Assembly (NCBI RefSeq): GCF_014805625.2
Contig: NW_023998605.1
Coordinates: 38,506 to 102,505 of the forward strand
DNA: 64,000 bases
Reading direction: 5' to 3'
Source of the DNA: Glossina fuscipes
Taxonomy: Eukaryota > Arthropoda > Insecta > Diptera > Glossinidae
How positions within the stretch are numbered: position 1 is the first letter of the stretch; each line of letters begins with the position of its first letter. The translations under genes were made by a program, and so were the position numbers. The notes beneath the pieces were generated by a model that saw only the letters and a list, made by a program, of their open reading frames with translations, made no database searches and was not told the DNA's origin. Below are positions 1-64,000 of the stretch, piece after piece.

Positions 1-67
1 GTCAGGAGAAGTGGGAAATTCAATTAAATTGGACGGGACTGACGCAGGTATGGCAATTAATACACCA
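1..67 (-). repeat. LINE family A scrap (endonuclease region)
   Basis: The first 67 bases match 33241-33307, part of the endonuclease region of the better-preserved family A LINE, with only a base or two different. Homology stops at about 67. Because the element lies on the minus strand, this is the 5' junction of a truncated copy whose remainder runs off the left edge of the window. Confidence 0.8.
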
Positions 68-1217
68 CTTTAAAAGCATAAGCTCAAACATAAATTAATG
101 GTTGAAACTTACTATTTGATGACCAAATTCGGCAGTATATTTTTTGTAACTAGTTAGGATCTCTGTCATTTTTTCAAGTCTTAACGTGAAACGTCAGCTG
201 TAGCTTTTTCATCATTATAATGTTCAAAACAGAAATTCTAATTATTGGCGATTAATATGCCAGCGGTTAATTAACAATTTCAACAACAAACAAATTTTTG
301 CAAAATCACAACTCGATCTTATAAATTATTTCTTTAAATTATGACGCGATTTTATATCCTTTTCACTCTGTTGCCAGGCCCAAAAACTTTCTCTAGCTCC
401 TATTTTCTTGTTTGCTCCGGGCATGCTAAATTCACATGCCAGCCAATTGTTTTGTTCGTTGTCATTTTTCGTCGTTGAAATTACCGACCCTACGTTGTGC
501 ATGGTTGTATTTTTAACCAACGTCACACCTTAAAAGCAAATGTTACGAAACATGTATTGTGCCTGAGCGTGGCGAGAGCATCAATAACTGGACGTAAATG
601 CTCGGGGAAGGCGATGCTAAGCTAACCTGGCACATATATTATGGCTAATTATATGAAGAAGTATCCTTAGGGCATTTGTTCCTTTTTCTGAATATATGTG
701 TAAGACAGACATCTTTAGAAGGTAATAAGCGGCGTTTTGCTGATCAAGTGCGCAAGTCTTTAGAGTGGAAGATACCCAGCCTTTTACCTTGAAAGACTTT
801 AAGCTCATAGTACTATGACCCGTGCCTATGACTACAGCCTTTCGAATTGACTGGCTAACTTAATATTGCTATGGCCCACTAAACGACGTTGGGTAAAATT
901 CCTCCTAAACGCGGCTTGTCCAACGCGGTAGGTTACTGGTCGGGAAAGCAGGTTGTAGGTGATAGCATATCGAGTATAGGCATTTTTAATACTTTAGCGA
1001 ATCTTTTCTCTAAACGATTCCAACTTCTTGTCAGTCCTTAGGAAAAGGAAGGGCCCTGCAAAGGATAAAGGCTTCGTAACAGCGAATAGGATTTGCCGTT
1101 ACTTAGCATGTTTTGTTCAAACCGAACATAGTAAAATGAAAGGCCTGCATTCGCGTGAATAGAATTTCAGAAGGCTGTAATTCTTATAGTTGACAATTAT
1201 ATGAAAATGCTCCCGCG
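68..1217. other. No gene recognised
   Basis: Only short open frames occur on either strand, and none resembles a protein family I know. There are no clear terminal repeats. It may be unique intergenic DNA or badly decayed transposon sequence. Confidence 0.4.
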
Positions 1218-2640
1218 TTGGGCGCCATTTTTGTCATAATTTTGTTATATAATCTTATAAACCTTAGTCGATGCTTTCTCAATTCATTCCATTCTTCTAT
1301 TTATTTTTCTTATTGTTCTTTTCTTCTTTTCTTTGGCGTCCTGGTCACAAGCTGTGACCTGACACCTGGCTTAAGTCCGTCCGTAAGGCACAATGTCTGT
1401 ACTGTCGTTGTCCTTTGCTTCATTCTTGGTCTGTTAGTGTGTATTCCCTTTCCCTTATCGTTACTCACACGCACACCCAATCATAATCCATCTAAGCGGT
1501 ACCTTCACATTGCTTATTTCAGCATCATTCCTTTCCCTTTTTTTTAAATTGTTTTTTTGTGTTTCTTTTTATTATAAGGAAAACATATTTTGGGTCAGGT
1601 TGATATTGTGTGTTATAAAAAAAAATTAATTAAAAAAAAAAAAAAAATTACATAATAGTTGTTAACTGTAAGACTTACGTACCTATATAACAATTATTCC
1701 AAAACCATGGTTTTGCTTTCGATTTCTTCACAAGTCTACATTTTATATAAATATTTTGGCCTTTTTTTTCTACACATGTTTTTAGTAATCAAAATTTTCC
1801 TTTCGAGATTTTCTATCTATTTATATATACATATACCTTCATTTTTTCCTTTTCATGAGGTTTCTCTTAGTATTTATGTTTTCTCCTTTTCTTTCTCTTT
1901 GCAGCAGTTGTCGCGCTCTTCTTATACTGTTTTTTTCTTTTTAGGTGCACACTGAACTTAGTTCGAAGGAATAATTGCGCTTCTGTTTAATATTTTTATT
2001 ATTACTGGCTGCTATATATGTATATACTCATTGGGTTGGTTTAATTGTGAGGATGGGTGGTGCTTGTTTATACCTGTCGATGCTGCTTAAATGTGTTCTT
2101 CTTTATTTTGTTTGTCCCTTTCTTGGGATTTTTCGCTTTATCCTTCCAAGTTACAAGTACATTTTTTTTGTTGCGTTTTTCAATCCAATTTTGTTGATTT
2201 CTCATAAAAAATGTAACACGCTAAGTAATTCGTTTGTGTCTCCCTTTTTTTTATTTATTTAACACACGGTATTTTCCCCGTAGGTTTTCTTGCTTTTTCT
2301 CCTGCACCAAATAGTTTTTCTTGGTTTTTTTTGGCATACAATCATCTGAACTTTTAACTTGACATATATGTATTTTTTTTTTTTTTTTGATTTGTTTGGA
2401 AATGGATTCGACCAGTTAAAAGAAAATTAGATCCATAATCCAGTAACGTAGTTGAAAGCCTTTGATAGAGAATGATGTGACAGAGTGTTCAATATGAGAA
2501 GCTCTGTTCTGCTGTCAACCCATAAATCACCTTACTTGGTACTGTGCAGTCAAAACTCCGGCTAGAAATACCGACAAAAGAAAAAAGCATAGGCGATTCG
2601 TGATTGGGAAAGAAATTATGAACGGAAAATCAGAACGAAA
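1218..2640. other. Pyrimidine-rich gene-free stretch
   Basis: From about 1250 to 2400 the plus strand is strongly T/C-rich, with long T runs and CTT tracts, while the minus strand is correspondingly purine-rich. The three plus-strand open frames here (1218-1547, 1659-1955, 1975-2262) encode Phe/Leu/Ile/Ser-rich peptides that follow from this composition, so I do not call them genes. Confidence 0.5.
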
Positions 2641-2726
2641 AATCAGCTGATTTGATAAAGGCAGTCAGTTGCTTCAAATGCCTAAAGTTACCAGCACGAA
2701 AAATTTCATATAAATTGTTATACAAG

Positions 2727-5700
2727 CTAAATATACTGTCTAAGGATGTCAAACCTCCTGCACTCAAAATTAAGGTGCTCGGCAGACTCAGTAATATTGC
2801 ATTCTTGACAAATATCAGTGGAGGACACTTTGATCATATTGAAATATTCCTTGTCGTAGGTGTGATTACACATAAGACGGTGAAAAACCTTAAATTCCCA
2901 TGTTGTAAATTTTCCTTTAGGTAGAAGTGTGGGTGTCAAAAAAGGGTAAATTTTGTAGAAAAGCCTGTCACTTTTTTTTCTAGCTAAAGCATGATACTCG
3001 TCTTTCCATGCCTTTACGATAAGTTTTTTGATTACCAGAAGAGCTTCGCTGGGGGGGTAATTTATGAACAAAACTGTACCATCAAACCGAGCCTCATGTG
3101 CATGGTACTCAGGATACTGAAACCACTGTGACCTGGGATACAGGTGATGTGGCATTTTTTAACGCTTGGGTCTTTTAAAAGGTTGTAAATATCGAAGACG
3201 TACATATTGTATGGGTCTTTGTTCTTGATTAAAGTCAGAGCCGATTTGCTGTCAGAGAAAACTACAAATTTTTTCAGTTAATTTTCAGATGCAAGGAGGA
3301 TTGCGTGTCTGCTGGCCAAAAGTTCAATGAACGTAGATGATAGTTCTTGTAGAACTTTGAATTTTCCTAAAAGTAAATTTGGGTATTCTATAATTGAGAA
3401 ACAAGCAAGGTCCGAATTGACAGATCCATCCGTTGTGTATATTTTGAAGTTATATTCGATGAAGTGGTTAAGTTTTTGCAGACAAGCAATTCGAAGACAA
3501 GACCTTGACCGATTTTTTTTAGAATTGGTGATCGAAATAAGTAAGTTTAATTTCACTACGCACTTATCATGAATGATATTATTGCAAGAGGGTATTGAGT
3601 TAACTTTATTGAACATGTTACCGAATTTTTTGAAGCAGTTAGAGTAACTACTGAAGCGACTTTGTCAATGAAGCCAGGTTTAAAGATTTTTACCTTGAGA
3701 AGTTCTTTTGCAGTTACAAGAGAAATTCTCTTAGCTACGGGGAGTTCATATGAGATGGAACGTAAAATTGATGTTGGTGTCGAGGAGGACAAACCGGTAC
3801 AACGTCTTAGGATTGAGTGTTGAAAGGTTTGTATTTTTTTTAATGTATACGCAGGAGCATTGCACGATGTGGAGTAAGAATGTTCAGTTTTGGATCTAAC
3901 AATAGATTTGTAAACGTTTAAAGCTTTTCTAGGTGGGAGTCCGGTGTGAATATTGGTTAAAAGTTTGATGACATTTGACTGTGTTGCAATTTTCAAGGCT
4001 GTCCCTGTAATGCTCATGAGCGGTTAAACTTGAGTCGATTTTTCTACCCAAGAATTTAATAGAGGAAGATTGACTGATTTTTATGCCATTGACTGTAATG
4101 TAAAAAAATTTTTTGGGACGCTTAACAAAGGTCTGCACAATGTCTGCACAATGTCTGTGAAAAAGATTAGCTTTAATGTCGAGGTTACGGACTGCTTCTA
4201 CTAATGATTTTCCAGCAGAGATGATGAGGAAATCGTCAGCATATTGAAATAAATGGGTTGTATTGTCCTGTAATCGATGTAAGCCGGCTGTGTGTAGATT
4301 GAAAAGAACTGGGCTGAGACAGCTACCTTGAGGTAAACCTCCACAGACTTCGACTGAATATGAATCTAATACGAGAGTACGCGCGGAAAGAAAGTTGAGA
4401 ACCCATTGCCTACTTTGTGTCGGGATTTTAAAATCAGTTAGAATCTGGTCTAGTTTCCCTAGATTAACGCAGTCATAAGCTCTATTAATGTCTAAGCAAA
4501 GCATAACTACGTGATTTCCATTTGCTTTTTCATTTGCAATTGTAAAAAAGGCTTCATTAAGGCACATACCGGTAGAGATGTGTTTTTGGTAAGCAAAGGA
4601 CCTTGACGGGAGCAAGTGTGGGTTGTTCAGGAAATTTGTCAGTCTTTCTTTGATCATTTGGTTGCTAACTTTTAGAAGTACGGGCAAGAGGGATATGGGT
4701 CTGAAGTTAGTGAAAATTTCAAGAACTTTTCCGAGTTTAGGAATGGACACTATTTTAATTGTACGCCAAACAGTGGGAAACGAGTTGGTCATCCAGCGCT
4801 CATTTATAGCAGCTAGCAGGGTTCAAAGGCTTGACACGGGAAGGACCTTTATCATATCATATTTGATTCCGTCATGGCCTGCTGCTGTGGATTTCTTTTT
4901 CAACTTAAGTTCGTGCCTGAGTTCATTGAGGTAGAATGGGGAGATGTTATCCATCTGAGAGTTAAGTAAGGAAGCTTGGAAACCATTTGTCGAGGGAACT
5001 TGAGCTTTCAACCATTCTAGGTAGGATTTGTTGTTATGATCATCCCAAATGGGATGTTTGTATTTCCTTTTTGTGGTACGATGGCCATTTAAAAATTTCC
5101 AGAATGGTTTTGTATTGCTATTTGAGCAAAGCTCTTCGACAAGCAGCGCACGGTGACTTCTTTTGGCTTTTCTAACTGATTTCTTCCATTCTTTTTGGGA
5201 TAAATTGACATTATCAAAATTAGAGGTATTGGGGTATTTAGAACATTTTTGTTTAGCAACTTGTAATTTACGGAATTGTGAAGTGAGCAGTTCGTTCCAC
5301 CAAGGTTTTGGAGAGTAGGAATCGGAGATTTGGATGTTTGATTTGATCTTATTTAGCAAGGCTTTGCCTTTATTGTTTGACACGGAGTCCCCAAAGCAAG
5401 GGTGTCTTGCATTAAAATCTCCTGGTATTATGACATTGTGGAAGCTATCGAGCATATCACAGAGGTGATTAAAGTCATCCCGGAAAGATTGAATAGAGGT
5501 GTTAGGTTTGAAATAGCAAGCAGCAACAACAATATTAGGTTTTAGCGAAAAGGTTTTGACAATAACAATGTCAGCAGCTGATATAAAGGGGATTTATTTG
5601 AAGGAGATGTCTTTCCTGGCAAGGATGGCAACACCTCCATAGCCGTCACTTCTACATTTATAAGCGGAGTTGTAATTTGAGATTTTGAGATGAGAAATAT

Positions 5701-5824
5701 TGTCATCGGACAGAAAGATTTCACTCAGGATAGCGAAATCTGTTCGATTGTAATTTATGAAATAATCAAACGAATGGGCATTACGCCTGAAGCTTCGTAT
5801 GTTATATTGTAGGAAGGACGCCAT
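2727..5824 (-). pseudogene. LINE ORF2 relic (endonuclease, RT, RNase H)
   Basis: Pieces run in order on the minus strand. The endonuclease N-terminus (5594-5824) contains QYNIRSF and SDGYGGVAIL. The piece at 4823-5455 contains GDFNARHP and then runs straight into the pre-RT linker (PWWNELL). The RT piece (3929-4792) contains NFRPISLL, LDINRAYD, GLPQGSCLSP and YADDFLI. The thumb is at 3556-4017. RNase H contains TTDGS, a Glu in the FIELLASRHA segment, and SDSKSAL at 3155-3616, with a C-terminal tail at 2727-3155 holding CQECN. The end of the endonuclease, where the catalytic SDH motif should be, is absent: the frame jumps from the GDFN block to the linker. Several frameshifts separate the pieces. 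The product would be a LINE replicase; this copy cannot make one. Confidence 0.85.
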
Positions 5825-6188
5825 GAGAAATGCTAGAGCATGATATGGCTGACCCAGATGTATATTGTTTTAAGAGATCAAATTTTGATTTAAGGGGAAC
5901 TATTTCTGCTGGTATGGTTTTAAGCATTTCTTCATGAAAAGTAACGGAGATAATCTTGAAAATCTTTTCCAGAATTATCTCCATTTCAGTGGATTTGTGG
6001 TAATTGATGTGAGTATGCTTTTCAGGAGCTAGAGGAGGTTTTTTTTGGCTCGTGCGACTTGCTACTTTAAATCGAGAGCGTCTTGAGAGACATTCTAAGC
6101 AAGTGTTTGGGAATACCCGTTTTATTTTTTACAACCGCATTGAAATTTTTGTTAATTAAAATATTATTTGTTTCAATAGTAGGGTCTC

Positions 6189-7009
6189 TCATGTTGTTAG
6201 AAGCAGTGCTATCATTGCTGGGAAGTTTACATAATAATTATCGAGTAAATTGTAAGGGTTGTTAGAGAATTTTTCCCTGTATTCCCTAAAAGATAAGTTT
6301 TGGATGGTTAAAATTTTTTTTGATTTTCCTCTTTTTCTTTTTGGACACTCTCGAAAGGTTACGTTGTGGTCCAAAGACCCACAACCCAGACATTTGACTG
6401 AAAGGCATAAGTTCTTAGGACAGGCCGGTGTCTTGCAACAATTCAGGCATCTGCTTTCCTTACTTTTACAGATTTTTGGGCAACGTGGTCAAATCGGCCG
6501 CAATTATAAGAAAGCTTAACGGAAGGAATGAAGTAATCTACTGGAATATTGTAATAGTTGAATTTTATACTCTTGGGAATTAGTTTTCCATTAAAACCAA
6601 TCTTTAGGCTGTTTGTTGGAATGAACATTTCTCCGTCTGCAGGGTCCCTTCTGAAATCATTGTTTATTATAAAGTTGTTGGCATCAACCGCAGTGGCAAA
6701 ACCAACTTTGGCTTTGCCATTGTTGATGGTTTTGATATTAATCAAACCATCGTTTTCTTTTATGGGACTACAATTTTTATTGCTATTCTCAAAACTGCCT
6801 CTATTGGGAGGCTTGTTTTTAGAAGGAGCGATCGGAGACTTTGAGGAGGTGGTATTGAAATCCTCAGTCAAGTCTTTTACGGATGAATTATTCTTATCAG
6901 TGATGATCTTTTTGAGGCTATCATTCTGCTTTGCGATTTTTCTTTTAAATGAACCCTTGCAATGCGTGGTTGGAACAAAATTTTCGAAATCATCATCGTT
7001 TGATAACAT
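6189..7009 (-). pseudogene. LINE ORF1 (gag-like) relic
   Basis: The longest intact piece (6443-7009, 188 aa) has a hydrophilic Lys/Asn/Ser-rich N-terminal half and then an RNA-binding-like half. It ends in a broken zinc knuckle, NCGRFDHVAQ. After a frame change, further Cys/His clusters follow, including CLGCGSLDHN, with the last frame ending at 6189. Multiple CCHC knuckles after a variable region is the usual layout of ORF1 in this LINE group, where the protein binds the element RNA. It lies directly upstream of the endonuclease piece, as expected. Confidence 0.7.
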
Positions 7010-7350
7010 GCTTGAGAGCTTCTCCCCCTTGAGGGGCGGGCGACTTTTAGGTTTCGTTCTAGATTAAAGGCAAAAGAAAAGAATCAACTGACTTACCGAG
7101 AACAGAAAGGATATGGAAATCAGCAGGTTTTGGTGAAACCGACAGAGGCAGAGACGACAAAAAGCCTTGTAAGTTGAACAGGTTTAACAATTTCACGTAA
7201 ATCTCCGCCACTTGATGTCTAATGTACTGGTGAGATGACGAAGTAAGTCTTGTCGGGATGAGGTTAAAGACAGCAGGTGGTGCTGCGCACTCTGCGGAGA
7301 AGCACAAGGACGTCGAGACTTTTGTTGAATTTGTTTAAATGCCGCAACTG

Positions 7351-7860
7351 CACTATATATCTTTTCATTAGTTCAATAGTTTTCAGAAGCAAAAGTTTAT
7401 GAAAGAAAAAAAATAAATTTTTCTTTCTTTTTTTTTTTGAAAATTTTTCAAAAATCTTCTACACGGAAAAAAGAAACGTCTTGTTTCTTGCATGGTTGCC
7501 AGGTTTATGTGTTTACTTGACATAATGAAAGTTTTCATAATAAATCAATAATAATTGTTTAGTTGAAAAAAAATTTTTTTTTCTTATTTTGCTGCGATAT
7601 ATTATAAAGTAACAATTTGCTTTGATTGACGTACGAAACACCACTCCCTTCTATTATCCACAACCAACTACCGAAATATTGGGAAATCATACTGACGGAC
7701 TTGGGACTTTTCTTGTTTTCATAATTCTCTCTCGCATAATAACGTTATTTAGAGAGAGAGAGAGAGAAAGAGAGAGGTATGAATAGAGGTTTTTTGATAA
7801 CGGTAGTCCTTTTACCTACTCTATTGGGACAAAGCAGACCGACATAACCCCTACCTTCAA
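7351..7860. other. Short AT-rich spacer with AG microsatellite
   Basis: No coding signal is visible. An AG repeat (mostly agagag, with one interruption) lies at about 7751-7778, near a T/A-rich stretch at 7400-7600. It separates the LINE 5' end from the gypsy relic. Confidence 0.5.
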
Positions 7861-7879
7861 ATGCACGCGAACGTTACAA

Positions 7880-8600
7880 GGCGCAACTAATGACCGATAA
7901 GTTTTCATTTCAATCTCATTGACAGGGTTTAATGTATGTTGCTAACCCAGACCAATTTACCTTTCGTTCGCACTAGCTTGCGAAGAATAAAAAGCAATAA
8001 AGATGTGGTGAGCACCATAATCCTCTAGCAAGAACTTTAACATTGAAGACTTAAATTGAGCTCCATTGTCAGACGTAGTTGACACAGGTACACAAACATT
8101 TGAAACACACGTTTTTCCAAAAAAGCAACTACATTTTGGGCATTGAACTTTTTGATTTGTTGAAAGTGAAATTTCAACAAATGATCGAGAACAATAATAA
8201 CGCCAATATGAAGATGATCAGAGATAAGCACTTAATAAATGGAGATATAATATTTGAAAAGGGCGAACAGAAATTGTTGGTTGACCCATAGGTGGTCTAA
8301 GAATTTGTTTCAGTACTCTCGTCTGCTTATAGACATCGCATGTGGAAACAAACCCTGAACTTTCCGCTCCATGCGCTCTTGAGCCCGCTTAATGAAGGTA
8401 TTGGTAAGATCTGTGGGAACCAACAATTTGCATGAATTTTTTGCCTGTATTGCCTTTTCTGTAGAGTACTCAGATGACCTGCAAATAAAACCGTCTCGAA
8501 TCTCTATATGAGATAACTATTCCAGCTAGGATTGAGAACGGGCTCCTAAAGAAACATGTTGAATTAAAACGCTTTGGAAGTCAAACTACTTCGATGGAGT
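7880..8600 (-). pseudogene. gypsy integrase relic
   Basis: The minus-strand open frame at 8037-8231 reads HIGVIIVLDHLLKFHF and then KKFNAQNVVAFLEKRVF, matching the start of a gypsy integrase catalytic core. A broken equivalent of the second catalytic segment follows toward 7880. Key acidic residues cannot be confirmed because of frameshifts. Confidence 0.7.
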
Positions 8601-8629
8601 CGCTTCTAAAACCCACTTATCCAGGTCTC

Positions 8630-9130
8630 AACTATTAATCTCTTTGAGATCTTCGAAGTGACCGCGAGACAAAGAATTGGGTAGAACATGTTGAATATCT
8701 TTTTGATGCTAAGTTGAGAAGTCACAGCCTTGTAATTTCAATGAACATCTAGCCGATCGGCCGTAAAGGTAGTTTTGAAACATTAACCACATGATAGAAG
8801 CGTGATCCGTAATAACTTCAAACTCATGTCTTTCCGCATAGGCTTAGGAATTTTTAACACCCAAAATGGCTGCTAAACTTGCTTACTCAGATGCGGATTA
8901 ATGATCACTAGTAAGTTTATAAAACATATAGGTAGTAGGAGACTCATCTCCATTTTCTTTCTTTTGAGCTAGTACACTACCAACTCCAAATGGGCTTGCA
9001 CCACATTGCATCGAAAACGGTCGCGCAAAATTTGCATTATGTAAAAAAGGCGCAGAAAATGATTATTCTCTAAAATTTTCAAAAAAAAATTCTGATTTCT
9101 CTGACTATGCAAAAGTCTTCTTTTTCTTTA
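8630..9130 (-). pseudogene. gypsy RNase H relic
   Basis: The minus-strand frames contain FGVGSVLAQ, SLAAILGVK, HEFEVITDHASI and GRSARCSLKLQGCDF in the order typical of gypsy RNase H, ending near LSRGHFEDL. The Asp of the TDHAS motif is present. Premature stops interrupt the domain. It sits between the RT and integrase remains, as expected. Confidence 0.8.
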
Positions 9131-9199
9131 ACATAGCATTCAGGGGGTGGACGAAGATGCGAAATTGTGCACAAAACGTCGATACCAAAAGCGAACCCC

Positions 9200-9790
9200 T
9201 AAGAATCTTCGTAACTAGCAACGACCTATAATATCTCCCAGGGATATAATCTCCTCACATTAATAGTTAAAATGATTTTCCGTACACAGAAAACAATTCC
9301 AGACAATGTTTGGAGATGCTCATTAAAGGTCTCAGATATATTTAGCAAATAAAGAGGAAATTGGTGGCGAAGACGAAGTGGAATCACTTTATCTGAACAT
9401 GTTTTGGGTGCATCGCATAGTCCAAAAAGCTTTGGCCCAAATTGAAGTAATGGGCGACCATGCACTGTAAAGGATGCCTTCCCAGTCTTTGGTAATCTGC
9501 TCAATATTAATCAATGGTAATCGATAAGCGCCTTCGACTGTTTCGCGATTCACTTTTCGAGCTTCCAAACATGATCGAACCTTTCCTGGCTTGATAAATA
9601 GTGTAACAGGTGAAGCCCACGGTCGATGCTTCTGACTCTACGACTCCTAGAGCGAGCATTCTATCAACTTCGGCAAACAGAAGCGTTTCTACCGCAATTG
9701 ATACAGCGAAATGTCTCTTTTTGACGGAGTATGCTTCAAGATAGCGCTTACCACACTTTTCGATAAGTTGGGTTGCTCGTCACTCAAATT
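9200..9790 (-). pseudogene. gypsy reverse transcriptase relic
   Basis: Translated on the minus strand across frames, this shows EVDRMLALGVVE, a segment equivalent to the KPGK...CLDARKVN block, and then FTVHGRPLLQFG followed by FGLCDAPKT in the open frame at 9226-9504. These are the fingers/palm signatures of Ty3/gypsy RT. The YXDD region is not readable as an intact motif. There are numerous stops and shifts, so it is inactive. Confidence 0.75.
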
Positions 9791-10382
9791 ATGGCGGTGC
9801 TACTATAAGATATTTTACTACGCCTAATAAGCGAGGACGTGATTAGTGTTTCACCAAAGAGATTGTTGGGGAGACCAAAAGATCTTTTTACAGGGATTTA
9901 TAAAAAAAGTAATAGGGTTAGCTTTACCCCGTAAAAGTCAGCCGGCTTCAAAAATACAATAAACTCTTTCCAATGGTATATATTTTCGTGAAAACATCTT
10001 TTTGCATAATTGGAGGCAAAATACGAAACAGACGGATCAGCATGAACTAGATCTACCACATCTTGACAAAATAGGCTAACGGAAACAAACGGCCGTACAA
10101 CATTTCTATAGACATCACAAAGAACAACGGACCGATATTGTCTTTCATTTTTTTGAATAATTTTCCAGAACCGACGTAAACGGTTGGTTAGTTAGTAGTG
10201 GTAAAAATCGTGGTCTTAGCAGTGTTATATTCGCGTAAACGAATATGGTAAGCTTTGAAAATGCACATCGGATAGTTGCCGAAAGCATCATCTCTAACTT
10301 TGTTTACATATTGAATTAATTCGGATTGATTATGTTTTGGTATTTCTAAGCTCTTATCCGACGCTGTTTATCTCGAAACGTA

Positions 10383-10771
10383 AAGTAAAAATTTGCTGCA
10401 TTTAGGGCACTTTTGTTTCAAAATATTTGGTGTTCCACAACCATAGCAAGATATACGCCTCTCTGCTAGGATGTCTTCGAAACCCTGACCGTTCTTCGGG
10501 AAATTCCAACGAATCGGTGTTGTAATTTCATCATATCATCTGTCATCGTTTTAAGCTGTTTATTTGACTCAGTTTTTTTCAAAATATTAGGCGATGGCTC
10601 ATTAATAGTACCAGTTTTTGTATTTGCAGCAATTGAAGCCAAATTATCAATTTTAATTGTATTATTATGAGGGCTACATATTGAACACGATTTGGAATAT
10701 TGTTTCGAACTGGAATTTTGGAAATTTGTTTTTTTTGGAATTTGTTTTCGAACCATCAGGCGGCACGTCAA
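10383..10771 (-). pseudogene. gypsy gag end with zinc knuckle
   Basis: The frame at 10466-10771 is polar. After a frame change it is followed (about 10396-10450) by a knuckle reading CYGCGTPN and ending QKCPKC. The histidine expected in a CCHC knuckle is not evident. Cys-rich motifs of this form are common just before protease in gypsy-like gag genes. The assignment rests mainly on its position upstream of the RT remains. Confidence 0.5.
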
Positions 10772-11055
10772 GAGGATTGTACGACTTTAACACGTTAGGT
10801 TTTAGTAGGAAAATAGCATTTCCAGGATCTGACACTTCTGCAAGCACAAGGCGCAAGGCGAAGATTTAGTTAGATTACACAGGATTAGCGCAATTTTTCA
10901 AAAATGCTAGTACAATATCTATACTCGTAGCGATTTGAAATATTACCAAAGTTAATATTAAAAGCACTTTAGTACGAAGAGTCCTATAGACCGACCAAGC
11001 GTTTATACGCGTACTTTTAATTTTTATGAATAAGTGCATATTTTTATGTATATAT

Positions 11056-11140
11056 CCAAGCCGATAGCCTTAGATGCTAGTGCTTTTAATAGTTTAGTCT
11101 TAGAATTTATTTCTCTGGCGAAATTAATAATAATAATAAT
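11056..11140 (+). repeat. SINE 3' tail, 5'-truncated copy
   Basis: The sequence from agccgatagccttagatg through ctctggcgaaattaa and a (TAA)n tail is the 3' part of the SINE seen complete at 11229-11402. It is in the opposite orientation, and no tRNA-like head is present. Confidence 0.8.
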
Positions 11141-11165
11141 AATATATATATATATATATGTATTA
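11127..11165. repeat. (TAA)n-(AT)n microsatellite
   Basis: The TAA-type SINE tail passes into an AT dinucleotide run. It lies between the two inverted SINE copies, so it would form the loop of a hairpin. Confidence 0.8.
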
Positions 11166-11228
11166 TATTGTATATGTACAATTTTTTTTTCCTGGAATGG
11201 TTGTAATATTCCCCCTTTTTTGTAATAT

Positions 11229-11402
11229 ATTATTATTATTGTTACAAATTTAGCCAGAGAATAAATTCTAAGACTAAAGCCGTAAAGCCCTAGCATCTAA
11301 GGCTCTCGGCTTTTATTAAAAATCTACCGCACTTGAGATTTGAACCTACGACCATTGGAGATGCTAGTCGACACTCTTGCCTACTCGGCCATTCAGGCGA
11401 AT
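11229..11402 (-). mobile_element. Full-length tRNA-derived SINE with 13-bp TSD
   Basis: Read on the minus strand, the 5' head starts CGCCTGAATGG. It contains an A-box-like TGGCCGAGTAGG (11380-11391) and a B-box-like GGTTCAAATC (11337-11346), the two internal RNA polymerase III promoter elements of a tRNA. The head resembles a class II (Ser/Leu-type) tRNA. A linker and a TAA-type tail follow. The copy is bracketed by the perfect direct repeat ttttttgtaatat at 11216-11228 and 11403-11415, which is good evidence for target-primed insertion. Its length is about 174 bp. The 3' half is homologous to the end of the I-clade LINE at 55 kb. Confidence 0.85.
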
Positions 11403-11497
11403 TTTTTTGTAATATAATATTAGTAATGGTTTGAATATTATTGTTAAAGGAATGCTTGTCTAATTTTTTAGTTTTGCTAAATTTGATTATTATCATT

Positions 11498-11507
11498 TTT
11501 ATTTATT
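11498..11507 (-). terminator. Candidate polyadenylation signal of COG7
   Basis: The minus strand reads AATAAATAAA, two overlapping canonical signals, about 205 nt beyond the COG7 stop codon. It is the best candidate before the SINE; no transcript evidence is available. Confidence 0.4.
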
Positions 11508-11709
11508 CTAAAGATATTCAAATAAAGAAGATTTAAAGTTGCTTATAGAATATACACAAAATATTAAAAGATTTTTCTTTCGTTATAAGAATAATTGCAC
11601 AATATATATATATCAAATGGGTGTTTCGTCAATTTTCATGAAATTAGCACTTATAATGCATCATCTGGAAAAACGGTTATATGTTGGGAGATCATCTTGC
11701 TTGATAGTT

Positions 11710-14047
11710 TCATTGCTTTGATATAATATTGCGCATCTGACGTATAGCCGTCACTAAGCGCGGTTCGCATCCTGCACTTAATGCGAGATAATTTTCTGGT
11801 TCTGCCTTAAGCAACGTATGAATTTGATTTAACGTTATACTAAGAGTAAGCCCAAGCTCTTCTACCACACTCCTGAAATATTCAATATCAACTGTCAACT
11901 GCCGTGCCATCGCAGTATTTAAGTTTTTTATTTGCAATATTTGTGTTTGGTATAAGACGGAACATTGTGTGACGACCAAACTTAACAAAATGTCGGCACT
12001 GGGAATAGGTTGGCTGTAGTTGATATTACACATTTCTAAAGCTTGTTTTAGAATAGGAGAGGGAGCTAAAAGAAGTGGTTCTAAGTGTTGAGGCAAAGTC
12101 AATAAATATTGACCAATTTGTGTTATTGATTCCTGAGGCGCAAAACTAAAAGCCGGCATGTCTTCTACATGGCTTTGATTTAAATCTGTGGGTGGCTGTA
12201 TGCAGCATAAATGCGTTTCCAGTGGATGCAAGAGGATATTTAAAGTAACGTCATGAATTTCTTTAAAGTAAAGTTTAAAAGAATCATAAATGTTGTTGAA
12301 AATACCCAAATATATAATTTGATTATCTTGGCTTGGTTCCAAACGTTTCTGTTGAAATTCATTTATACTAGCCAAAAGTCTTTGCTGCTCCACACTTTCA
12401 AATGTCTGATAAAAATTTATTGAAGTTTGCTGTGAATGTCGAAGGTTTTGCTCCAAAACATTTAAACGTTCATGTAGAACTTTTTCAAAATTTTGCAATC
12501 TTTGCTGAAAATCGGCTAAACATTCCAGCAGACCTAATGTGTACTGTAATAATGACCAACTACACTCCGAATTTGCTCCAGCATGAAGTGTTAGTTGACG
12601 TTGTATCTTGGCAAATTGGTCTAATATACGCTTAAATATTCCAGCAAACAAATTAATAAGCTTACACAATGCCAAATCTCCACTTATATTTGAACATCTA
12701 ACTAAAGCCTCCGTCAGCCAATCAAACGTCTTATTAATCGCATCCTTTAAATGACGCACCGCATCGCTGATGTGCGTTTGTGCTTGTGTTATTAAAGTAC
12801 GATCAATTTGCCTTGATAACAGCGTCTCCTCGAGGCGCGGATATTGCTCTATAAATTTGTAAAAATATTCATAGATTGCCTGTCCCAAATTCTGTCTTAA
12901 TTCTTTTTTCAGTTGTATGCATGCTTGGTTTAGATAGGCATTTAATTGCATTACAAATGTATGGTTATCTTGAGCGTAACGTTGTAACAACTCTAGGCGT
13001 TCATTGCATGATCTGAGTAGTTGTAGAATATGATTATATCTGGTTGGTTGCAGAGCAGGTAAAAGTTCTACTAACACAAGAAAAGGCTGCTTCTGAGCTT
13101 CTTGATCTTCGAAAACTTGAAAGCACCATTTTACTTGTGCTTGAAAGTTCTCCATCAAATGATCGTAAAATAAAGCAAGAAACTGCTGTTGTTGTGTGAT
13201 AGATTCAGTAGCCTGCAATTCCAAAGTCTGCTTCCATTGCTGTTGCAGAGCGGTCTTCTGCACAGCTCGATAATACTGAACAAGCTGAGATTTTCTATGA
13301 ATAGCATCAAATATAGTAACATAATGTTGAGCTTGCTTCACGTTACCCTCGGCAAAACACTGCACAACTTTGGGAGAAGCTAAGGCTTCTAAACGATTTT
13401 TGAAATCCTCGACTTGAGATTGACGTTCGCTATGACCTGGCAATTGTTCTTGAGCTAGCAAACTCTTCTGCAAAGCCACTATTTTATCGCAAATCCCCTG
13501 AAATCGACGTCGTTTTTTATCCATAATGAACTAAAATTGACGCAGAAAAAAAACAATCGTTTACCTTTACGTCGTTACGCTCAAAACCATCTTCGAGGCT
13601 GGCTATTAAATTACCCCAACCGTCAGATTCTTGTAATGACTCCTTCGCATTTTGAACCTTGATTTGCATAGAATTCAAATGGTCCAAAGTAGTCATACAT
13701 TCACCCGTCTCCTTCTGAACAGCGGCTACCTCTTGATGCATTAAAAGCATGCGTTGCTGTAAACGCTGAACACCCGCTTTCAATGACCTGGCCTCTTCCA
13801 CAATACGTGGCATAGTGGAAACTAATCGGTGGCTACTTTCCTCTAAAGCATAGTTTACTTGTTGCACGTATAATTGCAATTTGGAAACGTAGTTGTTAAT
13901 AAAATCGATGGCTCTTTCATGGTCGATCAAAGATTTTTTTTGATCCTCTTTACTTAAAACCTTATTTTCTTCCACATATTTTTGGAAATTTTCATTAATC
14001 CATTGCACAGGATTAAATTTATCCTCCGACAAAGCAATCATATCCAT
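11710..14047 (-). CDS. Cog7: Conserved oligomeric Golgi complex subunit 7 (two exons)
   Basis: COG7 is a lobe-B subunit of the eight-part COG tether. COG acts at the cytosolic face of the Golgi in retrograde vesicle traffic and is needed for glycosyltransferase retention. Exon 1 is 13565-14047 (161 codons) and exon 2 is 11710-13497 (595 codons plus TGA), giving 756 aa, close to the roughly 770 aa of human COG7. The start MDMIALSEDKFNPVQWINEN parallels the human N-terminus, and FKNRLEALASP is a near-identical block just after the splice. The joint GTAAAC...TTTCAG removes 67 nt in phase 0 and gives a gap-free alignment across the junction as I recall the human protein. The protein is rich in helix-forming Gln/Leu, as expected of CATCHR-type tethers. 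All other genes in the window look dead, whereas this frame is fully open. Upstream promoter elements are not evident. Confidence 0.93.
13498..13564 (-). other. COG7 intron, 67 nt
   Basis: On the minus strand the donor AAG/GTAAAC and the acceptor TTTCAG/GGG bound a 67-nt intron of typical fly length. A second TTTTAG lies upstream (intron end 13531) and would give a 34-nt intron in the same frame, adding about 11 codons. The shorter version seems too short to splice and would insert residues into a well-aligned region. Confidence 0.8.
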
Positions 14048-15357
14048 TATTTCAACAAAATTCCTTTATAAGATCTGCAATTTAACAAACGTTTTCTCTT
14101 ATGATTTCAATAACCTTACTCTTTTTCTTCTTTTAGTGGCTAGCTCCGGGTGCAACAATATCAGAAGCACAAACACAATGAAGTCAGTCGAACATGTAGC
14201 TGACAGACTCGTATGTGTTGTTAAAGAAAAATCATACGGACAGTATTTGTTTACATCAATGTTGATGAAGTGCAAAGTTAGTAAAACAAAAAATTTCTTT
14301 GAGAAATAGCCCTTTTAAAGAAACAAAAAAAAATTTGTTTTTTTGATAAGAATACAACTTACTTAAATATACATATTTTTTTTTGTTAAAGAAAAATGTG
14401 AAGGACTACTTGAAAATCATAATGTGCTTGAAACATCAACCATACAATTATGTCCTGTTTTCGCGAAAACACAACACTGTTTAGTTTGGTTGTCAAAAGC
14501 CCTGCACGCCGAAATTTAAAGAAATTGTGTTCGCGCACAACGCAACGCAAGTTGTATGTTTATATAAACATAAACGCGTAGTATTTTGCTTTATTTCGTA
14601 TTTTGGTTTAGAAAATCATTTTGTAAAGAGCTTTTTTTATGTTAGCAATCGATAGACATATGATTTTGATTTGCCAACAGCTTCATAGTTCAATTATTGT
14701 GTTCTGCACACTAATCGTTTCTTGATACGACGATAAACTAAAAAAAGTTTACTATGTACAATTCTGTGTAGAAATTATGCACAATCCCAACAAGATGCGC
14801 TCTCTCATATTTATCAAATCTTGCGAAAGCTAAATAACTGACATTTTCCGTTAGTATTGGTTGTCCACAGATAGTACTCGTTGCTAAGACATGCGTAAAA
14901 AAGAAAAAACAGGTATAATGAAAAGAAAACGAAATCCAAAAAAAAATTGTTCTGCAAACAGCGGAACCAAACAAAAAACTTTAAATGATAAATCTTAAGG
15001 TTGAAAAAAAAAGTATATGTGATAACATAAAGCTTTCTTTATAAAACGCTTTTTAATAGACCGTCATTCTTCAATGTAACAAAAATAAGATTTCATTTGC
15101 AATTCACTTTAAAGCACTACGTAATATATTCAGATAAATTCATTCATATTATACTTGACAATAACCCTTAATTACTTTATTAATGAAGACAGTGAAAAAG
15201 AAAAGTATGTTTAACATGTTACTAATGCATGCAGGAAAAAAAAGTAGATCTGACAGCTAATTCATAGACGCTTTGACACATAGTTGTTACGCTGATGTAT
15301 ACTTATAGTAGGTTTTCTAACATATACATATGTTGATAGATTCTTATAATGCATTCT
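14048..15357. other. COG7 upstream region, no other gene
   Basis: This should contain the COG7 5' UTR and promoter, but I see no decisive TATA or initiator. A 43-codon plus-strand frame begins at 14178 and is too short to call. An ATCGATAG (about 14647) resembles part of the DRE motif of fly housekeeping promoters, but it is 600 bp away from the start codon. The rest is AT-rich. Confidence 0.4.
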
Positions 15358-15575
15358 AGAAATTTTCAATTGGTGAGTCTTACATTTTCAACAAAATTTT
15401 TAAACTGCTTCACATGAATTGACTTGGTAAACATGTCAGTCAATTAGTCTACAGTTGTTATATGTTCAAGCTGAATGTCACCAGCAGATTTGTTATCTTT
15501 CACGAAATGACATGAAATATCGATATTAATACGTTTAGTTTTAAGTTTGCCGTACGAATACATGCTCTCTTATCC
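15358..15575 (-). pseudogene. Ty1/copia RNase H C-terminus relic
   Basis: The minus strand reads KTKRINIDISCHFVKD, then SAGDIQLEHI, LTDMFTKSIHVKQF and NFVENVRL. This matches the end of copia-family polyproteins (the segment around KHIDIRYHF and ADIFTK). One stop interrupts it between TTVD and LTDM. Upstream sequence is too decayed to read. Confidence 0.8.
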
Positions 15576-15601
15576 TTATATAACGTAATTAGTTCACTAG
15601 T

Positions 15602-15904
15602 TCATTGTAAAATTTCCTCTAGGAGGTTTTCCACTTCGCCTCTAGTCGCATTATCATTACGATCTACAATATTGTCTGGGACAAAATTGTTTTGCATTTC
15701 AATATATGAATAATTAATTTCTTCTAAATAGTCAGCTTGACATTCAGCATCGCGTTTTATAACTGAACCTTTTTGTTGACTACCCGTACTATCTTTCAAT
15801 TCTTTTATTAGCGTTATGTTATGCTCTTGTTTAATACCCAATTTTTTACTTAATTCTTGAATGAAGCAATGCATATCAGCGATGCGGCCATTCATCAGCA
15901 ACAC
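15602..15904 (-). CDS. Unrecognised 100-aa frame in the copia relic
   Basis: A short acidic frame rich in Glu, Lys, Asn and Asp lies directly upstream (minus strand) of the copia RNase H remains. Its first part (GRIADMHCFIQELSKKLGI) could correspond to the copia segment before RNase H. The remainder has no recognisable motif. It is probably transposon debris rather than a gene. Confidence 0.25.
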   Translation of the reverse strand: MLLMNGRIADMHCFIQELSKKLGIKQEHNITLIKELKDSTGSQQKGSVIKRDAECQADYLEEINYSYIEMQNNFVPDNIVDRNDNATRGEVENLLEEILQ

Positions 15905-17519
15905 TTATAATTCCGTAATTGCTTTAAGTCTCAACAACGATCATTTTTGGGTGGAGCGGCAACGATTTCCATACCATTATGATATTAAGTACTTATCGTA
16001 AGGAAGAATTAGATTCTTCGTCAGATTCGTCGTTCAGGTTCCGCAAAGAGAATTATCTTAAGTAAATAATTTGGTGCTCATTTGCTTATGAAAAAAAACA
16101 AATTTCTAATATTAAGATATGTCGGATAATCGGAATGTCTGCATCGAAAACTTCGATATACTATCATATCGCCACTTGTTGAAGTTGTACCTATCTCATT
16201 TATTTATAACTTAAAATTTTTTGTTAGAACTATAATCTAATTTGCCATATACATATCATCTGCATGACATGAGCAGCACAAGAAGTCATTTAATTAATCT
16301 TAATTTTTTAAGCTCCTCCTTCATAAGCAAGTAACGGCTGCTGTAACCAATGTTGGTTCTCAAAAAGTGATAATTCAATGCTTCAGGGTGTAACGGGTTT
16401 TGTTGGATGGGGTATAACTCAGCCACTCCAAGGTTCGTTGCAAGAATAGTTATTTGGAATAAAATTTACCTTCGGTACTGATGTTCAATGTCTTTATTTC
16501 GTATTCACAGGAGTGCAGCGTTGTGTAGAGGTTGGCGAGGAAAAGAAACCAGCGGGTCACCTCGCTGGTTTCTTTTCTTTCTTTTTCTGTACGCGTAGTT
16601 GGAGCTTTTTCATTCGCTTTTTTTTCGATGTCGCGGAACACTACAAAAAAAAAAAGAAACCGGATACGTTGCCAGTGTCATAGCTGCCTTGGTTTGTCTC
16701 CGGGTGGGTATTCGTATGTAAACACAAAAAAAAGATGGTCCTCAGTCCTTCAGGGATGACGACTAACAACTAGCCAGTATATCCCCCATCCGTAAAGTCA
16801 AAAAAAGAATAGACTTGTCATATTGTCCGTACCCACTTACCTTCTAAACTAAACTGAACGATTCTGTGCGATGTGCTGCTCAAGCCGCTATTGTTTTTAG
16901 CTTAGCAAATAATCGGTAGACACGCATAATAAATGTACATCAAATCTCAGTAAATTTATTGGTATCATTGTCATGATAACGTAAATTAAAACCTAAATTT
17001 ATTCATATCATTGTCATTATTTGCCTTTTTGTTAAGAAAGGAAGGTGTCATTTGAGACATAGTAAGAGGTATTTAAAAAAAAGATCCATTAGAGGTTCCA
17101 ATGTTATTAAGCTTATCGGTGTGACTGACATCGACATTAAAGTTGCATTGAGAGTCATGCTAAATAATTGTACTAAAACTTAGTATATTTTGTGTTTGAA
17201 TTTTACAAATTATTGAGTTATCTAAGTAAATTTCGGTAAATTCAATTAATTTGGATTGTGCTTTTAGTATTTCTTATAACTAATTTATGTATTATACGTA
17301 CGCGATGAAAACTTGATTTTTTATTCCTTTATACATTTACGTTATTTTTTCGGAGGCCAAATAGTCTAGAACTAATTTTAAAGTAAAAATTTTCATTTTC
17401 ACTCAATTAGTTTGTTCGGTTTGTACCTATGTTAAGTTAGCATTAACCAAATCTTATATTTATTTATATATATGTATTATTTGTTTAAATTTAGCTCTTA
17501 AAAATTATTTCTTCCTGTA
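15905..17519. other. No gene recognised; one strong hairpin
   Basis: Only short open frames occur. The notable structure is the perfect inverted repeat at 16540-16577. The flanks are AT-rich and show no terminal repeats that I could pair. Confidence 0.4.
16540..16577. repeat. Perfect 15-bp inverted repeat, 8-nt loop
   Basis: The arm gaaaagaaaccagcg (16540-16554) is followed by an 8-nt loop and its exact reverse complement (16563-16577). Surrounding sequence is purine-rich then pyrimidine-rich and would weakly extend the stem. Its function is unknown. Confidence 0.85.
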
Positions 17520-17682
17520 ATGACGGTGCCAATTTTACGTGAAAAAGGTTTTGAAATTAAAGCTCTTTGGGGACGAACCGTAAAAGAAGCGGAAGAGTTT
17601 TCATCATCCCAAAATATCGCTTTTTTTACCAACAAAATTGATGATGTTTTATTACGAAAAGACGTGGATTTAGTGTTTGTTA
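17520..17682 (+). pseudogene. Fragment of GFOD-type oxidoreductase gene
   Basis: About 54 codons read VPILREKGFEIKALWGRT, then EAEEF, and then KIDDVLLRKDVDLV. These match the N-terminal Rossmann region of glucose-fructose oxidoreductase domain-containing proteins (GFOD1/2), beginning near residue 18 of the human protein. The glycine-rich nucleotide-binding start is missing, and homology stops abruptly at DVDLVFV. The frame then runs without a gap into VPS55-like sequence in another frame. It is a fragment, not a gene. Confidence 0.8.
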
Positions 17683-17880
17683 TTATTTGTTATTATTATG
17701 ACCTTTTTAATATTGGCTTGTGCTGTGCCACAACCGAAGATTTTTTATCCCTTCTTTGTTTTAATATTCTACGTACTTTCCGTGATACCAATGATGCTGG
17801 CGAAACGCTTGTCACCCGGTTCTGAAACAAATCCAAAAACCGAGTTCGCGTTGTTCCTAACCTCGGGAATGGTTCATAGT
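17683..17880 (+). pseudogene. Fragment of VPS55/LEPROT family gene
   Basis: The frame at 17677-17910 reads MTFLILACAVPQPKIFYPF, then FYVLSVIPMMLAKRL and TEFALFLTSGMV. This matches transmembrane segments 1-3 of VPS55/LEPROT proteins (endosomal, about 130 aa, four membrane spans). Both the N-terminus and the last membrane span are missing, and the C-terminal residues of the frame are unrelated. It abuts the GFOD fragment directly and has no splice or promoter context, so it looks like a captured piece. Confidence 0.75.
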
Positions 17881-17956
17881 TTCAATTGTGGAAATCAAAT
17901 AAGAAGATGACTTAAAGAACACTGCAATTCCTCTAGGAACTGCTGATGAAAAAAAA

Positions 17957-18095
17957 AAGGGGAATACAAAGCCGTAAAATATTGAGAATGTTGAGCTGCC
18001 ACGCCCATAACAGCCCCGTTGGGTCCGCGGAATACAATTGGGACATTGATCTGCCCCCCCGACATGTAGAACGTTTTAGCCGCTGAATTAATAAC
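17957..18095 (-). pseudogene. Fragment of pyruvate dehydrogenase E1 beta gene
   Basis: The minus strand reads [19 protein letters not shown], then [19 protein letters not shown]. About 46 codons are nearly identical to the mitochondrial PDHB central region as I recall it from human. The reading frame is open throughout. Just upstream, the expected MQAIDQ segment is shortened to ATGCAAG, which suggests a small deletion. Orientation is opposite to the neighbouring fragments. Confidence 0.85.
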
Positions 18096-18185
18096 CTTGC
18101 ATCAAATTGTTTAAAGATATAAAAATCGTAAAGTATTTAGAGATCTCAATTACAACCGTGCAATAATATATTTTTTTTTTTTCAG

Positions 18186-18355
18186 ACGAAGGAACATATT
18201 GTGGAAAAGTATGGCGGTGAAGAACATTGAAGAACATTTGCAAGCACCACCTAAAACGCTAAATCGCTACTGTTGGCCCAAACCGAAGATTATATAGAAT
18301 ATTCGTGTAGCGGCAAAAGAATGGAAAAACCAAAAGCTCGTAGTATATAAGGATA
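18186..18355 (+). pseudogene. Fragment of splicing factor SLU7 gene with its splice acceptor
   Basis: After a T-tract and CAG (ending 18185) the sequence reads EHIVEKYGGEEH, then after frame changes [18 protein letters not shown] and EKPKARSI. This matches the SLU7 region around YGGEEHL..PP..LLLAQTE.YVEYSR. The poly-pyrimidine/CAG boundary looks like a retained 3' splice site, which implies copying from genomic DNA rather than mRNA. At least two frameshifts and a stop are present. Confidence 0.65.
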
Positions 18356-18460
18356 TTATCTTAGTAATATATAAACTGGGATTATTTGGGAAAAATGAAA
18401 ATCTCATATTAATCTATTGTTAATTATTTTGAAAAATTGAAAAATTTGATGTTAATTCTT

Positions 18461-19002
18461 TCCATATATTCACACAAGTGCTTGAAATATAATATATAAT
18501 CTTTTTTATATAAATGTATCAAAAATATGCATTCATCTCCCCTTGTACGTCTCCTGAATAGTTTTATACAATTTTTATAGGCGTGGCATTCGATTTTACC
18601 CTATTTTCAAAAAAAAATGAATATTCTCTTTCCATATATATTCACAGAAATGGTTTGGTTGAAATGTAATATATAATCTTTTTTATATAAATGTATCAAA
18701 AATATGCATTCATATCCCCTTGTACATCTCCTGAATAGTTTTATACAATTTTTATAGGCGTGGCATTCGATTTTATCCTATTTTCAAAAAAAAAATGAAT
18801 ATTCTCTTTCCATATATATTCACAGAAATGGTTTGGTTGAAATGTAATATATAATCTTTTTTATATAAATGTATCAAAAATATGCATTCATCTCCCCTTG
18901 TACGTCTCCTGAATAGTTTTATACAATTTTTATAGGCGTGGCATTCGATTTTACCCTATTTTCAAAAAAAAATGAATATTCTCTTTCCATATATATTCAA
19001 AC
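18461..19002 (+). repeat. Three tandem ~178-bp units, left arm of fold-back array
   Basis: Units begin near 18455, 18631 and 18809 (spacings 178 and 177) and a partial fourth near 18986. Each contains atgcattcatctccccttgt, tacaatttttataggcgtgg and attctctttccatatatatt. Units are very similar, with a few shared variants (for example taccc versus tatcc near the end). They start about 100 bp after the captured gene fragments. Confidence 0.9.
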
Positions 19003-19113
19003 CATTTGTTTCAAACCATTTATATATATATTCAAACCATATATATTCAAACCATTTATATTCAAACCAAAGCGCAGAATAGGTATGAATAAGAGCTGTC
19101 CGACACAACCCAT
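19003..19113. repeat. Spacer of fold-back array
   Basis: About 110 bp between the arms. It contains several copies of attcaaacca and then a short unique segment ending in acacaacccat. Confidence 0.8.
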
Positions 19114-19503
19114 GTTTGAATATATATGGAAAGAGAATATTCATTTTTTTTTTTTGAAAATAGGATAAAATCGAATGCCACGCCTATAAAAATTGTATAA
19201 AACTATTCAGGAGACGTACAAGGGGAGATGAATGCATATTTTTGATACATTTATATAAAAAAGATTATATATTACATTTCAACCAAACCATTTGTTTGAA
19301 TATATATGGAAAGAGAATATTCATTTTTTTTTGAAAATAGGGTAAAATCGAATGCCACGCCTATAAAAATTGTATAAAACTATTCAGGAGACGTACAAGG
19401 GGAGATGAATGCATATTTTTGATACATTTATATAAAAAAGATTATATATTACATTTCAACCAAACCATTTGTTTGAATATATATGGAAAGAGAATATTCA
19501 TAT
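19114..19503 (-). repeat. Two inverted ~178-bp units, right arm
   Basis: The reverse complement of the left-arm units. Their gtttgaatatatatgg boundaries fall at 19114, 19294 and 19471 (spacings 180 and 177). The first unit carries the tatcc variant and the second the taccc variant. Confidence 0.9.
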
Positions 19504-19844
19504 TCGTTGTAGAAGAGCTTCAACTTGATCGACCCACAACGTTTCAATTGTTGAACATATAAAGGGCGAATAAATTGACGGTCTATCCTACGCTTTTGCT
19601 TTTTTCAGGAAATACAATCTGAACCTTAGCGTTATTTCATTTTAGGACATCGCGATCTTTCGCTAGATATACGTATGTATATACTTGATTACCCCAAGAT
19701 GTTCAAATTCCATCAGCTCCTTTAATTTCGCTTTGTGCAATGTCCTGGCGAATGTTGACATACACTGAACAAATAGAACATAAAACTTGTATCGTAGCCT
19801 TACTTTAAAAATGTATTTATTTGTTTATTTATATATATTTGCAT
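19504..19844. other. Unassigned sequence after the fold-back array
   Basis: No recognised gene. The minus strand has a short frame reading FARTLHKAKLKELMEFEHLG that could be a further captured exon, but I could not identify it. Confidence 0.3.
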
Positions 19845-20070
19845 TGTTTTTTTATATTTATTTATTTATTTATTTATTTATTTATTTTAATTCTACTTAT
19901 ACATGAAACTCAACTAAACAAATAACAGTCGAGTTCAATTGGCTCTTAATGCAAAACTTATATTAATTAATAATAAAACTTAGTATAAGTACAATAAAAC
20001 AAATAAGAAGGAAAAAAAAAAAGAGAAAAAAGCACGTACACAACCAGCATGGAGCCATACTTACAACCGC
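19845..20070 (-). repeat. LINE family A 3' end, strongly truncated copy
   Basis: Beyond an (ATTT)n tail (19850-19890), the sequence from gaaactcaactaaacaaata to cataagtac-type motifs matches 31256-31470, the 3' UTR of the family A copy. Homology is lost near 20070. Confidence 0.8.
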
Positions 20071-21274
20071 TCTTTTATAGCTGAAGTCTCGCTCGCTTGT
20101 CCTATTGCCAACATGTTCTATGTGTTTACATACGCCTTGAGGTACTATGCTTATGTGTATGCTTAGCTTAGGTTGGCTGCAGTCGCAACCTTAGTTACGA
20201 CTTGCATGATCCTGCTTATACATAACTTAATACCAACTTACGTCTAGCTTATTACTATGTTTGTTCAAATGCCTACGCAACAGGCAGCCAGGTACCAAAT
20301 CGCGTGATTCAACCACCGTTAGGTATGTGAGTGCTTGTGCCTTTCTATGCCTTTGTGTTTGCATATGCCTTAGTTTGTGTGGTTCTACATGCTTGGCATG
20401 TGTGATCGTGCCTTTGTACCATTTGTGTATGCAGTCGTATGTTCTTATTTTTTTTTCTACCTAAGTATTTACTCCTGTAAGTTTTGTATAACCTAACGGT
20501 GCTGTACAACTTTGTACTTTGCTTGAAAATTTTATCTGACCTAACGGTGCTTATGCAATAATGTATAATGCTCTACGCGTTTCGTGTCTTGCTTGCATGT
20601 GCTTATATATTTTTTGTGTGGCCTGATCTTTTTATATACATCGTTAAGGGTACTTGCCTATATATTTGTACACGAGTGTTTGTACATATGGGTGACTTTT
20701 ATATGGTCTAGTCTCTTTATATACATTGTTGTGGGGTTTTGTCGTTTATATCTTTTATACAAGGGTGTGTGTTCCTATGGGTTTACTAACATAGGCATAT
20801 TCGATATGTGTTTATAATTTTTCTCGTTACAAAACATTTGGAGCTGGACGAGGTTGTTCATGTTTACTTAATTCAATCAGACGTTTACGGACCGCTCGGA
20901 CTGACAGGTGGTTCGCTGTGGGTAACTGTTTTAGGCGGACGGACTTGTATTCCGTAAGGAAGCAAAAATGCTTCCTTACAAGGGTTAAATTCGCGCACTA
21001 TGTGAGTCTTTCTAACGGCGATTTCCTAGGAGGATGGTTGACATTCAGCTTCTTGTTAAAGTAAAGGTGTTTCATGTGCCTGGCAACATTATTTCTGTAC
21101 TTAAAGAAAACCATCCAATTAAAAGCAACTTTTCCAGATTTTATATGCTCGATTACGGAGCCTTTTGGTCCTTTTGGCTTCACTGGAAAATCAGGATGGC
21201 TTCAAAGTACGCACTTCTCACGTCTTCAATAGCACCTACTCATTAATTAACATAGAAAGAGAATACTTTAATTT
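20071..21274. other. No gene recognised; small hairpin
   Basis: T/G-rich sequence with short Cys/Leu/Tyr-rich frames that I do not credit. A perfect inverted repeat (gtaaggaagc, 6-nt loop, gcttccttac) occupies 20954-20979. A 70-codon frame at 21034-21246 is unrecognised. Confidence 0.4.
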
Positions 21275-21989
21275 ATATATTTTTTTTTTTTTATTTATTT
21301 TATTTTAGCTCTTTACACATGAAATTCAACTAAAGAAAATTACATTCGAATTTAGTGTATCTTAATAGAAAATCTTATACTAATTGTTTTAAAACTAGTA
21401 TACAATAAAAAGGAAGAAAAAAGAAGAATAATAATAACAGAGTAAGTTTAAAAATAAATTAAAAAGTTAAAAATAATAAGTCATTTATAAATAAGTAAAA
21501 CGAGAGAAAAAAAAGCATGTGCTCAGCTAGCACAGAAGTACACCTGCAACAAGAACAGATCCAGGTTGCAAGTGAACCCCTAAATCAATGCAAACATGCA
21601 TAAGCTTGGCAACCAACACGTTACCAATACTATATTATTTTAAATAAAAAATGAGATATTAAGAATGAAATGCCAGTGTAAGTGCGCCATAGGTAAATCT
21701 CGCATATTAAGCAAAGTTGCTTTAATAAACTTTAAAGAGTCCGATAATGAGAATAAGTAATAGACATCATTTAGGTTTTTGCAAACAACTTTGAGCGGGT
21801 TAAATAGTTCATGATTGTATTTGCATTGACTAAGCTTTATCAAGATAAGGTGCCTAGAGAAACGTTTAGGGACATTTAAGTTTATCCCACCAAGTAATGC
21901 GGGCGAGTCAATAGTACCGTTTATTACTTTGATTAAGAAGGAAACCTTAAGAACAAATCTACGCATCACAAATGACGGTAAGGAAAACA

Positions 21990-24060
21990 GAATCAATCTA
22001 CTTTCATGGCGGAAAAAGAGGGGCAATCGGGTCCCAAAAGAAATTCCTAAGGGCAAACAACAAGATTTGCTTTTGAACAGATATTATTGAATAGCACCTA
22101 TATGAAGAAGACCACACAACAGGGGCATACTCGAGTATGGGTCTAACCAAGCACATGAACAGCCTTTTCGTAATGTAGGGATCATTAAGCTCTTTGGACC
22201 AACTCTCTATAAAACCAAGCGCGGACCTAGCTTTGCTTATCGGGAGCTCAATATGCAAGTTGAAACGTAACCTATGGTTAAATAGTACGCCTAAATCTGT
22301 GATCGAATCGACGTCCTCCAATTTATGCGAATCTATGAAATACTTTGTAATGAATGACTTTCTTCTTGAGAAAGAAAGCTTCTTACATTTACCCAGATTT
22401 AGTTTCAGAAGATTCAAAGAGCACCATGCAACCAAATTATTCAAGTCACTTTGAAGCTGATGTGATTGCGATTCTACGGAAAAGAAAGAAAAAAGTTTCA
22501 CACCATCAGCATTCATTAACATCTGGCTGGAATTAATCACCGAGGGTAAATCATTAATGTATAAATTAAATAAAGTGGATCCTAAGTGGCTTGAGGTACG
22601 CGAGAAACACTAGAAAAAGCTTTGAAAACATGAGAAGTAAACGCTAACAGATTGGTGACCGTAGGTGTTTCTTTTCGAAAGCCGCGTTGGAGAGGAGAAA
22701 TATACGATTTAATGGTAAAGGCCATATACTGAGTCATAATTCGCTGGACCAGTTTAGACAAGACACTCAATTTGGCAATGTCTCTGAAGTTCTCAACATG
22801 GTGTCTATTCCCACTTTTGTGAATAGGAATAAGGGAACTAGTCTTCAACACAAAGGAAAAGCATCCAAATTCAAGCACAGGTTAAAAATCTTTGAGTTAA
22901 CGTCGCATAGCTCGACGGCATAGGTATTAAGTACACATGATGGAATTGCATTAGGTCCAGGCGCACAATTATATTTTAGAGAGCTCAGCTCTTCAAAAAC
23001 GTCATTTTCAGAAATAACCAGAATTGGAATTAAAACCAAATTAGTAATCGGATATAGATAGTTTGCTAATAAATCGAAATTAGCAATCGAAAAGTTTTGT
23101 AGGAAGTATTCCGCAAAGGTATTTGATGTTTCAATATCATCCGACGACTCAGGCCCAATAAGGAAACGTGCGAGGGATTTATGAAGATTTTCCTTTTGGA
23201 ATTAACGAACTTAGCAAAGTATTTTCGATTAGCAAACAGAGAGGATTTAAAAACTGAAGGTATCTGCAATAATATTTGTGGTTGAGGGAATTAAATCTAT
23301 GCCTTGTAGCCGAGTAAGCGAAATAATCGAAAGCAGAGACACGTTTCGAAAATTTCTTGACAAGCTTGTTTTTCCTATTTTTGTAGCATTTAATTGTCTT
23401 ATTAAGCCACGGGGGCACCTGCTGCGAGGACGCCAATGCTTGATCAGAAAGGCTGCAGAACTAGCTTGATTTAATATATTGTAGAATGGCGACAGTAAGC
23501 TATCAATGCTTCCAACTGAGAAATCAAGCATAATATGTGAAAGATGTGATTTTGCATTGAAACATTGATTTTATGGAAATCATAAAATTTATTTGAAAAA
23601 GTTGAATCTGGAAAGTTATAGAAGTTTAATGAACCATCATGCTTGTAATGAAAGAAAATATCCAATGCAGGATGATAAGGTCCTCAGGTAAACTAAAAGG
23701 AAGACAACGATTAAGACAAATGTCTGGAAAATTGGCAAAGCAAAGACCAAGCACTCTACCATTGCAATTAGAGATACTGTTGTATTGAACTAAATTATGA
23801 TCGAATAATTCATTAAAGAACACAACAGCTCTATCATGACGATGAAATAGGAATCAAACAGCCAGAACTATCACTGTAACACCAAGTGGCTTGAAGCAAA
23901 TTGAAGTCACCCGAAGCAATGATTTTATCGGAAGGCTTAGATTGCTTCGCAATGAGGGCAGCCTGTTTCTTATATATGGAGATATCTGACTTTCGGGAAA
24001 TATAGGAGCAGGAGCCGGTTACATATAACTGTTTATTAGGAAATTTTGCTCAATAAAACT
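21990..24060 (-). pseudogene. LINE family A ORF2 relic
   Basis: Scattered over many frames: GDFNL (endonuclease, about 23900), GRVLGLCFANFPDICLNRC (23626-23823), RHRFNSLNHKYYCRYLQF (23179-23436), IPIHKSGNRHHVENFRDIAK (22582-22878, RT) and MNADGVKLF (22004-22540). The last corresponds to the catalytic YADD box but reads NADG, so polymerase activity is lost. Every segment has a counterpart in the copy at 31.7-33.3 kb. Frames are broken throughout. Confidence 0.85.
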
Positions 24061-24384
24061 TTATAATAAAACTTTATAAACTTGAGGAATCAGAGGTGAC
24101 GAACCACACGCTACACAACGAGTTGTAACTTTGCTAGATGGGGAAGAAGATGAGTGCGCAATATAGCGACACTCATCAAACCTAGTCGTAATTTTTTCAA
24201 TTTTCTCCCACAAGGAGCTGAGAAATTTGCTCAAATCTGAAAAACAATTTGTCATGTCTGTGAAGAGTTTATGGAAACCTATGTTCTGCTTTGTGCAGTC
24301 AGGACATGACCATCGTAAGTCTTTTGAGGGATGAAGGACTGCTTCAGCAACATGGCTGACAATACCAGCCACTTTACATGGCAA
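24061..24384 (-). pseudogene. LINE family A ORF1 N-terminal fragment
   Basis: A 107-aa frame with LRWSCPDC, LWEKIEKI and CVACG, homologous to the piece at 34237-34464. Just upstream, in a broken frame, are Cys pairs (CEMCDR) of a PHD-like zinc finger. A zinc-binding N-terminal domain in ORF1 fits some jockey/CR1-like elements. The C-terminal RNA-binding part is missing in this copy. Confidence 0.6.
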
Positions 24385-24650
24385 AAACGATCACACAGTT
24401 CACACGAGATGAATCGTTCAAATTCAGGGCCTTTTTTTCACACGACATGGTGTAAATAAACAATCCAAGTCCAGTGAAAACAACAAAAATAGCTTACGAA
24501 GAAAATTAAAAAAGAAAGAAAACTAAAAGATTCATGGCACAAATTTTCAGCAAATTAAAGCAAACTTCGCATTTTCGTTCTCACTGTAAATATAGAGTGA
24601 AAGCTAAAGAAACCGTAAACAAAGATTAACAGGAAAAAAAGAGAGACTTT

Positions 24651-25004
24651 TACAAAGAGCTGTAATTGTTGATTGCACAAAACTAAAATGAAGTATTCAC
24701 ATAAAAGATTAATATAACTCATGTAAGTTAAATTCACACGTTATTCTTTTAAAGATTTAATAAAGCCAAAAAGCTTACACTAAGAAATTGAAAAATTTCT
24801 TGCGCAGAATTAAAACGTGGGTGCAAGATGCACGCATAGTTGAGAAACTTATCAATAACGTCGGCAACGTTCAAAACCTTCGTGCAGAAAATTTGGGAGA
24901 AGGCATACACTACCCTTTGCATTTCGATCAACAAAAAATCCATTTAATTAAAGGACATGCGTTTATCTCATGATCAGAACCAACATCTCATGATCAGATA
25001 TTCC
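24651..25004. other. Unassigned sequence between LINE fragments
   Basis: Open frames on both strands (24788-24973 plus, 24749-24943 minus) have no recognised motif. The minus frame could be the post-endonuclease linker of the LINE fragment that follows, but this is uncertain. Confidence 0.3.
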
Positions 25005-25580
25005 CAGGGAATAGGTCCTAGTTAATGGCGAAGGCATCGTCAGGAGCACAACGCGACGCATATAGGAGTTCACCAATTTCAATCCAATTCCAGTTGATTT
25101 CGCGTCACAAAACTCTTTAGAACGTGAATTGTTTAAGTGCAAATCAACATTAAAGTCACCACAAAGTATTATCTTTTCGTAACATATCGCGACCTCGCCT
25201 AATACCTGGAAGGATCATCCAAAAAATTAAACCTATATGAATTCTATACACACGTGACAAGACATTTCGCGTTATTGCTGCTGATCTCAACACCAAGATA
25301 TTCAACTACATTGCCGTAAGCGGACTTAAATACAGTCTCATAGTTGAAACCTTTACTAACGTAGAACGCGATGCCACCATCTTTCTTCGTATAGGTCCTT
25401 TCATAGCGAACAATATTGTAACCATCGTTTTTTCTAATTTCAAAAAACTTGTTATTAATGTGCAACAAGCCATGGCTCGGTTATACAATCTACGTCAAAT
25501 ACAAAGGAATGTAGCAAATAACTAAAATGGTGTACCTTGCGTTTATTGAAGCTATGCACATTAAGCTAATATAAAGGAAA
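25005..25580 (-). pseudogene. LINE endonuclease fragment, another lineage
   Basis: The minus-strand frame at 25244-25468 reads RTYTKKDGGIAFYVSKGFN and then LGVEISSNN. After a frame change near 25170 it reads LCGDFNVDLHLNNSRSKEF. KKDGGIAFYV and GDFNVDL are endonuclease motifs of CR1/jockey-type LINEs. The sequence differs from family A. ORF1-like sequence may extend to about 26050 but is unreadable. Confidence 0.75.
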
Positions 25581-26145
25581 TCCTTTATGTGTTTCATTAA
25601 CTATTTTCGAAGCTCATTTCCAGCCTTCTGTGAACTTCAATTTGTTAAGATGTGCTGGGTATTATTTACATAACGTAATGTGATTAACGTCGTTGTGCGT
25701 AAATTAAAATGATCGTTGTGTTTACCATGACTCTTGAAGCAGATATCTCAATGCAGTTCTTAGCATAATGTTTAAATCCTCTATACTTATAGCATAAGAT
25801 AACCTCCGAACGTCCATATATTCGACATTACTCTCAACCAACACACAATTCACCATCCGCCATTATGTTAGTGAGGAGTCCGTCTCGACAACTGCACTAT
25901 GATTGGTTTTCCCTGCTTCGTAACTATGTAAGAGCTTACTATTCTATGCGTGCTTCCATCTAAAATAGCGTTCTGACTGCCTAAATCTTCCAGAAGTTCC
26001 TTACTACCATAATTAAAACTCATGTTATTTTGTGTAAGCAGCTTATTAAATGACTAACTCCACCAAAATTTGTAGGCCTTTGACACTCTCGCTAAATTAA
26101 TCTACAACTTTAACGTTTCGTTCGAAAACTTTCTGGAAGTTCAAA

Positions 26146-26700
26146 ATGATATTTAGTTTCCCATCAACAACTCAGCAATTTTTTCTTCACCCTTCTTTAT
26201 TCAATCTTCAATGCAGCTTCTCGCTCATTTTTATATTCTACCAATCTAGTCCAATTCTTATCAAAAGTGGTACTGATTTTTTTTATAAACCAGAGCCACA
26301 TTTTGAATATATGTTACGTAGTCCGGACACATATATTGCAAAAAAGCGCGAGTTGCAATCACATTCGAGGAGCACCAAATGAGCGCGCTACATTAGGTAT
26401 TCAAATTGGAAATTTTACCACAAACGTCTTGCCACTGCACTTCGTTTTGCCCTTGAATTGAAAGCTTGTGTATTTTGATATCACTTTAGTAATGTTAAAG
26501 ATATTATAGAATGTTTATTGAAAAGTAAAAAACCACGAGCAATTAAATATAAAGAACAAAGAAAGAGTAAAAAGCAAAGAAGAAAGAGAATTAAATGTAA
26601 AAATAATGAAAACGGTAAGCAAAAGGTTTGACGACTGCACTATTTTGCAACTTTTCTAACGACCGACTTTAGATCTTACCCGCCGCCTTCCATTTAATGA
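26146..26700. other. No gene recognised
   Basis: AT-rich sequence with short unremarkable frames (for example 26146-26382, 26267-26461). It probably lies inside or next to the copia relic downstream. Confidence 0.3.
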
Positions 26701-26759
26701 CTGATGATTGTTTCTCTCTGTTTTTCTACCATTTCATTTCTTCTATCAGATCTCAACTG

Positions 26760-26985
26760 CTGAGTGCTTTGCTAGGCATCTAGTCTTCGAACGTATTCCC
26801 GACATTGATCTACAGCCGCCTATGAAATTCGTTTTCCCTAACGTTTACTAGCGAAGGATTCATATTCCTTGAAAGCTTTGAGCACTTCAGACTTTTGTTT
26901 GATGACATATACAAATTCAAAACGATTATAATCAGCAATAAAATTTACAAAATACCTTGGTGCATCCCGCGCAATTTAATTCAAA
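26760..26985 (-). pseudogene. Ty1/copia integrase core relic
   Basis: The minus strand reads APRYFVNFIADYNRFEFVYV, then IKQKSEVLKAFKEYESF. After a stop it reads AVDQCREYVRRLDA in place of the usual VRSDNGGEY. The first catalytic Asp (IADY) is retained; the second (DNG) is changed. This is the copia integrase core, decayed. Confidence 0.8.
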
Positions 26986-26999
26986 ACAGATATCATAAA

Positions 27000-28150
27000 A
27001 TGCAATTTGCGATTTAATATTTACATCGGTTAATTGATTTTAGTTCAGTTAATTTGATTTTACCAATTTTACTAATTTATGTGTGTTTAGCAATCCTGCA
27101 AGTTCAGGTTTTCGTAGAGAGTACGTACGGAGTTCACACTGTTTTGTATTCGCAACCTGAAAATCAATCTTTAAACTAATTTCACATAAATTTTTACGGG
27201 CAATCCCAAGCTTCTCTACAGATAAGAGTTTATCGCGAAATTCGGAAACGCAGCGCATTCTTAATTGTGACTAGTGCTCCTTCATTTGCAACATCTTCTA
27301 TTTTACCATAATGAGTTGTTATAGTGCTTCGTTTGCATTTCACAATATTAATTGCAATAACAAACCAAATTTTGAAGCATTCTTACATACCACTTTCCAT
27401 CGTCATATAATCGCTCGCGCATGAATATAGTTAAGAGTTACCAAGTTTTACTTTTTCTATTATAATAGCTTGCATCATTTATAAAACATGTCTTTGTCTT
27501 TGTTTCAGTCTTTCGAGTATTTCTGTGCTTATAGTCATCAGCTTAACGACCATGTTTGTTACATTTGTAATGTTCGCCATTGAATTTTTTAAAAATTTTC
27601 TTTCCATAAAATGTAGTTTTCTCTCGATTATCCTTACCGTACGGTCGCTTAACTTTGCTTCTTCAGATATTAATCATGCTGAGCGTTAGTTTTCCGCTGT
27701 CTATATTTGGAAATATCAATGGGTCATATTTATTTTAGCTCCTGTTATTTTTAATCCTTGACTAAATCGTCAATTTTTGTGGTATAAGGTAAAACACCTT
27801 GCTGCTTGATTCACTAAACTTGTCTTGACGAAAAAACAATACGAACTTCCCACATTTCCTTTGCCTCCTCTTTCGCAGGTCCTTCTTCTGGTGGATTAAC
27901 GGTGCATCTACCAATCCTACCCTAGAATCTCATTCTTTAAATCCCATACCATTGTATTGGGAAATTGCATTAAAACCATTTTCAGGCGGAGCTTTTCGTA
28001 AACCCATAAGCTGTTATAGTTGTCAAGAGACACAGTTTTGTCTTCTTCAAATTTATTTACCGATAAAGGGGAACTGAACGAAAAAAACGTGTTTAGCAAT
28101 AAAACAAAAAAAATTAGTTTAGGACCAAATTCACATGCACACATAGCCAT
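27000..28150 (-). pseudogene. Probable copia gag/pre-integrase remains
   Basis: Upstream (minus strand) of the integrase piece there are weak signals. One is an incomplete zinc-knuckle-like GEHYKCNKHGR near 27545-27585. Another is a frame at 27917-28150 whose DNYNSLWVYEKLRLKM could be the start of copia gag. These are suggestive by position only. Confidence 0.35.
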
Positions 28151-28317
28151 TTATATACATACATACGTTGACACATATTTTTATTACAAAAACTGCAAAT
28201 CTGAGGGTCGTGGCGATAAAAATGTGCACCCGCAAACTGGCTAGTGACTCCGAAGAAGGGAAGAGTATTTAAAAATCTCCAAAATGGAAGGCGCATTAAT
28301 ACTTAAACCCCCTAGAT

Positions 28318-28706
28318 TTGGAGGTCAAACTGGCAGATATTATAGCGGGAGACAGAACTTTGGACCAAAAATACAAAAAACTGTTTGAAAAAAACGATAA
28401 TCTCTTGCATGAGAATAATAAGATGGGAAAAATGAGCTGGAAAATAATATCTAAGGCTGTGAAATTTTCGAGGAAGAAAAAGCAGATGATGACAACGATG
28501 AAAAAATGCAATTCAGCAATGATGACGATGAAACAGTTAAAATATCCTCTCGCAGCTCTAGCAGTAGTACGAACCAAAAATCTGGTCCGAACAACAAAGA
28601 TAAATGTAGTAATAGCAAATCTTATAGAAGCAAGCGTGACACAGAAATGAGTACCCTAACTGGTAAATATGCTTCGGCTATTAAATGTTGCAACATAGAC
28701 GTCTAA
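28318..28706 (+). pseudogene. Unrecognised coiled-coil then acidic/Ser-rich coding remnant
   Basis: One frame reads LDQKYKKLFEKNDNLLHENN, which looks like a coiled coil. A second, overlapping frame reads FEEEKADDDNDEKMQFSNDD and then a Ser/Lys-rich stretch ending CCNIDV (28506-28706). Codon structure in both halves suggests one former coding sequence with a frameshift near 28440-28500. I cannot name the family. It may be a host gene fragment or transposon gag. Confidence 0.35.
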
Positions 28707-29746
28707 TTTATTACGAGCGATTTTAAGGAGATTCTCGGTCACACTAACTTTTCATTAAAATTAGCCAACAAAAATATGACAATTATAATTGTCTTCTCCT
28801 ACGTGGACCACTGCAAGATGGTAGCTCACCGGTAAAAGCTGAAACACAAGTCCTACACGTACATGTCAATGAAGGTTAAGCCGTACCATTAATATAGATC
28901 GTCTTTTAGATAAATATGATAAAGAGGAGATTAAATCTTACTTTAATTACTTACATATAGACAAGAAAATCCTCGAAATAATAAAAACTAGCAGGCACAG
29001 GTGAATAATTCAGTTAGATAGCAAATCCAACGTACAGCAATTTTCTAAAATCAAGCGTATCCTACTCTGTAAAATTACGTTAAGAAAACATTCACAATTG
29101 GGGTCACTTCCAATTCAGCGATTGCCACAATTTTTGGCATATATCGACAAATGGAGAAATGCCGTATCACTGGTAATGAGCAATCCTGCCACTGGCAACA
29201 TAAAGACACAAAAAGTTATTTCCAGTGAAGTGCGTAAACTACACTGTCGTAGCCCATGTTGCTACAAAAAATGTCTAGTCCGTCTCCACTTCGTAAACAA
29301 ACGAAACTACTACTGGTCTTTCCTCTTCGAACTGTTTGGAGTCTAAAATTAAGCTTCATGCTTAATTTAGTGCAAGCAACCCATTGTAAGCTTTTGAAAT
29401 TCTTGATGTACAAAAAACATCTATGAAAATACTGCGTATCCTGTTTTCAACTTTTTGCAAACTTTAAATAGGAATATAACGAAACATAAGAATAAACACA
29501 GCAAACAAAACAATAGAAAGTGTGGAAATGTATTTTCGCATGAACTCAATTTGTTTACGATAATTATGTGTTAAGGTAGTATGGCTAGAGTATCATTATA
29601 TTTTCATATATAAGGTAATTGCCAATTATACAATCACAAACGCCAGTGCAGAACGCCTGAGTAACTACGAACAGTTCAATATAATTCCTTTATAGGTCTC
29701 TTTTTGGGTAGCTTAAATATATCTACTACAGCCTAAGTTAAATATA
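28707..29746. other. No gene recognised
   Basis: Short frames only. A frame at 29098-29346 has no known motif. A near-palindrome (ctaaaattaagc, 4 nt, tgcttaatttag) occurs near 29343-29370. Confidence 0.35.
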
Positions 29747-29814
29747 TTTTTATACGCTTATTCTCAGATGCTCGCAATTTTTATACAAATGCTTGAACAA
29801 TATTAAAAATCGTA

Positions 29815-30174
29815 TATCCGCCTGAGTAGCCGAAGGCGAGGAATCTCGACTAGTAATTTTTCTGGTCGTATATTAAATTTTTCTGGTCGTATAATAAATT
29901 TTTCTGGTCGTATAATAAATTTTTTGGTCGTATCATAAATTTTTCTGGTCGTATATTAAATTTTCTTGGTCGTATAATAAATTTTTCTGGTCGTATAATA
30001 AAATTTTCTGGTCGTATAATAAATTTTTCTGGTCGCAAGTCAATGGTCGTGGGTTCGAATCTCAAGTGCGGTAGAGTTTTTAATAAAAGCCAATAGCCTT
30101 TGATGCTAGTGCTTTTAAGAGTTTAGTCTTACAATTTATATCTCTGGCGAAATTAATGATAATAATAATGATAA
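29815..30174 (+). mobile_element. tRNA-derived SINE with internal minisatellite
   Basis: The head begins ccgcctgagtagccgaagg, a B-box GGTTCGAATC lies at 30052-30061, and the 3' half (gccaatagcctttgatgcta onward) ends in a TAA/GATAAT tail. The flanks taaaaatcgta (29804-29814) and taaaaattgta (30175-30185) are an 11-bp TSD with one mismatch. Without the roughly 189 bp of inserted minisatellite, its length matches the 174-bp copy at 11229-11402. The insert separates the A-box region from the B box, so this copy's internal promoter is probably poor. Confidence 0.85.
29857..30035 (+). repeat. Minisatellite, nine ~21-bp units
   Basis: tctggtcg-type cores recur at 29861, 29882, 29903, 29923, 29944, 29965, 29986, 30007 and 30028. 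The unit is about tttttctggtcgtataataa. The seed was probably the native SINE segment catctccaatggtcg between the two promoter boxes. The minus-strand frame at 29850-30065 is just this repeat translated. Confidence 0.95.
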
Positions 30175-30797
30175 TAAAAATTGTAAACAAATTCGACTCT
30201 TATTTTCACATCTTTAGAATTATTGAGAATCATTTTCAGTTGAAGGCAAATTTTTATACGCTTACTCTCGCATGCACGCAATTTTTATACAAATACTTGA
30301 ACAATATTAAAAATTGTAAACAAATTGGACTCTTATTCTTACATCTTTGGAATTATTGAGAATCATTTTTTTTTTTATACGTTTTATTGCGAGTTGCAAT
30401 TGGAAGTTGCGAATTGTTTTGCTGAGAGCAAAATTTACTTTGCTTCATATTTTTTTATGAATGCCCTTTTTAACTTTTTCCCTTTTAATTTCGCAGACGC
30501 GTCGCCCTTTATCAAACAATTCTGAGACGAGTATAATTCCTTCGCATAAGTATAATGCTTTCTCGCAATTTTGATTCAGATGCCTCTTTGTAGTGCGATT
30601 TCTCTTTTTTGCTTTTTGAATTCCCAAAAACTGTTTGATGTGTTTATTATTAAGAGAAACCAGCTATTCTTTAGACCACTTTTATTTACTCTTCCTTTTC
30701 TGAAAATTTTGCGAATCAGCGACAAATGGTGCCAAGTGAGAAAAGTTCAGGGTGAACACAAAATTCCTGGGGTGAACCTTACGAAATAATAAAAAAT

Positions 30798-30915
30798 AAG
30801 CATTTATCTCCCCTTGTATGCCTCCTGAATAGTTTTATACAATTTTTATAGACCTGCCGTTCGATTTTGCCCTATTTTGAAAAATTTTCTCCTAATTCTC
30901 ACCATATATTCGTAC
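30798..30915 (+). repeat. Single divergent relative of the 178-bp unit
   Basis: tctccccttgtatgcctcct, tagttttatacaatttttat and ttcgattttgccctattttg match the core of the units at 18.5-19.5 kb, with about 10-15% difference by eye. It stands alone without inverted partners. The flanking sequence to 31080 is unassigned. Confidence 0.75.
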
Positions 30916-31080
30916 AAGTATACCCTCTCCCATTGAGACGAATAAGAAGCCCAGCAATTATGTGCCATCAATTCAAAAAGCGGTCTTAAGGTTTTTGTGC
31001 CGATCACCGAAGGGTGAGGGTATATTAATTTTGTCAACACATTGCAACGCCCAGAAGAAAGCATCAGATACCGCACATTG

Positions 31081-31249
31081 AATTATAAATCAGCTTAAAC
31101 ATTTCGCTCTGACCGTCTGCGTAATGTTACTTGTAAACTTGTAAACATTCTCCTGGTCGCGAAAACGACGCTATCGACTTTAAATTGGTATCGAAATGTA
31201 ATATATTTTTCAGTTTCCATTGACTTTCTTTTAACATATATTTCACATA
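31081..31249. other. Unassigned spacer
   Basis: AT-rich sequence between the 178-bp-like repeat and the 3' tail of the LINE family A copy. Nothing recognisable. Confidence 0.4.
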
Positions 31250-31672
31250 TATTTATTTTATTTATTTATTCCACTTATAATAGAAACTCAACTAAACAAA
31301 TAACAGTCGAGTTCAATTGGCTCTTAATGCAAAACTTATATTAATTAACAATAAAATTGAGTATAAGCATAATAAAACAAATAAGAAGAAAAAAAAAAAA
31401 AAAAAAGAAAAAGAAAAAAGAAAAAAGCATGTACACTATCAGCATAGGAGCACACTTACAACCGGTACAGGACCAAATTGCAAATGAATCCCTAAGCCAT
31501 CGCAAACATGCATAAGCCTGGCAACCGATAATAAATTGACAATAATTCACTTCCGAAACGAACCACCGATGGGAGATCGTTAATGTATAAACTAAATAAA
31601 ATAGGACCTAAGTGATGGAGTTAAACAAAACTCTGAAGGATCTATTGTGCAGATAAGAGCTTATCCATTTCA

Positions 31673-33343
31673 CTAAGTAGGGTGGAAACAAGAGGCTTGG
31701 AGTTTAAAGATAAGTAGTCTATGGTTAACCATATCAAACGCTTTGTTAGAATCAGTGTAAATAACATCTGTGCGAGAGCCGCTAGAAAAAGCCTTGAAAA
31801 CATGACAGGTAAACTCTAACAAGTTGGTGACTGTAGATCGCCCTTTACGAAAGCCGTGCTGGTGCGGAGAAATATACGAATTAATGACAAAGGCCAAATG
31901 CTGAGTCACAATACGCTCGAACAACTTGGGCAAGACACTCAACTTGGCTATGCCTCTGTAGTTATCAACAAATTGTCTACTTCCACTCTTGTGGATAGGA
32001 ATAAGGAAACTACTCTTCCAACATGAAGGGAAAACACCTAAATACAAGGACATGTTAAAAATCCTTGAGATCACACCACATAACTCGACAGCGCATGATT
32101 TAAGTACACATGATGGAATTCCATTAGGTCCAGTCGAACAACTGTGTTTTAGAGAACTCAACCCTTTAAAAACATCATCTTCCGAAATAACCAAGCTACG
32201 TATTGAAACCGAGTTAGTTATAGGATATGGGTAGTTTGCTAATAAATCGAAATTAGCAATTGAAAAGTTTCGTTGGAAATACTCAGCAAATAGATTTGAG
32301 ATTTCAAAATCATCCGAGAAATCAGAGCCATTAAAAGAAACATGAGAGGGATATGTGGAAATTTTTCTTTTAGAGTTAACAAATTTAAAGAAGAATTTAG
32401 GATTAGCAAACAGAGAGGATTTAATGAACTGAAGGTATCTGCAGTAATAATGATGGTTGAGGGAGTTAAATCTATGCCTCGCCACCGAGTAAGCGACATA
32501 GTCGAGCGCAGAGCCACTTTTCGAATATTTTTTGAATAGCGACTTTTTTCTACTCTTGTGACATTTAATTGTCTTATTAAACCACGGAGGACACCTGCTT
32601 CGAGGTCGACAATGCTTGATCGGAACAGATGCAGCAATATCTAGATTTAATGTATTGTAGAACGATGACAATAAGCTTTCAATACTACCGGTTGAGAAAT
32701 CAAGGGTTACATGTGAAAGACGATGTTTTAGTAATACAATATTGATTTTATGAAAATCATAATAATTATTTAAAAAAGTATGATTAAGGCATTTCAACAA
32801 ACCATCATTCATATGATGAAAGGAAATGCATATTGACGGACGATAAGGATCCTCAGGTAAACTAAAAGGTGGACAACGATTTACGTAAATCTCGGGAAAA
32901 TTGGCAAAGCAGAGATCAAGCAGTCTACCATTACAATTAGGGGTACGATTATATTGACCCAAATTATGATCAAACAATTCACTAAAGAACACAACAGCCC
33001 TATCAGACGTTGAAGTAGGAACCAAACAGCCAGAATTATCAGTGCTACACCAAGTGACTTGAGGCAAATTGAAGTCACCCAATGCAACGACCAAATCAGT
33101 GGGTCTAGACCGCTTGGCCACTTCACAAATGAGGGAAGCGTGTTTCCTGTAAATGGAGATATCGGAATTTGGGGGAATATAGGAGCAGGTTATAAATAGA
33201 TGTTTATCAGGCATATTCGCAAGAATAGCGATAAATTCAACGTCAGGAGAAGTGGGAAATTCAATTAAATTGGACGGGACTGACGCAGATATGGCAATTA
33301 ATACACCATCACCAATGCGATTCACTCGATCATTTCTAAACAC
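31673..33343 (-). pseudogene. LINE family A ORF2, 556-aa open frame (EN plus partial RT)
   Basis: Endonuclease motifs include VALGDFNLPQVTW, CNGRLLDLCFANFPEIYVN and PEDPYRPSI. The last stands where a His (YHP) is usual in jockey/CR1 endonucleases. The linker PPWFNKTIKCHK follows. The RT contains IPIHKSGSRQFVDNYRGI, HQHGFRKGRSTVTNLL and SNKAFDMVNH (motif A), and then stops. The open frame is unusually long for this window. The endonuclease N-terminus is in a different frame (see 33336-34274), so a shift separates them. Confidence 0.85.
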
Positions 33344-34608
33344 GGAAAGAATTATGAAAAAGTTCCGACGAATGAAGATCGGGTTTTAGCCAAGTTTCAG
33401 TAAAGGCCAAACAGAAAAATACCGTGCTCACTGAATTTAGAAAAGTGGAACGAATTTTCGAATTTAGGCCCCTAACATTTTGATAAATGAGAGATAGTGG
33501 GCCTGAAGAAACAATTAGTTTTTTTGAAGGCGACAAGACTATTGCCTTGGTATTACGGGGACGATCTCGAGGGATAAATTCCTTAATTAAGGATCCTACT
33601 GGCCACACTGATTTGTTTAACAACATATCACTGTTTTCAGTCGGAACTAATATTTTAAAAGAGGAGATTGCCCTAGCTGGAGAAGAAGCCATTTTGAAGA
33701 TGCTAACACGCTTTAAATTGACTGATGGGACTTTCGTCGCCAGATAACCTTTTATGTTATCCACCGTTGTTTCAGGTGCCAGGCTTGACACAAATATTGC
33801 TTTTCTAGGAGGAACTGCCGTCAAGCAAATGTCATTATTTGGAACAGGAGGAGGGTTCACGGTAGGACAGTTTCGCGTTGGGGAAAATATGGATGGGGTT
33901 ATCGCCCTTGTACCGGCAGCTTGTGAGACTTGCCCAGTCTGGTGACCAGCATTCACACGCGAACAGCTAGGAGTAGAGGATGATTTATTTTTCTCTTCAT
34001 TACTTTTAGGCGATGGCGCTTGATTAGAGTGATTGGCGGCTCTGGGCGGAGATACCCTTGCCACTTCAGCGTAGCTTAAAACCGACGGACTTGTCGGTTT
34101 GTTTGTAACTGTTTTGCTACCAACCGACTCAGCAATATCGGAAACATTACTGTTCATTTTAGAGTTAGAGGGAGCGGTAACTTGTACCAACGAATCAGAT
34201 TTGGAGAAAGCCAGAGGTGACGTCTCACACGCTACGCTACGAGTAGAAGTGTCCAATAAAACGACACTGATCAAACCTAGACTTAATTAGCTCAAACTTT
34301 TCCCACAAGGAGCCGAGATTTCTACTCAATTCCGAGAAACCATAACGGGTCTCCGTAAAAAGGTTATAAAAATCAATGTCCCGCTGCCTACAGTCAGGAC
34401 ATGACCATCTTAAGCCTTTAGACGGATCAGCGACTGCGTCAGCAGCACGGCCGAGAATACCGGCNNNNNNNNNNNNNNNNNNNNNNNNNNNNNNNNNNNN
34501 NNNNNNNNNNNNNNNNNNNNNNNNNNNNNNNNNNNNNNNNNNNNNNNNNNNNNNNNNNNNNNNNGTCCAGTCAAAAAGACAGTTGTGGATTATGAAGAAC
34601 AGACACAC
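33336..34608 (-). pseudogene. LINE family A ORF1 running into endonuclease start
   Basis: The upper part has LRWSCPDC (zinc-finger end), a Ser/Pro/Asn-rich middle, and an RNA-binding-like segment KAIFVSSLAPETTVDNIKGY. The frame at 33336-34274 continues without a stop into SLIYQNVRGLNSKIRS and CLAFTETWLK, which are the first endonuclease motifs. ORF1 and the start of ORF2 are thus in one frame here, either by a fused design or by chance loss of the ORF1 stop. The 100-N gap (34465-34564) hides the beginning. Confidence 0.65.
34465..34564. other. Assembly gap (100 N)
   Basis: A run of exactly 100 N, probably a gap of unknown length. It lies inside ORF1 of the family A copy. Confidence 1.
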
Positions 34609-34800
34609 AAATCGCTAAAAAAAGTCCTGAACATAAAAATTTATCAACCAATTTGTGCAAAACTTCTCTGTTACGTTGACACTGTAACGAGAGATCAATA
34701 GCAACACAAACTCCAAACCGCAAAAAAAAAATAACAGAGAAAAAGAGAGAAAACAAAAAAAAAAAAAGAGATTTATATCAGAGCTCAAAATTTTTGTTTG

Positions 34801-35214
34801 CAAAAATGAAATGAATCAAAGCGTAAAGGAAAAATATTTCTATTACTTTGAATTCACTCACTTTCTTCTCAAAGTATATTATAAATTCACACACTATAAG
34901 GCAGAATAGCCACGAAATTCAACAAAAAATTAAAATATTAATTGCCGAAACAAAATATATACGACTACACCGCGCGACAGAGTTGCCAGAATTCAATAAA
35001 GTCGAATTATCGAATCATACTGTAATCAAAATAATTAAACTTTTACAATTATTCTCAACTGTAAACAAATACAGACGCTTACTCTCAGATGTTACTGAGT
35101 TTATGGTCGTGTTTTCAATGCAACAGCTTCTCGCTGTACCAAACGTAGTTTGCTATTCTTGCCTCACCGCCCCGTCTTCTATCCACCTTTCTTAATGTAT
35201 ACCTAATTGCTTGA
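34801..35214. other. No gene recognised
   Basis: AT-rich sequence; the frame at 34848-35195 has no recognised motif. A segment at 35030-35100 resembles the repeat flanking the SINE at 29.75 kb (acgcttactctcagatg). Confidence 0.35.
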
Positions 35215-35700
35215 ATGTTTTTACAACGTCTTGCGCAGTCACTAGTTCACCAATTTCCTTCGTCAGTCGGTCGGCTAACTTCCTACACAGTACTCTGCGT
35301 AAGCTATGTCCACTACCACTACTCCACATTATATAATCCTGTAGTCTGTCCTGTATGTCGTCCGTTGGTCTTCCGTTCGTCGGTCGGTATCTGTCCAGAG
35401 TCACCGTACTTCCATTCACGCGCACACTCCCTCGCTACACTTTACTTAATGTTTACAAATACCTGGTTGTTGAGTGATAAAGCGCCAGCTCAAGATATAA
35501 CGCTCTCTTGTTCCAATCGCTGGGGTTTCACAAAAGCAGATGTGGGGACAATACCTGCAATATCGCCACCTATACTGCCGACCATCGATGTTGTCCTAGC
35601 TGAAGTGCTAATGCCCATTAGATGGAATGGCAAACACGGTTTAACACACGTTACGGCCTCCATAAAACATGTGTTCCAATAACCCGGATTTCTCAAAATC
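35215..35700. other. Overlapping unrecognised frames on both strands
   Basis: The plus frame at 35215-35682 (155 aa) and the minus frame at 35490-35696 (68 aa) overlap. The segment 35460-35690 is less AT-rich than its surroundings. The plus frame ends WNGKHGLTHVTASIKHVFQ. The minus frame contains GYWNTCFMEAVTCVKPC. I do not recognise either as a family; at most one is real. Confidence 0.25.
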
Positions 35701-37208
35701 TATAGTATTTAGGTATAAGTTCCGAACCCAAATGCATTAGACGGTCATCATACACTTATAGATCGTATTGCAGTGTTACACCCGACACTGGTTTCAACTG
35801 TAGTTAGCTTGCCAAAATCCTTACGAAAGTTATAATTTAGTTTTGGATATAGTTCTTTTTTTTTAAGTTTAATTCTTCTTTTATATTTATTTATTTAAAA
35901 GCATGTGTTTTTATTTTTTCGTGTGCTCCATAAGCTTTTGTTCCGTTTTTTTTTTCATTTTTATACTCATCATCGATGGATGAGGGGTTTATTCATTTTG
36001 TGAAAACATTTTGTATATATTCTCGCTCAGCATCCAATTCGGAATCGATTTTAGCTTCTCCATCCGTCCGTCTGAGAAATACCTTTTGTAAACAAGTTTA
36101 GGGCCGCAAAAATTAAGTGAACGCCTTCGAATTTTGCAGAAATGTTGTAAGTTCTTGCACACAATTTGATATTCAAAATGGGAAAAATCAACCGCGTCAA
36201 CCAAATATTACAGAGTGTGAACATTTAGTTGTTTGCCTTTCTTTCAGGATCACGGTAATTGTTATGGAAGATTTTAGCACGAATGAATATAATTTTTTCA
36301 CTTGTTTATATTTCTTGCGTATTCAACGTTCGTTGCATCGTAGATCTAGATTTTTTATTGAATTCTGTTTTCGAATTCTGTATAAAGAAGTACAAACACA
36401 GCAAATATATTCATCAAGAGTTTGCGACTTGCAATACCTGCTTATCTTCTCCTTTTCTTTTGAAAAATTTAAGTGAAAACATTTTGTCCCAGGGAAAAGT
36501 CGTTCGCTTACCCTACTATGATCCTCACTTTTAGTTAATTATGGTGGTTTTCTTATATTTACATGAGGCAATAACTAGACGAGATAGACGATTAAAATGA
36601 ATCTGCCTTTTTGATTGATAATAGTTTAAGTCTGTAATGTACTTGCGATTAAAACAAGACTTCAACTTACTCAAGGGTTTAAAGCCGTTTCAGTATCTGT
36701 GGTAAATATTTTAATGAAGAATTTTACTTCTAATCTTTATCAGTTTTATTGGTAAGCAGGCAATAAAGCTAAGCACTTATAATAACGTGAAATATTTCAA
36801 ATCGATCAACTACTAAGTCCCGGTAACTTTCTTTAATCCGCCGTAATAGTAGTGAACCATTTTCTGCTTCCGAAACTTTTTTTACTCTATTTGTTTATAG
36901 CCACTGTATCCTTTAAATTCAAAGATTTTGTGAAACATGAGCTTTCCAAGAAGACTTTAGGCGATATCTGATCTACACTTTGCTTGCAACTGGACCAGAA
37001 TTTTACGTGTACGGGTTTCAACTATAAATCATGTATAGAATGAATTAGGAATTTAAGTATAAGCATCAAAAAATTACTTACATTTAATATTGTACAAGAA
37101 AAAGAGAGAGAGAGGCTTCTCAATCCAAGCACCATTGTTAGCGATTTTAATAAAAGCATTATAAAAAAAAAAATTCGTTAAACATTTTATTTTTTTCCAT
37201 ATATATAC
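35701..37208. other. No gene recognised
   Basis: AT-rich sequence with short frames (for example 36117-36476, 36259-36534) that lack motifs. A short AG run lies near 37102. It ends at the left flank of the solo LTR. Confidence 0.4.
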
Positions 37209-37636
37209 ATATTGTTATGAAATTCGATTTTACTAAGATACAGTCCGTATCACTGAATCGTGGATATTTTGATCAAGAGAAATATACTTCAAAGTTCTTT
37301 TATTTTACTACTTTGTCTTTCACAACAGTAGGAGTATTTATTTACAATTATATTTCTTACTTGTAGGATTATTCACAATTTATTTTGGCGTTACTCTCAG
37401 CTCAAGTGCCGGACTAATTCTCCCTTTCACAAATATTCTATTTATATACAATTTTACAAGCATGTTACTATACCTAAATTTATGTGTTCGGATTCACGAT
37501 CCGAGGAAGTGGAGCGGTTATCCGTACTCCATCTGCTGCGGAGAGGACGAAGATCGTGGCGAACACGAAATTCGGGGAAGTCGGGCTCAATGTCTTGGTT
37601 GAAGACGAGCTGGGCCCGAAGGTTGTGTGTTAGTCC

Positions 37637-38055
37637 GTGCATAAAATGCTCGATCCGTCTGTTTTTATGGAGGGCTTGTACGAGATGAACCTTGAAGGTT
37701 TATACTCTCCCGAGGAATTCAGACGGAGTGTCCGGATGGTCTCAAAACCATGGGTTAAGGGTGTCGGTACGGCCAACGTCGTTCTTGAGGGTTGCCCTCA
37801 GGCTATAGATGCCCTCTTGAGCGTCGGTAGGGTGTATATTGACTATCAATCCTTTGTGGTGCGTCAGTATGATGACGTGCCCGTGTGCTTTCGCTGTCTT
37901 ATCTTTGATCACAGGGTTAGGGAATGCAGAGTCCAGGGTGTTGTCTGTAGACACTGTGGCCAAACAGGCCACCGGTTCAGTGTATGTACTAACGCTGCAC
38001 ACTACCGAAACTGCGAGTTCCGGGGACATCCAGCTGGACATCTCATTATAGCGGG
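37637..38055 (+). pseudogene. R1-clade ORF1 C-terminal part with zinc knuckles
   Basis: The 142-aa frame ends with the knuckles CFRCLIFDHRVREC and CRHCGQTGHRFSVC, and a third degraded one (CEFRGHPAGH). Such CCHC arrays end ORF1 in R1/TRAS/SART-type elements and bind the element RNA. The N-terminal coiled part is absent because the element is 5' truncated. It ends about 9 bp before the ORF2 start. Confidence 0.8.
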
Positions 38056-38073
38056 TAGCGGCTAGGCATTAAT

Positions 38074-41000
38074 ATGGCTTTACTCATACTGCTATATAAT
38101 TGCAACCGCGGTTATCACGCGGTTTGTGAGCTTGGCCAGTGGATGGGTGAATTAGGCAGCACAGTGGCGCTGGTGCAGGAACCCTGCGGTTTCGGTGGCA
38201 GGATAAAAGGCCTGCCAGCGGGAATGCGGGTTTTTCTTGACTCCAGTAGCCACTCTGCTGTCGTAATTAATGATGTGAATGTGGACGCAACCCTTGTTAA
38301 AAACAGTAACCATGGTGTCTGTGTGTCCGTGGAAGGCCCGCATGGGAGGCTGCTTGTAGCCAGCCTCTATTGCAAATTCAATCAAGAACTGGACGATTAC
38401 ATTAGGTTTATGGATTCGGTGTTACTGCTTGCAGGTAGCACCCCATTAATCCTAGGACTCGATGCAAATGCCTGTTCTCCCTTCTGGTTCAGTAAGATGC
38501 CAGAACGTAGGTCTGGCCTTCGCAATCAACTAAGGGGGGAGGTTTTGTCCGAATGGTGTGCATCGCGAAATGTCCGTGTTTTAAATGAGCCTAGCCAGTG
38601 GTTCACGTTTGACGGTCCAGTTGGTGCTAGTGATATTGACATCACTATCGCAAATGGGGCTGCTATGGAAGTGTTTGATTTCTCTTGGGAGGTAAAAGGT
38701 GGATGGGGGGTTAGTGATCGCCAACTCATTAAAGTGGTGGCCAGGTATACTCCTTCTACACCCAACCAGTTAAATGGCGCGCGTTGGCGCACTTCCGGGG
38801 TAAATTGGGGTACCTATGGAGTCCATATTAGGGAAGCGGTGACAGCCGTATCGCTTGAGAATTTTGCCTGTAGATCGTTGGATGAGCAGGTGGAGTATAT
38901 TTCCCGGTCCGTTTGTGGCGTCAACGACTTGCTCCTTGAGAAATGTCGCAAGACAAATCGACGGGGGGTCAAGTGGTGGACGATCGCTCTGTCCGCGAAA
39001 CGTAGAGCCGTACGCCGCCTTATGCGGAATTATTAAAGTGCAAGGCGGTCCGATAGTGCGGATGCTGCCTAACTCAGAATCGATTTAAGGGAAGGCCTGT
39101 ATGAATACAAGCGCTTGCTTCTAAAACCTAAGGAAGATGACTGGAAGGCTTTTGCCTCTCGAAACCGAAATGATCCTTGGGGTCAGTTCTATCGGATTTC
39201 CAGAGGCAGAAAATCGCTGGAAGTCTGTGGTGTAAGCGCTAACGGTACAGTGCTTACCACCCGGAGGGATTGTCTGAACGTTTTATTGAGTAGCTTCTTC
39301 CCAGGGTTGGACGAGGTGGTGACTTCTGAACATCGAATGGCATCTTCTCCGCCTCCCTTGGAAGAATATGAAATTTCTTTTGCGATCGCTAATATCAAAG
39401 CGAAAAGGTTGCCAGGTTTGGATGGAATAACGGGTGAGATGGTAAGAGCCATCTGGAAAATTATTCCGGACTACCTCTTTAAGATTTACAGTAAATGCCT
39501 AGCGGATGGCCATTTTCCATCCCAATGGAAAGTGGCCAGGGTAGTACCGCTCTTGAAGTCGTCTGATAAAGTTAGGAGTGATCCTAGCTCTTAAAGTGCT
39601 GCTTAAGTGATAGCTTGGTAAAGTGCTGGAGAGAGTGATGGTAGAAAGGCTTCTGGAGATTCCTAGTCTGAGTTTGTCTGACAAACAGTTTGGGTCCCGA
39701 AAGGGACTCTCTACCGAGGATGCTTGGCTGCATGTGCAGAAATGCATTGATGCTAGTGAAGCAAAGTATGTGTTAGGGATATTTGTAGATTTCAAGGGTG
39801 CGTTTGATTATCTGAGATGGGATAAAGTGCTTGGCAGACTGAGGGAGGTAAATTGTCCGGAAATCAACCTCTGGACAAGTTATTTCTCTCAAAGACGCGC
39901 GTGTGCTCTTAGTACCATCGACATGGTACAAAGAGACGTTGTAAGAGGTTGCCCGCAGGGATCAATCTGTGGTCCATACATTTGGAACATTATGATGGAT
40001 CCTCTGTTAAGGCGGCTAGATGGCATATGCAAGTTTTCTGCATATGCCGATGACCTGCTCATCCTAGTCGAAGGCCAAACGCGAGCTGTTATTCAGCAGC
40101 TCGATGAGCGTGTAATAAACATGGTTACAGAGTGGGGGCAAGGTGTAGGTGTGAGTGTGTCACTGGAGAAGACCGCGATGATGCTATTGAAAGGCAGTCT
40201 CGCACGCGGTCGACCGCCAGTGATTAGAATGAATGGGGCTGGTCTCAGGTACAACACTGTCGTCAAGTATCTGGGTATTAGCATAGGTGAAAGGATGAGT
40301 TTTCTCCCTCACTTCGCAAGAGTGAAGGAGAAACTTTTGAATGCGGTGAGACAGGTCCGCCGTATCCTACGGAGTGAATGGGGACTAACTAGACGTGCTG
40401 TTTGGGCTATATATGGTGGACTATTCGTGGCCTGTGCGACTTATGGGTCACCAATATGGCACCGAGCGATCACGACCGTTGTTGGCCAAAATAAAATTTT
40501 GAGTTGCCAGCGGATTATGTTGTTAGCTTGTCTACCCGTGTGTCGGACAGTTTCAACGGACGCTTTACAAGTTTTGTTGGGTGCACCCCCTTTAGACCTG
40601 GAAGCAAGGGGAATTTACACTGCTTTCAGGATAAAGAGGGGACTGCCGTTACTGCCAACTGACGGGTTAAGTGATGATGAAGTAGAGAGGTTAAATTTCA
40701 GGGAGCGTATCACGCTTTTAAAGGAACGTGTCCGTGCCTTATGGCAATCTCGTTGGGAAAACAGTTCGAAAGGCAGAGCGACCTTTGAATTAATCCGCAA
40801 TGTCTCGTTTGTACATCCAGATTTTAGCTTTCGGCTTCATCTGGGATTTCTACTTACGGGCCACGGATCTCTTAATGCATATTTGCATAAGAGAGGTCTG
40901 TCTGGAACTATGGGTTGCCTATGTGGCATGTCTGAAGATTGGTTGCATGTTTTGTGTATTTGCTCCAAGTATTCGGATTTTAAAGACTTGGAAGCAATGG

Positions 41001-41140
41001 GTACACGACAGACGAATGGGAACTTTGACCTCAGTCTGGCCCTCTCTACTTCTAAGACGGTGGCAGCTTTCGGCGCGTATGCTACGCGGACGTTCATCAG
41101 ACGCGGCGCCGAGAGGCTTGGTCGGGACCACTCTGTCTGA
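38074..41140 (+). pseudogene. R1-clade ORF2 (endonuclease, RT, CCHC), three frames
   Basis: Three open segments follow one another: 38074-39036 (endonuclease: YNCNRG, VQEPCG, LGLDANACSPFW, SDIDIT), 39115-39594 (linker and RT fingers: KRLPGLDGITGEM) and 39623-41140. The last holds RT motif A FVDFKGAFD, GCPQGSICGP, AYADDLLIL and the C-terminal CLCGMSEDWLHVLCIC zinc motif. The endonuclease motif that is normally SDH reads SDRQ, so the catalytic His is replaced. Frameshifts or stops near 39037-39110 and 39595-39620 break the protein. RT catalytic Asp residues are intact. Confidence 0.88.
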
Positions 41141-42100
41141 TCCCCTTCCGTGCTCTTCTTGTACGGGGACAATGACTGAAGAACAGGGGGTTAGGAGCTG
41201 CATGGAGCTCTTAAGTTTTACCAGATGCTTCCTCTTTCTGGTTGGTGATGTAGGGAAATACGTTTCCACGGTTCCCTACACCGCTATTGTTGTACACTCG
41301 GTCTTCGGACTCTGTCCACTATAATTTTTTATTCCCCAAGAGGTTGAGATAAGCCTCGCTCCGCCCAGTGAGAATACCATGCCTATGCGCATGGTATAGA
41401 CTGGTTTTCTTTCAAATGACTATCTCATGCCGAGTGCGAGTCTTATGGGACCTAGAAAGTCCGACCGGAGACTTTTATAAATTATTTTCCAAATTTTCTC
41501 CTCAATTCCGGTACCACGGGCGTCAGGAGCCCCCAAAGCACTTCCTCTAGCTTTGGCCTGACAACGGGAATGGCCCATAGCGAGAGTTTCGTGGTGGCTG
41601 TGGTTGGCCCAAAAATCGCGAGAACAGCTTCTTGCTCGGTGTGGAGTTGCATTGCAACCGGTTGCCTTACCCACAGAAAGACAGAGGTTTTAGGTAGGCC
41701 TCGCCCTCACCAGAGGGGAGATGCGACCTTAACGTATCTCGTCTGGTACTCGGGTACTTAATATTCCTCATGGCAACGTGTGCGCCGACTTCGGCACCGT
41801 ATATTGCGAGGATTATTAACCTCGGGGAGTTCGAGTGTTTCACACTCCGTGTGCCATCGGGCACCGTGGGGTTAAACCTTCACGGTAGTGTACCCACGTT
41901 AAACCCTCGGAGACATCTATACCTAAATTTATGGTTTTATTTCTAATCCCAGCCTGCTTTTCCTCTAATCGTGTTCATCGGCCTGCAGCTGCATGAGGCG
42001 CCTTCGAATGCTTCTTTGGTTTTTCCTTCTTCAGGGAATTTATTATTAGGAAAAATTACTTAGTTGAATTTAACTGGATTTGGGATTTTCGTAACAATAT

Positions 42101-42395
42101 TAAAAACTTTCCTGAAAAAGTATGACTCCCCTGAAAATAATTATGTTTACAAAGGAACACAAAAACTAAACGAATACATAGATACTCACTAAAAAGGGAA
42201 AGTGACGTCAAAAAAAGAATGTCATTTTAAGTTACATCGCACATTATCCTGATTACCTATGCGTGTATATGATGTATGAACAATTCATACGGGAACGAAC
42301 AGCTGCAATTGTTTAATGGTTTACGAGAACAAACATTCACTCACACGCGTATATCGCATTAATATAAGAGTAAGATGCACATAAAAGATTAATTT
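42101..42395. other. Spacer between solo LTR and MITE
   Basis: AT-rich, with no coding signal or recognised repeat. Confidence 0.4.
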
Positions 42396-42397
42396 TA

Positions 42398-42934
42398 GTA
42401 GGTAATACACGTATGTTCTGCGCCACTATGCAATTTTTGTTAGAAAGAGACGGAAGATTTTGTGGTTTATGCTTACTTTGAATGCATTCTAGAACAAAAG
42501 TTCAGTCGAAATGCACAGGGCTCAGCAGATTTAACTACATTCCAGGGTAGGTTATACTTCGTTTCCAACATAGGGTTGCAACGCCATCAAAACAACCCCC
42601 CCCGAGAACCACAACACGAACATACATGTCGGACCCCCGGGTTCAAAAAAACTCACACGAATACCATTCGGGTAACATTCGGACGTCTTCGGGTGGGCGC
42701 AAACACCAAAAAAGGCGTGATTCAACCCTTCGGATCGGATGAACCACACCTTTTTTCAACCCAAATCCCACAAAAAAGGCGTGGCACATCCCACAAAAAA
42801 ACAATAACACATCAAACAAAAAATTTTTCCAATGTAGCGCATCATAGAAAACACTATTACCAACCAAATTTATATCTTCCGTCTCTTTCTAACAAAAATT
42901 GCATAGTGGCGCAGAACATACATATATTACCTAC
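42398..42934. mobile_element. MITE-like element with ~65-bp inverted ends and TA TSD
   Basis: The ends are inverted copies of each other. GTAGGTAATACACGTATG at 42398 pairs with its complement ending at 42934, and similarity covers gttctgcgccactatgcaat through aaagagacggaagat. TA flanks both sides (42396-42397, 42935-42936), as for Tc1/mariner-superfamily insertions. The interior has no transposase, but holds C-rich sequence with two aaaaaaggcgtg blocks near 42705 and 42772. The frames here are not credible genes. Confidence 0.75.
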
Positions 42935-43092
42935 TAACATTGAAGCCATTCATTCAACGCGTGTATGGTAGTAGTTTTTAAACTCATAAAAATTACTCTG
43001 TCTCTCCCTCGCATTCTTTTGCTTATTTGTAATGTTTTTATGGGAATATGTGGATATTTATCGGTTCGAGTCGAGTGCACAGCAGCTGCATG

Positions 43093-43310
43093 ATTAAACC
43101 TTGTTAAACTTTATTAAACTTGATTAAATATTATTAAACATTTCAAAATTAAGCACACTTTCGCATCAAAACCACATTAAACCATATTAAACCTGACTAA
43201 ACATCATTAAACATGATTAAACATGATTAAACATTTCAAAATTAAGCAGAATTTCGCATCAAACCCATAGTAAAGCTGATTAAACATGATTAAACATTTC
43301 AATCGGTACT
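43093..43310 (+). repeat. Minisatellite of TTAAACATGA-type units
   Basis: A short core (attaaacatg) repeats many times. A longer period of about 100 bp is also visible: acatttcaaaattaagca followed by tttcgcatcaaa occurs at 43138-43170 and 43229-43263, and acatttcaa again near 43295. Confidence 0.85.
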
Positions 43311-43479
43311 CATAAACTATAGGCGCTGCGCAAGTGGGGATTGCAACACTGTATTTGTTATGAAAACGTTATAATCAGAAAGGATAATCCCGAACTTATG
43401 AAGCATACAATATGCTGGTGTCAATTTAAAACGACTAGACGGTCAAACCGCAACAGATACCGCACTTTACCAAAAACCC

Positions 43480-44545
43480 AATAAAGGATTGTCAAGCAAT
43501 CTCGATCAGCTGGAGAATTTGAAGGTTGATGAAGAAATTTTAATTCGTGCTGAACTCAGTGCTAAATATCCTGCATTGGGTGGCACTACAACAAACAGGA
43601 AAGGCAAGATATTGTATAACTGGGTACTAAACTCTCTTAACATTGATATTATTCCTACAATAAGATCCACTAGAGTAACTCCAACGACCCCACCTTATAT
43701 AGATTTCTTTGTATCAATGTCTATTTCTACGGTTCAGTTTTTCTCTCATAGTAGAATGGATTTCAAAACTCTAGACTTTGACTCTGACTACAAAACAGTA
43801 GAAGGAGTCTCAAGACAAAACGATTTTAGAAGCCAGACTCGTAAAACTGTCTATGACTACAAATGAACTGCAACAAGTTCAATTACACTCTAAACCGCAA
43901 GATCGCAAACAGTTCTCTGCTCGTTGACACAAATGTCACAACGTCAGGCCAAACGATTAGACGTATGAGCACAGCATTTAAAGAAGCAATGGATTCATTA
44001 ATCAAGAAAGTCTTAGTTATCAGAGGTCCAATGAACATACCGCTGAGTTTCATTCATTAAAAAAAAACAACTAAAAATGATACGGTCAATACTTTAAAAG
44101 CAGTTGTCAGGCACGTAGGACAAATCATATAAGAGTCCATCAATACCTTTCGACAAAATTGCTATGAAACGTATATAGGAAATGTAGTGGTGAACAATAA
44201 TGTCTACAGGAAGATAAAAAGGACATCCGGTATATGAAGTGTCAGTAAACTAATCAAAATAGATAATATCTGAAAGCATAGACAGGCTATATATATTGGC
44301 TGAACATTTGAAAGTAACCACTTGTGTTCTACTCAGTAAAATTCTCAAGTTGTTTATTATTAGGTACTGATCAGAAATAGTGAACTTATACCGAACGATT
44401 TTTTATCGAATGTTGGTTAATTTTTCGAATAATTCATACTACAGAAAATCCAACAACACCTGATAGCAAGTAGAGTTCTGAACTATTTCCAGTTTGGCTT
44501 TCGCCGGAATCACTCAGCAACTCAGTTACAGACAGGATAAACGTC
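43480..44545 (+). pseudogene. Jockey-like LINE relic (endonuclease and RT pieces)
   Basis: The frame at 43489-43866 has AELSAKYPALGGTTTNRKGK and then PPYIDFFVSMSI, the C-terminal half of a jockey-type endonuclease with its Asp before the end strand. About 0.6 kb later QFGFRRNHSATQL (about 44488-44528) is an RT finger motif. The sequence between is decayed. It is unrelated in detail to families A and I. Confidence 0.7.
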
Positions 44546-44739
44546 GGCAGTGTCACAATTGCAATTAGCTTAGATATCGCCATGTCCTTTCATACAGCCT
44601 GTAGAACTTACTTGTGCAAGTACATCCGAGTGCGTTAGACTATGTAGGCAGCTAAATACCTAACTTGACTTTTTATTCACGAGCTTAGTGTATAATACTT
44701 CGCAGTAACTGTATGTATGTACACTGTTGTAGACTAACT

Positions 44740-46110
44740 GAAAAAAAACCTAAAGGAAACCCCTTTTTTGTCATTCCGTAATATGTATAAATATTGATGT
44801 TTAATGATATGAAAGATCAATATTAAAGTTGAATTGGAATAAATAAGCTTGAAGCTTAGCCTTGAAGATAGATTCAATCCAGTCAATAGAGTTGTATTGC
44901 AATATTCGAACGACCAGAACCAGAACGAGAATTAAAGATAGATTTAGATATAAGTTCCTATAAATAATTTGTAAGTGGATTTCTTGAGACTTGTAAATGA
45001 AATCCGTGTTTTAACGTAAAAATCAGAATTCAGTAGCACGAACCTAATTAGAAACGAAGGCGAAAAAGATTAAGTAAGATTACTAAAGAAGATTTGCTTT
45101 ATACTGGTGTCAGAAGCGGAATTCTGAATTATAGCGAAAAGAATGGTGAGATTAGGAGATCTAACAGGGGGCAGCTCAAACAGGATCTGAGAGTAAACAA
45201 TGTAATGTCAACTGTAAGCGTAATAAAAAGGCAAAGCCGCAGCGTCGGCGTTGAGAAACAAGGAGAGGATACTTGCGTATTTGAATTCTACGGACATTTT
45301 TGTGGTATTTACCCAGGCAGGCTTATAGAGGAAGAGGATAGAACTGCGACCGGCGAGAGACAAGGGGCACGTATGTTGCCGCTACGATACGTCGAATTCA
45401 ACAAAGCGACAAAGTTGGGTTTGTCAATGCAAATTTCGCCAGAAAGAATCGCGCTTGATTACCCGCCAATAGTGAAGCAGGTGTCAAAATCAGTAATTCG
45501 TGCCGTGTCCACCATGAACGCCAGAACAAAAAACATAAATGTAATGTGTTAGCGGGTGGCTGCAGTTGTCGTTTTCCGAGCTATGATAGCGACAAACGCC
45601 GCAGTTAGGCAGAAATATAGAGGGAAGTCCTTAAGGGTTCTGGAATAGAAAAAAGGTCGTGGAGGATACATGTTTGAAGAACAAAAAGCTAAAGAAAATG
45701 TTGTCGTTTGCCGGGCTATGATAGAGACAAACGTAAACTTAGCGAAAGAAGGCATACGAAACACGCATCTGGCCGACGATGATCGAAATAAGCAGAAGGA
45801 CGGCCAAAGCGATATACAAAGAGAAATCAAATTTCAAATGTGAAGTTGATGGCCGGAAATGATCTGAAAGCCAGCTTTGTTGACGGAGACCTAATTCATC
45901 CTAAACCATCGTGTAGTAAATTAGCAATCTAACTGGGAAAGCCCATATAAAGTTATCACGGGGATAACTGACAGAGTCTATCGGATCCAGAACTGTACGA
46001 AGGGCAAAGCTATGGTTAAGGTGCCACACGTAAGGAGACTGATAGTTTTTAAAAATTACCCTTTTCGAGACGAACAAGGTTAAGTGGATAGTAATAAAAC
46101 GAAATTCCAT
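44740..46110 (+). mobile_element. Gypsy-like LTR retrotransposon remnant
   Basis: A primer-binding-site-like TGGTGTCAGAAGCGGA (45105-45120) resembles the complement of a tRNA-Leu 3' end as I recall it. A 5' LTR would lie upstream, but its start is not defined. Toward 45930-46090 the plus strand reads SNWESPYKVITGITDRVYRI, then KVPHVRRLIVF. This is the C-terminal GPY/F-type end of a gypsy integrase. Most of gag-pol is deleted between the two. Confidence 0.55.
45094..45552 (+). pseudogene. Unrecognised 152-aa frame after the PBS
   Basis: The open frame runs through the PBS, so its true start would be later (possibly Met in VNNVMSTVS). It is basic at first and then mixed, with no zinc knuckle or protease motif. 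By position it is gag-like material of the gypsy remnant. Two copies of a segment reading ttgtcgttttccgagctatg follow near 45570 and 45695. Confidence 0.35.
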
Positions 46111-47080
46111 ATCTGAGGATTCGTGTTTTCATGTTTTTGCTTTATCGGAACTGCTTATCACTTCACCTTATTTCAATTAAAAATTAGCAATTAATTTTGT
46201 TTTCAAAGCTTGCCCTCGATTGCTTATACTGCTGTTGACGCGCTCTTTTTGTATAAGTTGTAACGGCTGCTTACATAGAGTAGGAGAGGTTCCGGCGGTC
46301 GGCTTTGTCCCTGTTCTATTCCAAAAAAAAGTGTATCCATAATTACAGAGTTCCTTTAAGTAAAGTTTCTTCTCATAATTCTCAGCTGGCAACTACCGTC
46401 ATGTAGAAAGAGAGAATTATGAAAAAAGAACAAAGCCCGAAGTCCGTCTGCATAGCAAGATGGTAGTTTTCGGCAAGTTTTGTGCTGGTTTGAAGAAAAA
46501 GTAAAAGAGAAGATCAAAAAAAGCAATGTGCGATAAAAAGTGATAATGATCTTTCATTTCTTTAGTATTACGGATTTATGTACTTGCAAAGAAATAAAAT
46601 AATAAAAAAAAAGAATAGAGATTTAGAATTGTTTAAAATGTTCAATTAGTTAAATATACTTAAGTTATATAACTGAGTTACGTAAATATATTTATATATA
46701 TATATATATGTATACGTATGCAATAAGTTGCTTTATATCTAAACGTGACTGAATAATAAAACTAATAAACGCTATTAGTAAACACATATACACAGTACTT
46801 ATTGAACGGTACTAACGGACAACGAGACCCGCAGACAGATTTAGATTATTCTTGACTTAAAATTTTTTGTTGCTATAATATAAATATTTGGAAAAAAGCA
46901 GAAAGAAACAAAGTATGGGTGCAGCTGAGCTCAGTCAGGCAGCAAAAATCCAACTTCTAGTTATATACATCACAAAGTTTTGACTGCAAACATATATTTT
47001 ATAGATTTGTTATAGATGATTCCAGGCATAGTTTTCTTTATAAAATAAGATTTCACGCAAGCAATTTTGCTCTAAACTGT
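46111..47080. other. No gene recognised
   Basis: AT-rich, with an AT run near 46695. A short minus-strand frame at 46177-46392 has no known motif. The boundaries of the gypsy remnant's 3' LTR could not be found. Confidence 0.4.
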
Positions 47081-48990
47081 ATTATTATTGTTATTATTAT
47101 TATTGTTATTATAAATTTAGACTAATGAAATAAATTCTTAGACTAAAAAAAAGAAGACATTGAGCACTAGCAACACAGGCTATCGGCCCTAATTTAAATA
47201 AATGTACATTAGATAATGAGCTTAGTAGTATTAATAAATTAATATATTGAATTGATATCCTGTTCTGAAGCTGATTGTAGAATGTTCAAAGGGTTAATCG
47301 TTCCAAGTGCAATACTTCTAGCCAAGGAGAAGTTGAGGCAGTCGCAGAGAATGTGCTTTATAGTAAGAGTTTTTTCACAACTGCAGATTGAGGAGGAAGA
47401 CTTCTTCAGGATCCATTGGTGAGTTGCAATTGTATTACCAAGGCGAATTCTCGAAAATGTTTGGATCTTGGTTTTCTCAACATTTGTTGGATATAGAGGT
47501 GGAGTTAATTGAGGGTTAATGGAAGAGTAGTATTGATGATGGTATTGTAAATTTCCTTTCGCAATTTTCTCTTTAACTTTTCTTCCAATGTATCTTTGAA
47601 GATCCAACTTTTCCATGACATCATCCAAAATTAGAGGAGCAGAAGCAGAATACTTTGCCGCTCGATCACCCTGCTCATTTCCCAATAAACCGATGTGACT
47701 TCGTACCCTTAACATTGTAATTTTTCCGTCGGGTGTTGTAATTATATTCCTTACTTTGTTGATGGTGCTCCATCTCAAAGTCGAAGGATTCCGAATAGCT
47801 TGTAATACAGACAAACTGTCAATAACAATGACGGTTTTGGGCTTGTTTTTATGCGAAAGGTTCGCAGCGTGAATGATAGCTCTGGCTACGGTTGTGAAAG
47901 TTGAAGTACTTTCGGTAAATATGTGCTTGAGAATAATCTATCCTGTAGCATCTACCACGGCACGAGCAGGAGGCAGACCAGAAGATTTTGAGCCATCTGC
48001 GTATAAAAAATTCCAACCATTCCTTCAGCTATTAGTCAGATATTAGATTACTGAAGACATAATTTCGAGTATCTTCTTTCTTGTGCATAGACAGCGAGAT
48101 GTCAAAAGAGCAGTCTTTCAAAGGAGGTTTAACACCAAAAGAGTGGAAAATTTTTAAGGGAATGTTCAATTCCTTTGCGACGTACAAACAATAGTCAATT
48201 GCAGATGGTGACTTTTGAATTTTCTTCGCAATAATAATCTTTCGTACGTCAGCAACCAGAATAGATTTGTTTGAATTAAGAAGCTTGGGGACTATTTTAG
48301 CTTTTAACTCATAAAGTCTATTTTCTAAAGTTGGGAGACCAGTTTCAATTATAATATTATTTATGGGCGTCGTCCGAAAAGTATAACAACTTGCTCTGAC
48401 GGCTTGTTGATAGATCGGTTTAAGGATATTGATATTAAATTTGCAGCTATTGCCATGAATTATCAAAGCAGAATCAATATTTAACACAAGCATTTCGCTA
48501 GGATAAGCAATAGGGCTAATATGCGCATGGCTTCTCCAAGCAACGTGTTGCATGAAATTCACCCTTGTTGAAATAGAATTTTTCTCTTGCATTGCATATC
48601 AGCTTTTGATAAATTTTTTTAAATTTTTGTATAGAAATTTTAACCCTTGAGGGGTTTGTCCATGCGGAGATCTCTCGTCCAATAGATTCTAGGATGTTGA
48701 TTGCCTTCGTACTATCTTTTTCTTTTGTAAAAATGTATACATCATCCGCGTAGAGACAATGTTCGATTCTCGGTACACGGCGAGGAATTTTGTTAATTTC
48801 GTTGAAAGCGGTCTGGAAAAGCGTGACAGAAAGAGGAGCGGAAAGGAATCAGAGAGATGATTGTTGATTCTAACTTTAAACAGCCGATGCGACATGAATA
48901 ATTTGATCTAGTTAAATAATTTGCGTCCAACATTCCGTCATTTTAAGTGTCTTAAAATAACATGAAGATCAACTCTGTCAAATGCTAAAG
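47081..48990 (-). mobile_element. I-clade LINE family I, truncated copy
   Basis: Nucleotide similarity to the full copy at 55138-60754 extends from a TAA/TTATTG-type tail through RNase H and RT to about 48990, where the 5' truncation occurs. It carries internal deletions of about 110 bp near 48605 and a rearrangement near 48025. RNase H-tail frames at 47239-47814 (SHIGLLGNEQGDRAAKY) and RT-connection frames at 48032-48592 are readable. The catalytic DRAAK is kept; other frames are broken. Confidence 0.88.
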
Positions 48991-49339
48991 TTTCTAGATG
49001 AACAACTAGGAACATTGAAGTTTACCTCCCAGCGAATCAATAGTAACATTTATTAGCTTAGCTTAGAAAGAAAGACCAAGCATAAAATTTACCTTTTTTT
49101 CATGAATGCAAGGCCAGCAAAAGCGGCTTATTTCCATAAGAAGGCAATGGGAGAAGCCTTTTCCAACCCAAATTCCTCAGGACTAAAAGCAGAAATTGTT
49201 GTGGAATTGACTCTATTGAATAAACCTGGCATCTATGAGAAGGACACCGTAGAACTGAGCCGTTTTCAAGTGTTGGCCTCAAAAAGCTCACATATAGCCG
49301 TTTTTAAACATATGGGTCGTCAAACTGTCTAGAACACCA
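48991..49339. other. Spacer between LINE copies
   Basis: Short frames on both strands (49102-49332 plus, 49100-49291 minus) without recognised motifs. Parts may be LINE debris. Confidence 0.35.
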
Positions 49340-50310
49340 TTTAATAAAGGCAAGAACAGGCGTAGCTAAATAAGTAGTTTAAAATGGAATATTTGATCAA
49401 AAAATACCCCTAAATCAATAAATGAGTCCCCATTTTCAAAACTATTCGAATTAATGGAATACTCATATAAGTTGTCTAGATCGGGCAGAAGAAAATGGGA
49501 GTGAGATTCTATATTAAATGAGGAAAGCAATTTCATAACATTAGCGTAAATCAGGACATGGTTAAACCTAATCATCGAAGGTCATTGATGTACAGGGTAA
49601 ATAGAAAGAAGCCTAATGTGCAGAATAAATAGAAAGGGACCTAAGTGGCTACCGTGGGAGACACCTGACACTATGAGGAGTTGATCAAAGGTGGTGTGGT
49701 TAAACAAAAATTTAAACGATTCGTTATAAAAAGAAAAGCTTCTCCGTTTATATAAGTATGAAGAAAACCCAAGGTCTAGAGTTTAAATATCAACGATTTT
49801 TGGTTAACTAAATCGAAACCTTTACTATAATGTGTATATACAACATCAATACGAAAGCCACTAGAAAAAGCCTTGAAAATATGACAACTAAGCTGTAAAG
49901 AGTTTGTAACGGCTAATTTTTTTTAAGAATCCTTGCTGATATGGTGGCATAGAAGACTTGATAGCGAAAGCTAATTGTCGGATAACAATTCGTTCAAACA
50001 GCTTGGGCAAAACACTCAACCTGGCAATGTCTGTGTAGTTCTCGGCTGGACAATTCCTTACACTTTTATGAATACGTATAAAAAAGCTGCTCTTCCAACG
50101 CAAAGGGAAAATCTCTGCTTTCAGAGGAAGATTAAACATCTTTCATCAGAGCACGATTTCAGTACACATGATGGAATGGAGATAAAAAGAAATTGTGAAA
50201 CAAAAGTTTTGCTACAAAATAGGTGTTGGACGCGAATGAGCGTGAAGTCATCAATGACAGAAGGCATTTGAATGAAGCTGCGGCGATCATGCGCGTAAAC
50301 TTTTAGCATG
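49340..50310 (-). pseudogene. LINE family A RT fragment
   Basis: The minus frames read IARLSVLPKLFERIVIRQL and PPYQQGFLKK (49888-50139), then IYANVMKLLSSF at 49366-49575, where the catalytic YADD reads YANV. The order and sequence follow the family A RT. The 3' and 5' parts are missing. Confidence 0.85.
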
Positions 50311-50880
50311 GAATACGCCTAAATTTTCTTCTGCTAGATTTTTGAGTTCATAAAGCTTAATCCATTCTTAGCCACACATTTCAGATTCGCTGTTTTGCGA
50401 TGGAAAGGCGTTGTGAAAACAAAACCCAGATTACAATATCTTTCGTGAAAACAAAACGTATAGAAATTGTAACAAAAATCGCAACAATTATAAACTCCTG
50501 GAATTATTTGATATGCGCATTGCGCGAAAATATCAAATCATAATAACTTATGTAAATTGTAAAGAGATTCAACAAAACTGCTTGGGATTTTTCCGGATTT
50601 TTCCGCCATCTGGAAGCTTTGTTTATTTCTTCATTTCTTATTCCGACAATTGCTAGTGCTCGACGGTTATTATCCCATCCGGAATTTATTTTTGAGGACT
50701 TGAAATGGGTGAGACTGCTTGTTGTCAAAGGTAAAATTATTCTTGAACATAAAAAAATCGAAGAGAAGAGGAGGTTTTTATTATACGTTACCCATCGAAT
50801 TTTCAAATAAATACAGATAAATCAAATATATAATATTTTTTTATACGCATGCATTTGCTTTTATTTTGAATTGTTGTTAA
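50311..50880. other. No gene recognised
   Basis: A 100-aa minus frame at 50504-50806 has no known motif. The region precedes a possible small exon. Confidence 0.35.
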
Positions 50881-50882
50881 AG

Positions 50883-50929
50883 TCCCTGGTAGTTCACCGA
50901 TAATGCCCACCGTCGAGGAAACATCATCG
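50883..50929 (+). other. Possible small internal exon
   Basis: A T-rich tract ending GTTAAAG (50882), 47 bp that read PGSSPIMPTVEETSS in one frame, and then a consensus donor GGTAAGT at 50930. This could be a real exon of a gene extending outside the recognised features, but neither neighbouring exon is visible. It is weak on its own. Confidence 0.2.
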
Positions 50930-50997
50930 GTAAGTCACTTAATTTTATTTTTCCCTCTCATTATAAATAAATTAAGATATTTGAAAAATTAATTTAG

Positions 50998-51101
50998 CAT
51001 TAACACAAAGGGAAAAGATCCCCCCTCTTTATTATGTTTATTAANNNNNNNNNNCATTAACACAAAGGGAAAAGATCCCCCCTCTTTATTATGTTTATTA
51101 A
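50998..51101. other. Assembly gap (10 N) with identical 47-bp flanks
   Basis: Ten N at 51045-51054. The 47 bases before the gap (50998-51044) and after it (51055-51101) are identical, beginning cattaacacaaagggaaaag. This is best explained as two contig ends overlapping by 47 bp that were not merged. Confidence 0.9.
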
Positions 51102-52253
51102 AATATAAGAACCCATCTTTACATATGAAATTAAGTTTGGTTAATGCATTTAAACTTTAATTGACATGGAAAAAAAAAAACAAAATATAAATTCCTTTTT
51201 TTGTATTTAATTGTATCATGCCACATTGGACTATTATCAATAGAATTGATTTCTGTAAATTATTCCAGATAGTCAAGTGTCGCTTTGAATCGTAGATTTC
51301 ATAACAAAAGTTAACACAAACTATTACGAGTAATTATTGCGATCTATTTGCAATATGGAAAATAAACGCATTCTTCCATCGTCACTGACGTCATAATTCA
51401 TAGCTGTTGCTTTGAATAAGCGTGAATTTATATTTGTCACTTCGTTCGATATATGCATGTAAGGATGTTGATCTTATTACTACAACGGCTCTCTGTAAAG
51501 AAAAAACCTAAAGGAAGTGCATGATAAATAACAATCTAGAAATAACAAAGATAATGAAGACTGTTTGAACAACATTATAACCGTTAACTTAAACAGTTGA
51601 ATTATACGAGGAATAAATCATTACACAACTTCCTCTAACATCAGCGTTATATAAACGAAAGTACGGTAATACGTAAATACATCATATATAAAATAGCTTT
51701 GATGTGTATAATGTATGCTATCAATAGTGGCGGTGAAAACATGTGCGTTGTTACTAGCATCGTCATACATAAACTTAACGAGTATTCGAAAGAATTGCTG
51801 TTTATGCTGTTATTTAATTTTTAATGTTGACTTTTGGAAGTTCCTCGAGTTACAACATATATTTTTAATAGTGTTCTTGCTACCTCTGTGCAGCAGCGGA
51901 AAATAGGTAAGTCTGAAATAAAAATTATTGTATTATAATTTATATATTTTCGAAGGTTTGATGCATTTGATAATTGACGTTTTCTAAATTAACGATTCCG
52001 TTATGTATGCTATATATCGTATTGTAGTATTATATAACTTATCCCTACGTGCGTCATTATTATCTCATTAAAAAGGTAATTCCGAAAGTTCAGAATACCT
52101 TTCATTTTTTTTTAATATCTCTTTTATATAAAACGAGAAAAAATACGAGACCTAATTTCTTTTTACGCCACACAATAAGTTTTTTTTGTAATGTTTTTAT
52201 TGTAACAAAATTGTAACAATGAATTAGAGTTTTCTTTATTTGGAGGAAAGCAG

Positions 52254-52340
52254 CTTAAGAGTCGTTGGACCCAACTTCAAAGATTCGCATAGAAAATCAT
52301 GGGCCGATGGAGACCATAGGCAGGGTAGGCAGGGTATGAA
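52254..52340 (+). repeat. Direct repeat, copy 1
   Basis: gttggacccaacttc and the following catgggccgatggagacc and ggcagggtaggcagg recur, with changes, at 52845-52930 as gggcccaacttcg, cttggggcgaaagagac and gtagggcagg. The two copies are about 590 bp apart. Confidence 0.6.
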
Positions 52341-52844
52341 ATGATGGAGCCTAGGAACAACTAAGGCCCAGATTGAATAGTCACGCATAAGCTTTACACA
52401 GTTAAATGTGACGTTATGTTACACTACCGTTGGAACAAAAGGCAACAAAGATCGACTTCCTCGACTAACTTTGCCTTCCGCGATACCCTTTTACAAGAAA
52501 ATTACTGATGCCTAAATTCATTACAACTTTTTTAGTCCGTTAATCCTTTTTTCCACTAAATTTTCTGCCAATTGTTGTTAACTTTTTCAGTACTCGCCAA
52601 CAGCATGACACAGGTAACGCTCCATGATTGTGTACTTGGTTTTCCATTCTTCCAGAATTTGGTTTCTTAAAAATTGCCTAATCTTTATGGAAGCTCAAAT
52701 CATCAAATTATCGTAATTATATGTTTTCAGGCCGTCAATAATAGCAACATCTTATTAGCATTTTTATTTATATTGTTTCAGATTACATTTTTGTATCACT
52801 CTGAGGTACACAGGATTCTTTCCTTATTTCAGTAAAGTTAGATG

Positions 52845-52930
52845 TAGGGGTCATCGGGCCCAACTTCGTGCTTCTCCATACAAAATCTTGGGGCGAAAGA
52901 GACAACAGGTAGGGCAGGATATAGACCAGC
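52845..52930 (+). repeat. Direct repeat, copy 2
   Basis: The divergent second copy of the segment at 52254-52340. No terminal structure or coding potential is seen in either copy. Confidence 0.6.
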
Positions 52931-53365
52931 CCAGGACATAAGATCATTTCATGTGACAAGCAAGGTTCGTCCGTCTATTTGTCTTGATAGATGGTTTAGC
53001 ACATGTATGTATTTCTTCAGAGTAACCGTCCATGGAGCCTTCGGGATAAAGATTGGAACTGCCCATTACTATCGAACTACCTGACTTTTCAATGAAACGT
53101 GCGTCTATCCGCTTGCAGCTTTCAACCTTTTGACCTTTTGGACATATACAGTTTTTGTTACACAGAAGATACAATATCGCATCCAAACATATATGCTACA
53201 AATTCTCCAAATAACAGGAATTCGAACAGAGCTGCGAAGAATCTGCGGTTACGCCTAGCTGCGATAAGCAACAAATGAACAATTTTTTAATCAACATCAC
53301 TTCAGCCACGTTTGGTGAACATTACTTATGAAGATTCATCAAATGGCTGAAACAGGCGACCAGGC

Positions 53366-53450
53366 GGTTATAATAACTATTAAGTCTTTAGCATCTTAAG
53401 TTTTCCAGACGCATATCGGTTAAAATAACTATTAAGTTTTTAGTCTGAGG
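53366..53450 (+). repeat. Short tandem duplication
   Basis: ggttataataactattaagt (from about 53368) recurs as ggttaaaataactattaagt about 50-55 bp later, both followed by ctttag or tttttag. Confidence 0.6.
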
Positions 53451-55137
53451 CTCTCGCCTTCTTAATATTTACTTCTAACAATATGTTAACGGATGCGCAG
53501 GAGTAATTATGATGGCAAAATTATGGAGAAATGTTGCAAGTAAAACTTATTGAGGTAGACTATCCGTAGATGTGCAGAAGGCCTTCTTAACTTAACAAAC
53601 TTCTTCCAACTCCAATACATTTGCTGTTTACATCCTATTTGGAAAACAGAAGTTTCTGTTTTATAGTTGGAAATGATAGGTGCAATATATACATAAATGA
53701 AAGAAGATTAGGAAAGAAGTATTTTAGACCCAATACTCTACACAATTTTTACTTCAGATTGTTCGACCAGTTATAAAAGTTTAACTGCGACGCACGGACA
53801 CAGCAATACCATTTTCATTTAGTGACCCCATTAATAATTTCTACGGGCTACAAATTTATCTCAATAAAATTTTGCTTTAGAGAAACGAATAGAATGTTAT
53901 AATAAACTCTGCAAAGACTACGTATATAATAGGCTTGTACCTTCACGCTAAATAAGATTTTTTATCCTTCACTTTATTTGAATTTCAATAATATGTCTTT
54001 AACTGTGTCAACTTACATATTGACCAAAGCTTAAGACGGTATAATTATATAAAAGCTAAACGTTAGCAACTAGAATTAAAAATCAGAATACTCTATTGGC
54101 TAATTCGTGCAAGATCTCTTAATTGCAATCTTTATCTAAGAAATAAATGAATTGTGTAGAAGAGTATTCTTCGATCTACTTGGACGTGCACTATACAACA
54201 AAACATGATGACCTGGATTTTTCTGGGTCTAATAGGAAGATTGAAAAAGCATCGTATACGCGATCTTGCAATCTGAAATTAACTTACTCTTGTTTCTAAT
54301 TAATTTTCTAAGTTTAGGTAATTTCTTTTTGTTTACGCAAACATGGTATCTACTATTTGTGCCTGTTGTTGTTGCTTCCGTTGGCGCACAATAATTTCTG
54401 TTATATTCCAAACTTTGCTGTTTTTGTGGATGAATCACAAATATATATATGTACATACGAAATAACACAGAGATATTTTCTAGAATATACTACTTTTGTA
54501 GGTATCTTCGAAACAACACGCCAAAAATGTTTCATGAACAAACGTGATTTTATTATAGACAGTCTGCCCAAAATTTTCATAGAATATAATAATTATAGTA
54601 CAGAAACGCAGTATTGACGATAATCCAAGGACGATCTTTTCGAAATATACGTACAATACGAAATATACGTAGCAGAAAAAGCAGGTGGCCTGAAGATAAT
54701 TTTTAATTAAATTTGAGAAAATTATGGAAATGACAAAGGATTAGTGTACTACGATCGATGACTGCAACGAATTTAGTCGCCAGTTAAAGTTAAGGACCTT
54801 ATTGTGAGAAATTCCGAAATATTAGCCGCGACAGCGTGCCGATTTAGAGCGAGAGATAAACACCAATTGAAATTGGGCAAGTTAGGGATAAGACCGAGTC
54901 TTTTAATATTTTAAGTTCATTTATTTGTTTATCGTGATTACGTTATAATAATCTTTTCTATTGCGCAACAAATGCTTTCTTTCTCGATTGCCATCAATAC
55001 TTAAAATCACTGCCTTATTCGTTTTTCGCGCTTGTTGGCAACGTTCTTGTCTGATTTTCTTTTTGGCAAACCAAAGCATTTGGGGAGAGAGAATGTAAGT
55101 TCTTGGAAAGTGTAAACTAAAGAAGTGCAATTTTGTA

Positions 55138-55160
55138 TTATTATTATTATTATTATTATT
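55138..55160 (-). repeat. (TAA)n 3' tail of family I
   Basis: ttattattatt repeat on the plus strand, i.e. TAA units on the element strand, directly next to the TSD. Confidence 0.9.
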
Positions 55161-55255
55161 TTAATTTTAGACTAATGAATTGAATTCTTAGACTAAAAAA
55201 AAGACATTGAGCACTAGCAACACAGGCTATCGGCTCTAATTTAAATAAATGGATA

Positions 55256-58200
55256 TTAGATAATAAGCTTAGTAGTATTAATAAAGTAAAATATTGAATT
55301 GATATTCTGTTCTGAAGCTGATTGTAGAATGTTCAAAGGGTTAATCGTTCCAAGTGCAATACTTCTAGCCAAGGAGAAGTTGAGGCAGTCGCAGAGAATG
55401 TGCTTTATAGTAAGAGTTTTTTCACAACTGCAGATTGAGGAGGAAGACTTCTTCAGGATCCATTGGTGAGTTGCAATTGTATGACCAAGGCGAATTCTCG
55501 AAAATGTTTGGATCTTGGTTTTCTCAACATTTGTTGGATATAGAGGTGGAGTTAATTGAGGGTTAATGCAAGAGTAGTGTTGATGATGGTTTTATAAATT
55601 TCCTTCTGCAATTTTCTCTTTAACTTTTCTTCCGATGTATCTTTGAAGATCCAACTTTTCCATGACATCATCCATAATTAGAGGAGCAGAAGCAGCATAC
55701 TTTGCCGCTCGATCAGCCTGCTCATTTCCCAGTAAACCGATGTGACTTGGTATCCATAACATTTTAATTTTTCCGTCGGGTGTAGTAATTATATTCCTTA
55801 ATTTGTTGATGGTGCTCCATCTTGAAGTCGAAGGGTTCCGGGTAGCTTGTAATACAGACAAACTGTCAGTAACAATGATGGTTTTGAGTTTGTTTTTATG
55901 GGCAAGGTTGGCAGCTTGAAGGATAGCTCTGGCTTCGGTTATGAAAGTTGAAGTGCTTTCGTGAAATATGTGGTTGAGAAGAACCCATCCTGTAGCATCT
56001 ACCACCGCACAAGCAGAAGGCAGACCAGAAGATTTTGAGCCGTCTGTGTACAAAAGATTCCAACCAGTGTTGTCCAATACTTGGGTTTTCTCAGCTATTA
56101 GATTCCTGAAGACGTAATTTGGAGTATCTTCTTTCTTGTGCATAGACAGTGAGATGTCAAAAGAGCAGTCTTTCAAAATCCAGGGAGGTTTAACACCAAA
56201 AGAGCGGGAAATTTTTAAGGGAATGTTCAATTCCTTTGCGATGCACCAACAATTGTCAATTGCAGATGGTGACTTTGGAATTTTTTTCGCAATAATAATC
56301 TTTCTTACGTCATCACCGAGAATGGATTTGTTTGAATTAAGATGCTTAGGGACTATTTTAGCTTTTAACTCATACAGTCTACTTTCTGAAGTTAGGAGAC
56401 CAGTTTCAATTATAACATTATTTATGGGCGTCGTCCGAAAAGCATAACAACTTGCTCTAACGGCTTGGTGATAGACCGGTTTAAGGATGTTGATATTAGA
56501 TTTGCAGCTATTGCCATAAATTATCAAAGCATAGTCAATCTTGCTTAACACAAGCATTTTCGTAAGATAAGCAATAGTGTTAATATGCGCATGGCTTCTC
56601 CAAGCAACGTACTGTATGAAATTTACCCTTGTTAAAAGGGAGTTTTTTAACCGAAGGCAGTGTGCTTTCCAACGATAATTGTTTGAAAACGTGAGCCCGA
56701 GAACATGGAGCGTCTGCACATTTAGTACTGGTAAGTCGTTAATATGCATCAGTAAGTTTCCTGCATCGCACGTTTGTTTTCGACAAATGTGCATTTTTTT
56801 TGATTTTTGTATAGAGATTATAGCTCCTGACGAGTTTGCCCATGTGGAGATCTCACATGCAATAGATTCGAGGATGTTGATTGCTTTCGTGTTGTCTTTT
56901 CCTTTTGTAAAAATGTATACATCGTCCGCGTAGAGACAATGTTCCACTCTTGGTACACGGCAAAGAATTTCGCTAATTTCTTTGAAAGCGATCTGGAAAA
57001 GCGTGACAGAGAGAGGAGATCCTTGCGGAATGCCATTCTCTAGCGGAAAGGAATCAGAAAGATGATTGTTGATTCTAACTTTGAACCGCCGATGCGACAT
57101 GAATGATTTGATGTAGTTGAAGAATTTGGGTCCAACATTCCATGATTTCGAGAGTCTTAAGATAACATGAAGACCAACTCTGTCAAATGCTTTTTCGAAA
57201 TCAATTGAGAGAATTGTTGTTCGGAAATTGCTTTGCTTGTGAAATAATCAATATGTAACAGAGCGTCGATGCATCCTCTACCCCGCTTGAAACCAACTTG
57301 TTGCTTTGTTATCAGGTTCTTGGATTCAAGAAACCAAGATAATCTAGATGCCATAATCTTCTCTAAAACCTTAGAGAGGCAAGATAAAAGAGAAATTGGG
57401 CGATAATCAGATGCGATGGAGACATTTTTTGACTTTGGAATTGGAACAACTGTTGCCAGTTTCCACATGTAGGGTGTATGGCCAGTCATAAATACCGTAT
57501 TATATAGATCCAGTAATTTCTTTTTACTAGACTTAGACATAGCACTGATCATTTGGTATGAGATGCGGTCTAGACCAGGTGTCTTCCCCTTCAAATTGGA
57601 GAGACAACTTCCAAGTTCTGAGGTAGATAAGCAATTTTCCAGGAACATGGCATATCTATCGATATTATTTGAAGGAGATATTGGAGTCCTTTTATTTTCA
57701 ATAAAAGGACTGGTGAAGTTGCTGTCAGAGGAATATTCGCACCACACTTTTCCAAAGTAATTAGAAATCTCATCTGCGTCAGTTAAAGTTCCATTGGGAG
57801 TGCAGATGGCAGAAATTTGGTTCAGGTTTGAAGTCCCATTGAATCTGTTGATTTTGTTGCAGACAACTTTCATTGATGTATTTCTGTGAATTCGTCTCGA
57901 GAAAAGTTCGAAACTGTGTGCCTTTGATTTCCGTAATTCCTTCCTGAATAGACCATTGGCCTTTTTATATAATAACAAGTGATTCTGATCAGGACATCTC
58001 TTAAAGCGGTGCCATAGATCCATTTTATTTTTCCTCAAAAACGAAAGCGTGTTCCACCATGGAATCCTAGCTCGTTTAAAAGAGGTGTTGGATTGAGGAA
58101 TAGAAAGATGAGTAGCCGTGCGAATCGCTTTAGACATAATAGCAGCATCATGGTTGCAATTCCCGTTAAATGGCTTTGAATTCAAAAATGACTCCACCTG

Positions 58201-58947
58201 TTTGGAGTAATTGATCCAATCCGCTTTAACTAGGAGGAATTTGGCCTGTTTTGCTGGAGTAGCAGAGGACGTTGAAAGTTTAAGATCGATTATGATTGGA
58301 AAGTGACCACTATTATGTAGATCATCAGAAATAGACCAGGAAACCAAAGTAAGAAGTGGGGGAGAGCAACATGTTAAATCAATATGTGAAAAAGTATGAT
58401 GAGTTGAGAAGTGCTTTGGTTTTCCATCGTTTAAAACGCAAAGGTTGCTTTGAAAAAAGGCCTTTTCTAAAACAGTACCGCGAGTGTTGTTCACTGTTGA
58501 GCCCCAGATGGTATTCCAGCTGTTGAAATCGCCGCATACAATTAATGGGGGGGAAAGTACGGAGAATAAACTGTAGAGTTCTTGCTGAGAAAACGATTGC
58601 GAAGGTGGAATATAGAGCGAAAGCACTGTAAATTTTATATTTAATATTATTTGTATCGCTACGGCTTGTATATTTGAGCTTAAATTTATGCGTTTGTGAG
58701 GTATACTTGATTTTATAAAAACACCTACTCCTTGTTTGGAATATGAGTTTTTATCAGCATTCGTGAAGTATCCAGCATATGATTTGGGTGGAATAGGATT
58801 AAAAGAGCTTCTACAATGGGTTTCTTGAAGCGATAAAAAGGTTGGATTAAAATCACTTATGAGTGTACGGAGTTCATCAAAATTATTAATAAGTCCCTTA
58901 ATGTTCCATTGTAGAATTTTAAAAACTTTATTTAATTGTAATGACAT
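55256..58947 (-). pseudogene. I-clade ORF2 (EN, RT, RNase H) with few lesions
   Basis: The endonuclease contains ILQWNIKGL, LQETHC, VCGDFNSWN and HIDLTC. The motif that is normally SDH reads NSGHFPI, so the catalytic Asp is Gly. The RT contains DYRPISLLSCLSK, GFKRGRGCIDALL, motif A in a shifted frame, GIPQGSPLSVTLF and YADDVYIF. RNase H contains YTDGS, TEARAI, VTDSLS and GNEQADRAAK, with all four acidic positions present. The C-terminus carries CSCEKTLTIKHILCDC. A one-base frameshift falls at about 57210-57230, and CAA to TAA ends the frame at 55592. The rest of the C-terminus continues to 55256. RT and RNase H active sites are intact. Confidence 0.9.
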
Positions 58948-58968
58948 GTAAGCAGAGTGGAGGGAGGG

Positions 58969-60249
58969 TTAAGTTGCCATGTCAGCGTCTCCGTCGAGAA
59001 GGTCGCTATAGAAATTTTTCGTAAATGATTTATTCTTACCAGCAGAATGATCTGTATTTAGGTGATTTGGTACATTTGAAGCGCAACGGGTTGGCGCACG
59101 TGAATAATTTGAAATTGAAGGTTGATTAATGGATGAAAGAATGGATTCATTAACACTTGTGATTTGTTGAGTAAAGTTGAGAGCTGGAGATTCTGGAGAA
59201 TTTGGTATATTAGATTTTAGCATATGTGTTGTTGTTTTGATTTTTTCAATATTTGCAGTTGCTTTGGTTTTTTCAATATTATCTTTGGCAAGTGATGTAA
59301 CTGGTTTCGCAATATAATTTTTGGTTAATGGTGGAACAGGTTTTTCATTGGAAGCAGTTGGAGTTAAAGTCTTACTAGGCTCGATATGCGAGGCAACAGC
59401 AGCATAGGTATTACTTTTGCCAATTCCATGGGCTACAGATGGATTTCTTTCCCGGTATGTGCGTCGCGCTTCGTCCATGCTACAGTAATTTTCTGTTTTG
59501 ATTTTTAATATTTCACGCATCTGTACAAAACGTGGGCATTGTTTGTCTAACGCTGAGTGTTGATCATTGCAATTTATGCAGAAACTACTACTACAGCTTT
59601 CAGTATGTGGAGGATGACCACAGTTAGCACAAGATGCAGCATTAGTGCATCTTTTTGCCGTATGACCAAGGCGTTGGCAATTTTTACACCTCATAGGATT
59701 TGGGATGTATAGTTCTACTTTACATTTATACCACGCCACATCAACTGTTCGCGGTAATCGATAGCGATCAAAAGTTAAAATAATCCTTGCTGTAGGAGAG
59801 TGTGTTTTTCCGTCATCATTCAGTTTGGTTAATTTATATACTTCAGTCACTCCTTAAATGCCCATTTCGCGAACAATTTCATCTTCCGGCACATGCTTTA
59901 AGCAAGCGGCATAAATTACGCCTCGAACCGAGTTAAGTTTCTCATGTAGTTTAGCTGAAATAGCACATAGATTAGCTAAAGATTTGGCCTTTATGAGTTT
60001 TTCGGTTGCGCGCGGGTTCCCAGCGAGGACCAGTAAATTTCCATCGCGTAGAATCGAGATGGAGTCGATGTATGTTGTAATGCTATCTAGAGCTTTTTTT
60101 ATAGCAAAAGGGCTAATTTGGGAAATTGTTATTCGAGCATCGGTTGAAGAAATAACAATATATGTTTTATCAATAGGGGTTATATCGCTGATCGGCAACA
60201 CCGGAAAATCTGAATTTTTACATTTTTTTTCTTTGAGGGGATGTATCAC
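58969..60249 (-). pseudogene. I-clade ORF1 with one internal stop
   Basis: Two pieces are in the same frame: 59854-60249 (131 aa) and 58969-59850 (293 aa), separated by a single TAA (59854-59856) after REMGI. The C-terminal piece has the knuckles CKNCQRLGHTAKRC, CANCGHPPHTESC and CINCNDQHSALDKQC, the three-CCHC array typical of I-element ORF1. A Ser/Thr/Pro/Lys-rich tail follows. ORF1 proteins bind LINE RNA and form RNPs. The nonsense codon splits off the N-terminal third. It ends 21 bp before the ORF2 start. Confidence 0.88.
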
Positions 60250-60754
60250 TTAATAGATGAAATCTATTCGAGTTTTTATCTGGCGGCCCCGGGGCCATTT
60301 GCCTTATTGTTGTCTATTGCTTATTATTTGTGAAATAACCACTCACTTGAAAACGTTTGGGAACTGTGGAAGAAGGTTGGGAATTACTAAAGAAAAGTGT
60401 CAAATGATTTCAATCTTTTTTATTTTGTTTTTTTGTTTTCTATTTTTTATTATATATAGACGAAACGAAAGCACATACGCAATATCCGCGTTAACCAGTT
60501 TTAGCAATAACACTGAAAAGACAGAGGTTAAATACACAAAAACACCGAAAACACCGAAACAATTGAAAAAACGCAGACGAAAAGAAAACACGCACTACAC
60601 TGAACACAAGTCGACTTACAATATCAGATAATATACAAAGATATAAATAATCTTTATTTTTCTTTTTGTTTTATTTGTTTGGTTACAAACAAACCGCACG
60701 ATTTGCTAATTCGCACAAGCTTCGTAAATAGTTGAGCAAATTTAATGCTAATGC
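60250..60754 (-). promoter_or_regulatory. I-clade 5' leader (likely internal promoter)
   Basis: The 5' UTR lies between the TSD and ORF1. An initiator-like TTCAGTGTAGTGCG on the minus strand (60590-60604) could be a transcription start, since LINEs of this group use internal initiator-based promoters. The TSD places the integrated end further upstream at 60754. Confidence 0.4.
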
Positions 60755-60765
60755 GCAATTTTGTA

Positions 60766-61297
60766 AAAAAAAAAAAAAAAAACTGATTGGTGAGAATTTG
60801 AAAACAACGTTGACGACCTTAATTAAACTATAAATATGAAGTAAAAGCTAACAAAAACAGAATTAATAAAATTTAATTTTTTTTAATTGTTGGTAACAAG
60901 AAGAGGCCTTCGTCTATCTTCTAATATCTGGGTTGAAACAAGCAGTAGTGCATAATACTATATATAAGTTAAGGACTACTCCAATAACCACTGTAATAAA
61001 CTATAAACTTTGTAAACAATGACGATCATATTAAACTGATCATAAACAATTCTCAAAGTCTTTCGTTGCACTCCAGTAACATTTGTTCACATTAGTAAAG
61101 TTGCAATTTAAGCAATCTGATGAGTGTGAATAATTGATTGATTCAGATTTTTCTTATATTGCAAAGCACTTTGAAATCGTTACCCGTTTTTGCCGTTAAT
61201 TGAATTGAACACAATGCTTCAAATAATAAAATATTAAAAAATTTTAAAGATAATAATCTGAAAGTTTTCATTTATTTAATTTATATAATATAGTATA
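60766..61297. other. AT-rich spacer
   Basis: A poly-A run (60765-60781) follows the LINE TSD. No coding signal is seen up to the mariner. Confidence 0.5.
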
Positions 61298-61299
61298 TA

Positions 61300-62540
61300 T
61301 TAGTTTGGGGAAAAAGAAATCCATTATTTTTTCGCAGCCATCTGCACTGATAGATTTCTCGTAAAGTATCGATCAAACAATTTCATATTTATGCTCGTTG
61401 GAAAGGTGACATTTCGCAGTAAAAAAAATTCTTTTGCTGTTTTTTGTTTGGTTCATTCAGTTGTGAGTTACAGCGTGTTAAAAATGGAAGCGAAAAAAAA
61501 GAGAAAATTCGGTACATTTTACAGTTTTTCTTTGACAAAGGCGAAAATGCAAGCCAGCTAAAATTGTGAATGGTGTTTATGGTTCCGATACTGTAACAGC
61601 CAATTATGTGCAATTTTGGTTTCGTAGATTCCGTTCAGGAATTTTTGATGTTAAAGATGCACCTCGCACAGGTAGGCTGGTCGTCGAAAATGTCGATAAA
61701 ATCGGAGAAATGATGGAAGTTGACCGGCATGTTAGCAGTCGTAACATCGTCCAGGAGCTAAAAATCGACCATAAAACAGTTTTAAACTATTTACACAAAG
61801 CTGGATTCAAAACGAAGCTCGATGTTTGGCTGCCACACCAATTAACAGAAAAAACATGATGGATCGAATTTCCATCTGCGAAGCCTTGGCCAAACGGAAT
61901 GAGATAGACCTATTTCTTAAACGAATGGCGACTGGAGATGAGAAATGGATCACATACGATAACCCTGTGCGAAAACGATCGTGGTCAAAGAGCGGTGAAG
62001 CACCTCAAACGGCCAGGAAGGTTTTGCTATACCATTTGGTGGGACTGGAAGGGGATTATTTATTATCAGTTGCTTCCATATGGCCAAACGCTAAATTCTG
62101 ATCTCTACTGTACACAACTGGACCGTTTGAAGATAGCGACCAGAAACGGCCAACAGGAGAGGTGTCGTGTTCCACCAGGACAACGCTAGGCCACACACAT
62201 CTACAGTGACTCGCCAGAAACTTCGGGAGCTTAGCTGGGAAGTTTAAATGCATCCGCCATACAGTCCGGACTTGGCACCAAGCGATTATCATCTTTTTCT
62301 TGCATTGCAAAATTTCTTTAATGATAAAAAATTGGAATGTAGGGAGGATTGACTACTAGAGTTTTTTGCAAATAGAGACCAGGACTTCTATGAGAGAGGC
62401 ATTTTGAAGTTACCTTTAAAATGGCAACAAATCATACAACAAAACGGTGCATATTTGAGCCAAATCGGACAATCCAAAGAATGTTAAATAAAGTCCTGAA
62501 GTTCATATAAAAATAATGGATTTCTTTTTCCCCAAACTAA
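61300..62540 (+). mobile_element. mariner element, intact TIRs, TA TSD
   Basis: The 5' end TTAGTTTGGGGAAAAAGAAA at 61300 is matched by its exact complement ending at 62540. The inverted repeats extend about 30 bp and are essentially perfect. TA lies immediately outside on each side (61298-61299, 62541-62542). Its length of 1241 bp is normal for mariner. The transposase gene is broken, but the ends could still be recognised by a related active transposase. Confidence 0.92.
61484..62350 (+). pseudogene. mariner transposase, frameshifted
   Basis: The start MEAKKKRK is at 61484. The paired helix-turn-helix region follows (QFWFRRFRSGIFDVKDAPRT), then NIVQELKIDHKTVLNYLHKA and MATGDEKWITYDN with the first catalytic Asp. 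FHQDNARPHTS holds the second, and YSPDLAPSDYHLF the third. D2 and D3 are 34 residues apart, the mariner D,D34D spacing. The frame breaks near 61510, 61555, 61850 and 62100-62170, and a stop lies within the D2-D3 interval. All three catalytic Asp codons survive, but in different frames. Confidence 0.88.
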
Positions 62541-62542
62541 TA

Positions 62543-63779
62543 TATACATAGAAATTGTGTTCTGAAACAGAGTTATTTAATTGCCTATGAATGAGTGGTT
62601 ATTTATACACTACAATATTACACAAAAAGTGCAAGTGCAAATAACACTTGAAGAAAAATTATGTTCTCACACATCAATTTGGGCACAACTTCTAAGCAAA
62701 ACAAAGAGAAGAACAAAAAGTGAAACAAGAAAAGGGGCCTAGGGGAAGGCGGTGGAAGTGTGTCAAAAATTATTACTATAATAATTTCAAAAAAAAAAAA
62801 AAAACAAAACTTACAATCAAAATAGTTAAAAGTAAACATAAAAGATATACTAAAGTAACTATTAAAAAATTTCTAGACGACCCGATAACGATAAAAAAAA
62901 GTAGTGTTGTGGTAATGTTCTAAAAAAGAAACAAAATCTCATCGGCAATTTTTCTGTCACCGTGGCGTTTTACTCCTACCATGTATTGTAAATTATATGC
63001 TCTACTTCTATGGTGGATTGTTGTGTTCAGCTCTTCAGTTGTAAAAATATATGCTAAACCTTTGTTTCGTAAGATTTTCTTAATACTATTTCAGAAAAGT
63101 TAATTTGTGACGATTTGGGTGCCGTGAATTTTGCACCAAGCAAACAAAAGTTAGCATGCTTCCTGAAGCAACCAAGGGATTTTTGGTTGTAACGCCATTG
63201 TCCAGTAAACATAACTTTAACCAACATTCATTTTAATAATGTCAAAAATAGGGTGATCAATATAATCATCATCACGTTTCGAAATATAAATTATTCTAAA
63301 GTAGTCTTAGGTTTCCTTTAATTAGTTTTGATTTTGTTAAAAAGACTCTAAAAAATAGTATATTTAGTTGTTGAGTATTGAATTGAGGGTTTGTTTATAA
63401 AAATATATATTCTTTTACAAGAAATTTTTAAATAAAATCTGTTAATATTAAAATTGACGGTTCTGCATAAAATAAAACCGAAATAAAAGCGTAACATTTG
63501 TGACCAATTCTGGCTATATATTTGAGCTAAAATCCAACATAAATAAAAGGGACAAAATACCAATTGTAAATCTGCAGAATGTCTTGAATCAATTCTTATG
63601 TCAAACCAAACCAACAAAATATGGAAAAAAATTATTAAAGAAACTTTGGAAATTGTGCAAATTTCATGAAAAGTTCTGAAATAAATGTGCGTATGAACTA
63701 AACGTGGAGCCATAGCACATCACAAATTTTAAAAAATTGTCATTTAGCATTACACAAAAAAAAATGTTGCAAAAGTGAC
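62543..63779. other. No gene recognised
   Basis: AT-rich sequence with A runs near 62800. The frames at 62618-62839, 62720-62923 and 63348-63713 are low-complexity or lack motifs. Confidence 0.4.
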
Positions 63780-64000
63780 ACAGCTAGCACAGAAGCACAC
63801 CCGCAACAAGAACAGATCCAGGTTGCAAGTGAACCCCTAAACCATTGCAAACATGCATAAGCTTGGCAACCAACACGTTAACCACACAATATTATTTTAA
63901 ATAAAAAATGAGAGCTCAAAATGCAAGTTGAAACGTAACCTATGGCTAAATAGAAAGCGAAAGGAAGAAAACAGTTTCACAACATCAACATACATGAAGA
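63780..64000 (-). repeat. LINE family A 3' fragment with two internal deletions
   Basis: 63780-63911 matches 21522-21653 (3' UTR). The match then jumps to about 22244-22287 (RT region), and after aaatag jumps again to about 22475-22520. It is the most condensed family A copy in the window and runs off the right edge. Confidence 0.8.

Follow-up and report, generated by a model that had tools for sequence, protein, structure and literature searches.

A multi-copy mosaic of host-gene pieces with differing outer cargo in the genome of Glossina fuscipes

Results

The group of host-gene pieces at positions 17520-18360 of the window (the whole stretch of 64,000 nucleotides analysed here) belongs to a dispersed repeat, in which a core of SLU7 exon and tandem array is joined to various gene pieces at different places in the genome. 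For VPS55 and GFOD, shorter copies represent older states, and the left-hand pieces were added after the end of the repeat had been cut back. Taken together, the copies might be read as an open-ended mobile patchwork without a fixed outer end, which repeatedly exchanges the gene piece at its outer end for another one from the host, leaves a ladder of captures and uses retrotransposons as occasional carriers; we put this general reading forward tentatively and consider it possible rather than probable.

Gene pieces of the mosaic

The original prediction of four unrelated host-gene fragments packed together was borne out, all four matches being significant. The GFOD piece (plus strand) matched GFOD1 (PDB 8y7p) with an E-value of 6.7e-15 (phmmer), and Pfam GFO_IDH_MocA gave only 0.0093, under the Pfam cut-off. 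The VPS55 piece (plus strand) was recognised by Pfam Vps55 (2.9e-12) and had no match in PDB. For the PDHB piece (minus strand), human PDHB was matched with 9.4e-16, and Transket_pyr with only 0.0016, also under the Pfam cut-off. A SLU7 reading (plus strand) joined by hand over frame breaks matched human SLU7 with 4.7e-13, and its single-frame ORF had no match in Pfam. Rfam gave no match at the gathering threshold. The pieces are arranged as follows.

17157-17527, plus strand: piece of a low-copy locus, 95.2% identical to L059 and 95.0% to L060
17525-17680, plus strand: GFOD exon piece, 156 bp, 99.4% identical to an open exon at C277:1531226-1531381
17691-17873, plus strand: VPS55 exon piece, 183 bp, 96.7% identical to an open exon at C277:3826418-3826600
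17876-17942, minus strand: exon-like frame of 22 aa behind poly-T and CATCAG
17961-18098, minus strand: PDHB exon piece
18128-18185, plus strand: intron-like GT...AG stretch, 58 bp, before the SLU7 exon
18186-18357, plus strand: SLU7 exon piece with frame breaks

The 22-aa frame, the acceptor-like polypyrimidine/CATCAG preceding it (17958-17943, minus strand), and the 58-bp GT...AG stretch with its polypyrimidine-CAG 3' end were read from the sequence; the last of these agrees with the splice acceptor that had been predicted for the SLU7 piece. The 22-aa frame had no match in Pfam. The leftmost piece, 17157-17527, also aligned with L061 in two parts (93.7% and 98.6%) and probably derives from the 3' part of a gene without a name, because in L059, a low-copy locus, it lies approx 120 bp downstream of an open frame. 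This frame (86 aa) gave nothing significant in Pfam. In view of the same position in L059, the assignment of 17157-17524 to another transposon was dropped. A putative gene-like source can thereby be assigned to most of 17157-18357. Sense with the core are 17157-17527 (judged by the L059 frame), GFOD, VPS55, SLU7 and a zf-AD exon of other copies (see below), while PDHB and 17876-17942 are antisense. The exonic nature of all identified pieces may partly be a detection bias, as only exonic pieces are recognisable.

Parent exons and older states of the repeat

Parent exons with open frames were found elsewhere in the same genome for GFOD and VPS55, so that the mapping to parents proposed with the original prediction succeeded for these two pieces. 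The GFOD piece differs from its parent by one mismatch in 156 bp and the VPS55 piece by six in 183 bp, numbers which may bear on the age order of the two but are too few for proof. The GFOD piece measures 164 bp (4 mismatches) in L016 and 184 bp in L027. The PDHB piece was found at 39 places in a genome search, of which C285:16187246 (96%) is a candidate parent.

Compared to the VPS55 parent, L019 was 96.1% identical over 281 bp and L020 94.9% over 277 bp. Both matches start at the first base of the parent stretch fetched and pass the acceptor-like TTTATAG. The left side of these two loci includes at least 58 bp from the VPS55 parent that are absent from the window, and 33 bp of the parent exon following the VPS55 piece, which the window lost, are retained in both. 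L019 and L020 are not truncated window-type copies, because they keep left parental sequence that the window does not have; the parental letters in short forms that are missing from the long form identify the former as the older states. An interpretation of the extra VPS55 sequence in L019 and L020 as an intron was dropped since the parent frame is open there, and it is called parental upstream sequence here. An unspliced source for the pieces is likely, because SLU7 and zf-AD have intron-like GT...AG stretches and L019 and L020 reach the acceptor-like TTTATAG. The earlier statement that the SLU7 piece was copied from genomic DNA and not from mRNA was too strong, unspliced RNA being another possible source.

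Copies in the genome and their cargo

A search of the genome (366 Mb, 709 contigs) with 17520-18360 placed the mosaic at at least 40 places after 47 rows had been merged by hand; this is a lower bound, because 40 of 74 candidates were scored. A single-copy mosaic, which had been named as an argument against a capturing element, was therefore not what was found. At least ten near-full-length copies, 97-100% identical, are among the places listed. Thirty-eight of the 40 places, including the window, were fetched (C512 and C210 were left out); the rows L001-L009 and L049-L058, additional cuts from places already listed, did not enter the counts. C570 and C571 seemingly contain one locus twice.

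The SLU7 piece, whole or in part, is present in 36 of the 38 fetched loci, the exceptions being L027 and L046. The SLU7 exon and its intron-like stretch, followed by a tandem unit of about 170 bp in most copies, form the stable part. In the PDHB-SLU7 part, the closest relatives are 96-100% identical (no value for L028, L034 and L035; L027 is outside this set). The left cargo varies among the fetched loci, with VPS55 but no GFOD in some, a zf-AD zinc-finger exon in others and unnamed pieces in yet others, in line with the expectation that the same core would carry different gene fragments elsewhere.

Window type (GFOD, VPS55, PDHB and SLU7): 10 of 38 fetched loci
GFOD and part of VPS55: L027
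VPS55 without GFOD: L019 and L020; VPS55 end: L021
Start near the VPS55/PDHB border: L028, L032, L034 and L035, with an extra short piece in L032 and L034
PDHB and SLU7: L025, L026, L029 and L030
Short PDHB-side piece: L046
zf-AD exon and intron-like stretch, joined at GTAAAG before SLU7: L040, L041 and L045
Another piece with acceptor-like TTTATCAG: L031, L033, L036, L037 and L043; its inner 86 bp only in L038
About 650 bp of other sequence in common: L022-L024
SLU7 and next to nothing more: L039, L042 and L044

The zf-AD assignment is based on one reading of L045 (3.6e-16), and the GTAAAG at which this exon is joined in the three loci is that of the 18128-18185 stretch. Pieces of L022-L024 gave nothing significant in Pfam and PDB.

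In the left part of L032 and L034, a 29-bp SLU7 stretch (GCAAAGGAATGGAAAAACCAAAAGCTCGT) is duplicated before the VPS55 end, an internal reshuffling. The insertions of L031, L033 and L022 are located in or beside another short repeat with GGATTATTTTCTAT-like stretches. On C197, a PDHB piece (58977-59033) and a GFOD piece (59515-59668) lie about 0.5 kb apart in a layout unlike that of the window and possibly represent another mosaic; the proximity of the PDHB piece was the reason to drop C197:59515 as a GFOD allele.

Tandem array and right-hand blocks

The fold-back array of approximately 178-bp units predicted close to the gene pieces is real. It is followed by two further blocks.

18457-18999, plus strand: tandem array of the ~178-bp unit
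19113-19504, minus strand: tandem array of the same unit, inverted
19505-19848, no strand assigned: block present at seven places, namely the window, three at 97-99% and three at 85-87%
19849-20062, minus strand: 3' end of a non-LTR retrotransposon with its tail at 19849, 81% identical to window 31229-31464

The spacer between the arrays contains, at 19068-19112, a stretch of the surrounding element in reverse orientation (93% over 45 bp). In L026, the 19849-20062 stretch continues without break into sequence like that at window 21507 and beyond. Inverted arrays as terminal repeats were rejected: the inverted units are present in 4 of 20 loci scanned, and the cargo does not lie between the arrays.

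Window 21507-24369 and 31229-34464 each contain a non-LTR retrotransposon copy on the minus strand; the two are related, their matching pieces being 74-81% alike. A lone copy of the array unit (approx 130 bp) at 30789-30919, away from any recognised gene piece, is about 78-97% identical to units in the window and in fetched loci; inverted units of the same kind are found in L022 (1603-1886).

Element Z around the window mosaic

The mosaic of the window lies inside another element, here termed Z.

16882-20062, no strand assigned: insert in Z with the complete mosaic; ends in the window: ...CTGCTC and ...ACCGCTC
20063-20829, plus strand: right part of Z as far as detected, in pieces of 83.6% and 76.9% to L013

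The 5' end of Z is constant beneath six distinct upstream flanks (L010, L012/L014, L013, L017, L047 and the window), and the window shares with at least four further loci a single site, in the 5' part of Z, at which the mosaic starts. The Z of the window matches L010 in three pieces (76-80%), and L010 has CCGCTC at both ends of the insert. In L063 (C171:7570440-7570760), the left part of Z is directly joined to the right part, which represents the uninterrupted site. Z is probably a Jockey-like non-LTR retrotransposon, as judged from one locus, L013, in which alone RVT_1 was detected (3.2e-9); L010 and L017 match L013 solely upstream of the RVT_1 frame. The right flank of the array in L013 is unlike that of the window. 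Z would have acted as a carrier of the mosaic.

Ends and target sites

Edges on both sides were placed for 21 of the 38 loci, partly by hand and visual inspection and partly from BLAST limits, with an uncertainty of a few bases. Direct repeats at the edges (mean 2.71 bp) did not exceed those of mismatched pairs (2.95 bp) in these 21 copies, so that no TSD was detected; a 6-bp edge repeat occurred in one of 21 copies (L015), and 5.5% of mismatched pairs reach 6 bp. Inverted edge matches (mean 3.62 bp, longest 7 bp) were likewise similar to mismatched pairs (3.70 bp), and no TIR was found in the 21 copies. None of the 21 had TC at the set start (TC was located within 6 bp in 11), CTRR at or within 6 bp of the end, or an insertion between A and T, given the uncertainty of the edges. 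Helitron ends, TIRs and TSDs were therefore rejected on these copies. Beyond the uninterrupted site in element Z, no empty site of the repeat was found.

Left ends differ between groups of copies, and right ends wander inside the array. Within groups, independent copies can have the same left end (L025/L029/L026, L032/L034, L022/L023 and L019/L020). This combination of coinciding left and wandering right ends is the main feature without explanation. Among the edges inspected, an A-rich tail was seen by eye in L027 only, after which AAAATAAAAAAAAAA follows.

Discussion

The explanation preferred here is a serial joining of gene pieces by template switching, with one version of the product then spread by a retrotransposon; as a mechanism, we consider it about evenly balanced between right and wrong. 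The outer end of the repeat would have been cut back and rejoined to new gene pieces several times. PDHB and its neighbour would have come first, then VPS55, GFOD and another locus, while sister lineages would have received the zf-AD exon or other pieces; outside VPS55 and GFOD, this order is presumed. Joining would have occurred when the repeat served to patch a DNA break and the template was switched, with unspliced transcripts or DNA of transcribed genes as patch material; we infer both the switching and the RNA or DNA nature of the source. One version would have inserted in the 5' region of the probable Jockey-like retrotransposon and spread along with Z, the window being one such copy. 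Patching of this kind fits because the ends are open, TSDs are absent and the pieces are gene-derived and present in both orientations. It had been named originally as the main alternative to a gene-capturing element and accounts better for the open ends, with the amendment that the product was amplified afterwards, partly inside a probable retrotransposon. From the capturing element itself, multiple copies and differing cargo stand, and the Helitron or TIR/Pack vehicle does not, judging from the 21 copies. Several findings count against the preferred explanation. The piece 17157-17527, expected to be younger than GFOD, is just 95% identical to its source, the coinciding left ends in independent copies are not predicted by patching, and the antisense orientation of two of the seven pieces is not predicted by a pure RNA source. 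The different right flank of the array in L013, the failure to find empty sites outside Z, the small number of mismatches behind the age order of GFOD and VPS55 and the single locus behind Z as a Jockey element weaken it as well.

The nearest rival to template-switch patching is a composite, SVA-like non-LTR retrotransposon, in which a LINE-type enzyme inserts repeat transcripts, the 5' end is cut back and new 5' pieces are gained when the enzyme switches to another RNA. Additions at one end together with left truncations, the sense orientation of five of seven pieces, the AAAATAAAAAAAAAA directly after L027 and the position of the window type inside a probable non-LTR element are all in its favour. 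We nevertheless regard it as unlikely, since no TSD was found in 21 copies, the A-rich tail is restricted to L027 among the edges inspected and the right ends wander within the array. Less probable still is read-through of a Helitron or Helentron beyond its own end, with capture of adjacent gene DNA. The intron-like stretches retained, the mixed orientation, the absence of TSDs and the internal tandem repeats would suit such an element, and parts of PMC4067079 describe gene pieces carried by Helentrons in Culex. Against it stand left ends that vary between groups and the absence of the TC start, the CTRR end and the A|T site from all 21 copies, these being Helitron criteria; Helentrons are marked by subterminal inverted repeats, a 3' hairpin and insertion at T-rich sites.

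A single break-repair patchwork, amplified by segmental duplication and worn from both ends, would accord with the longer flanks shared by the pairs L036/L043 and L031/L033. Ten of 40 places on C29 and C171, two contigs that make up 3.9% of the assembly (1.56 expected), point in the same direction, these contigs having been picked after the list was seen. This improbable possibility is largely refuted by lineages with different gene pieces and by the parental letters that short forms hold and the long form lost. Very improbable is a DNA transposon of the Pack or fold-back type. The inverted ~178-bp arrays at 18457-19504 would resemble its terminal repeats, but the cargo is not enclosed by them, just 4 of 20 scanned loci have inverted units, and both TIRs and TSDs are absent in 21 copies.

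Known systems share parts of this picture. SVA-type composite retrotransposons contain a tandem-repeat part and a variable 5' end with host exons. The mosaic resembles them in its composite structure, its tandem-repeat part and a variable end with host exons, and differs in having no TSD and an A-rich end in L027 only; the TSD and 3' A-rich tail of a LINE-mobilised retrocopy are likewise not found as a pair. DINE-TR1 elements are Helentrons with central tandem repeats of about 150 bp. These are also dispersed repeats with a tandem unit of similar length, a likeness of layout and unit length alone. As far as described in parts of PMC4067079, Culex Helentrons captured histone gene pieces; multiple copies, decayed gene pieces and the occurrence of tandem repeats are shared with the mosaic, in contrast to its lack of Helitron ends and its one open, lineage-dependent end. 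For human class 2 templated sequence insertions, the work reviewed in PMC5110952 favours RNA as patch source. Short pieces, distant donors left in place (here GFOD and VPS55) and the lack of TSD and, save for L027, of poly(A) are common to these insertions and the mosaic; those are single insertions, in contrast to the repeated addition and multi-copy product seen here. Gene pieces on the Bactrocera oleae Y, in the portion of PMC3049792 dealing with them, are unlike the window mosaic.

If the ladder of captures were true, one genome would record successive captures of gene pieces with the parents still present, from which one could read directly in what order, when and by what joining mechanism exons were mixed. 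It would then also be seen that chimeras from break patching can found a family of repeats and multiply within the 5' region of a retrotransposon.

Several other features are located in the window. A COG7 gene lies on the minus strand at 11710-14065 (Pfam COG7, 3.1e-48 for the N-terminal frame), and minus-strand frames at 15390-15930 resemble what we take to be the end of a copia-type pol. A palindrome-like repeat is common to 11058-11357 and 30041-30173, with relatives in L017 and other loci, and a 21-bp tandem array (29855-30035) is found beside its second copy.
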